Source of the DNA: Christensenellaceae bacterium
GTDB lineage: Bacteria > Bacillota > Clostridia > Christensenellales > Aristaeellaceae
DNA: 36,678 nucleotides
Direction: 5' to 3'
NCBI GenBank assembly: GCA_022510815.1
Contig: JAFLST010000003.1
Coordinates: 52,464-89,141 of the forward strand
In this document: one piece after another, positions 1 through 36,678 of the stretch
Layout of the letters: every line of letters begins with the position of its first letter
How positions within the stretch are numbered: position 1 is the first letter of the stretch
Translations under genes and position numbers: made by a program
Notes under the pieces: generated by a model
Told to the model about the DNA's origin: nothing
The model's database searches: none
What the model saw: only the letters and a program-made list of their open reading frames with translations

Positions 1-240
1 ATGAGCGTTGAGCCGGATATCTGCCTGCTGCGGCGCATCCAGCGGGACATCAATGAGCGCGGCCGGGATATTGACGGCATCGCCATGCAGTATCTGACGA
101 CCGTCAAGCCCATGTACGATAAGTATATCCGCAATTATGTCTCCAACGCCGATGTGATCGTCGCCGGTGGCGGCAAGAATGCCCGCATCGTCGATATCCT
201 GGCGGGTTATGTGGCTGACGAGCTGCGCAAGGAAGACTGA
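1..240 (+). CDS. udk: Uridine kinase, C-terminal part (gene starts upstream of the window)
   Basis: The 79 visible residues match the C-terminal end of uridine kinases, which phosphorylate uridine and cytidine in pyrimidine salvage. The diagnostic stretch is DICLLRRIQRDINERGRDID near residues 6-25, followed by the YLTTVKPMYDKYI segment and a closing VIVAGGGKNARIVDIL. The P-loop that begins this family is absent, because the window opens inside the gene. The ATG at base 1 is therefore an internal Met codon, not a start. The stop is TGA at 238-240. The tRNA promoter lies only about 45 bases downstream. The family assignment is firm from motif order; it cannot be told whether the rest of the gene is intact. 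Confidence 0.85.
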   Translation: MSVEPDICLLRRIQRDINERGRDIDGIAMQYLTTVKPMYDKYIRNYVSNADVIVAGGGKNARIVDILAGYVADELRKED

Positions 241-286
241 CCCGGAGAAGAATTGCGGGAATTTCAAAAAAACCTGAAACAACCCC

Positions 287-315
287 TTGACATTTCGCTG
301 GAAGTGGTGTATCAT
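287..315 (+). promoter_or_regulatory. Sigma-A type promoter for the tRNA-Met pair
   Basis: TTGACA at 287-292 and TATCAT at 310-315 are separated by exactly 17 bases. Transcription would begin near 322, just upstream of the first tRNA at 344. Confidence 0.8.
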
Positions 316-343
316 AATCCATGCCGCTTCAAACGGCGAATGT

Positions 344-420
<77 letters not shown>

Positions 421-423
421 CTT

Positions 424-500
424 GGCTCAATAGCTCAGCTGGCCAGAGCATTCGGTTCATACCCGAAGTGTCATAGGTTCGAATCCTATTTGAGCCACCA
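424..500 (+). tRNA. Elongator tRNA-Met (anticodon CAT)
   Basis: A 77-base cloverleaf with encoded CCA, three bases after the initiator tRNA. The acceptor arms GGCTCAA/TTGAGCC pair fully, unlike an initiator. The anticodon CAT is at 458-460 in loop TTCATAC, the usual elongator Met core (GGTTCATACCC). A CAT anticodon could also belong to lysidine-modified tRNA-Ile2, but the arm sequences favour Met. Confidence 0.9.
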
Positions 501-503
501 GAA

Positions 504-533
504 ACGACGGTCGTTCAACGGCCGTCGTATTTT
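504..533 (+). terminator. Probable terminator after the tRNA pair
   Basis: ACGACGG at 504-510 pairs with CCGTCGT at 522-528, followed by ATTTT. The U tract is short, so some read-through into the acetyltransferase gene is likely; no separate promoter was seen for that gene. Confidence 0.6.
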
Positions 534-565
534 CATGCGATATACATGTGATGAGGAGAGGGACC

Positions 566-1051
566 ATGGAGCTGACCATCCAGCTCGCCTACGAGGCGCG
601 GGAGGAGATTGCGGCGCTGTTTGCGGAGTACACGGCTGCGCTGGTCGAGGGCGATCCGGCGTTCAGGCAGTATCTGGACAAGCAGGGCTATGATGCCGAG
701 GCGGCGAATCCGGAGCATAAGTATGGTTTGCCCGGCGGCAGGCTCTATCTGGCGAGAATCGAGGGTGAACCCGCAGGCTGCGTGGCGCTGCGGCCGCTCG
801 ATGACAAGCGCTGCGAGATGAAGCGGCTCTATGTCTGTCCTGCCTTCCGGGAGCAGGGGATTGGCGAGCTGCTCGTCCGCCGCATCATCGACGACGCGAA
901 AGCTATCGGCTATGACTACCTCCTGCTGGACACGCTGCCCTTTCTCAAGGTTGCCATCGGCATGTACAGGCGGCTTGGGTTCGTGGACATCCCCAGCTAC
1001 AACGGCAGCCCCATGGAGAACCTTGTCTATATGCGATACGATCTGTCATGA
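566..1051 (+). CDS. GNAT-family N-acetyltransferase
   Basis: A 161-residue single-domain GNAT enzyme, expected to move an acetyl group from acetyl-CoA to an amine of an unknown small molecule or protein. The acetyl-CoA pyrophosphate-binding motif is visible as RLYVCPAFREQGIGELLVRR near residues 90-110, and AIGMYRRLGF near residues 135-145 is the usual motif B region. ATG 566 is chosen because AGGAG at 554-558 sits seven bases upstream; the open frame continues back to GTG 548, but that start would place the ribosome site inside the gene. It follows the tRNA genes and converges on the PepV gene. The substrate cannot be inferred. Confidence 0.85.
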   Translation: MELTIQLAYEAREEIAALFAEYTAALVEGDPAFRQYLDKQGYDAEAANPEHKYGLPGGRLYLARIEGEPAGCVALRPLDDKRCEMKRLYVCPAFREQGIGELLVRRIIDDAKAIGYDYLLLDTLPFLKVAIGMYRRLGFVDIPSYNGSPMENLVYMRYDLS

Positions 1052-1054
1052 AAA

Positions 1055-1083
1055 GGGAGCCTCCCAGCCGGGAAGCTCCCTTT
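1055..1083. terminator. Bidirectional terminator between convergent genes
   Basis: GGGAGC at 1055-1060 pairs with GCTCCC at 1075-1080, and an inner TCCC/GGGA stem extends it. TTTCTTT follows on the plus strand and TTTT on the minus strand, so it can end both the acetyltransferase and the PepV transcripts. Confidence 0.8.
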
Positions 1084-1095
1084 CTTTATTTTGCT

Positions 1096-2460
1096 TTACC
1101 GTGCCAGACGGAGCAGCGCGTTGGCGTAGATCTTCATGGCGGTCATCATCTTGGAAATGAGCACATACTCATTCGCCTGATGCGCGAGATCCTCGTCATC
1201 GGGGAAGCCAGCGCCGTAGGCCACGCCCTGCCCCAGCACCTTGGCATAGGTGCCGCCGCCGGTGTATTGAGCCTTGGCCGGCAGCCCGGTCTCCTCGGTA
1301 TAGGCGGCCAGCAGGTTGGAAACCAGCTCGCTGTCCTCCGGAACATGATGCGGCGGCTTGGTGCTCGCGTGATCGGCGTGGAAGCCCGGCAGATGCGCCA
1401 GCGCGGCGTTCTTCAGCGCCTCCAGATCGGCGGTGATCGGCACGCGCATGTCCAGCGTCAGGGTGATCTCGTCCTTCTCAAGGTGCAGGATGCCCATGTT
1501 GCAGGTCAGTGAGCCGGACACATCGTCGGAGTAAGCGACGCCCAGAGACGCGCCGCTGCTCTCCATGCCAACCACGTCCGCCAGCGTCCTGAAGGCGCCC
1601 TCCACACCCAGCTCCTTGAGCAGCAGCAGGTTCATGCCGATGGCGTTGCGGCAGCCCTCAGGATAGGCCGAGTGACCCGGGATGCCCTCCGCGGTGACCA
1701 ACACGCCTTCATCTGTAACTTCGGCGGTGTAGGGCAGGTTCACCTTCGCGGCATAGGCGGCAATCTTCTCCGCCAGCTCCGCGCCGCCCTCCAGCAGCAT
1801 CTTCGACTCGCCGGGAATGACGTTCATCCGCTCGCCGGTGAAGAGCTGCTTCACCTGTAGACCCGTCTTGGCGACAGGGGCGCGCAGGGCGAGGGAGATC
1901 ATGCCCTTCTCCGTATTGATGCAGGGGAAGGAAGCGTCCGGCGAGAAGCCCACCTCAGGCATCTTCGCGTGCTCGCAGTAGTACTCCATGTCCTCCCAGC
2001 CGGATTCCTCGTCGCAGCCGAGGATCAGCCGGATGTTCTTCTTCAGCGGGATGCCCGCTTCCTTGATGGCCTTCATGGCGTAGAGCGCGCAGAGGGACGG
2101 CCCCTTGTCGTCCCCGGTGCCGCGGCCGATGATCTTGTCGCCCTCCTGCACCGCGCCGAAGGGATCGACCGTCCAGCCGTCGCCCGCGGGCACCACGTCC
2201 AGATGGCCCAGCACGGCGATGGTCTCGTCGGTGGAGCCTTCCAGCTCAATGTCGCAGGCATAGCCGTCGTAGACGTGGGTGATGAAGCCCATGGTCTCCG
2301 CGTCGACCATCGCCATGTCCAGCATCCGCCGCACCTGCGCGCCGAAGGGAGCGCCATCCTCGGCCTCGCCCTTCACCGAGGGCACCTGCACCCAGCGCTT
2401 GAGCGTGCGGACAAAAGCGTCCTGATAGGAATCAATGATATCGTAGACCTTTTTCTCCAT
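1096..2460 (-). CDS. pepV: M20 family dipeptidase, PepV type
   Basis: A 454-residue zinc peptidase that releases amino acids from dipeptides in the cytoplasm. The di-zinc site is complete: GHLDVVP (His86, Asp88), GRGTGDDKGP (bridging Asp118), GCDEESGW (catalytic and metal Glu151/152), and a C-terminal DEDLAHQANEY carrying the last His. The length fits PepV. The start is ATG at 2460 because AGGAGG (plus-strand 2467-2472) lies six bases upstream; an in-frame ATG at 2466 directly abuts that site and is less likely. It lies 15 bases downstream of a small unknown gene on the same strand and is probably co-transcribed with it. Substrate range beyond dipeptides is inference. Confidence 0.9.
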   Translation of the reverse strand: MEKKVYDIIDSYQDAFVRTLKRWVQVPSVKGEAEDGAPFGAQVRRMLDMAMVDAETMGFITHVYDGYACDIELEGSTDETIAVLGHLDVVPAGDGWTVDPFGAVQEGDKIIGRGTGDDKGPSLCALYAMKAIKEAGIPLKKNIRLILGCDEESGWEDMEYYCEHAKMPEVGFSPDASFPCINTEKGMISLALRAPVAKTGLQVKQLFTGERMNVIPGESKMLLEGGAELAEKIAAYAAKVNLPYTAEVTDEGVLVTAEGIPGHSAYPEGCRNAIGMNLLLLKELGVEGAFRTLADVVGMESSGASLGVAYSDDVSGSLTCNMGILHLEKDEITLTLDMRVPITADLEALKNAALAHLPGFHADHASTKPPHHVPEDSELVSNLLAAYTEETGLPAKAQYTGGGTYAKVLGQGVAYGAGFPDDEDLAHQANEYVLISKMMTAMKIYANALLRLAR

Positions 2461-2475
2461 AAGCATCCTCCTGAA

Positions 2476-2766
2476 TCAGCCGTTGCGGGGGTCGTTCGAC
2501 CGCTTCTTCTTGGCGTCCGGGTCGATGAACTCGATTTCCAGCCGCTCGAAGCTCACATGATCCATGAACGAATCCGGCAGAAAGCGCGTCTGACCGAACT
2601 CCTCCCAGTCCCGCTCATGCTTGTCCAGCCACAGCGGCACGGAAATATCGAGCTGGTGGCAGGCCTCAATCAGCGCGTCCTGCGGGTCGAAGCGGTCGCA
2701 GGGGACGGTCACCTGACGGTCCATGCGGTGGCGGCGGATCGTGCGCACCCAGAGCGCGGTCGCCAT
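2476..2766 (-). CDS. Small conserved-looking protein of unknown function
   Basis: A 96-residue soluble protein with no signal peptide or membrane segment. I do not recognise a named domain. It begins [20 protein letters not shown] and ends with an acidic then basic tail ([12 protein letters not shown]). The middle contains many Asp, His and Trp residues ([21 protein letters not shown]) but no cysteine pair or known catalytic motif. AGGAGGG lies about seven bases before the ATG, and a promoter stands just upstream, so translation is credible. It is first in a two-gene unit with the PepV dipeptidase, which hints at a shared physiological role without showing one. Confidence 0.7.
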
Positions 2767-2797
2767 GGGTCATCCCTCCTCGGTTTCTTTCCCGCTT

Positions 2798-2826
2798 ATT
2801 ATGCCATGAACCGTCCGGTTTCGCAA
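2798..2826 (-). promoter_or_regulatory. Promoter for the small gene and pepV
   Basis: On the minus strand, TTGCGA (plus 2821-2826) and CATAAT (plus 2798-2803) are 17 bases apart, 31 bases before the ATG at 2766. It is divergent from the cellobiose phosphorylase promoter. Confidence 0.6.
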
Positions 2827-2879
2827 GAGGGAGACGGAACTCCCGTAACGAAAAATATCTCCGCAGCATCGAAAAACAT

Positions 2880-2908
2880 TTGCGCCCTCTGCCTGGATAT
2901 GCTATAAT
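2880..2908 (+). promoter_or_regulatory. Promoter for cellobiose phosphorylase
   Basis: TTGCGC at 2880-2885, a 17-base spacer, and a perfect TATAAT at 2903-2908. The predicted start near 2915 gives a leader of about 37 bases. No catabolite-type operator was recognised. Confidence 0.7.
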
Positions 2909-2951
2909 AGGTAAGAAGTACCCCGTTCAACAACACACAGGAGGTATCCGC

Positions 2952-5396
2952 ATGAAATACGGCCATTTTGACGACAAGGCACGGGAGTATGTCATTGACA
3001 CGCCCCGCACGCCCTATCCATGGATCAACTACCTCGGCTGCGAGGCCTTCTTTGGGCTCATCAGCAACACCGCCGGCGGCTACTGCTTCTACCGGGACGC
3101 CCGCCTGCGCCGCGTGACCCGTTACCGTTACAACAACATGCCCGTCGATAACGGCGGTCGTTACTTCTATGTGAAGGACGGCGACACGGTCTGGAATCCC
3201 GGCTGGAAGCCCGTCAAGACCGAGCTGGATGAGTACTCCTGCCGCCATGGCATGGGCTACACCGTCATCACCGGCAAGAAGAACGGCCTCACCGCCAGCC
3301 AGCTTGCCTTTGTGCCCATGGGCGAGAACGCCGAGGTGCATCAGGTGACGCTGACCAACGAGTCCGGCGCCGCGAAGGACGTGATCCTGACCAGCTTCGT
3401 CGAGTTCTGCCTTTGGAATGCGCAGGACGACATGCTCAACTTCCAGCGCAACTTCTCCACCGGTGAGGTTGAGGTGGAGGACGGCGTGGTCTATCACAAG
3501 ACCGAGTACCGTGAGCGCCGCGATCACTACTCCTTCTATGGCGTGAATGCGCCCATCGACGGCTTCGACACCGATATGGAAACCTTCCTCGGCCTCTACA
3601 ACGGCTTTGACGCGCCGCAGGCCGTCATGACCGGCAAGATGGGCAACTCCATCGCCAGCGGCTGGCAGCCCATGGCCGCGCACCAGATTAAGGTTCATCT
3701 GGAGCCCGGCGAGAGCAAGCGCTACAACTTCGTGCTGGGCTATGTCGAGCTGCCCGAGGCGGAGAAGTTCGTCGCGCCCGGCGTCATCAACAAGGCTCTG
3801 GCCAAGGCCATCCTGAGCCGTCTGTCCACCGATGAGCAGATCGCTGAGGCCTTCGGCAAGCTCAAGGCTCACTGGGACGCGCTGCTGTCCGTGTACACTC
3901 TCGGGCACGGCGATGAAAAGCTCTCCCGCATGGTCAACATCTGGAACCCCTATCAGTGCATGGTTACCTTCAACATGAGCCGCTCCACCTCCATGTTTGA
4001 GAGCGGCGTCGGACGCGGCATGGGCTTCCGCGATTCCTCGCAGGATCTGCTGGGCTTCGTGCACCAGATTCCCGAGCGCGCCCGCGAGCGCATCCTTGAT
4101 ATCGCCGCGACGCAGTTCAAGGACGGCAGCTGCTACCATCAGTTCCAGCCCCTGACCAAGAAGGGCAACAACGACATCGGCACCGGCTTCAACGACGACC
4201 CGCTGTGGCTCATCGCGGGCACGGCAGCCTACATCAAGGAGACCGGCGACTTCGGCATTCTGGATGTGCAGGTGCCCTATGACTGCAATCCCGACGACTG
4301 CGGCACGCTGCTGGAGCACCTGGAGAACAGCTTCCGTCATGTGGTCGAGAATCGCGGTCCTCATGGCCTGCCGCTGATCGGCCGCGCCGACTGGAACGAC
4401 TGCCTCAACCTCAACTGCTTCTCCGATGTGCCGGATGAGAGCTTCCAGACCTTCCAGAACCCCAACGTGAAGGACGACCGGGTTGCCGAGTCGGTGCTGA
4501 TCGCGGGCATGTTCGTGGCCATCGGCCCCGAGCTGGTGGCGCTGGAGAAGCGCTTCGGTCATGACGACAAGGCCGCTGCCGCGCAGAAGGACATCGACGC
4601 CATGCGCGAGGCGATCCTGACCCATGGCTGGGACGGCGAGTGGTTCGTCCGCGCCTATGACGCTTTCGGCAAGAAGATCGGCAGTCACGAGTGCGAGGAC
4701 GGCAAGATCTACATCGAGAGTCAGGGCTACTGCATCATGGGCGGCGTGGGCGTCGAGGACGGCAAGGCCGAGCAGGCGCTGGAGAGCGTCCACAAACACC
4801 TCGAGACGGAGCACGGCATCGTGCTGCTCCAGCCTGCCTACAAGAGCTATCACCTTGAACTGGGTGAGGTCAGCTCCTATCCGCCGGGATACAAGGAAAA
4901 CGCTGGCATCTTCTGCCACAACAATCCGTGGATCATCGCGGCGGAGACCGTCGTGGGCCATGGCGACCGGGCTTTCGATCTGTACAGCCGCATCGCGCCG
5001 GCCTATCGCGAGGAGATTTCCGACCTGCACAAGATGGAGCCCTATGTCTACAGCCAGATGATCGCCGGCAAGGACGCGGCCCACTTCGGTCAGGCCAAGA
5101 ACAGCTGGCTCACCGGCACCGCTGCGTGGAACTTCTACGTCATCAGCAACTACATTCTTGGCGTGAAGCCTGACTGGGACGGCCTGCGCATTGATCCCTG
5201 CGTCCCGCATGACTGGGACGGCTATGAGATCAGCCGCAAGTTCCGGGGCGCGACGTACAACATCTCCATCAAGAATCCCGACCATGTCTGCCGCGGCGTG
5301 AAGAGCGTCACGGTCGACGGTCAGGCCATCGAGGGCTCCGTGCTGCCCGCCTTTGGCGACGGCAAGGCGCATCAGGTGGAGGTTGTTCTCGGCTAA
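2952..5396 (+). CDS. cbp: Cellobiose phosphorylase (GH94)
   Basis: An 814-residue cytoplasmic enzyme that splits cellobiose with phosphate into glucose 1-phosphate and glucose, saving one ATP. From memory it matches clostridial cellobiose phosphorylase along its full length: [13 protein letters not shown] near the N terminus, [16 protein letters not shown], the [20 protein letters not shown] segment, and the catalytic [10 protein letters not shown] with the acid Asp near residue 480. The C-terminal [13 protein letters not shown] is also typical. ATG 2952 follows AGGAGG at 2939-2944 by seven bases; the frame stays open upstream to 2880, but that part has no ribosome site. It is a single-gene unit, and no cellobiose transporter is adjacent. 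A cellodextrin or chitobiose phosphorylase is less likely given the close match. Confidence 0.93.
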
Positions 5397-5411
5397 ACGG
5401 TTACGCTTACA

Positions 5412-5443
5412 GGGGCGCTGTTTTCGGGACAGCGCTCCTTTTT
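5412..5443 (+). terminator. Terminator of cellobiose phosphorylase
   Basis: A 10-bp stem formed by 5412-5421 and 5429-5438 (GCGCTGT/ACAGCGC core) followed by TTTTT at 5439-5443. Confidence 0.85.
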
Positions 5444-5535
5444 GTTGCCTTCATGTAAGAAATCGCCATCGTCTTGCCATCGGGGACAAAGAAGAAACAA
5501 ATCGGGCGAAATCCGGAAAATCGTTCGGAATCTGC

Positions 5536-5564
5536 TTGACAGAAAGGGTCGATTGAGATAGAAT
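5536..5564 (+). promoter_or_regulatory. Promoter of the purine operon
   Basis: A perfect TTGACA at 5536-5541, a 17-base spacer, and TAGAAT at 5559-5564. Transcription should start near 5570-5573, about 180 bases before purE. The 356-base gap between the cellobiose phosphorylase and purE genes therefore holds one terminator, this promoter, and a leader with its own terminator. Confidence 0.8.
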
Positions 5565-5569
5565 AAGCG

Positions 5570-5664
5570 ATGCGAGAGGTGGTGTTTCCGTGGCAGGTAT
5601 GAAGCGTGGTTGCCTCGGCTGGCTGGATCACTGTACCCCTGCGCGCATATTGAAGTCCGCATAG
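5570..5664 (+). promoter_or_regulatory. Leader RNA of the purine operon, possible regulatory element with a 24-codon reading frame
   Basis: ATGCG at 5570-5574, right at the expected transcript start, can pair with CGCAT at 5658-5662, just before the terminator hairpin. Inside, GGCA 5592-5595 can pair with TGCC 5611-5614, and GCAGG 5593-5597 with CCTGC 5638-5642. The same stretch holds a short frame from GTG 5590 to TAG 5662-5664, with GAGGTG at 5576-5581 eight bases before the GTG; it would encode 24 residues beginning MAGMKRGCLGW. Its stop codon overlaps the terminator's 5' arm. I do not recognise a known riboswitch here: purine, ZTP and PRPP consensus bases are missing. Whether control is by ligand, by translation, or absent is open. 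Confidence 0.45.
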
Positions 5665-5696
5665 CATGGCATGGTTGTATCATGTCATGCTTTTTT
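5663..5696 (+). terminator. Intrinsic terminator inside the purE leader (attenuator)
   Basis: An 11-bp stem, 5663-5673 with 5681-5691 (one G-U pair), a seven-base loop, and TTTTTT at 5691-5696. It lies upstream of purE and downstream of the operon promoter, so it must be bypassed for the operon to be expressed. Confidence 0.8.
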
Positions 5697-5752
5697 GTCG
5701 TTTATGGGCGAATTTGTTCCATGGCGGCGGACCCAATGAAAGGAAGGAGACC

Positions 5753-6235
5753 ATGAAGAAGGTCGCGGTCATCATGGGCAGCGATTCTGATCTGCCCGCG
5801 CTGAAGGGAGCGTTTGATCAGCTCAAGGCCCTAGGCATTCCCTATGAGGCGCATGTGTATTCCGCTCACAGAACCCCGGAACAGGCAGCGGCGTTTGCGA
5901 AAAGCGCGCGGAATAACGGCTTCGGCGCTCTGATTGCGGCGGCGGGCAAGGCGGCGCATCTGGCTGGCGCGCTGGCGGCTCAGACCACCCTGCCGGTGAT
6001 CGGCATCCCGATCAAGTCCTCGACACTCGACGGTCTGGACGCGCTGCTCTCCACCGTGCAGATGCCCAGCGGCATGCCCGTGGCGACGGTCGCCATTGAC
6101 GGCTCGGCCAACGCGGCCCTGCTGGCGGCGCAGATCATCGCCGTGGAGGACGCCGAACTGGCCGCGAAGCTCGAGGCCCAGCGGCAGGCGCAGCGCGAGG
6201 CGGTGCTCAGCAAGGACGCGGCCCTTAACGTGTAA
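5753..6235 (+). CDS. purE: PurE, N5-carboxyaminoimidazole ribonucleotide mutase
   Basis: A 160-residue enzyme of de novo purine synthesis that forms CAIR. Motifs seen are GSDSD at residues 9-13, [24 protein letters not shown] and [14 protein letters not shown], all of the usual small PurE fold. These resemble the class I mutase, which normally acts on N5-CAIR made by PurK, yet no purK is in this operon. ATG 5753 is preferred because AGGAAGG at 5741-5747 precedes it; the frame is open further upstream, but that runs through the leader terminator. It is the first gene of the purine operon, 53 bases before purC. Confidence 0.93.
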
Positions 6236-6288
6236 AACCCGAACATTTTAGCATACCGGATACAGAATAACTGAGGAGGAAAATCACT

Positions 6289-6999
6289 ATGGAAAAGCTC
6301 GAACAGCTCTACGAAGGCAAGGCCAAGAAGGTTTTCGCGACGGACGACCCCAATGTTGTGCTGGTTGACTACAAGGACGATGCCACCGCTTTCAATGGCC
6401 TCAAGAAGGGCACCATCGTCGGCAAGGGCGTCATCAACAACCGCGTGACCAACTTCCTGATGCAGATGCTGGAGAAGAACGGCATCCCGACCCACTACAT
6501 TGAGGAAATCTCTGACCGCGAGACGCTGGTGAAGAAGGTCACCATCGTGCCGCTGGAGGTCATCGTGCGCAACATCGCCGCGGGCAGCCTGTCCAAGCGG
6601 CTGGGCCTGCCCGAGGGCACCAAGCTGGGCCAGACGGTTATCGAGTACTGCTACAAGGATGACGAGCTGGGCGATCCCATGGTGAACGAGTATCACATCG
6701 CTGCCATGAACTGGGTCAGCAAGCAGAACCTCGACCTGATCGCCAAGTACGCGCTGAAGGTCAACGAGCTGCTGTCCGCGTTCCTCAAGCAGTCCAATAT
6801 CGAACTGATTGATTTCAAGCTGGAGTTCGGCATCACCAATGACGGCGAGCTGGTGCTGGCTGATGAGATCAGCCCCGACACTTGCCGCTTCTGGGACTCC
6901 ACCACCCATGAGAAGCTGGACAAGGATCGCTTCCGCCGTGATCTGGGCGGCGTGGAGGACGCGTATCAGGAGATTCTCAAGCGCCTGATGGGAGAGTGA
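6289..6999 (+). CDS. purC: SAICAR synthase
   Basis: A 236-residue enzyme joining aspartate to CAIR with ATP to give SAICAR. It has the expected length for bacterial PurC. Motifs seen are [13 protein letters not shown] at the N terminus, [10 protein letters not shown] near residues 84-93, [20 protein letters not shown] and CRFWD near residues 175-205. GGAGGA at 6275-6280 lies eight bases before the ATG. The gene sits between purE and purF, with purF starting four bases after its stop codon. Confidence 0.95.
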
Positions 7000-7002
7000 A
7001 AC

Positions 7003-8454
7003 GTGGATATCTTCGACAAGCTCCATGAAGAATGCGGCGTCTTTGGCATCTTCCGCCGGAGCGGCACGGGCGTGATTGCCGAGACCTATCACGCTCTCTA
7101 TGCCCTCCAGCACCGCGGACAGGAAAGCTGCGGCATCGTCGTCAACAACGACGGCGTGATGAAGGTGCATAAGGACACCGGTCTGGTCAACGAGGTCTTC
7201 ACCTCCGACGTGCTCGGCAAGATGGAGGAGGGGAGCATGGCCATTGGCCACTGCCGCTATGCCACCACCGGCATGCAGCACCGCAACAACGCCCAGCCCC
7301 TGCTCATCAACCACGGCAAGGGCGCGATGGCGCTGTGCCACAACGGCAATCTGACCAATGCGGCGGAGCTCCGCACCCGGCTGGAGAATCAGGGCGCCAT
7401 CTTCCATGCCACCTCTGACACGGAGGTCATCGCCTACATCATCACGCAGGAGCGGCTCAAGAGCCGGTCCATCGAGGATGCTGTGCGTTCGGCGATGAAC
7501 GAGATCAAGGGCGCGTACTCGCTGGTCATCATGAGCCCGACGAAGATGATCGCCGTGCGCGATCCCCATGGCTTCCGTCCGCTGTGCATGGGTCACATTG
7601 GCGACGACGTGGTCTTCGCCTCGGAGAGCTGCGCGCTGGACGCGATCGGCGCGACCTTCGACCGGGATATCGAGGCTGGCGAGGTCGTGGTGGTCAAGCG
7701 GGACGGCGTTCAGTCCTATAAGATGGAAAACGCCTGCCATGACGGCATGTGCGTGTTTGAGTTCATCTATTTCGCGCGGCCCGACAGCGTGATCGACGGC
7801 TCCTCGGTGCACGAGGCGCGGGTCAAGGCCGGCACCATTCTGGCCAAGGAGCATCCCGTGGAGGCTGACGTGGTCATCGGCGTACCGGACAGCGGCATCG
7901 AGGCGGCTGTGGGCTATTCCCGCGAGAGCGGCATTCCCTACGGCATCGGCTTCCTCAAGAACAAATACATCGGCCGCACGTTCATCCAGCCGACGCAGGC
8001 TCAGCGGCAGGACGCGGTGCGCATCAAGCTCAACGCCATCTCCGCGACGGTGAAGGGCAAGCGGGTCGTCATGGTGGATGACTCCATGGTGCGCGGCACC
8101 ACCTCCGCGCGGACCATCGGCATTCTGCGGGACGCCGGCGCCAAGGAAGTGCATGTGCGCTTTGCCGCGCCGCCGTTTACGAATCCCTGCTTCTTCGGCA
8201 CGGACATCGACTCCACCGAGAACCTGATCGCTGCGCATCACACCATCGAGGAGATGCGGCAGATCATCGGCGCGGACTCGCTGGGCTTCCTGCCTGTGGA
8301 GGCCTGCGACCAACTCGCGGAGAACAGCCAATGCGGCTTCTGCAAGGGCTGCTTCACGGGAACGTATCCCGTGCCGACGCCGCCTGCCAAGCAGAAGCAC
8401 CGCTTTGAACAATACCTGAGTGAGCGCAGGAAGGAGAATCCTGATGAAGAGTGA
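7003..8454 (+). CDS. purF: Amidophosphoribosyltransferase
   Basis: A 483-residue enzyme catalysing the first committed step of purine synthesis, PRPP plus glutamine to phosphoribosylamine. The N-terminal Ntn glutaminase domain needs Cys11 exposed ([17 protein letters not shown]), which implies removal of a ten-residue propeptide. The phosphoribosyltransferase motif [14 protein letters not shown] lies near residue 356. Cysteines in the SQCGFCKGC tail and in TNPCFFG match the Fe-S cluster ligands of the Bacillus-type enzyme. The start is GTG at 7003, with GGGAGAG overlapping the end of purC. Its stop lies inside purM, an 11-base overlap that suggests coupled translation. Confidence 0.95.
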
Positions 8455-9481
8455 GAGCGCGAGCTACAAGGCCGCGGGCGTTGATATTACCGCAGGGTAC
8501 AAGGCTGTCGAGCTGATGAAGCAGCATGTGGCCCGCACCCTGACCGCGGGTGTGGTGGATGGTATCGGCGGCTTCGGCGGCCTGTTTGAGCTGGACGTGA
8601 AGGGCATGGAGAAGCCTGTCCTCGTCAGCGGCACCGACGGCGTGGGCACCAAGCTGAAGCTGGCCTTCCTGCTGGACAAGCATGACACCGTGGGCATCGA
8701 CTGCGTGGCCATGTGCGTCAACGACGTCATCTGCTGCGGCGCGAAGCCCCTGTTCTTCCTCGACTACATCGCCTGCGGCAAGAATGTGCCCGAGCGCATC
8801 GCGGCAATCGTCTCCGGCGTGGCGGAGGGCTGCGTGCAGTCCGGCTCCGCGCTGGTGGGCGGCGAGACCGCTGAAATGCCCGGCTTCTATCCCGCTGATG
8901 AGTATGACCTCGCGGGCTTCTCCGTGGGCGTGGTGGACAAGGCCCGCATCCTTGACAAGGCCTCCATGCGCCCCGGCGACGTGATCATCGCGCTGCCCTC
9001 CTCGGGCGTGCACTCCAACGGCTTCTCGCTGGTGCGCAAGGTGTTCCATGTGGGCGAGGGCGGGGAGAACCGCGCCTATGCCGAGCTGGACAAGCCCCTC
9101 TGGGAGACCCTGCTGACCCCCACGAAGATCTATGTGAAGCCCGTGCTGGCGCTGCTGGACAAGGTGCAGCCCCGCTCTATCAGCCACATCACCGGCGGCG
9201 GCTTCTATGAGAATATCCCGCGGTCCCTCGGCGAGAACTGCGTGGCGAAGATCGACAAGGCGGCCCTCAAGACCCCGGCGATCTTTGACATCATCGCCAA
9301 GGAAGGCGGCGTGCCGGAGCGCGATATGTTCAACACCTACAACATGGGCGTTGGCATGACCGTGACCGTCGCGAAGGAGGACGCCGACAAGGCCCTCGCT
9401 GCGCTGCATGAGGGCGGCGAACCCGGCGCGTACATCCTCGGCGAGATTGTCGAGGGTGAGAAGGGCGTGGTCGTATGCTGA
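8444..9481 (+). CDS. purM: Phosphoribosylformylglycinamidine cyclo-ligase (AIR synthetase)
   Basis: A 345-residue ATP-dependent enzyme closing the imidazole ring to form AIR. Characteristic sequences are [49 protein letters not shown] and [15 protein letters not shown] 8444 has AAGGAG seven bases upstream and lies inside the end of purF; the frame continues upstream to 8420 without a better site. Its last seven bases overlap purN. Confidence 0.95.
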
Positions 9482-10080
9482 GGACCGCGATTCTGGTCTC
9501 CGGCGGCGGCACCAACCTTCAGGCCATCATCGACGCCAAGACGGCAGGGAAAATCCCGCACACGGAGCTGGCGCTGGTCGTGGCCAGCAGGGAAGGAGTC
9601 TACGCCCTTGAGCGCGCGGCCAAGGCTGGCATTCCGTCGCAGGTGCTGCGCAAGGACAAGGGCGAACCCGTCGAGCAGTATGGCGAGCGTCTGCTGGCCC
9701 TGCTGCGGGTCAACCGGATTGACCTCGTGGTGCTGGCGGGCTTCCTGACCATCCTGCCGGAGAACGTGATCCGCGCTTACGATCACCGTATCCTGAACGT
9801 GCATCCGAGCCTGATCCCGTCCTTCTGCGGCGCTGGCTTCTACGGGCTCCGGGTGCATGAGGCGGCGCTTCAAAAGGGCGTGAAGGTCACCGGCGCGACG
9901 GTGCACTTCGTCAACGAGATCCCCGACGGCGGCGATATCATTGCGCAGAAGGCCGTCGACGTACTTCCCGGCGATACCCCCGAGACGCTCCAGCGCCGCG
10001 TCATGGAGCAGGCCGAGTGGCTGCTGCTCCCCAAGGCACTGGAGGATGTGGCACAGGCTTTGACTAAGGAGGAAAAGTGA
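9475..10080 (+). CDS. purN: Phosphoribosylglycinamide formyltransferase (10-formyl-THF dependent)
   Basis: A 201-residue enzyme transferring the formyl group of 10-formyltetrahydrofolate to GAR. The phosphate loop SGGGTNLQ is at residues 9-16 and the catalytic triad is Asn108, His110 and Asp151 (LNVHPSLIPSF and PDGGDII). The stretch SFCGAGFYGLRVHEA differs from the Escherichia coli loop (KYKGLHTH) but keeps the catalytic residues; I believe this loop form recurs in Clostridia. The start ATG 9475 overlaps the purM stop. Confidence 0.93.
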   Translation: MLRTAILVSGGGTNLQAIIDAKTAGKIPHTELALVVASREGVYALERAAKAGIPSQVLRKDKGEPVEQYGERLLALLRVNRIDLVVLAGFLTILPENVIRAYDHRILNVHPSLIPSFCGAGFYGLRVHEAALQKGVKVTGATVHFVNEIPDGGDIIAQKAVDVLPGDTPETLQRRVMEQAEWLLLPKALEDVAQALTKEEK

Positions 10081-10081
10081 T

Positions 10082-10789
10082 ATGCAGACTCATGAGCTGA
10101 GCGAACTCCTTGCTTCCAACGAGTATCCGGGCCGCGGCATCGCGCTGGGCCTCGACGAGACGGGCAAGAACGCCGTGATCGTTTACTTCATCATGGGCCG
10201 GAGCGTCAACAGCCGCAACCGCGTCTTTGTGGAGAAGGACGGCGGCATCATCACCAAGGCCTTTGACGAGAGCAAGATGGTCGATCCGAGCCTCGTCATC
10301 TATGCGCCTGTGCGCCTGATGGGCGACGCCACCATCGTCACCAACGGCGATCAGACGGACACGATCTACGACTTCATGACCGCGGGCAAGACCTTCGAGG
10401 AGGCCCTGCGCACCCGCACCTTCGAGCCCGATCCGCCGATCCTGACCCCCCGCGTCAGCGGCATCGTGGCGAAGGACGGCAGCTACAAGCTGTCCATCCT
10501 CAAGAGCGACTGCGGCAACGCGGACAGCGCCCAGCGGTTCTTCTATGAGTATCCGCAGCCGGTCAAGGGCGTGGGCCACTTCATTCACACCTACGCTGGC
10601 AACGGCGATCCCGTGCCGTCCTTCGAGGGCGAGCCGGAGCGCGTGACGCTCAAGGGCGACATCGACGCGCTGACCGACGCGGTTTGGAACGGCCTGAATG
10701 AGGCCAACAAGGTCAGCTTGTTCGTGCGGTTCATCAACCTCGAAACGGGCAAGGCCGACACCCGCATCATCAACAAGTTGGAAGGTTGA
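10082..10789 (+). CDS. purO: IMP cyclohydrolase, archaeal PurO type
   Basis: A 235-residue protein resembling the PurO family, which closes FAICAR to IMP, the last step of the pathway. This fold is unrelated to the N-terminal cyclohydrolase of ordinary bifunctional PurH. Supporting features are the N-terminal NEYPGRGIALGLDETGKNAV, YFIMGRSVNSRNRVF and the VIYAPVRLMGDATIVTNGDQ segment. Its place is telling: next to a transformylase that lacks a cyclohydrolase domain. AGGAGG in the tail of purN lies nine bases before the ATG, and one base separates the genes. Assignment rests on family memory plus context; no other cyclohydrolase is encoded in the window. Confidence 0.85.
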   Translation: MQTHELSELLASNEYPGRGIALGLDETGKNAVIVYFIMGRSVNSRNRVFVEKDGGIITKAFDESKMVDPSLVIYAPVRLMGDATIVTNGDQTDTIYDFMTAGKTFEEALRTRTFEPDPPILTPRVSGIVAKDGSYKLSILKSDCGNADSAQRFFYEYPQPVKGVGHFIHTYAGNGDPVPSFEGEPERVTLKGDIDALTDAVWNGLNEANKVSLFVRFINLETGKADTRIINKLEG

Positions 10790-10792
10790 CCA

Positions 10793-11005
10793 ATGTTTGA
10801 GAAGAAGCCGAGACGGTATGTCATTAAGTACTCAGAAAACCATGATTTCATGTCCATGCAGATCATGGTGGATCGCCAAACGGGCGTGAATTATCTGCTG
10901 GTGAATCAGGGCCATGGCGTCAGCATGACCCCGCTGCTGGATGAGAATGGTCAGGTCGTCCGCGACAAACCTGAGAACTGGCAGAACGAGATTTACGATC
11001 AGTAA
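10793..11005 (+). CDS. Small protein between purO and AICAR transformylase (DUF6440-like)
   Basis: A 70-residue soluble protein. The central VDRQTGVNYLLVNQGHGVSMTPLLDENG resembles the short conserved motif (VDKETGVNYL...LLDxxGxP) I associate with DUF6440, a family without a known role. It has no signal peptide, no membrane segment and no cysteines. It starts four bases after purO stops, with GGAAGG about seven bases upstream, and ends 14 bases before the transformylase gene, so it is translated as part of the purine operon. Its placement between two genes that act in succession could mean a structural or regulatory link, but nothing in the sequence shows one. Confidence 0.7.
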   Translation: MFEKKPRRYVIKYSENHDFMSMQIMVDRQTGVNYLLVNQGHGVSMTPLLDENGQVVRDKPENWQNEIYDQ

Positions 11006-11019
11006 AGGAGGAGCGACTT

Positions 11020-12195
11020 ATGGCTCAGGAACTGGAACTGAAGTACGGCTGCAACCCCAACCAGAAGCCCTCCCGCATCTACATGACCGAGGGTGAGCTG
11101 CCCATCAAGGTGCTGAATGGCAAGCCCGGTTACATCAACTTCCTCGACGCGCTGAACGGCTGGCAGCTTGTCAGTGAGCTCAAGCGGGCCACTGGTCTGC
11201 CGGCGGCGGCGTCCTTCAAGCATGTCAGCCCCGCGGGCGCGGCGGTGGGCGTGCCGCTGGACGACACGCTGAAGAAGATTTATTTCGTTCCGGACATTGA
11301 GCTGTCCCCGCTGGCCTGCGCCTATGCCCGGGCCCGCGGCGCTGACCGCATGTCTTCCTTCGGCGACTGGATTTCCCTGTCCGATGTGTGCGACGAGGCT
11401 ACGGCGCGGCTCATCAAGCCTGAGGTGTCCGACGGCGTGATCGCCCCCGGCTATACCGACGAGGCCATGGCGATCCTCATGCAGAAGCGCAAGGGCGGCT
11501 ACAACATCGTCCAGATCGACCCGGACTACAAGCCCGAGCCCATCGAGCGCAAGCAGGTTTTCGGCGTGACCTTCGAGCAGGGCCGCAATGAGTTCGTCAT
11601 CGACGACGCGCTGCTTGCCAACATTGTCACCAAGAACAAAAACCTGCCCGAGGACGCCCGGCGCGACCTCATCATCGCGCTGATCACCCTCAAGTACACC
11701 CAGTCCAACAGCGTGTGCTATGCCAAGGGCGGACAGGCCATCGGCATCGGCGCGGGCCAGCAGAGCCGCATCCATTGCACGCGCCTGGCGGGCCAGAAGG
11801 CTGACAACTGGCTGCTGCGCCAGCATCCGCGCGTCCTGAACCTGCCCTTTGTGGAGAAGATTGCCCGGCCCGACCGCGACAACACCATCGACGTGTTCAT
11901 CTCTGACGAGCCGGACGAGGTCGTGGCTGAGGGCCGCTGGCAGAAGTTCTTCACCGAGCGTCCCGAACCCCTCACCCGCGAGGAGAAGCGGGCTTGGCTC
12001 GACCAGCAGTCCGGCGTGGCGCTGGGCAGCGACGCGTTCTTCCCCTTCGGCGACAACATCGAGCGGGCGCACCGCTCCGGTGTGAGCTATGTTGCGCAGC
12101 CCGGCGGCTCGATCCGGGACGACAATGTGATTGAAGCGTGCGACCTTTACGACATGGTGATGTGCTTCACCGGGATGAGGCTGTTCCATCATTAA
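11020..12195 (+). CDS. purH: AICAR transformylase, stand-alone (PurH C-terminal domain only)
   Basis: A 391-residue enzyme that formylates AICAR with 10-formyltetrahydrofolate to give FAICAR. It corresponds to the transformylase half of PurH: KYGCNPNQKPSRIY, SFKHVSPAGAAVG with catalytic Lys67-His68, TLKYTQSNSVCYAKGGQAIGIGAGQQSR, and the C-terminal SDAFFPFGDNIERAHRSGVSY. Bifunctional PurH has an N-terminal MGS-like cyclohydrolase domain of about 200 residues, which is missing here and replaced functionally by the upstream purO gene. AAAGGAGG at 11004-11011 is eight bases before ATG 11020. Some annotators call such single-domain enzymes PurV. Confidence 0.92.
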   Translation: MAQELELKYGCNPNQKPSRIYMTEGELPIKVLNGKPGYINFLDALNGWQLVSELKRATGLPAAASFKHVSPAGAAVGVPLDDTLKKIYFVPDIELSPLACAYARARGADRMSSFGDWISLSDVCDEATARLIKPEVSDGVIAPGYTDEAMAILMQKRKGGYNIVQIDPDYKPEPIERKQVFGVTFEQGRNEFVIDDALLANIVTKNKNLPEDARRDLIIALITLKYTQSNSVCYAKGGQAIGIGAGQQSRIHCTRLAGQKADNWLLRQHPRVLNLPFVEKIARPDRDNTIDVFISDEPDEVVAEGRWQKFFTERPEPLTREEKRAWLDQQSGVALGSDAFFPFGDNIERAHRSGVSYVAQPGGSIRDDNVIEACDLYDMVMCFTGMRLFHH

Positions 12196-12200
12196 GGAAC

Positions 12201-12289
12201 GACACGGGAGGGACGCTTTGGAGCCCAAAGCGCCCCTCCTATACCCTCCCCGATAGGCAGCGATTCCCGTGTCTCAGGGTCGCTTCTTT
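12201..12289 (+). promoter_or_regulatory. Structured intergenic region before purD with competing hairpins
   Basis: Three pairings compete. GACACGGGA at 12201-12209 is perfectly complementary to TCCCGTGTC at 12265-12273. A strong local hairpin uses GGAGGG 12207-12212 with CCCTCC 12234-12239 and CGCTTTG 12214-12220 with CAAAGCG 12226-12232, which steals part of the first arm. A later hairpin pairs AGCGA 12259-12263 with TCGCT 12280-12284, plus CCC/GGG inside, and is followed by TCTTTG. The arrangement resembles terminator, antiterminator and anti-antiterminator, but the U tract is weak. No promoter was seen in the gap. Confidence 0.5.
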
Positions 12290-12342
12290 GCAGCAGTTAG
12301 GTTCTGTAGCTTATGTGGCTGACAGGCAAGGAGGATATGCTG

Positions 12343-13617
12343 ATGAAGGTGTTGATTGTCGGCGGCGGTGGACGCGAGCATGCCATTGCCGCGAAGATTG
12401 CGGAGAATCCCGCTGTCGAGAAGCTTTATGCGGCGCCCGGCAACGGCGGCATGGCGGCCATCTGCGAGCTGGTCGATCTGAAGGCCACGGACGTGGAAGG
12501 CCTGACTGCCTTTGCTCGGAATAACGGCATTGACTTTGTGGTCGTTGCGCCGGAGGATCCGCTCTGCCTCGGTCTGGTGGACAGACTGCTGGCGGTGGGC
12601 ATCCCGGCCTTTGGCCCCACGAAGGATGCGGCGGTCATTGAGGGCAGCAAGGTCTTCTCCAAGAAGCTGATGGAGAAGTACGGCATTCCCACGGCGGCCT
12701 GCGAGACCTTTGACGACTGCGATAAGGCGCTGGCTTATCTCGAGACGATCAAGTACCCGACGGTGGTCAAGTGCGACGGCCTTGCCATGGGTAAGGGCGC
12801 GATCATTTGCGAGGACAAGGCCGCGGCCATCGAGGCTGTTGTGGGCATGATGCGCGAGGGCGGCTTCGGCGACGCGGGCAAGCAGGTGGTCATCGAGGAG
12901 TTCCTGACCGGCCCCGAGGTGTCCGTGCTGGCGTTCATGGACGGCAAGACCGTCGTGCCCATGGTATCCAGCATGGACCACAAGCGCGCGATGGACAACG
13001 ACGAAGGCCTGAATACCGGCGGCATGGGCACCATCGCGCCCAATCCCTGCTATACCCCCGAGGTGGCTGAGCGCTGCATGAAGGAAATCTTCCTGCCGAC
13101 CATGGAGGCCATGAATGCCGAGGGAAGGACTTTCCGGGGCTGCCTGTTCTTCGGGCTGATGGTCACGCCCGACGGCCCCAAGGTCATTGAGTACAACTGC
13201 CGGTTCGGCGATCCGGAGACGGAGGTCGTGCTGCCGCTTCTTAAGTCCGATCTGCTGACCATCATGCAGGCCACGGCGGCGGGCAAGCTGGCGGATGTGC
13301 CGGTGGTGTTTGATACCGGCGCGGCCTGCTGCGTCATGCTGGCCTCCGGCGGCTATCCGGTCAGCTATAAGAAGGGCTATCCGATCACCGGCCTTGAGGA
13401 GGCTGCGAAGACGGCACGGGTCTATCACGCTGGCACGGCGCTGAAGGACGGACAGATCGTCACGGCGGGTGGCCGCGTGCTGGGCGTGTCCGCGACGGCG
13501 GAGACCCTCGAAGCGGCGATTGCCAAGGCCTACGATGCCGCGGACAAGATTGATTTCACCGATAAGCACCTGCGCCGGGATATCGGCCAGCGGGCACTGA
13601 GGGAGGGCGCGAAATGA
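12343..13617 (+). CDS. purD: Phosphoribosylamine-glycine ligase (GAR synthetase)
   Basis: A 424-residue ATP-grasp enzyme joining glycine to phosphoribosylamine. Seen are MKVLIVGGGGREHAIAAKI at the N terminus, APGNGGMA, VVAPEDPLCLGLVDRL, FGPTKDAAVIEGSKVFSK, the ATP-grasp VVKCDGLAMGKGA, and EYNCRFGDPETEVVLP near residue 290. The start is ATG 12343 because AAGGAGG at 12328-12334 is eight bases away; ATG 12337 in the same frame is only two bases from that site. Its TGA overlaps the purL ATG in an ATGA junction. It is separated from the transformylase gene by about 150 bases of structured sequence. Confidence 0.95.
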   Translation: MKVLIVGGGGREHAIAAKIAENPAVEKLYAAPGNGGMAAICELVDLKATDVEGLTAFARNNGIDFVVVAPEDPLCLGLVDRLLAVGIPAFGPTKDAAVIEGSKVFSKKLMEKYGIPTAACETFDDCDKALAYLETIKYPTVVKCDGLAMGKGAIICEDKAAAIEAVVGMMREGGFGDAGKQVVIEEFLTGPEVSVLAFMDGKTVVPMVSSMDHKRAMDNDEGLNTGGMGTIAPNPCYTPEVAERCMKEIFLPTMEAMNAEGRTFRGCLFFGLMVTPDGPKVIEYNCRFGDPETEVVLPLLKSDLLTIMQATAAGKLADVPVVFDTGAACCVMLASGGYPVSYKKGYPITGLEEAAKTARVYHAGTALKDGQIVTAGGRVLGVSATAETLEAAIAKAYDAADKIDFTDKHLRRDIGQRALREGAK

Positions 13618-16600
13618 GCGTCAAGCGGATTTATGTTGAGAAAAAGCCGGAGTTTGCCGTAGAGAGCAAGCAGCTCCTGTGGGAGATCCGGCACATCCTG
13701 ATGATGAAGAGCTTCACGGGCCTGCGGCTGCTGAATCGCTACGATGTGGAGGGCGTGGACGACGCGCTCTACGAGACCTGCAAGCCCATTGTGTTCTCCG
13801 AGCCGCAGGTCGACGTGACCTACGATGCGCTGCCCGAGGGGGCAAAGGCCGTCTTCGCGGTGGAATATCTGCCCGGTCAGTACGACCAGCGGGCGGCTTC
13901 CTGCGAGGAGTGCATCCAGCTTGTGGGCCAGTGCGACAGGCCGACGGTTCGTTCCGCGCGGGTGTATCTGCTGGACGGCGAGTTCACCGAAGAGGAGCTC
14001 AGCCGCGTCAAGAAGCACGTCATCAACCCGGTCGAGTCCCGGGAGGCGGACCTTGCCGAGCGTGACACGCTCCAGCAGCGGTATGACACCCCCGACCATG
14101 TGGAAACGCTGACCGGATTCACTGCCATGGATGCGGCGCAGGTGGACGCCTTCGTCAAGAAATACGGTCTCGCGATGGACGATGACGATCTGGCGTTCTG
14201 CCGGGATTATTTCGCCTCCGAGCATCGCGACCCGACGCTGACCGAGATTCGCATGATCGACACCTACTGGTCCGATCACTGCCGCCACACCACCTTCCTG
14301 ACCACCATCGACAGCATGGACATTCAGAAGGCCGCGGTGGAGAAGGCGTTCCAGCGGTATCTGATGGCCCGCAAGACCGTCTATGGCGACCGGGAGAAGC
14401 CCATCAATCTGATGGATATCGCCACCATGGGCGGCAAGTATCTGAAGAAGATCGGTCAGACCCCGAATATCGACGTGTCCGAGGAGATCAACGCCTGCTC
14501 GATCAAGATTGATGTGGACGTGAACGGCGTGAGCGAGCCGTGGCTGCTCATGTTCAAGAACGAGACTCACAACCATCCCACGGAGATCGAGCCCTTTGGC
14601 GGCGCGGCGACCTGCATCGGCGGCGCGATCCGTGACCCGCTCTCCGGGCGCACCTATGTCTATCAGGCCATGCGCGTCACCGGCGCGGCGGATCCTCTCA
14701 AGCCCGTCAGCGAGACCATGCCCGGCAAGCTGCCCCAGCGCAAGCTGGTCACCACGGCGGCGGCGGGTTACTCCTCCTATGGCAACCAGATTGGTCTGGC
14801 GACAGGTCTGGTGGACGAGCAGTATCACCCCGGCTACGCCGCCAAGCGGTTGGAAATCGGCGCGGTGGTCGGCGCTGCCCCGGAGCGGAATGTCCGGCGT
14901 GACGTGCCCGCTCCCGGCGATCAGATTGTCCTGCTGGGCGGTCGCACGGGCCGCGACGGCTGCGGCGGCGCGACAGGCAGCTCGAAGTCCCACAAGCTGG
15001 AGTCCATTGAGACCTGCGGCGCGGAGGTGCAGAAGGGCAACGCGCCCACCGAGCGCAAGCTGCAGCGCCTTTTCCGCGACGGCGAGGTCACCCGGCTCAT
15101 CAAGCGCTGCAACGACTTTGGCGCGGGCGGCGTGTCGGTGGCCATCGGCGAGCTGGCGGATGGTCTGATGATCGACCTTGACAAGGTTCCGAAGAAGTAC
15201 GACGGTCTCGACGGCACCGAACTGGCGATCTCCGAGTCTCAGGAGCGCATGGCCGTGGTGCTGGCGCCCGAGGATGTGCCGGCCTTCATGGCTGCGGCGA
15301 ACCGGGAGAACCTCGAGGCCACGGTGGTCGCCGAGGTGACTGCGGAGCCTCGCCTGCGCATGACGTGGAAGGGCGTGACCATCGTCGATCTGTCCCGCGA
15401 GTTCCTGAACTCCAACGGCGCGGAAAAGCACACCCGCGTGGCTGTACCGGATGATGAAGTGAAGCCTGTAACCTTCGCGGGCAGCACCGTCACGGAGAAG
15501 CTGGCGGCAATGGTCTCCGACCTGAATATCTGCTCCAAGCAGGGCCTGTCCGAGCGCTTTGACTCCACCATTGGCGCGGCGACTGTGCTGATGCCCTACG
15601 GCGGCGCGAAGCAGCTCACCCCCAATCAGACCATGGTGGCCAAGGTGCCCGTGCTGGAGGGTGTGACCGACACCGTGTCCGGCATGGCCTATGGCATGCA
15701 CCCCGAGCTGCTGGAGCAGTCGCCCTACGAAGGCAGCTATCTGGCGGTCATCGAGAGCGTGACGAAGCTGGTCTGCGCGGGCTTCGACTACAAGGAAGCC
15801 TATCTGACCTTCCAAGAGTATTTTGAGCGCATGACGGCGGACCCCACCCGCTGGGGCAAGCCCTTTGCGGCGCTGCTGGGCGCTTTTGACGCGCAGCTCG
15901 ACCTGAACATCGCGGCCATTGGCGGCAAGGACTCCATGTCCGGCACCTTCGAGCAGATGGATGTGCCGCCGACGCTGTGCTCCTTCGCGGTGGCTCCCGG
16001 CAAGGCCAGTGAGGTCATCTCGCCCGAGTTCAAGGAAGCGGGTCATGAGATCCGCCTTGTCGCCTGCGATCCCCATGACACGGCTGCGCTTACGGTAAAC
16101 TACGAGGCGGTGCGCGCGGCAATCCTCAGCGGTACGGTCGTGGCGGCGTGGGCGCTGGGCCTTGGCGGCGCGGCGGAAGGCCTGTTCAAAATGGGCCTCG
16201 GCAACGGCATCGGCACCCGCATCGACGACGATTTCGAGGGCGATCTCTTCGCCCAGCAGATCGGCGCCATGCTGATCGAGTGTGCGGCTGACTGCGATCT
16301 CGGCGTGAAGCTTGGCGACACCATCCCCGAGTGGACGCTGAGCTGGCAGGGCGAGCGCATTGATCTTGCTCCCATGCAGGAACTCTACGAGGGCAAGCTG
16401 GAGAAGGTGTTCCCGTATCGCGGGCATACCGGCGAGACGACCGAAACCTTCACCTACAAGGCGGAGAACCGCGTGGCTCCGGTTGTTCATGTCGCGAAGC
16501 CGCTGGCGTTCATCCCCGTGTTCCCCGGCACCAACTGCGAATACGACACGGCCCGGGCGGTGGAGCGCGCAGGCGGCGCGGCGGAGATTCTGGTCATCAA

Positions 16601-17294
16601 CAACCTGACCCCCGCGGCCATCACCGAGTCCATCGCAAAGGCTACCGAGATTATCAAGCGCAGCCAGATGATCGTGCTGCCCGGCGGCTTCTCCGGCGGC
16701 GACGAGCCCGACGGCTCCGCGAAGTTCATCACGGCCTTCTTCCGCAACCCGGCCATGAAGGACGCGGTGCACGACCTGCTGGACAACCGCGACGGCCTGA
16801 TGCTGGGCATCTGCAACGGCTTCCAGGCGCTGGTCAAGCTGGGTCTGGTGCCCTTTGGCCGCATCGTGGACACCGACGATCAGTGCCCGACGCTGACCTT
16901 CAACGAGATCGGCCGTCACCAGTCGATGCTGGTGCGCACCCGGATCGCCTCCAACAAGTCCCCGTGGCTGAGCAAGTGCGAGCCGGGCGATATCCACACC
17001 ATCGCCATCAGCCATGGCGAGGGACGGTTCGTCGGCCCCGAGGCGCTGCTCCGGGAGCTGGCCGCCAAGGGTCAGATTGCCACGCAGTATGTCGATCTCT
17101 CCGGCGTGCCCAGCATGGACGCCCGCTTCAATCCCAACGCGTCCTATTTCGCCATCGAGGGCATCACCTCGCCGGACGGCCGCGTGCTGGGCAAGATGGG
17201 CCACACCGAGCGCTCGGGCGAAAACCTCTACAAGAACGTCCCGGGCGACAAGTATCAGCCGCTGTTTGAGGGCGGCGTGGGGTACTTCAAATGA
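13614..17294 (+). CDS. purL: Phosphoribosylformylglycinamidine synthase, single chain (PurL with fused glutaminase)
   Basis: A 1226-residue enzyme converting FGAR to FGAM with glutamine and ATP. It carries the whole complex in one chain: an N-terminal PurS-like part, two AIRS-type halves (HNHPTEIEPFGGAATCIGG near residues 323-341, SGTFEQMDVPPTLCSFAVAP in the second half) and a C-terminal class I glutaminase. The glutaminase shows LGICNGFQALVKLG with nucleophile Cys1067 and ISHGEGRF with His1134. The length fits the clostridial single-chain type rather than separate PurS, PurQ and PurL, none of which is present. GGGAGGG lies a few bases before the ATG, which overlaps the purD stop. Its stop overlaps the next ATG. 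Confidence 0.95.
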   Translation: MSVKRIYVEKKPEFAVESKQLLWEIRHILMMKSFTGLRLLNRYDVEGVDDALYETCKPIVFSEPQVDVTYDALPEGAKAVFAVEYLPGQYDQRAASCEECIQLVGQCDRPTVRSARVYLLDGEFTEEELSRVKKHVINPVESREADLAERDTLQQRYDTPDHVETLTGFTAMDAAQVDAFVKKYGLAMDDDDLAFCRDYFASEHRDPTLTEIRMIDTYWSDHCRHTTFLTTIDSMDIQKAAVEKAFQRYLMARKTVYGDREKPINLMDIATMGGKYLKKIGQTPNIDVSEEINACSIKIDVDVNGVSEPWLLMFKNETHNHPTEIEPFGGAATCIGGAIRDPLSGRTYVYQAMRVTGAADPLKPVSETMPGKLPQRKLVTTAAAGYSSYGNQIGLATGLVDEQYHPGYAAKRLEIGAVVGAAPERNVRRDVPAPGDQIVLLGGRTGRDGCGGATGSSKSHKLESIETCGAEVQKGNAPTERKLQRLFRDGEVTRLIKRCNDFGAGGVSVAIGELADGLMIDLDKVPKKYDGLDGTELAISESQERMAVVLAPEDVPAFMAAANRENLEATVVAEVTAEPRLRMTWKGVTIVDLSREFLNSNGAEKHTRVAVPDDEVKPVTFAGSTVTEKLAAMVSDLNICSKQGLSERFDSTIGAATVLMPYGGAKQLTPNQTMVAKVPVLEGVTDTVSGMAYGMHPELLEQSPYEGSYLAVIESVTKLVCAGFDYKEAYLTFQEYFERMTADPTRWGKPFAALLGAFDAQLDLNIAAIGGKDSMSGTFEQMDVPPTLCSFAVAPGKASEVISPEFKEAGHEIRLVACDPHDTAALTVNYEAVRAAILSGTVVAAWALGLGGAAEGLFKMGLGNGIGTRIDDDFEGDLFAQQIGAMLIECAADCDLGVKLGDTIPEWTLSWQGERIDLAPMQELYEGKLEKVFPYRGHTGETTETFTYKAENRVAPVVHVAKPLAFIPVFPGTNCEYDTARAVERAGGAAEILVINNLTPAAITESIAKATEIIKRSQMIVLPGGFSGGDEPDGSAKFITAFFRNPAMKDAVHDLLDNRDGLMLGICNGFQALVKLGLVPFGRIVDTDDQCPTLTFNEIGRHQSMLVRTRIASNKSPWLSKCEPGDIHTIAISHGEGRFVGPEALLRELAAKGQIATQYVDLSGVPSMDARFNPNASYFAIEGITSPDGRVLGKMGHTERSGENLYKNVPGDKYQPLFEGGVGYFK

Positions 17295-18040
17295 CGGTCC
17301 GCAGAAGGATCTACCGCATGGTAGAGGCCAGCGCATCCAAGGACAGGCTTTGCCTGCTGTACAACCGCGCCATGGTCGTGGTGATCCTCATCAGCCTGAT
17401 CCCGCTGTTCTTCAAGCAGAATCCGAGCTTCTTTCAGGTGCTGGATTACATTGCGGCGGGCATCATGATTCTGGATTACATCCTGCGCTGGAGCACGGCG
17501 GATTTCAAGCTGGAGAAGGGCAGGATGTCCTTTCTGCTCTATCCGCTGACCTTCTTTGCGCTGATTGACCTGATCTCGGTGGTGCCCATGCTGCTGCCGG
17601 ATCAGTTAGAGCTGCAGCTTTTCCGAATCGTCCGTCTGGTCAGGGCCTTCCGGGCGCTGCGGGCGCTTCGGATGCTGCGCTACTCCAAGAGCTTCGCCCT
17701 CATCATCAGCGTGATGAAGCGGGAGCGTCAGCCTCTGCTCGCGGTAGTATGGCTGGCAGGAGGGTATGTGCTGCTGTCGGCGCTCATCATGTTTCAGGTA
17801 GAGCCGTATAGCTTCCACTCCTTCTTTGACGCGTTCTACTGGGCGGTGGTTACGCTGACCACGGTAGGCTACGGCGATATTTACCCAATCAGCGACATAG
17901 GCCGGGTGGTCAGCATGCTGTCCTCCTTCATGGGAATCGCGATTGTCGCGCTGCCCACCGGCTTGATTACCGCGGGCTTCATGCAGACGCTGAACGAAAA
18001 GAAAAACGAACAGGAGAAGCAGGAGTCCGATAAGGATTGA
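17291..18040 (+). CDS. Voltage-gated potassium channel subunit (Kv type)
   Basis: A 249-residue membrane protein with the six-helix voltage-gated channel layout. S1 is near residues 27-42 and S4 near 111-131, where Arg recurs at every third position (112, 115, 118, 121, 124, 127, 130). The pore helix leads into the selectivity filter TLTTVGYGD, ending at residue 196, followed by S6. The soluble C-terminal tail is short, charged and rich in Lys, Glu and Gln, with no RCK or cyclic-nucleotide domain. Tetramers would conduct K+ across the cytoplasmic membrane. The ATG overlaps the purL stop (ATGA), so it is the last gene of the purine operon and is probably translated by coupling. Function is firm; the reason for the linkage is unknown. 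Confidence 0.9.
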   Translation: MTVRRRIYRMVEASASKDRLCLLYNRAMVVVILISLIPLFFKQNPSFFQVLDYIAAGIMILDYILRWSTADFKLEKGRMSFLLYPLTFFALIDLISVVPMLLPDQLELQLFRIVRLVRAFRALRALRMLRYSKSFALIISVMKRERQPLLAVVWLAGGYVLLSALIMFQVEPYSFHSFFDAFYWAVVTLTTVGYGDIYPISDIGRVVSMLSSFMGIAIVALPTGLITAGFMQTLNEKKNEQEKQESDKD

Positions 18041-18087
18041 CACATGCAGCGGCTTCATCCTTATCAGGAATCATCTGATCCACTGAG

Positions 18088-18121
18088 GGCGGCATGATCG
18101 GAATGGTCGTGCCGTCTTTTT
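18088..18121 (+). terminator. Terminator of the purine operon
   Basis: A 12-bp stem with three G-U pairs, 18088-18099 with 18105-18116, a five-base loop, and TTTTT at 18117-18121. Confidence 0.85.
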
Positions 18122-18255
18122 GTCTCCGCGGCACTGTCAAAGCAACCGGTCTGACAGATGGCAGGAGTTCGATTTCTGCAGAGGCAGGGAACCGTGCTTC
18201 CGCGTCAGGCAGTACGGACTTGATTTCTTTTTTACAATTTCAAACGGGTAATGCT

Positions 18256-18283
18256 TTGAAATTTGGTGAATTAGCGATATAAT
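18256..18283 (+). promoter_or_regulatory. Promoter of the first sigma-factor module
   Basis: TTGAAA at 18256-18261, a 16-base spacer, and TATAAT at 18278-18283, about 45 bases before the sigma gene. This is a housekeeping-type promoter; no ECF-type promoter motif was recognised. Confidence 0.6.
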
Positions 18284-18327
18284 GTCTGTGACATGGCGTA
18301 TTTTGCAGAATCGGCGGAAAGGAGATG

Positions 18328-18912
18328 ATGAATCCTTTGCTGTTCATACCATTCGCAATACTGGCGATTGAGGATGACGATGACCGCGCCTTTATGGAAC
18401 GGCTCTACATCGAGTATAAAGGGCTGATGTACGGAGTTGCCCTTTCGTATCTTCGCAACAGTGAAGACGCGCAGGACGCGGTCAATGACGCCATCATTCG
18501 CCTGATTGATAAAATATCTGAATTGCGGGAGAAAGACCGTAGCGTTTTGCGGCCCTACATTGTCTCTACTATGAAACGCACGGCGCTGAATGTCATCAAA
18601 AAGAAGAAAAACGTGCGGGAAAGGGTCCGCAATGCGGACATAGAAGAGCTTGAGGCCTACGCGGATCAAAAGGCGCAGGTAGATGCAGCCGTTATCATGA
18701 ACAGCACATCCGCTGCTTTGAGAAAAGCCGTTGAACAGCTTACGGATCGGGAAAAAACCGTTCTTCGCCTCAGATACTTTGAGGAATGGTCGGACGCTGA
18801 GATTGCGCAGTGGCTTGGGCTGTCGGAAAGCAGCATTCGCGTGTATCTTGTCCGCGCCCGGCGGCATATGTATGAGATTTTGAAGTGGCAGGGATTTGAA
18901 GATGAAGGATGA
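18328..18912 (+). CDS. RNA polymerase sigma factor, ECF-like (first module)
   Basis: A 194-residue two-domain sigma factor. Region 2 runs from about residue 22 to 90 (MERLYIEYKGLMYGVALSYL, NSEDAQDAVNDAII), and region 4 is at residues 135-185 (LTDREKTVLRLRYFEEWSDAEIAQWLG followed by SSIRVYLVRARRHMY), with the helix-turn-helix that reads the -35 element. Regions 1 and 3 are absent, as in ECF factors. AAAGGAG ends at 18324; ATG 18328 is chosen over ATG 18325 for spacing, though both are close to the site. Base composition is less GC-rich than the neighbouring genes. The next gene overlaps and encodes a membrane protein of anti-sigma type. Confidence 0.88.
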   Translation: MNPLLFIPFAILAIEDDDDRAFMERLYIEYKGLMYGVALSYLRNSEDAQDAVNDAIIRLIDKISELREKDRSVLRPYIVSTMKRTALNVIKKKKNVRERVRNADIEELEAYADQKAQVDAAVIMNSTSAALRKAVEQLTDREKTVLRLRYFEEWSDAEIAQWLGLSESSIRVYLVRARRHMYEILKWQGFEDEG

Positions 18913-19654
18913 TCTCAGAAAATATCAGCGCGAGGAGATTCTGGCGGACATTGAAGCCGACCGCCTGCGCCTGCTGTTCTATGACATGCAGGTAGAAGAA
19001 GCTGATGCTGTCGAGGCAAAATCCAGGGAGCATGAATTGGAGCAGGACAGCGAACAGATTGAACCTGCCGTCATCGAATTGATTGATAAGGGCCTGCGCA
19101 GAAGAAACAGGCGGCGGCTTGTCCGTGAGATGGTTCCTCCGCTGTCAAGGGCTGTGACGGTCGCCGCAGGTCTATTGCTGGTGCTTTTTATCGGCTTCTC
19201 AACGGCTATGGCTGTTTCTCCAAGCATTCGATATCACATGATGGGCTTGCTGATCCAACCAACCGACGAATATACCACGTTTGGTCTGGGTGAGACAGCC
19301 AGCATCGAAATACCCTCTGAATGGTATGGCAGGTATTATCCTACTTATATCCCGGAAAATTATGAACTAAGCGAGTTTTATGGGAATAAGGCGGCTCCGA
19401 GCGTCATTTTTGCCGACCCAGACGACAATGTAGTGGATTTCTCCGAGCTTGATGAAATGAGCACATTGGTGATTGATACGGAAAATGCTGCCGTTACGTA
19501 TACGACGGTTCATGACCTTCAGGCGATGGTCGTGGAAAAGGGCAGATGGGTCGCAGTCATATGGGCGGAAAATGACCGGTATTTTTGCATCATGGCGAAC
19601 ACAGACGCGGATACTGCCTTGCAAATTGCCCGCAGCGTGATCAAAATTCGCTAA
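18902..19654 (+). CDS. Membrane anti-sigma-like protein with DUF4367-like domain
   Basis: A 250-residue protein with a charged cytoplasmic N terminus (residues 1-80, rich in Glu and Arg), one membrane segment at about 84-105, and an external C-terminal domain. The external part (IPSEWYGRYYPTYIPENYEL through VVEKGRWVAVIWAENDRYFC) looks like DUF4367, commonly fused to anti-sigma proteins in Firmicutes. ATG 18902 overlaps the sigma gene by 11 bases; a TTG at 18896 is an alternative. The paired arrangement implies that the N-terminal part binds the upstream sigma factor, but no ZAS-type Cys/His motif is seen. The signal it detects is unknown. Confidence 0.75.
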   Translation: MKDDLRKYQREEILADIEADRLRLLFYDMQVEEADAVEAKSREHELEQDSEQIEPAVIELIDKGLRRRNRRRLVREMVPPLSRAVTVAAGLLLVLFIGFSTAMAVSPSIRYHMMGLLIQPTDEYTTFGLGETASIEIPSEWYGRYYPTYIPENYELSEFYGNKAAPSVIFADPDDNVVDFSELDEMSTLVIDTENAAVTYTTVHDLQAMVVEKGRWVAVIWAENDRYFCIMANTDADTALQIARSVIKIR

Positions 19655-19679
19655 ATATCCTAAATAAATGTAGCGTTTT

Positions 19680-19727
19680 AACCTCCTCGTTTGTCTATGT
19701 AGCAAAAGACAGATGGGGAGGTTATTT
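19680..19727 (+). terminator. Probable terminator of the first sigma module
   Basis: AACCTCC 19680-19686 pairs with GGAGGTT 19717-19723, and TGTCT 19692-19696 with AGACA 19707-19711. ATTT follows, a short U tract. The rest of the gap to 19920 holds no promoter I can support. Confidence 0.6.
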
Positions 19728-19920
19728 CGTGCTCTGGGGCTTTCTCTGATATGCATTTACATGTTTCATATCAAGGCCAGAACGACATGGGCGATATCGC
19801 AATCTGCACGGGCGGCGCGAGAACGCTGGATTATGAGATGATCTTCACGGCGGCTTTTTTATGAAACGGTAGACGGTTTTTCCTCCAGCCTCGTCTAATC
19901 AGTGAAGGGAGGTGAAGCAC

Positions 19921-20421
19921 ATGAACGAAAAACGCAGCGCGTGGCTCGAGCAGGCGATCGCAAGCCACGAACCGGCGCTGTTCCGGCTGTGCTTCGCCTA
20001 CCTCGGGGATGCCGCTCTGGCAGAGGACGCGGTTCAGGAGACCTTTGTGAAGGCCTACAAGGGCTATGACCGCTATTGCCGGGAGAGCGAGGAAAAAACA
20101 TGGCTGACGCGTATCGCCATCAACACCTGCAAGGATATCCGAAAAAGCGCGTGGTTCCGGCATGTTGACCGGAGTACGGCGCTGGAGAGCCTGCCGGAGG
20201 AGATGATGCCCTTCACGGAGCGGGACGACACGCTGATCCGCGCGGTCATGGGCCTCAAGCCGCGGCTGCGGGAGGTGGTGCTCCTGCATGACGGTCAGGG
20301 ACTGACAGCCGAGGAGACAGCCAACGCGCTGGGCATCGCCCGATCGACCATGTACAAGCGCCTGACCAAGGCGCATCAATTGCTGAGAAAGGAACTGGAG
20401 GCGTGGTATCATGACCGATGA
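19921..20421 (+). CDS. ECF sigma factor (second module)
   Basis: A 166-residue ECF sigma factor. Region 2 lies at about residues 10-75 (EPALFRLCFAYLGDAALAEDAVQETFVKAYKGYDRY, TWLTRIAINTCKDIRK), and region 4 at about 112-160 (LKPRLREVVLLHDGQGLTAEETANALGI, STMYKRLTKAHQLLRKEL). ATG 19921 has GGGAGG at 19907-19912 eight bases upstream; the in-frame GTG 19912 lies inside that site. Its last 11 bases overlap the next gene. It heads a nine-gene run and is expected to direct transcription of its own operon, as many ECF factors do, but I could not identify a matching promoter. Confidence 0.92.
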   Translation: MNEKRSAWLEQAIASHEPALFRLCFAYLGDAALAEDAVQETFVKAYKGYDRYCRESEEKTWLTRIAINTCKDIRKSAWFRHVDRSTALESLPEEMMPFTERDDTLIRAVMGLKPRLREVVLLHDGQGLTAEETANALGIARSTMYKRLTKAHQLLRKELEAWYHDR

Positions 20422-21712
20422 GATTCGTCGGGCGCTGGAGGCCCGGGTCGCCGCGTCGGCAGGTTCCGCGGCGCGGCAGGAACGTATCCGGGCAAGAATC
20501 GCCGAGCTGGAAAAGGAGGAGGAGCCCGTTAGAAAACGCAAATGGCCCAGTGCCATGGCGCTGGTGTTAGCGGCGGTGCTGCTCTGCGGCACAGGGCTGG
20601 CGGCAGGGCTCCGGCTGAACCTGTTTGAATTGCTGTCCAAGAGCACTCCCGTCAATGAGAGCAAATGGGAGCAGGACCAGATCAAGCTGAGAAGCCTCCG
20701 GGAGAAGAACACGCTGATTTCGACCTCCGTCAGCGCACCGGAGGGCGTGCATCCGGAGAAGATGATTCAGGTTCATGACGCTTATTATGACGGCAATGTG
20801 CTGCTTGTGGGCTATATTCAGGGGGAGAACGAATGGTTCGATCCTTTCGTCGAGTGGACGCCGACGGAAGAGGAACTGGCGCGATTTGATGAGCCGCCGA
20901 TCCTGCGGCAAAAGGACGGCCATTACCTTTTTAGTGAGACTGCGGATTCCATCCTTCGAGAGGCGATCAGGACGGGTCAGCCATGCGGAATCAAAGCGTA
21001 TGGCATCAGCGGGTACCGCGTTTTTGAGACAACTGACGGGCAGCGGTTATGGGTTGGAAACACGAATTATGCCGAGCCGGTCGGTACGGATAGTCTCAGC
21101 TGTTATGCTGTGGAGCAATTCGCGTCCCCGCTGCCGGAGGCGATTCGCGGTCGGGACGTCATCGACATTCAGATGCCCTTCACGTTCAACACAGAGTATT
21201 TCTGGTTTGACGGCAATGAACTGTATACCTGGTTCGGTCCGGAAGAGTACGCCATGCTGACCGTGACAATCGGACGTGATCAGGACGCGCCGGCGGGCGG
21301 CCGCTACGGGAGCGAGACGATCAGCCTGAACGGTGCCGAGCTGACGGTGGAGGCTGAGGCGTTTGGCCCCTATCAGCTGCGCGTGGTGATGAGCGCCGAT
21401 GAGCCGTACTTCCTGCCGGCAATGGGCCCAGTGCGGTGGAACGCTTACGATGAAGCGGGCAGGGAACTCAGCATGTCCGTGAGCGTCTATGATGAAGCGG
21501 GTATGCTGCTCGAACCGATGGTGTGGAAAATCATCTTTAATCTGGGGCGCAAAACCGAGTATGCTTTCGCTTTCTACGATGCCTGCAGCGAGGACGGCCT
21601 GACGAAGGAGCTGCTGCTGGATCTGGTCGGCGAGGTGCCGGAGACGCTCACCGTGGTCATCACGCAGGACGACGCGGAGGCAGCGACCGTCACGCTGCGC
21701 CTTGCCGAATGA
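20411..21712 (+). CDS. Membrane anti-sigma-like protein with large external domain
   Basis: A 433-residue protein with a cytoplasmic N terminus of about 45 charged residues, one membrane helix at about 46-66 (SAMALVLAAVLLCGTGLAAGL) and an external domain of about 360 residues rich in beta-prone, acidic sequence. The start ATG overlaps the sigma gene, which with the topology suggests an anti-sigma role. The layout resembles the DUF4179 type of sigma partners, but I cannot confirm that family. No metal-binding anti-sigma motif is visible in the short N terminus. The downstream gene overlaps or abuts, so the sensor is produced with the transport proteins it may monitor. Confidence 0.7.
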   Translation: MTDEIRRALEARVAASAGSAARQERIRARIAELEKEEEPVRKRKWPSAMALVLAAVLLCGTGLAAGLRLNLFELLSKSTPVNESKWEQDQIKLRSLREKNTLISTSVSAPEGVHPEKMIQVHDAYYDGNVLLVGYIQGENEWFDPFVEWTPTEEELARFDEPPILRQKDGHYLFSETADSILREAIRTGQPCGIKAYGISGYRVFETTDGQRLWVGNTNYAEPVGTDSLSCYAVEQFASPLPEAIRGRDVIDIQMPFTFNTEYFWFDGNELYTWFGPEEYAMLTVTIGRDQDAPAGGRYGSETISLNGAELTVEAEAFGPYQLRVVMSADEPYFLPAMGPVRWNAYDEAGRELSMSVSVYDEAGMLLEPMVWKIIFNLGRKTEYAFAFYDACSEDGLTKELLLDLVGEVPETLTVVITQDDAEAATVTLRLAE

Positions 21713-21744
21713 AACACTTGCTGATCCTTGAGAGGAGTGGAAAA

Positions 21745-23115
21745 ATGCGCAGACTGCTGACCGTATTGCTCGTGATCGCGCTGACATCGTCCTACCTGCC
21801 TGCCGTGCGCGCCGCGGAAGATACTGACCACACGCTGGTCATTGCGACCCCGAACGCGGATACGGCGAACCTACGGCTGGAGTATACCTTTCTGAACCGC
21901 TATCCTGACGGCAAGATCGTCTATCTTGAATTCCATGATTATCAGGATAATGCCCTGCGGCTGCTGGCGGATCAGCTGCCCGACCTGATCGAGCTTTCCA
22001 ACGGTGAGCTGACCCGCTATACGAACGTATCGCTCATCGCGGACCTCTACAAGGAAGCTTTCCCGGACGGCTATCCCGGCGCGCTGGCCCCGCAGGCGAG
22101 ACGCTTTGTGGAGCTGGACGGCGCGATGATCGGCGTGCCGAAGTCCATCACGGTCAGACGCTGGAAAATCAACCGTTCGTGCGCAAGAAAGCAGGGCTTT
22201 GAAGTCCCGCCGAGCGACTGGACGATCGACGATTTTCTGACGCAGTATTTCGAGCCCTTCAATCCCGATGCGGACGGCGACGGCGTTCAGGACATGTCCT
22301 TCATTGAAACGGTCATGGTGGGTGCCGACATGTGGAATCCGATCATTTCCCAATACGCCGGCGACATATTGGATGAGGCCATCATCGCGCACCTTAATGA
22401 CGTCGACTATTTCCTGTCGGACGATTTTCTGAAGCAGATGGAGGTCTGCAAGCGGATCAGCACAAGCGATAAGATTCAGATCACTGCCGACGATGAGGGC
22501 AGGATCATAGCTTCCGGACTGCTGCCGCAGCTTTTCTCAATCGTTGCCATTGATGTGGGGCCCTACCGGGCGGTGGGGCGTACCGGCTTTGTGACGATTC
22601 CGCTGGAACATGCTGGCGATCCGGGCAATCCCGCTTCAGTCACCTTTTACAGCCTGACGAGCGGCGCTCCGCACCATGATCTGGCTGTCGAGTGTCTGCA
22701 GATGATGGCATCGGAGGCATATCAGGCCATCTATGACGGAACGAGCTATCACGGCGGCGGCGAGCAATGCTTCAGTGCGCAGGAACCGTCCCTGCAGATT
22801 ACCGCTGATGGCGGCGTTGGTCGGCGCAATGACATGGTTTACAGTGAGGAATACCATGCCAATGTGCGCATCGTCGACGCCAGCGTGCTGGATACCTATC
22901 ATATCACCGCGCTGACACCGTCGCCTGAACAGTATCAGGCGCAGCTGGACTTTCTGGATCAGGCAATCGCGACCTTATACGACAATCAGACGCTGCTGGA
23001 AATCAAAGGTACCGTCTTCTGGCCCGCGCTCAAGGGGTATTTCAAGGACAACATGACAGCCGAGGAAGTCGCGCGGCTGATGTATCAGCGGCTGAGAATC
23101 GCGCTGTACGAATGA
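21745..23115 (+). CDS. Extracellular solute-binding protein-like protein A
   Basis: A 456-residue exported protein. A signal peptide (MRRLLTVLLVIALTSSYLPA) ends before AEDTDH; there is no lipobox cysteine, so it is either released or held by other means. The body resembles family 1 solute-binding proteins: DGAMIGVPKSI followed by a W-K-I-N-R segment, PSDWTIDDFLTQYF, and a calcium-loop-like DADGDGVQD at residues 175-183. ATG 21745 follows AGAGGAG at 21731-21737 by seven bases; an upstream in-frame ATG at 21709 lacks such a site. It is related to the next gene along most of its length. The ligand is unknown. Confidence 0.75.
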   Translation: MRRLLTVLLVIALTSSYLPAVRAAEDTDHTLVIATPNADTANLRLEYTFLNRYPDGKIVYLEFHDYQDNALRLLADQLPDLIELSNGELTRYTNVSLIADLYKEAFPDGYPGALAPQARRFVELDGAMIGVPKSITVRRWKINRSCARKQGFEVPPSDWTIDDFLTQYFEPFNPDADGDGVQDMSFIETVMVGADMWNPIISQYAGDILDEAIIAHLNDVDYFLSDDFLKQMEVCKRISTSDKIQITADDEGRIIASGLLPQLFSIVAIDVGPYRAVGRTGFVTIPLEHAGDPGNPASVTFYSLTSGAPHHDLAVECLQMMASEAYQAIYDGTSYHGGGEQCFSAQEPSLQITADGGVGRRNDMVYSEEYHANVRIVDASVLDTYHITALTPSPEQYQAQLDFLDQAIATLYDNQTLLEIKGTVFWPALKGYFKDNMTAEEVARLMYQRLRIALYE

Positions 23116-23198
23116 GGGGAGGCACATCCATGAGAATCAAACGTTGGATCGCTCTGTTCTTAGCCCTGCTGATGATTCCTGCCATGTCGCTGGCGGAA
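23049..23198 (+). repeat. Junction repeat, copy 1 (end of gene A, start of gene B)
   Basis: Bases 23049-23115 match 24437-24503 with three differences in 67, covering the last 22 codons of genes A and B. Bases 23130-23198 match 24516-24584 with six differences in 69, covering the signal peptides of genes B and C. Only the short linkers between stop and start differ in length and sequence. Confidence 0.9.
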
Positions 23199-24503
23199 GG
23201 GGAGTCTGACCATACGCTGGTTGTCGCTCAATTCAGTGCGGCGACGTCCGATCCGCGGCTGGAATATATCTTTTTCAGCCATTATCCGGACGGCAGAATT
23301 GTCTATATGACCCTCGACAATCTTCGGGAAAGCTCCGTGCAGCTGCTGGCGGGAGTATCGCCTGACATCATTCTTTTTAATTGCGGCCAGATTCCCCGTT
23401 ATGCCAAGGTGGATATCATTGAAGATCTCTACGAGCAGGTCTTCCCTGACGGCTATCCGGAGGCGCTGGCGCCGCAGGCCCGGCACTTGATGGAGCTGGA
23501 TGGAAGGCTGATCGGTCTGGCGGAATACTGGTTGTCCGCTGGCTGGAGTATCAACCGGAGATTTGCCGAAAAGTTAGGCTATGAGATTCCCGAGGACGGC
23601 TGGACGGAGCAGGATCTCCTCGAGAAATACTTCGACAGCTATACGGGCGATACGGATGGGGACGGCGTGCTGGACGTCTGGTTCACAGGAACAGCGGCCC
23701 TCTATGGTTCTGAGAATGTACCCATTATCAGGAAGCTGGTTTATATCGGCGCCTATGACGCCATGATCAACCACGCGAATGATCTCGACTATCTTCTTTC
23801 GGAGGATTTTCTGGCGGAGCTGGAGTTCGCCAAGCTGCTCACAAACAGTGAGAAGCTCCCGACCTGCGTTGATGAAAACGGTGATTTTATTCCGGGGATA
23901 GACGTTGAACGGAATCTGTTCAACACCGTTTGGGGCAGCGGCTATTCCGGGCCGTACCGCAGCACTGCGTCTTCAAGCGGGACGAATGTGAAGATTTCCC
24001 GGCCGGCTTTCCTGAACGGTGAGCCGAACAGTGAAATCTTCGGCTATTACTATTGCCTGATGCGCGCCGCGCCCCATCACGATCTGGCGGTTGAGGTCAT
24101 GAGGATGATAGCCTCGGAAGAATATCAGGCGCTCTATGACAGCAGCGGAAAATGCTTTGGGGCCAAGGAGCCTGTCCGGCAGATCACCGCGCTGGGCGGC
24201 GCTGCAAACATCGTGCAGAATGTGGCTTACAGCGACATATATCACGCCGAGGTGCGCGTGGTTGACGCCAGCGTGCTGGGAAGATATCAGGTGAGCGATC
24301 TGGAACCCTTTCCGGAGGCCTATCAGGAGCAGCTGGAGGTGCTGGAGGAGATCGGCAATCCGATCTATGACAACTTCGCGGTGATTGAAGTCTGCGATTC
24401 CGTTTTCTGGCCCGCGTTCAGGGAATATTGCGAGGGCAACATGACCGCCGAGGCAGTCGCGCGGCTGATGTATCAGCGGCTGAGAATCGCGCTGTATGAA
24501 TGA
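23130..24503 (+). CDS. Extracellular solute-binding protein-like protein B (paralogue of A)
   Basis: A 457-residue exported protein, colinear with protein A from DHTLV near residue 27 to the shared C terminus VARLMYQRLRIALYE. It keeps the YPDG(R/K)IVY, FPDGYPEALAPQAR and DGRLIGLAEYW features and the DTDGDGVLD loop at residues 174-182. Its signal peptide is different from that of A and is almost identical to that of the following gene. There is no lipobox. ATG 23130 follows GGGGAGG at 23116-23122 by seven bases. Two paralogous binding proteins next to one permease pair suggest two ligands or a sensor plus a transporter subunit; both are inference. Confidence 0.75.
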   Translation: MRIKRWIALFLALLMIPAMSLAEGESDHTLVVAQFSAATSDPRLEYIFFSHYPDGRIVYMTLDNLRESSVQLLAGVSPDIILFNCGQIPRYAKVDIIEDLYEQVFPDGYPEALAPQARHLMELDGRLIGLAEYWLSAGWSINRRFAEKLGYEIPEDGWTEQDLLEKYFDSYTGDTDGDGVLDVWFTGTAALYGSENVPIIRKLVYIGAYDAMINHANDLDYLLSEDFLAELEFAKLLTNSEKLPTCVDENGDFIPGIDVERNLFNTVWGSGYSGPYRSTASSSGTNVKISRPAFLNGEPNSEIFGYYYCLMRAAPHHDLAVEVMRMIASEEYQALYDSSGKCFGAKEPVRQITALGGAANIVQNVAYSDIYHAEVRVVDASVLGRYQVSDLEPFPEAYQEQLEVLEEIGNPIYDNFAVIEVCDSVFWPAFREYCEGNMTAEAVARLMYQRLRIALYE

Positions 24504-24584
24504 GGTGACAAAACGATGAGAATCAGGCATTGGATGGCTCTGTTCTTGGCCCTGCTGATGATTCCTGCCATGTCGCTGGCGGAG
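24437..24584 (+). repeat. Junction repeat, copy 2 (end of gene B, start of gene C)
   Basis: Second copy of the repeat described at 23049-23198. The two copies bracket gene B, so gene B looks like a tandem insertion whose signal peptide is shared with gene C and whose C terminus is shared with gene A. Confidence 0.9.
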
Positions 24585-25562
24585 AGTCGGCTGGAAGGAC
24601 AGGTTGCGCCCGGGCGGGTGTACACGCTGCTGGCCCCGGCGGACGGGCGAATTGCATCAGTAACCTGCGCGCCCGGTGACCACTGCGAACAGGGCGACCC
24701 GGCAGCGCTTTTTCTGGAGACTGTGGTTCGCGCGACGCAGGATGGGACGGTCGTGTATGTTCCGGCTCATGAGGGCGAATCCGCGCAGACCCTGACGGAT
24801 CGATTCGGCGGCGCGATGCTGCTGATCCCTGCCGAGAAGGGGACTGTCTCCGGAAGCCTGCGCAAGAATCTGGTGGGCGCTGTTTCGTCAGGTCAGGACG
24901 TTCTGCTGAAGAGCGCGTCCGGCAGCACTGAAGGCCGGGGCGTTCTGGTGCTCTCTTGGGGAGAGATGGTGACGGTTCATGTGACGGAAGGCGACTTCGC
25001 GGCGGGTGAAAAGATCAACGTCTACGCTGGTCAGTCCCTTGAAACAGCAGACCAGCTCTGCACCGGCAGCTTTTCCGCAGCGATGGAATTCGGCCTGTCC
25101 GGCACGGGGTATATCGCCGAGCTGTTCGTGAAGCCGGGAGATCAGGTGAAGCTGGGTGACCCGCTGTTCAGCACCTTGCCGTATCCTGTTCAGGATGCGC
25201 CGGTTTTCTCCGGCAACGGCGTGGTGCTGGAGGTCTTTGTCAAGGCGGGCGATCAGGTGACGGCCGGGCAGCCGCTGGTCTCCTATTGCCTGACGGAGGA
25301 GCTGGTTATTGACGCGGAGGCGATGGAATACGCCCTGCCGTACCTGAACGAGGGTGAGAACTATACCGCGATGATTCCCGCGCTGGGCTTGGAGGGCACC
25401 GCGGCGCTCAAGGCCATTGGCGCGCGTCCCGCGGAGAATGAAGCAGGGGCGGCCTATCGGGCATCCTTCCTGCCGGAGACGATGGGAGAGGCGCTGCGCA
25501 TCGGCATGACGGCTTACATCGTCATGCCTGAGGAGCCGGAACAGGCGGTCGAGGAGCCATGA
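24516..25562 (+). CDS. Exported adaptor-like protein with repeated lipoyl-type half motifs
   Basis: A 348-residue protein with a signal peptide (MRIRHWMALFLALLMIPA) and no lipobox. Three biotinyl/lipoyl-like half motifs are visible: IASVTCAPGDHCEQGDPAAL at about 46-65, YIAELFVKPGDQVKLGDPLF at about 199-218, and VVLEVFVKAGDQVTAGQPLV at about 236-255. These occur in membrane fusion (HlyD/RND) adaptors, but no long coiled-coil hairpin is seen between them. GAGGTGA overlaps the end of gene B, eight bases before the ATG. The end overlaps the next gene (ATGA). It probably acts outside the membrane with the neighbouring MacB-like and HlyD-like proteins. The partner is not known. Confidence 0.7.
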   Translation: MRIRHWMALFLALLMIPAMSLAESRLEGQVAPGRVYTLLAPADGRIASVTCAPGDHCEQGDPAALFLETVVRATQDGTVVYVPAHEGESAQTLTDRFGGAMLLIPAEKGTVSGSLRKNLVGAVSSGQDVLLKSASGSTEGRGVLVLSWGEMVTVHVTEGDFAAGEKINVYAGQSLETADQLCTGSFSAAMEFGLSGTGYIAELFVKPGDQVKLGDPLFSTLPYPVQDAPVFSGNGVVLEVFVKAGDQVTAGQPLVSYCLTEELVIDAEAMEYALPYLNEGENYTAMIPALGLEGTAALKAIGARPAENEAGAAYRASFLPETMGEALRIGMTAYIVMPEEPEQAVEEP

Positions 25563-26545
25563 GACGCGTCGTTTCAGGCTGCGTGGCCGGACTGTGCGCG
25601 GCATGCCTGCTGCTTCTGACGCTCATGCCCCTGCACGCAGTGAACGGCATGCTGGTCGAGGTGCCGGAATTCTCAGATATTGACTTTGCCACGCTGGCGG
25701 ACGGCACGTTCATCGCATGGGCTGGCGGCTGGCGGAGCGGCTCCGGCTCGCTGGTGTGCGGGAAGCGTTATGTGTCTGCGGAGCTGCGGCGAGTCTGGGG
25801 AGACTATTTTCAGGTGCTGCCCGAGACCATGCTCAGCGGCAGGCCGATCTTCCCGAAGGATGCGGGCAGGAAGATTGTCATGATTGATGAACGGACGGCT
25901 TCGGCGCTGTTCGGTACCGTTGACTGCGTCGGCGAGATGGTCTCGCTGAGCGGCGAAGCGTACACCGTGTATGGCGTTTATCGGCGGGATGAATCGCCGC
26001 TGGGGCTGAATGCGCAGGCCTTGCCCGTTGCTTTCGTCCCTGCGGCGGAGGAGACAGGCTTCACGCGGCTATGCCTTGGGTTTGCGGATGGCGTGGATCA
26101 GGGGCTGGCGGTTTCGGCGGCGGAGAGAGCGCTGGAGAGACAGGACATCGTGGCTTTGAGCTCGGTTGATCTGTCCCGGCGGGAAAGCAATGCGCAGGCC
26201 TTCTGCGGCGTGTGCCTCCTGCTGCTTGCGCTGCTCCTGTGCGCCCTGATGCCGGCATTGCATGGGAAAAAGCGCTGGTTCTGTCTTGCTGGAAAGCTGC
26301 TGCTGATTGTCCTGCCGCTGGCGCTGGTTTTCTCACGCGTCTCGCTCGATCCGGCCATGCTGCCCGTCGAGCCGTCAGAAAAGGCCTTCGCAGATACGAT
26401 TCACGCGCTGCTGCTCCGCATGAATTCGCCGGAGCCGATCACGCACCCGTACCTGACGGCACTGGCATGGAAGCAGCGCATCGCGGCGGCGCTGCTGATT
26501 CTGGGCGCTGCGGGACTGCCGTCTGCCATGAGGAACAAGCGATGA
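25559..26545 (+). CDS. MacB-like membrane protein without a recognisable full FtsX domain
   Basis: A 328-residue membrane protein. An N-terminal helix at about 6-24 is followed by an external domain containing KIVMIDERTASALFG and VGEMVSLSGEAYTVYGVYRR at about 105-142, the signature of the MacB periplasmic core domain (MacB_PCD) found in ABC export permeases. Two or three hydrophobic segments follow at about 214-234, 241-259 and 308-325. Known MacB-type permeases carry a C-terminal FtsX domain and work with a MacB ATPase; no such ATPase is here. The ATG overlaps gene C and the TGA overlaps the permease gene, so it is translated within the same run. Role unknown. Confidence 0.65.
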   Translation: MRRVVSGCVAGLCAACLLLLTLMPLHAVNGMLVEVPEFSDIDFATLADGTFIAWAGGWRSGSGSLVCGKRYVSAELRRVWGDYFQVLPETMLSGRPIFPKDAGRKIVMIDERTASALFGTVDCVGEMVSLSGEAYTVYGVYRRDESPLGLNAQALPVAFVPAAEETGFTRLCLGFADGVDQGLAVSAAERALERQDIVALSSVDLSRRESNAQAFCGVCLLLLALLLCALMPALHGKKRWFCLAGKLLLIVLPLALVFSRVSLDPAMLPVEPSEKAFADTIHALLLRMNSPEPITHPYLTALAWKQRIAAALLILGAAGLPSAMRNKR

Positions 26546-27387
26546 AAAGAATGAACGATCCTGTTTATCCCCGGCGGGATATCCTGCTGCTGATGCCGTT
26601 TCTGGTGGGCTTTGCGATGTTCTATGTGCTGCCGCTGTTCATCTCCCCATACTACGCCTTGATCCGCTCGGCTTTCAACGCGCAGTTCGCGGGATTGGAC
26701 AATTTCAAAACCATCATGAATAACCCGTTCTATCGGCTGGCCTACGGGAACACCTTCCGCTTTACGGTGGTCGCTGCGCCGCTGAGCGTGCTGCTGGCCG
26801 TGCTGCTGGGCTTTGCGCTGCGGAAATCCGCGATGCCCTCGGTGTGGATGGCGGCATTCGTGCTGCCGATCCTCCTGCCGACGGCCTCGGTGTGCGCGGT
26901 GATGCGGCAGGTGTTCTCCAGCGGCTTTCTGTTCACCTTCGCGCCCTTTTCCCGGGAGCAGTACTGGGTTGAGCGGCTGTCGCTGTACGCGTTCTACCTC
27001 TGGAAGTACACGGGCATGAGCCTGCTGATCTTCTACGGCGCGCTGTCCAATTTCCCGCGAGATATTCTGGAAGCCGCCGCGCTGGACAACGCGGGAGCAC
27101 TGCGATGCGCGGTGCAGGTCGTTCTCCCGTGCCTCACGCCGCAGACGATCTTCATGCTGACCTACGCCTGCGCCAACTCATTTCAGATTTTCCGCGAGGC
27201 GTACCTGCTCTATGGCTCCTATCCCAACGACAGCGTGTACCAGCTTCAGCACTATATGAACAACCATTTCCTCAAGCTGAACTATCAGTATGTGACCTCT
27301 GGCGGCATTCTGTTCACGGTGCCGGTGGTGATGCTGGTGGCGCTGGGGCTTCTGATGACACGCAGACAGGAGGCGGAGCTGGCATGA
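26542..27387 (+). CDS. ABC transporter permease, sugar type (MalF/UgpA-like)
   Basis: A 281-residue inner membrane protein of the binding-protein-dependent sugar import permease family. The N terminus MLPFLVGF-like region (LLLMPFLVGFAMFYVLPLF) opens TM1, FAGLDNFKTIMNN is the usual loop, and the ATPase-coupling EAA loop is present as DILEAAALDNAG with VVLPCLTP at residues 174-200. The true start is ATG 26542, with GAGGAA upstream and overlap with the MacB-like gene stop; the frame is open much further upstream but that is out-of-frame sequence of the previous gene. It should pair with the next permease. Substrate unknown. Confidence 0.88.
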   Translation: MKRMNDPVYPRRDILLLMPFLVGFAMFYVLPLFISPYYALIRSAFNAQFAGLDNFKTIMNNPFYRLAYGNTFRFTVVAAPLSVLLAVLLGFALRKSAMPSVWMAAFVLPILLPTASVCAVMRQVFSSGFLFTFAPFSREQYWVERLSLYAFYLWKYTGMSLLIFYGALSNFPRDILEAAALDNAGALRCAVQVVLPCLTPQTIFMLTYACANSFQIFREAYLLYGSYPNDSVYQLQHYMNNHFLKLNYQYVTSGGILFTVPVVMLVALGLLMTRRQEAELA

Positions 27388-28196
27388 AGCGCGCCGTCCC
27401 GATCATCCGGTTCCTGTTTCTGGCGCTGTGCGCCTGCGCCTTTCTGTACCCCATTGTGTGCACCTTCACCGGGTCGCTGGTGAATGTCGGCACGGCGGTT
27501 CGTGTTTACGGCAAGCGGCTCATTTTGATTCCCGATCAGGTGTCCACCGACCAATATCTGATGCTCCTGCTGGGCGACAACGGCTATCTCGACGCCTTCG
27601 TGTACACGCTGCTGCTCAGCTTCACCATCGCTGCTGGAAACACGGTGCTGTGCTTCTTCGCGGCGTATGTGTTCGCGAGGGTGCGGTTCCCGGGGCGGGA
27701 CGCGCTGTTCTTCCTGATTCTGCTGGGGATGATGATGCCCTTTCAGGTGACGCTGCTGCCGAACTTCCTCACCATCCGGGCGCTGAACCTCCACGATACC
27801 CGCTGGGCGCTGCTGCTGCCGAATCTGTTCATGCCCTTTGGTGTTTATCTGATGCGCCAGTTTATCCTGCAGCTTGACAGTGCCCAATCCGCATCCTTCC
27901 GTCTCGACTGCCGGAGCACGATCAAGATGCTCGTGCTGGTGATTTTGCCGCAGGTAACGCCTGCAGCGGCGGCGCTGTTCATCCTGTCCTTCGCGCAGGC
28001 ATGGAACATGGTCGATCAGCCGCTGATCCTGCTGAGCGACAGGAGCCTGATGCCGCTGTCGGTGCTGCTGGGCGAGGACTTCGGCGGAAAAACAGGACTG
28101 CTGTTCGCGGCGAGCGTGGTCTTCATGCTGCCGATCCTGACGCTGTACGCGCTGTTTTCCGATCAACTCATTGAGGGAATGGAGAGTTTGCGATGA
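27384..28196 (+). CDS. ABC transporter permease, sugar type (MalG-like), degenerate EAA loop
   Basis: A 270-residue membrane protein that matches MalG-type permeases: N-terminal TM1, TLLLSFTIAAGNTVLCFFAAYVFARVRFPG, MMMPFQVTLLPNFL, LMRQFILQL and the downstream VILPQVTPAAAALFI and FAQAWN. The expected EAAxxDGA signature is replaced by SAQSASFRLDCRST at residues 166-179, so the ATPase contact surface differs from that of its partner. The ATG overlaps the stop of the first permease and the stop overlaps the next ATG. No ATPase is encoded in this operon. If it still imports, it would need a shared MsmX-type ATPase from elsewhere. Confidence 0.85.
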   Translation: MKRAVPIIRFLFLALCACAFLYPIVCTFTGSLVNVGTAVRVYGKRLILIPDQVSTDQYLMLLLGDNGYLDAFVYTLLLSFTIAAGNTVLCFFAAYVFARVRFPGRDALFFLILLGMMMPFQVTLLPNFLTIRALNLHDTRWALLLPNLFMPFGVYLMRQFILQLDSAQSASFRLDCRSTIKMLVLVILPQVTPAAAALFILSFAQAWNMVDQPLILLSDRSLMPLSVLLGEDFGGKTGLLFAASVVFMLPILTLYALFSDQLIEGMESLR

Positions 28197-29377
28197 CGCC
28201 GAAAAAACTGCGTTTCTCCCACAAGCTGGCGCTGGCCATGGTGCTGCTGATGGCGGTGGTGATCCTGTTCAGCAGCACCTTCCGCGCTCTGGTGCATCCC
28301 CGGGTGAGCGTGACTCGGGTGAATCCGGGAACGATCAAGCTGTCTTACGCGCAGGATGATATCCGTCTTGACCCTGATTGCCTGTCCCATTTTGCCCTTC
28401 CGCTGGCCGCTTCGGAAATGGTATCGGTACAGGAGATTCTCAAATCGCCCGGAGACCGGGTCTACAAGGGCGAAGCGATGCTTATCCTGAACAAAGAAGA
28501 AGCTGAAAACGCCTATTTTGCCGCAAAGCAGGCGTATACCGCGGCTAAGCTGGCGCTGGACGATTTCGACGCCGGTTATGAGCCGGCCCTCAAAGCAGCG
28601 AAGGCAGCGCTGGATGCAGCTCAAAGCGCCATGAACCGTTTGCAATTCGCGGCGGAAGATCGTAGAGACAGCGCTGAACAGGCGCTCGAAAAAGCACAGC
28701 GCGCCTACGATCTTCTCTCGATCGACGGAATTTGGCAGCATACGACGCGGGATGTGCTGGAAAACGACTACCGGCAGGCGGCAGAGCGCTATGAAGCATG
28801 GACGAACCTTCGCGATCACGACTATCGCATGCTTGCTGAGGAGCGGGGAACGCTCATCAGCCTGTCCGTGGCGCTGCCCTGCGAGTATACGATCCTGCCT
28901 GACGGGCGCGAGATTACCCTGTCTGTCACTGCGCCGAATGCCGACTTTGATGGCATTGCCATTGGTCAGGAAGCAAAGCTCATCACAATACCAGCCGTGG
29001 AGGAAGATCAGTTCGTTACTGTAACGGAGATCAAGCGGATAGTGCCAAATACGACGCTTACTTTTCGGTTTGTGCCGCTGGTGCCCAGTGCTTTCAGCGC
29101 GGTTGGGAAGTATGAGATCAGCTTTGACTCCTCCCAGTATCTCGCTTTGATTCCTGCCAGCGCGCTCGTGGATGACGATATGATCTGGATTGCTGAACCT
29201 GTTCGCAACGGCAGCAAGACCAGCTATGTTGCCAATCGCATGATGATCAGGCGGGCAACCGGCAATGCCTTGTACATACCCTGCAACGACTGGCTCGGCG
29301 ATACGCTCGTCATCACGCAGTGGGACAAGCCCCTGTCGGTTGGAAAAACGGTGCTGCTGCTTGATAATGATTTTTGA
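28193..29377 (+). CDS. HlyD-like membrane fusion protein, membrane anchored
   Basis: A 394-residue protein with an N-terminal membrane anchor at about 10-28, a lipoyl-like half motif (VSVQEILKSPGDRVYKGEAM) at 77-96, and an Ala/Lys/Glu-rich helical stretch at about 101-205 that is typical of the adaptor coiled-coil hairpin. Beta-rich sequence follows at 220-394 and would form the remaining barrel domains. It is the last gene of the operon; the start overlaps the second permease. Family membership in HlyD/MFP is supported by layout. Its partner might be the MacB-like protein or the permease pair; neither can be shown here. Confidence 0.75.
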   Translation: MTPKKLRFSHKLALAMVLLMAVVILFSSTFRALVHPRVSVTRVNPGTIKLSYAQDDIRLDPDCLSHFALPLAASEMVSVQEILKSPGDRVYKGEAMLILNKEEAENAYFAAKQAYTAAKLALDDFDAGYEPALKAAKAALDAAQSAMNRLQFAAEDRRDSAEQALEKAQRAYDLLSIDGIWQHTTRDVLENDYRQAAERYEAWTNLRDHDYRMLAEERGTLISLSVALPCEYTILPDGREITLSVTAPNADFDGIAIGQEAKLITIPAVEEDQFVTVTEIKRIVPNTTLTFRFVPLVPSAFSAVGKYEISFDSSQYLALIPASALVDDDMIWIAEPVRNGSKTSYVANRMMIRRATGNALYIPCNDWLGDTLVITQWDKPLSVGKTVLLLDNDF

Positions 29378-29396
29378 GCGGTGCGTCGCGTTATGA

Positions 29397-29432
29397 AAAT
29401 ACCGCCTATGCCGATTGGCACAGGCGGTATTT
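29397..29432. terminator. Bidirectional terminator after the sigma operon
   Basis: AATACCGCCT 29398-29407 pairs with AGGCGGTATT 29422-29431, extended by TGCC 29409-29412 with GGCA 29417-29420. On the minus strand TTTT follows and on the plus strand TTTG, so it may serve both the sigma operon and the small minus-strand gene. Confidence 0.8.
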
Positions 29433-29482
29433 GTTCATGCGGACGATGGCGCTGCCCAGACAGCAACGCGCATCATTCGGCG

Positions 29483-29698
29483 TCAGCATTCCTTCTCAAT
29501 GTCGTTCATTCCGACCATGGCCTGAAATTCCCGCAGGTCAGCGTCGTCGCGGATAAGCATGAGGTCTGTGAACTTGCCGGTGCGCAGATCGCGCAGACCG
29601 CCGATCTGTTCGCCGGTGCAGATGCTCGCGCGGATGACGGGCTTCTGCGCGGCGGGATCATAGGGGAGTCGCTGAACCTGCTTTCGTCTGCGGAACAT
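29483..29698 (-). CDS. Small conserved protein of unknown function
   Basis: A 71-residue soluble protein. The motif KPVIRASICTGEQIGGLRDL followed by TGKFTDLMLIRDDADLREF matches a short clostridial protein that is sometimes labelled aspartate dehydrogenase in databases; at this size that label is not credible. GGAGG lies seven bases before the ATG. It lies directly downstream of the uracil permease terminator, whose U tract runs up to its ribosome site, and no separate promoter is seen. It may be expressed by read-through. Function unknown. Confidence 0.7.
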   Translation of the reverse strand: MFRRRKQVQRLPYDPAAQKPVIRASICTGEQIGGLRDLRTGKFTDLMLIRDDADLREFQAMVGMNDIEKEC

Positions 29699-29710
29699 GA
29701 ATAATCCTCC

Positions 29711-29748
29711 GGAAACAAAAACAGGCAGGGAGAAGCTCTCCCTGCCTG
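29711..29748 (-). terminator. Terminator of the uracil permease gene
   Basis: A perfect 12-bp stem (plus 29722-29733 with 29737-29748) and a three-base loop, followed on the minus strand by TTTTTGTTT. Confidence 0.92.
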
Positions 29749-29758
29749 CAAGCTTGTA

Positions 29759-31078
29759 TTACACCTTGAAGTTGACGGACTTGTCGCCCTGCGCGTTCTT
29801 GCCGAACTCGTAGTCATTGCCGGGCAGGATGGCGTTGAGGATAACGCCGACCAGCGAGGCCACAGCCAGACCGGAGAGGCTGATCTTCACGCCGCCGATG
29901 GAGAAGGCAATCGCGCCCGCCGCGGAGAAGTTGATGCCCAGCGCGAGGGACATGATCAGGGCCGCGATGATGACGTTGCGGCTCTTGGTGAAGTCCACCT
30001 GATTCTCGACGATGTTGCGCACGCCGACCGCGGAGATCATGCCGTAGAGGATGAGGCTCACGCCGCCGATGGTGGCGGTGGGCATGCAGGAGATGAGGGC
30101 CGCGACCTTGGGAGAGAAGGAGAAGAGCAGCGCGATGATGGCCGCGAGGCGCACAACGAAGGGATCGTAAACCTTGGTCAGGGCCAGCACGCCGGTGTTC
30201 TCGCCGTAGGTGGTGTTGGCGGGGGCGCCGAAGAGGGAAGCCAGCGTCGTGGCGAGACCGTCGCCCAGCAGGGAGCGGTGCAGGCCGGGCTCCTCAATGA
30301 AGTTCTGGCCGACGGTGGAGGAGATGGCGCACATGTCGCCGATATGCTCCATCATGGTGGCCAGCGCGATCGGCACCATGGCGATGATGGCGGAGAGCAG
30401 CACCGCGCCGTTGCAGTTGCCGATCAGGGAGAAGGCGGTGTCGCTCCAGTGGAAGGGCAGGCCGATCCAAGCCGCGTCGGCGACCTTGGAGAAGTCCACC
30501 TGACCGAAGATGGCGGCCACCGCGTAGGAGCCGATCACGCCCAGCAGGATGGGGATGATCTTCAGCATGCCCTTGCCCCAGATGTTGAACACGATGACGA
30601 TGACCACCGCCAGCAGGGCGATCCACCAGTTGGCAGCGCAGTTGTCGACGGCGCTGTTGGCCAGCGTGATGCCGATGGCAATGATGATCGGGCCGGTCAC
30701 CACAGGCGGGAAGAACCGCATAACCTTGCTTGCGCCGAAGACGCGGAAGAGCTGAGAAACCAGCACATAGAGCAGGCCGGCGCAGGCCACGCCGACGCCC
30801 GCGTAGGGAACCCAGTTCATGGTGCCTTCAGCAAACTCAGGCATAGCCGCAACCGCGAAGTAGCCGCCCAGGAACGCGAAGGACGAGCCGAGGAACGCGG
30901 GCACCTTGCCCTTGGTGATGAAATGGAACAGCAGCGTGCCCAGACCCGCGAACATCAGCGTCGCGCTGATGCTCAGGCCGGTCAGGGTCGGCACCAGCAC
31001 CGTCGCGCCGAACATCGCGAACACATGCTGGAAGCCAAGCAGAAGCGTCTTACCGGTAGAGCGATTGTTGTTCGTCAT
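29759..31078 (-). CDS. uraA: Uracil permease (NCS2 family)
   Basis: A 439-residue membrane protein importing uracil with protons. It starts with the family pattern LLLGFQHVFAMFGATVLVPTLTGLS, includes SSFAFLGG near residue 65, FFPPVVTGPIIIAIGI, MMEHIGDMCAISSTVGQNF with the Glu of the substrate site, and GAPANTTYGENTGVLALTKV. AAGGAAGGG lies upstream of ATG 31078. It is downstream of pyrR on the same strand with a 169-base gap, matching the pyrR-pyrP order of Bacillus. Expression should follow the PyrR attenuator upstream of pyrR. Confidence 0.93.
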   Translation of the reverse strand: MTNNNRSTGKTLLLGFQHVFAMFGATVLVPTLTGLSISATLMFAGLGTLLFHFITKGKVPAFLGSSFAFLGGYFAVAAMPEFAEGTMNWVPYAGVGVACAGLLYVLVSQLFRVFGASKVMRFFPPVVTGPIIIAIGITLANSAVDNCAANWWIALLAVVIVIVFNIWGKGMLKIIPILLGVIGSYAVAAIFGQVDFSKVADAAWIGLPFHWSDTAFSLIGNCNGAVLLSAIIAMVPIALATMMEHIGDMCAISSTVGQNFIEEPGLHRSLLGDGLATTLASLFGAPANTTYGENTGVLALTKVYDPFVVRLAAIIALLFSFSPKVAALISCMPTATIGGVSLILYGMISAVGVRNIVENQVDFTKSRNVIIAALIMSLALGINFSAAGAIAFSIGGVKISLSGLAVASLVGVILNAILPGNDYEFGKNAQGDKSVNFKV

Positions 31079-31247
31079 TGGTAGTCCCTTCCTTTTCTTA
31101 TTCTATGAAAACCGGAGGAAGCCGCGGAACCACAACGCGGAAAGAGTGTTTCCGTCGGAGTTGGTCGCCGCTTTTCGGGAGGGTGCGGAGGGGATGCTGG
31201 CTCAGAAGCCGCCTCCCGCCGTTTCCTCTCGTCTCCCTTCCCGGCAA

Positions 31248-31811
31248 TCACCAGTTGTTGGGGGTGCTCCGGTTATCGTAGAGCGCAACGCCGTCGCCGC
31301 CGTCGATTTCCGCAACCTGCACGCCGATGCGCTCGGTCTGGGCGGTGGGGACGTTCTTGCCCACATAGTCCGGGCGGATAGGCAGCTCGCGGTGACCGCG
31401 GTCAACCAGCACCGCCAGACGAATGCGCGCCGGACGGCCCTGATCGAGAATGGCGTCCATGGCGGCGCGAACCGTTCTGCCAGTGTGCAGCACATCGTCC
31501 ACCAGTACAACCGTGCGGCCTGTCACGTCCACGGGCAGGTGTTCCGAGGCGTGAATCCGCAGGTCGGCGGGGTCGCGGTCATCACGGTACATGGCGATGT
31601 CCACCTCACCCACGGGGAGCTTGACATGCTCATAACGCTCGATGATGTCCGAGAGCCGCTGGGCCAGAGGCACGCCGCGCCGGCGAATACCGACGAACAC
31701 CACGTCCTCCAGCGGGGAGAGCTGTTCCATCATCTCATGGGCCATGCGGGTCAGCACGCGGTTCATCGCGTCGCCGGTCATCAGTTGCGCCTTAGGGATT
31801 CCGCTTGCCAT
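31248..31811 (-). CDS. pyrR: PyrR, bifunctional pyr attenuation regulator and uracil phosphoribosyltransferase
   Basis: A 187-residue protein that binds a specific hairpin in pyr leader RNAs when UMP is high and promotes termination; it also makes UMP from uracil and PRPP. The PRPP motif [13 protein letters not shown] is at residues 101-113. [14 protein letters not shown] near residues 40-53 and MYRDD near 74-78 are typical. ATG 31811 follows AGGAGGT at a spacing of seven bases; the frame extends upstream, but that sequence is the leader RNA. Followed by uraA. The gene's own leader contains the expected PyrR-binding loop, so it controls itself. Confidence 0.95.
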
Positions 31812-31835
31812 GCTGTTACCTCCTTGCATCTGCGC

Positions 31836-31867
31836 AAAAAAACGCCTTCCCTCAGGCAGGGAAGGCG
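31836..31867 (-). terminator. Attenuator terminator in the pyrR leader
   Basis: A perfect 10-bp stem (CGCCTTCCCT, plus 31843-31852, with AGGGAAGGCG, 31858-31867), then TTTTTTT on the minus strand. Confidence 0.92.
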
Positions 31868-31902
31868 CGCGTCTGCTCATCGGTGTCTCGTTCGCAGCCT
31901 TT

Positions 31903-31925
31903 CCAGCCTCTCGGTGCTGTCCTTA
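31903..31925 (-). promoter_or_regulatory. PyrR-binding loop (anti-antiterminator)
   Basis: The minus strand reads AGCACCGAGAGGCT (plus 31905-31918), matching the Bacillus loop AGUCCAGAGAGGCU at 12 of 14 positions if the variable base is allowed. CAGC/GCTG closes the loop, and CCTTT/AAAGG can form the lower stem. PyrR with UMP would hold this hairpin and permit the downstream terminator. Confidence 0.85.
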
Positions 31926-31952
31926 AAGGATTGCGCTTGATTACCGTCGGCC

Positions 31953-31981
31953 ATTATAGCACATCGGATGTGGGTTGTAAA
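31953..31981 (-). promoter_or_regulatory. Promoter of pyrR-uraA
   Basis: TTTACA (plus 31976-31981), a 17-base spacer, and TATAAT (plus 31953-31958) on the minus strand, giving a leader of about 135 bases. Confidence 0.85.
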
Positions 31982-32046
31982 GGCCTGTTTGCAGGAAATT
32001 TTTCGATAAATGACATGCGTTATGTCGAAAAAGAGAGAAATTGCCC

Positions 32047-32075
32047 TTGACAACAGGAAAGGTATTTTGTATTAT
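32047..32075 (+). promoter_or_regulatory. Promoter of the GntR regulator gene
   Basis: TTGACA at 32047-32052, a 17-base spacer, and TATTAT at 32070-32075. It is divergent from the pyrR promoter, about 65 bases away. Confidence 0.85.
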
Positions 32076-32076
32076 T

Positions 32077-32088
32077 TTTGTATCCAAA
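32077..32088 (+). promoter_or_regulatory. Possible operator palindrome at the GntR gene start site
   Basis: TTTGTATCCAAA is a 12-base palindrome with a four-base centre, covering the expected transcription start. The direct repeat TTTTGTAT also occurs at 32065-32072 and 32076-32083. Autoregulation by the adjacent GntR protein is plausible but unproven. Confidence 0.3.
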
Positions 32089-32154
32089 GTGCAGACAGGG
32101 AACAGCGCTCTGGACAGGACTGAATGACACCCGGTGTTAAAGGAGCTGTGACGC

Positions 32155-32844
32155 ATGCCGACCACCATCACCTTTCAGCCCATGATGGAGAGCCGACCGA
32201 TCCGCGAGATTGCCTATGAGGTGCTCAAGCACGCCATCATCACGGGGCAGATTCCCGCGGGGGAACGCATTGTTGAGACGGATTATGCCGACCGCCTTCA
32301 TATCAGCCGGACGCCTCTGCGGGAGGCGCTGCGCAAGCTGGAGCGGGACGGCCTTGTGGAATATGTGCTGCGCCGGGGCGTGGTGGTGCGCGCCTTCACC
32401 ATGGAGGATGTGGAGGAAATTTACACCATCCGCAACTCACTGGAGATGCTGACCCTGCCGGCCATCATCGCCAAGGCGACGGAGGAGGATATCAAGGGCC
32501 TCAAAAACAGGCTCCGGGAGATGGACGAGCTGCTCGAGCGCGGCGACATCGAGAACCTTTCGCCCATGGCCCGGGCATTCCACGCGCAGCTCACGGCCAT
32601 CTGCGGTCAGCATCGCATCCTGCGGGTGATCGAGGGTCAGGACGAGTTCATCAAGCGCTTCTCGGCCATGGCCATCCGTCAGGAAAACCGCCGCTCGCAG
32701 GCCCATGAGGAGCATCATCGGCTCGTCGAGTACATCGAGAACCGGGATCTGGAGAGCTTTGAGAAGCTCATGAACAAGCACATTGAGCGTAGCAAGGAGA
32801 ACTGTCTCGCGGCGCTGGCGGCGCAGCAGGCGCAGTATCAGTGA
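32155..32844 (+). CDS. GntR family transcriptional regulator, FCD (FadR-type) domain
   Basis: A 229-residue DNA-binding repressor or activator. The winged helix-turn-helix occupies about residues 15-80 (REIAYEVLKHAIITGQIPAG, then ISRTPLREALRKLERDGLVE). The FCD ligand domain follows at about 90-220, with conserved His residues in ARAFHAQL, HEEHHRLV and MNKHIERS that often bind a metal with a carboxylate ligand. AAAGGAG lies about nine bases before the ATG. It stands alone between the pyrR promoter and its own terminator, and the target genes cannot be seen. FCD regulators often sense organic acids or sugar acids, but no such pathway lies next to it. Confidence 0.92.
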   Translation: MPTTITFQPMMESRPIREIAYEVLKHAIITGQIPAGERIVETDYADRLHISRTPLREALRKLERDGLVEYVLRRGVVVRAFTMEDVEEIYTIRNSLEMLTLPAIIAKATEEDIKGLKNRLREMDELLERGDIENLSPMARAFHAQLTAICGQHRILRVIEGQDEFIKRFSAMAIRQENRRSQAHEEHHRLVEYIENRDLESFEKLMNKHIERSKENCLAALAAQQAQYQ

Positions 32845-32850
32845 TTTTCT

Positions 32851-32880
32851 GGGAGCTCCTCGAAGGGGCTCTCTTTTTTT
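32851..32880 (+). terminator. Terminator of the GntR gene
   Basis: A 10-bp stem with two G-U pairs (32851-32860 with 32864-32873), followed by seven T at 32874-32880. Confidence 0.88.
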
Positions 32881-32894
32881 GTGTAAAACAGGGC

Positions 32895-32923
32895 TTCTCA
32901 AAATCACTTTCTTCGTGTATAAT
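32895..32923 (+). promoter_or_regulatory. Promoter of the TM1266-type regulator and ABC importer operon
   Basis: A perfect TATAAT at 32918-32923 with a weak TTCTCA 17 bases upstream at 32895-32900. The expected start is near 32930, which leaves a leader of about 175 bases. Confidence 0.6.
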
Positions 32924-32929
32924 AGAGCT

Positions 32930-33090
32930 GGCCGGAACACCAGACCCAAGCGGCGACGTGAGGGCGAGGCAGAGGCGAGATGATTCCCGGGGTTGACTGC
33001 CAAGGTGCGCCGAGGCGGGAGACGGACAGGGGAGCATAGCGTGTATGTCAGGGCGATGTTCGGCGTGTGCCGGAGATCGCCTTTTCTGTG
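32930..33090 (+). promoter_or_regulatory. Long leader RNA with terminal attenuator, class not recognised
   Basis: The leader can form CTGG/CCAG near its 5' end, GGCAG/CTGCC around 32969-33001, and a longer CGGCGAC with GTGCGCCG pairing that encloses it. A final hairpin pairs 33052-33057 (GGCGAT) with 33076-33081 (ATCGCC) and 33059-33064 with 33069-33074, followed by TTTT at 33082-33085. That terminator lies just before the ribosome site of the first gene. A 19-codon frame (ATG 32980 to TAG 33037-33039) lies upstream of the hairpin but has a poor ribosome site. I find no TPP, FMN, cobalamin, SAM, glycine or T-box core. Confidence 0.5.
33052..33085 (+). terminator. Attenuator terminator before the TM1266-type gene
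   Basis: Two six-bp stems separated by one mismatch, loop GTGT, and TTTT at 33082-33085. It is located within the leader, six bases before AAAGGAGGG. Confidence 0.7.
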
Positions 33091-33105
33091 AAAGGAGGGA
33101 CGCTT

Positions 33106-33372
33106 GTGGATGTGCGGCTTGGATTCGTCGGTATCGTCATTGAGGAAAGGCGGCAGGCCGAGGAGGTCAACCGCGTGCTGTCGCAGTACGGCGCGATCAT
33201 CCGCGGGCGCATCGGTGTGCCGGACAGGGAGACGGGACTGGCAGTGATCGGGATTATCGTCGAGGGGACGAACGATCAGGTTGGCGCGATGACCGGGCGG
33301 CTGGGCAATCTGTCCGGCGTGACGGTCAAGAGCGCCATGACGGCCAAGCGGACCGGCTCCGGGGAATCCTGA
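33106..33372 (+). CDS. TM1266-type putative iron-only hydrogenase system regulator
   Basis: An 88-residue ACT-like protein. The family pattern is clear: LGFVGIVIEERRQAEEVNRV, YGAIIRGRIGVPDRE, LAVIGIIVEGTNDQVGAMTGRLGNLSGVTVKSAM. These proteins are usually encoded beside [FeFe]-hydrogenase maturation genes and are called regulators on that basis; the function is unproven and no hyd gene is visible here. The start is GTG 33106, six bases after AAAGGAGGG at 33091-33099; the frame is open upstream through the terminator, so earlier starts are unlikely. It leads an operon with an ABC importer and follows an attenuator-bearing leader. Confidence 0.85.
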   Translation: MDVRLGFVGIVIEERRQAEEVNRVLSQYGAIIRGRIGVPDRETGLAVIGIIVEGTNDQVGAMTGRLGNLSGVTVKSAMTAKRTGSGES

Positions 33373-33400
33373 ATTTTTCGGAAAAGGAAGGAATCACACC

Positions 33401-34357
33401 ATGAAGAAACTGCTTGCGATCCTTTTGACCCTGTGCCTGATGCTGCCCGTGGCGGCGCTGGCGGCGGATGCGCCCGTTAACGTCTATGCGCTGATGGGCC
33501 CCACCGGTATCGGCATGGTCAAGCTCATGAACGACAATGACGGAACCTACGACTTTAAACTGGTCAGCGCGCCTGACGAGGTGGTTGCGGCCATCGCCAG
33601 CGGCAATGCGGACATCGCGGCGGTGCCCACCAATCTGGCGGCGACGCTCTACCAGAAGCTGAGCGGCGGCGTGCAGCTCGTGGCCCTGAACACGCTGGGC
33701 GTGCTGCACATCCTCGACAAGACCGGCGAGATCAATGAGATCGGCGATCTGGCAGGCAAGACGCTCTACGCCTCCGGGCAGGGCGCGATTCCCGAGTATG
33801 CGCTGAACTATATTCTCGCGGCGAATGGCCTGACCGACTCCGTGACCGTCGAGTACAAGGCGGAGCATGCCGAGCTGGCGACGCTTGCGGCCTCCGGTGA
33901 GGTGGACGTATGCATGCTGCCGGAGCCCAACGTGACCGCGGTGCTCATGCAGAACAGCGACTTCCGCATCGCGCTGGATGTGACGGCTCTCTACGATGAG
34001 GCGGCTGCCGCTGCCGGCGCCGAAGGCACGACCATGTCCATGGGCTGCGTGATCGTCCGCAGGGAGTGGGCGGAAGCAAATCCCGACAAGCTGGCGGCGT
34101 TCCTGACGGCCTATGAGGAGAGCGTTGGCTTCGTGAACAGCGATGTCGAAGCGGCGGCGCAGATGGTCGAGGAGCAGGGCATCATGCCCAAGGCGGCGGT
34201 GGCGGCCAAGGCCATCCCGAATTGTCACATCGTTTTCATCGCCGGCGAGGAGATGAAAACCATGATCGAGCCCTTCTTTGAGGTGCTCTGCAACGCGAAT
34301 CCCGGCGCGGTGGGCGGCGCGCTCCCGGCTGAGGATTTCTACTACATGGCGCAATGA
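33401..34357 (+). CDS. ABC transporter substrate-binding protein, NitT/TauT type
   Basis: A 318-residue exported binding protein. The signal peptide MKKLLAILLTLCLMLPVAAL ends near ALAADAP; there is no lipobox. The body follows the NMT1/THI5 and SsuA/TauA type: VNVYALMGPTGIGMVKLM, SAPDEVVAAIASGNADIAAVPTNLAATLYQKL, the GDLAGKTLYASGQGAIPEY hinge region, and LPEPNVTAVLM. Related proteins bind sulfonates, nitrate or pyrimidine precursors of thiamine; the ligand here cannot be chosen. AAGGAAGG lies upstream of the ATG. The stop overlaps the permease start. Confidence 0.88.
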   Translation: MKKLLAILLTLCLMLPVAALAADAPVNVYALMGPTGIGMVKLMNDNDGTYDFKLVSAPDEVVAAIASGNADIAAVPTNLAATLYQKLSGGVQLVALNTLGVLHILDKTGEINEIGDLAGKTLYASGQGAIPEYALNYILAANGLTDSVTVEYKAEHAELATLAASGEVDVCMLPEPNVTAVLMQNSDFRIALDVTALYDEAAAAAGAEGTTMSMGCVIVRREWAEANPDKLAAFLTAYEESVGFVNSDVEAAAQMVEEQGIMPKAAVAAKAIPNCHIVFIAGEEMKTMIEPFFEVLCNANPGAVGGALPAEDFYYMAQ

Positions 34358-35118
34358 AGTATTGGAAGCAAATCCTAAGGAAGGTTTTTCCTCTGGCTTT
34401 CTGGCTGCTCGTATGGGCAGTCTGCGCCCGGATGGTGGGGAAGGAGCTGCTCCTTGCCCCGCCGTCCTCGGTGCTGCGGCGCTTTTCCTTTGTTGGAGAA
34501 GCGTCCTTTTGGCATACTGTGGGCATGTCCCTGTGGCGCACGGCATTGGCCTATGGGATTGGCGTAGCGCTGGCCTGCCTGCTGGCGGTGCTGTGCAGCC
34601 TGTGGGGCTGGCTGGATGACCTCGTCCGCCCGGCGCTGGCGGTGATCCGCGCAACTCCTGTCGCATCATTCATCATTCTGGCGCTGGTGTGGCTGAGCGC
34701 CGCCAACGTTCCGATTCTAGCTGGGGTGCTGATGGTGCTGCCGGTGGTCTATGCCAGCGCGCGGGAGGGCATCGACGGGACGGACAGGAACCTGCTTGAG
34801 ATGGCGCGGATGTTCGGCTGGTCCCAGTGGAAGACGTGGCGACGGGTGGTCGTGCCCTCCGCTCTGCCGTCGGTGCTGGCGGCCTGCGAGGCCTGCGTGG
34901 GCCTGTGCCTCAAGGCAGCCATTGCGGCGGAGGTCATCGGCACGCCGAAGAACGCCATCGGCACCCGGCTCTACAGCGCGAAGATTTATCTGGAGACCGA
35001 TGCGCTGATGGCATGGACGCTGGTGGTGATCCTGCTGAGCATCGGCATCGAGAAGCTGCTGCGGCTGCTGATCCGGCGGCTGCTGAAGGGGAGGCTGACG
35101 CATGTCCATCACGCTTGA
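34354..35118 (+). CDS. ABC transporter permease, NitT/TauT (SsuC/ThiX) type
   Basis: A 254-residue membrane protein with about six membrane segments. The EAA-type coupling loop is seen as NLLEMARMFGWSQWKTWRRV and VVPSALPSVLAACE around residues 148-180, followed by the typical AAIAAEVIGTPKNAIGTRLY. It overlaps the binding protein gene by four bases and the ATPase gene by 17 bases, so the three subunits are made together. Confidence 0.88.
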   Translation: MKYWKQILRKVFPLAFWLLVWAVCARMVGKELLLAPPSSVLRRFSFVGEASFWHTVGMSLWRTALAYGIGVALACLLAVLCSLWGWLDDLVRPALAVIRATPVASFIILALVWLSAANVPILAGVLMVLPVVYASAREGIDGTDRNLLEMARMFGWSQWKTWRRVVVPSALPSVLAACEACVGLCLKAAIAAEVIGTPKNAIGTRLYSAKIYLETDALMAWTLVVILLSIGIEKLLRLLIRRLLKGRLTHVHHA

Positions 35119-35674
35119 GCACGTCGGGAAGTCCTTTGGGGACAAGACGGTGCTGTCGGATATCAGCCTGACCTTGCCGGACGGCGGCTCGGTATGCTTC
35201 TTCGGCCCCTCCGGCTGCGGCAAGACGACCCTGCTGCGTCTGATCTGCGGGCTGGAGAAGGCCGACGGCGGCACAATCGCAGTGCCTAAGGGGACGCGGT
35301 TTTCTGTGCATTTTCAGGAGGACAGACTGCTGCCGTGGCATACGGTGGCGGAGAATCTGGCGCTGACCATGCCTGCCGGGGAGGTAGGCGGCTGGCTGCG
35401 GGCGATCGGCCTGCCGGACATCGGGAACCAATACCCCGACGAGCTGTCCGGCGGTATGCGGCGGCGGGTGTCGCTGGCCCGGGCGCTGGGGCATGACAGC
35501 GATGTGCTCGTCCTCGACGAACCCCTGCGGGAGCTGGACGCCGCCATGGCAGAGACCATGCTGGAGCTGATCCGGGCGCGCAAGGGAAATCGTCTGCTGC
35601 TGCTGGTGACCCATGACCGGTTGCAGGCTGAGGCGCTGGGCTGTGAGATCGTCGACATGCAGATGGAAGCTTGA
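35102..35674 (+). CDS. ABC transporter ATP-binding protein, short NitT/TauT type
   Basis: A 190-residue nucleotide-binding subunit with all motor motifs: Walker A GPSGCGKTT at 35-43, Q-loop FQEDRLLPW with Gln72, signature LSGGMRRR at 115-122, Walker B VLVLDEP at 135-141, and the switch His171 (VTHD). It is shorter than the usual 240-260 residues, mainly through compact loops and no C-terminal extension, but is not broken. GGGGAGG in the permease tail lies upstream of the ATG. It would power the adjacent permease. Confidence 0.9.
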   Translation: MSITLEHVGKSFGDKTVLSDISLTLPDGGSVCFFGPSGCGKTTLLRLICGLEKADGGTIAVPKGTRFSVHFQEDRLLPWHTVAENLALTMPAGEVGGWLRAIGLPDIGNQYPDELSGGMRRRVSLARALGHDSDVLVLDEPLRELDAAMAETMLELIRARKGNRLLLLVTHDRLQAEALGCEIVDMQMEA

Positions 35675-35704
35675 CGGAAGGAGCGCATGGCGGCTTGCTC
35701 CGGC

Positions 35705-35733
35705 TTGACGAAGTGGGAGCCGCATAGTAGAAT
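35705..35733 (+). promoter_or_regulatory. Promoter of the MBL hydrolase gene
   Basis: TTGACG at 35705-35710, a 17-base spacer, and TAGAAT at 35728-35733, about 75 bases before the ATG. Confidence 0.75.
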
Positions 35734-35806
35734 AAAGCAAGCCATGTTTTAGAGACTGTTTCAGCAAACGAGTATCGCTTTTCATCATGAAAGGAGATCG
35801 TAAGCC

Positions 35807-36631
35807 ATGGCTGTTCCCGCGTTTCAGATGGAGAAGCTGAGTAACCGCATCACCAGAATTTTTGCGCCCTCCAGAGAACTCATGTATTTGGTGGAGGGCG
35901 ATGATCGCGCCGCTCTTCTGGACAGCGGCTGCGGCATTGGCTTTGTCCGCCCTCTCATTAAGCGGTTGACGGACAAGCCGCTCGTGGTGCTCCTGACGCA
36001 CGGCCATATCGATCATGCGATGGGCGCCTCCGAGTTTCCGCCGGAGAACGTCTATATCAACAAGGAGGACGCTTACGTCTATCAGGAGAATGCGTCTCAC
36101 GCCTTCCGAAAGGGCGGGCTGTGCCTGATAGGCCCCGCCGGGCAGGCGGTTGTGCCCGAGGAGGACTTCACACCGGAGCGGCCCATCACGGCCTATCGCG
36201 ATCTGAAGGAAGGAGATCGGTTCGACCTTGGAGGAATTTCCGTCGAGGTCTATGCCTGCCCCGGTCATACCAGAGGCACGCTGGTCATGCTGATTCCGCA
36301 GGCGAGGGCACTCCTGCTGGGCGACGCCTGCAACAGCCGCACCTTCCTCTTTGGCGAAGAGTCCACGTCAGTCGAGGAATATCAGGAGAGTCTGATCAAA
36401 CTGGAAAAAGCGCTTGCGGGGAAGTATGATGTGGTGCTGTCCTCCCATGGGGATGGATGGCTGGCTCCCGGCATCATGGGCGAGAATATCGCGCTTTGTC
36501 AGCGGATTCTGGATGGGACGGCGGATCAGGAGCCTTTTGAATTTCAGGGAAGTCACGGCCTGATCGCCGACGCTATCGCGGAACCGCGCCACGGGAACAT
36601 CGTTTATCATCCCGAGCATATCAGAAGGTGA
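35807..36631 (+). CDS. MBL-fold metallo-hydrolase
   Basis: A 274-residue soluble enzyme with a complete metallo-beta-lactamase fold metal site: THGHIDH (His65, His67, Asp69, His70), PGHTRG (His154), LLLGDACN (Asp173) and SSHGDGW (His214). It lacks a signal peptide, so it acts in the cytoplasm. AAGGAG at 35791-35796 is ten bases before ATG 35807. This fold covers glyoxalase II-like thioesterases, lactonases and others; the substrate cannot be named from motifs. It has its own promoter and no obvious partner; the window ends 47 bases after its stop. Confidence 0.9.
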   Translation: MAVPAFQMEKLSNRITRIFAPSRELMYLVEGDDRAALLDSGCGIGFVRPLIKRLTDKPLVVLLTHGHIDHAMGASEFPPENVYINKEDAYVYQENASHAFRKGGLCLIGPAGQAVVPEEDFTPERPITAYRDLKEGDRFDLGGISVEVYACPGHTRGTLVMLIPQARALLLGDACNSRTFLFGEESTSVEEYQESLIKLEKALAGKYDVVLSSHGDGWLAPGIMGENIALCQRILDGTADQEPFEFQGSHGLIADAIAEPRHGNIVYHPEHIRR

Positions 36632-36678
36632 GGCCATCTCGCGAAGAGCCCGCTTCATATGGATCAAAAACAAGCCGC

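Follow-up and report, generated by a model that had tools for sequence, protein, structure and literature searches.

Importers and tripartite-type exporters are usually treated as separate worlds. In a 36,678-nucleotide stretch of DNA from a Christensenellaceae bacterium (contig JAFLST010000003.1; hereafter the window), an operon headed by an ECF sigma factor contains parts of both. Do these parts belong to one unit, and what might such a unit do?

The operon and its parts

Nine genes run in one direction at positions 19921-29377 of the plus strand, and in the list of open reading frames their junctions are overlaps or tiny gaps. A sequence-only reading of this DNA had described the same arrangement, which the open reading frames and Pfam domains bear out. 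Its overlaps or tiny gaps hold as far as the packing is concerned; the two junctions of the solute-binding-like proteins are short gaps rather than overlaps, because the likelier starts, judged by eye from ribosome-binding site and signal peptide, lie at 21745 and 23130.

The first gene, SIG (19921-20421), encodes an ECF sigma factor (Sigma70_r2, 1.4e-16; Sigma70_r4_2, 7.9e-10), and directly 5' of it lies an ECF-type -10/leader motif, CGTCTAATCAGTGAAGGGAGG (19892-19912, plus strand). ANTI (20411-21712), a membrane protein of 433 aa with one TM segment at residues 49-67, is considered anti-sigma-like from its place after the sigma gene and its hydropathy; no Pfam or NCBIfam family scored above cut-off. 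Just upstream of the operon, a second sigma factor, SIG1 (18325-18912; Sigma70_r4_2, 2.4e-15), and its anti-sigma-like DUF4367 partner, ANTI1 (18896-19654; 9e-14), probably form a separate unit on the plus strand (18325-19654). SIG1 homologues are located near the related clusters L094, L095, L103 (the same locus as L193) and L124.

SBP1 (21745-23115; frame opening at 21709) and SBP2 (23130-24503; frame opening at 23112) are 45% identical solute-binding-like proteins. The C-terminal, solute-binding half of the SBPL profile matches SBP1 at 5.8e-45, and the profile matches SBP2 at 3e-12. Pfam SBP_bac_1 is hit only below threshold (14 bits, cut-off 26), unlike the proteins of the relatives L093, L206 and L095, which pass SBP_bac_8, and the N-terminal domain of ~310 aa present in the SBPL profile of relatives is absent from both window proteins. 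A secreted protein of 700 aa encoded after the Paenibacillus SBP was considered as a separate version of this domain and rejected, as hhalign gave no match. The next gene, LIP (24516-25562), encodes the exported protein in which three lipoyl-type half motifs had been noticed; HlyD_3 (3.9e-10), Biotin_lipoyl (1.6e-12, in three stretches), the family LIP profile (310 bits) and the alignment confirm a barrel-sandwich/lipoyl protein.

MACB (25559-26545), a MacB-core-like membrane protein without the coupling helix, matches MacB_PCD (1.9e-08; 35.3 bits, cut-off 27) and its family profile (128 bits). The MalF-type permease PERM1 (26542-27387) and the MalG-type permease PERM2 (27384-28196) reach 28.0 and 39.7 bits with BPD_transp_1 (cut-off 26.4) and 254 and 224.9 bits with their family profiles. 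HLYD (28193-29377) has one N-terminal TM segment and no Pfam match above cut-off; it is identified as a membrane-anchored HlyD/MacA-like adaptor through its family profile (174.8 bits, 4.4e-52) and the match of that family to EmrA, MacA and HlyD structures. Neither motif search nor similarity to one MalK and one LolD-type ATPase revealed an ABC ATPase gene in the operon, in line with the sequence-only reading. A role in anti-phage defence was rejected, eight window proteins giving no PADLOC match, and among the subset of window reading frames scanned there was no VanH, D-Ala-D-Lac ligase or VanX.

Conservation of the permease, adaptor and core genes

Related loci were collected in two overlapping sets, one (L093-L152) picked partly because permease and MACB matches lay together, the other (L157-L236) by PERM1 similarity alone, as the best 80 of at least 580 matches. 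Clusters were recognised by comparing MACB and permease match positions by eye. PERM1-PERM2 pairs below 230 bits were excluded, five of them from the HLYD count that keeps duplicates, including L110, where a contig end cuts the locus and HLYD is present. Non-redundant counts drop identical PERM1 sequences, and duplicates are kept in the counts of two-component and sigma genes and of EAA glycines, in the ATPase count over 132 clusters and in one HLYD count.

HLYD follows PERM1-PERM2 in all 109 non-redundant loci that extend far enough to show it, the window included, and in the permease-similarity set, duplicates kept, in 73 of 73 loci with sufficient room and PERM1 of at least 230 bits. MACB is the next gene in 81 of 100 non-redundant loci, namely in 55/56 with PERM1 of at least 300 bits versus 26/44 at 230-300 bits. 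It is missing from its usual place in the remaining 19; 15 of these are Paenibacillus loci with an SBP in that position, and in L097 and L127 MACB was not detected. MACB is hence not essential, and HLYD remains with the permeases in the loci without it. In L121 a second HLYD precedes MACB. The sequence-only reading had named homologous operons without the adaptors as evidence for chance co-occurrence; such operons exist for MacB only, and the claim of one unit of importer permeases with HlyD and MacB parts stands.

Of 20 lower-scoring CUT1 permease loci taken as a control, the 19 below 192 bits showed HLYD or MACB in no case; the control locus L246, at 234 bits, has both and turned out to be a member. 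PERM1 distances correlate with those of HLYD (r=0.895, n=126) and MACB (r=0.823, n=99), uncorrected for shared ancestry. Conservation and control counts together show that the nine-gene operon is real and not a chance assembly. On sequence grounds, PERM1 and PERM2 are members of a MalF/MalG-type subfamily accompanied by an HlyD adaptor and, in most loci, also by a MacB core.

As lone queries the window proteins reach less far. HLYD found no relatives in the contig collection and gave matches in 6 of 150 genomes, its own included, and MACB gave matches in 59 of 150, its own included, all others at 5e-11 or weaker. A Paenibacillus MACB query of the plasmid collection returned only one weak partial Deinococcus match.

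With solute-binding-like proteins, MalF/MalG-type permeases and, probably, an ATPase gene elsewhere, the operon resembles CUT1 importers served by a multitask ATPase, such as the B. subtilis MsmX systems, AlgM1M2 and MalFGK2 (PMC7658222, in the part available), and the best PDB match of the PERM1 profile is AlgM1 (1.9e-28). It differs from them in the HlyD-like adaptor and, mostly, the MacB-core protein that follow the permeases, and in the degraded EAA loops of the window copy. A MalFG-HlyD-MacB unit is not described in the titles or abstract openings of the literature searched on hybrids and gene neighbourhoods, and the words 'permease', 'HlyD' and 'MacB' are absent from the accessible portions of PMC9689679 and PMC11273654, as are 'ABC transporter' and 'permease' from that of PMC4229326.

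MACB coupling and the ATPase

An HlyD adaptor and a MacB core make up a normal exporter pair, and the family profiles match solved MacB (2e-25) and YknZ (1.1e-19) in the case of MACB, and MacA. The transcript might then encode two independent machines, a CUT1 importer and an exporter like MacAB or YknXYZ (type VII ABC exporters, which also occur in Gram-positives) with its ATPase elsewhere. We consider this highly improbable. In MacB, a coupling helix lies between TM2 and TM3 (its role is treated in PMC5985334, as far as the text was available). The coupling motif ERT[RK]EIG occurs in 0/92 non-redundant cluster MACBs versus 4/4 from exporter-type loci; before removal of duplicates it was absent from 103/103 MACB matches outside those four loci. 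In the window MACB few residues separate TM2 from TM3, and alignment and motif search reveal no recognisable coupling helix; in some other MACBs, such as that of L218, the TM2-TM3 region is lost. By these criteria the cluster MACBs keep the extracytoplasmic core without the ATPase-coupling motif. Since this motif is gone, MACB probably does not work as half of an exporter, contrary to its earlier description as an exporter part. The similarity search also placed no LolD/MacB-type ATPase inside any of the 132 clusters, LolD-like matches being found within 2 kb of L096, L151, L205 and L231, and the retention of HLYD by the permeases where MACB is missing argues against a self-contained exporter pair.

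A MalK-type ATPase was found in or beside 4 of the 132 clusters: inside L206 (OB_MalK, TOBE_2) and, by similarity, beside or inside L209, L212 and L217. The cluster genes of the van-linked L206, L209 and L217 look near-identical and represent one lineage. The organism's own genome encodes four MalK-type ATPases, of which C56 is an orphan with no adjoining permeases and 59% identity to the L206 MalK. Judging from the four clusters with MalK and this orphan, the importer half probably receives its ATPase in trans, as CUT1-type permeases do from MsmX-type ATPases (PMC7658222, available part). The lack of an ATPase gene, which the sequence-only reading had treated as an oddity, is thus not one.

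In the wider family, the EAA glycine was found by regular expression in 124/130 PERM1 and 119/130 PERM2 sequences (duplicates kept), and by this measure the EAA loops are kept in most members. The window has the two MalF/MalG-type permeases of a CUT1 importer; an EAA loop with the conserved glycine in both is absent. In the loop alignment PERM1 reads EAAALDNAGA, with Gly changed to Asn, and PERM2 has lost the motif (SASFRLDCRS). As the loops are degraded and none of the six clade-B PERM2 passes the glycine test, ATP-driven transport by the window copy is doubtful. Clade B, the diverged group to which the window operon belongs, was found in at least 5 of 308 family genomes and in none of 17 same-genus genomes at 8 candidates scored per genome; the genome surveys scored 6 or 8 candidates, and their counts are lower bounds.

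The rarity of this branch, the lost EAA motifs and SBP N-terminal domain, the minimal MACB and a gene order unlike that of relatives could also indicate a decaying or chimeric leftover in a single genome, with no present function. This is improbable, as all nine frames are open and tightly packed behind a promoter motif of their own, and a signal-peptide duplication between SBP2 and LIP has kept the frame.

Regulators, envelope signals and a proposed working

The CGTCTAATCAGTGAAGGGAGG-type motif has 3 matches in the window at up to 3 mismatches versus 0.25 expected, and only that at 19892-19912 has 0 mismatches. In the own genome a relaxed pattern has 6 matches and the reversed control 1, and these sites were assigned, from where they lie, to SIG-type sigma genes. 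We spotted the shared CGTCTAA leader by eye and then tested it; a plain AAC-N-CGT search gave 1 match in nine regions upstream of sigma genes. A sigma factor with regions 2 and 4, a one-TM partner and a promoter-like motif are features of ECF sigma/anti-sigma pairs; unlike in the usual pairs, the target unit is a hybrid and no known anti-sigma domain scored above cut-off in ANTI.

Sigma genes lie within 4 kb of 3/31 flanked type-A loci (PERM1 of at least 300 bits; two of the three are one and the same locus) and of 3/6 clade-B loci, the window included, and the sigma factor was rejected as a conserved core part. A neighbourhood search for sigma, MacB and HlyD, as had been proposed, thus finds the latter two conserved without the first. 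VanRS-like or other OmpR-type pairs are present within 4 kb of 25/36 flanked loci in the more distant group (PERM1 of 230-300 bits, not counting clade B; domains checked in a few), a count without a matched control from other Paenibacillus permease loci, and of 0/31 flanked type-A loci. At the sister locus L096, BlaI occurs together with a BlaR1 peptidase that is fused to the binding protein; genes for VanH, D-Ala-D-Lac ligase and VanX are near L217 and some other relatives, and a VanRS-VanH-ligase-VanX cluster is in the neighbourhood in Formimonas. The regulators beside some relatives (two-component systems, sigma pairs, BlaI/BlaR1) therefore suggest an envelope-stress role.

Bce-type sensing and detoxification modules combine ABC parts, a BceA-type ATPase and a kinase, and BceAB feeds the sensor BceS. 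The operon is similar to them in that ABC parts adjoin envelope-stress regulators, and differs in its MalF/G-type permeases, in a sigma pair rather than a kinase at its head and in that no BceA-type ATPase was found in it (BceABS is listed in PMC5985334, available part). VanRS-ABC neighbourhoods as such are already in print, since PMC11273654, in its accessible portion, mentions vanRS copies adjoining unnamed ABC transporters in Robinsoniella and Enterococcus. By analogy with BceS, the binding proteins, degenerate permeases and adaptor might form a sensor that reports an envelope ligand to the anti-sigma protein, with little or no transport in the window copy. The autoregulatory-type motif of the ECF pair, the eroded EAA loops of the window and of clade B, the L096 fusion and the pairs of the more distant group fit this explanation; the intact EAA loops of most of the family, MalK in four members and the scarcity of regulators beside type-A clusters do not, and stress-induced transporter genes adjoin regulators too, without any sensing. 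We regard a pure sensor as rather unlikely, while the link to sensing that the sequence-only reading had raised is plausible from the regulators of some relatives and the BlaR1-fused binding protein.

The reading we favour, to which we give about an even chance, takes the operon as a divergent version of a system conserved in Bacillota, namely a binding-protein-dependent CUT1 (MalF/MalG-type) ABC importer with exporter-derived parts on its outer face. The exported binding proteins would pick up a ligand in the space of the cell wall, and the permease pair would bear an extracytoplasmic scaffold or funnel made of the HlyD/MacA-type adaptor, the MacB-derived core and the additional lipoyl-fold protein. 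Power for the permeases would come in trans from a MalK/MsmX-type ATPase whose gene is elsewhere, with the MacB-like protein itself unpowered, and as an own ECF sigma/anti-sigma pair heads the unit in this genome, expression probably follows an envelope signal. The sequences themselves display the gene content, the conservation of the unit, the absent MacB coupling motif, the EAA loops retained across most of the wider family, MalK in four relatives and the promoter-like motif; we infer the physical complex, the import direction, the ligand, the mechanism, the ATPase acting in trans and the role in envelope stress.

More tentatively, and with the chances against it, the family may be an ABC assembly of a class of its own, with MalK on MalF/G as an import motor that works through MacA/MacB-derived extracytoplasmic parts whose own motor has been lost. 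Under wall stress, such an assembly might act at the cell surface, taking in or clearing fragments of the wall or wall-active compounds and reporting them to VanRS, BlaR1 or sigma-type sensors. The pairing of sugar-importer-like channels with drug-exporter-type parts in a gut-type bacterium recurs in many related bacteria, and the VanRS-like pairs, the Formimonas van cluster, the BlaR1 fusion and the sigma pairs provide a testable link to cell-envelope stress. If the favoured reading is true, HlyD and MacB extracytoplasmic parts can serve an importer, which could explain HlyD and MacB genes in Gram-positive genomes without an adjoining exporter ATPase.

The operon and its recurrent unit

The operon (19921-29377, plus strand, by ORF reading) lies on contig C23 of the 2.74 Mb genome and has nine genes, for an ECF sigma factor (SIG), an anti-sigma-like protein with one TM (ANTI), two binding-protein-like proteins (SBP1, SBP2), an exported lipoyl/barrel-sandwich protein (LIP), a MacB-core protein (MACB), two MalF/MalG-type permeases (PERM1, PERM2) and an N-terminally anchored HlyD-like protein (HLYD). 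In the nine-gene mix of importer and exporter parts that was read from sequence alone, SIG, LIP, MACB and both permeases exceed the Pfam cut-offs; the Pfam matches of SBP1 and SBP2 are sub-threshold, and a Pfam/NCBIfam scan gave no family above cut-off for ANTI and HLYD. The scanned surroundings have genes for purine synthesis and for an ion channel on the upstream side and, downstream, one for a GntR-type regulator; they offer no explanation of the operon.

SBP1 and SBP2 are 45% identical and lack an N-terminal domain of ~310 aa that relatives have, which in L212 matches beta-propeller-type families. Their 3' ends are alike (81% DNA identity across 143 nt; 22978-23120 and 24366-24508), and the signal-peptide DNA of SBP2 is copied in LIP with 88% identity (23118-23197 and 24504-24583). 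As read from the shared DNA, these repeats suggest duplication or conversion within the operon.

In a search of 150 relatives, all MACB matches outside the own genome were 5e-11 or weaker, and PERM2 matched many permeases; compared by eye, many of the best MACB and PERM2 matches share a contig, at ~2-2.5 kb from each other. Sixty stretches were read and profiles grown from them, which revealed the recurrent unit (LIP)-SBPL-PERM1-PERM2-HLYD-MACB, SBPL being the family binding-protein profile. Against the family profiles the window scored 254.5 bits for PERM1, 224.9 for PERM2, 174.8 for HLYD, 128.4 for MACB, 310.2 for LIP, 153.2 for SBP1 and 49.1 for SBP2; judged by these profiles, its proteins belong to the unit. 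The own genome has two further copies, at C32 and C41. A PERM1 alignment scan of named genomes, best 80 of 580 relatives, included Clostridia MAGs (e.g. Candidatus Ventricola, Alectryocaccomicrobium, Onthenecus), many Paenibacillus, and Clostridium, Ruminococcus, Desulfotruncus, Desulfocucumis, Formimonas, Geosporobacter, Ruminiclostridium, Herbinix, Anaerocolumna and Butyrivibrio.

Constancy of the gene order

HLYD follows PERM1-PERM2 in 73/73 loci of the independent set (best 80 of 580; PERM1 ≥230 bits, with room to see the gene), and in 109/109 when both locus sets are joined, duplicates removed and the window included. MACB comes next after HLYD in 55 of 56 loci with PERM1 ≥300 bits (type A) and in 26 of 44 at 230-300 bits, duplicates removed. 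The single type-A exception, L121, has a second HLYD ahead of MACB; of the 18 lower-scoring ones, 15 are Paenibacillus with an SBP in that place, and the remaining three comprise L097, L127 and the window, whose MACB precedes the permeases. Twenty permease loci with lower PERM2 scores, drawn from the same genomes, served as a control: HLYD and MACB are both missing from 19 of them (PERM1 <192 bits) and both present in the remaining one (PERM1 234 bits). Distances for PERM1 and HLYD are correlated (r=0.895, n=126), as are those for PERM1 and MACB (r=0.823, n=99), both values uncorrected for shared ancestry. The permease subfamily occurs in at least 120 of 308 genomes and at least 32 of 50 genera of the family at 1e-65, and in at least 9 of 398 genomes of a phylum sample, own genome included, at 1e-60.

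Large exported-looking proteins are encoded upstream of LIP in type-A clusters (L112:1000-3468, L099:1082-3007, L102:7806-9917), with weak repeat-type Pfam matches and, in L099, LRR_5 above cut-off.

ATPases, EAA loops and the MacB core

Among 132 loci with PERM1 ≥230 bits (window included, duplicates kept), ORFs similar to MalK or LolD were located inside a single cluster, that of L206, and no more than 2 kb from eight others. Strong MalK-type ATPases were seen at L206, with OB_MalK and TOBE_2, and at L209, L212 and L217, and a weaker, MalK-like ORF at L127; LolD-like ORFs lie within 2 kb of L096, L151, L205 and L231, and inside none of the 132 clusters. Four MalK-type ATPases are encoded in the own genome; the one at C56, 59% identical to that of L206, has no permease within the 9.5 kb read around it. 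PMC7658222 describes trans-acting MsmX-type ATPases as established for such importers.

By regular expression, an EAA loop with glycine is present in 124/130 PERM1 and 119/130 PERM2. The PERM2 failing are five others and all six of clade B, that is, the window, L095, L096, L097, L098 and L124. In the window the PERM1 loop reads D-N-A and the PERM2 motif is lost. In a PERM1+PERM2 tree the window groups with L095, L096, L098 and L124 (support 0.82), then L097 (0.996); with eight candidates scored per genome, the branch was found in at least 5 of 308 family genomes at >400 bits, the next best reaching 267 bits. Because its EAA loops are eroded, the window copy may have a sensing role or may be in decay.

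The MACB profile matches solved MacB (2e-25) and YknZ (1.1e-19) across the core. The motif ERT[RK]EIG is present in four MacBs of exporter-type loci (L129-L132; same profile), three with an ATPase gene detected beside them, and in 0/103 other MACB matches (0/92 with duplicates removed). What the sequences show is that the genes form a unit and that the MacB coupling motif is missing. PMC5985334 places the major coupling helix of MacB between TM2 and TM3. Few residues are left there in the window MACB, and the stretch appears to be lost in several Ruminococcus-type MACBs, L218 showing two TMs. From this we take MACB to be a core that was co-opted and is not powered. At L218:13503-14663 and similar Ruminococcus-type loci the extracytoplasmic core is kept and the TM2-TM3 region apparently lost. 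The 572-aa MACB ORF at L093:2073-3788 is extended at its C terminus, where it matches SCP2_2; MACB ORFs 536-562 aa long were also seen in L142, L145, L146, L148 and L152.

Regulatory surroundings and overall reading

Immediately ahead of SIG, at 19892-19912, stands CGTCTAATCAGTGAAGGGAGG, which by its -10/leader motif looks like an autoregulated ECF promoter. A relaxed leader pattern gave six sites in the own genome vs one for the reversed control, all six placed, by position, before SIG-type sigma genes. The common CGTCTAA...GTG...GGAGG leader precedes paralogous ECF sigma genes in the window (19892-19912) and on C15, C33, C42, C52 and C76, which looks as though a single sigma cassette had been placed in front of different outputs. 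A second SIG/ANTI pair on C52 (L009:4596-5949) has 80% DNA identity over ~700 bp, and the remainder of this contig stretch showed none of the operon's transporter genes.

Sigma genes lie near 3/31 type-A loci, two being one locus fetched twice, and near 3/6 clade-B loci, some with incomplete flanks. An OmpR-type response regulator/kinase pair, its domains verified in a few cases, lies within 4 kb of 25/36 distant loci with both flanks (PERM1 230-300 bits without clade B; largely loci of Paenibacillus and other Clostridia, with a single one from the family of the window) vs 0/31 type-A loci. At L217:6632-20754 (Candidatus Formimonas warabiya) the hybrid unit is flanked at one end by VanR, VanS and an S11-type carboxypeptidase and at the opposite end by VanH, a VanI-type D-Ala-D-Lac ligase and VanX. 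These Van proteins exceed NCBIfam cut-offs; the carboxypeptidase was identified by its resemblance to that of L206, which was tested against Pfam. The pair adjoining the unit in L205 is VanR/VanS-like, below NCBIfam cut-offs. By similarity of parts, L206, L209 and partly L231 also have the unit within or next to a glycopeptide-type gene cluster. At L096:5579-8861 a BlaI repressor gene is followed by a 969-aa ORF, a BlaR1-type M56 peptidase (6e-34) fused to this system's binding-protein domain (SBP_bac_8, 26.3 bits; cut-off 27).

PMC11273654 mentions vanRS beside unnamed ABC transporters; literature searches, with subscription papers and preprints outside their scope, found no description of the unit's layout. 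A physical complex, the direction of transport, a ligand and a stress role are what we infer for the unit. The best-supported reading of the conserved system is a CUT1-type importer to which exporter-derived extracytoplasmic parts would be attached, which a MalK-type ATPase would power in trans, and to which envelope-stress control would be linked in several lineages.
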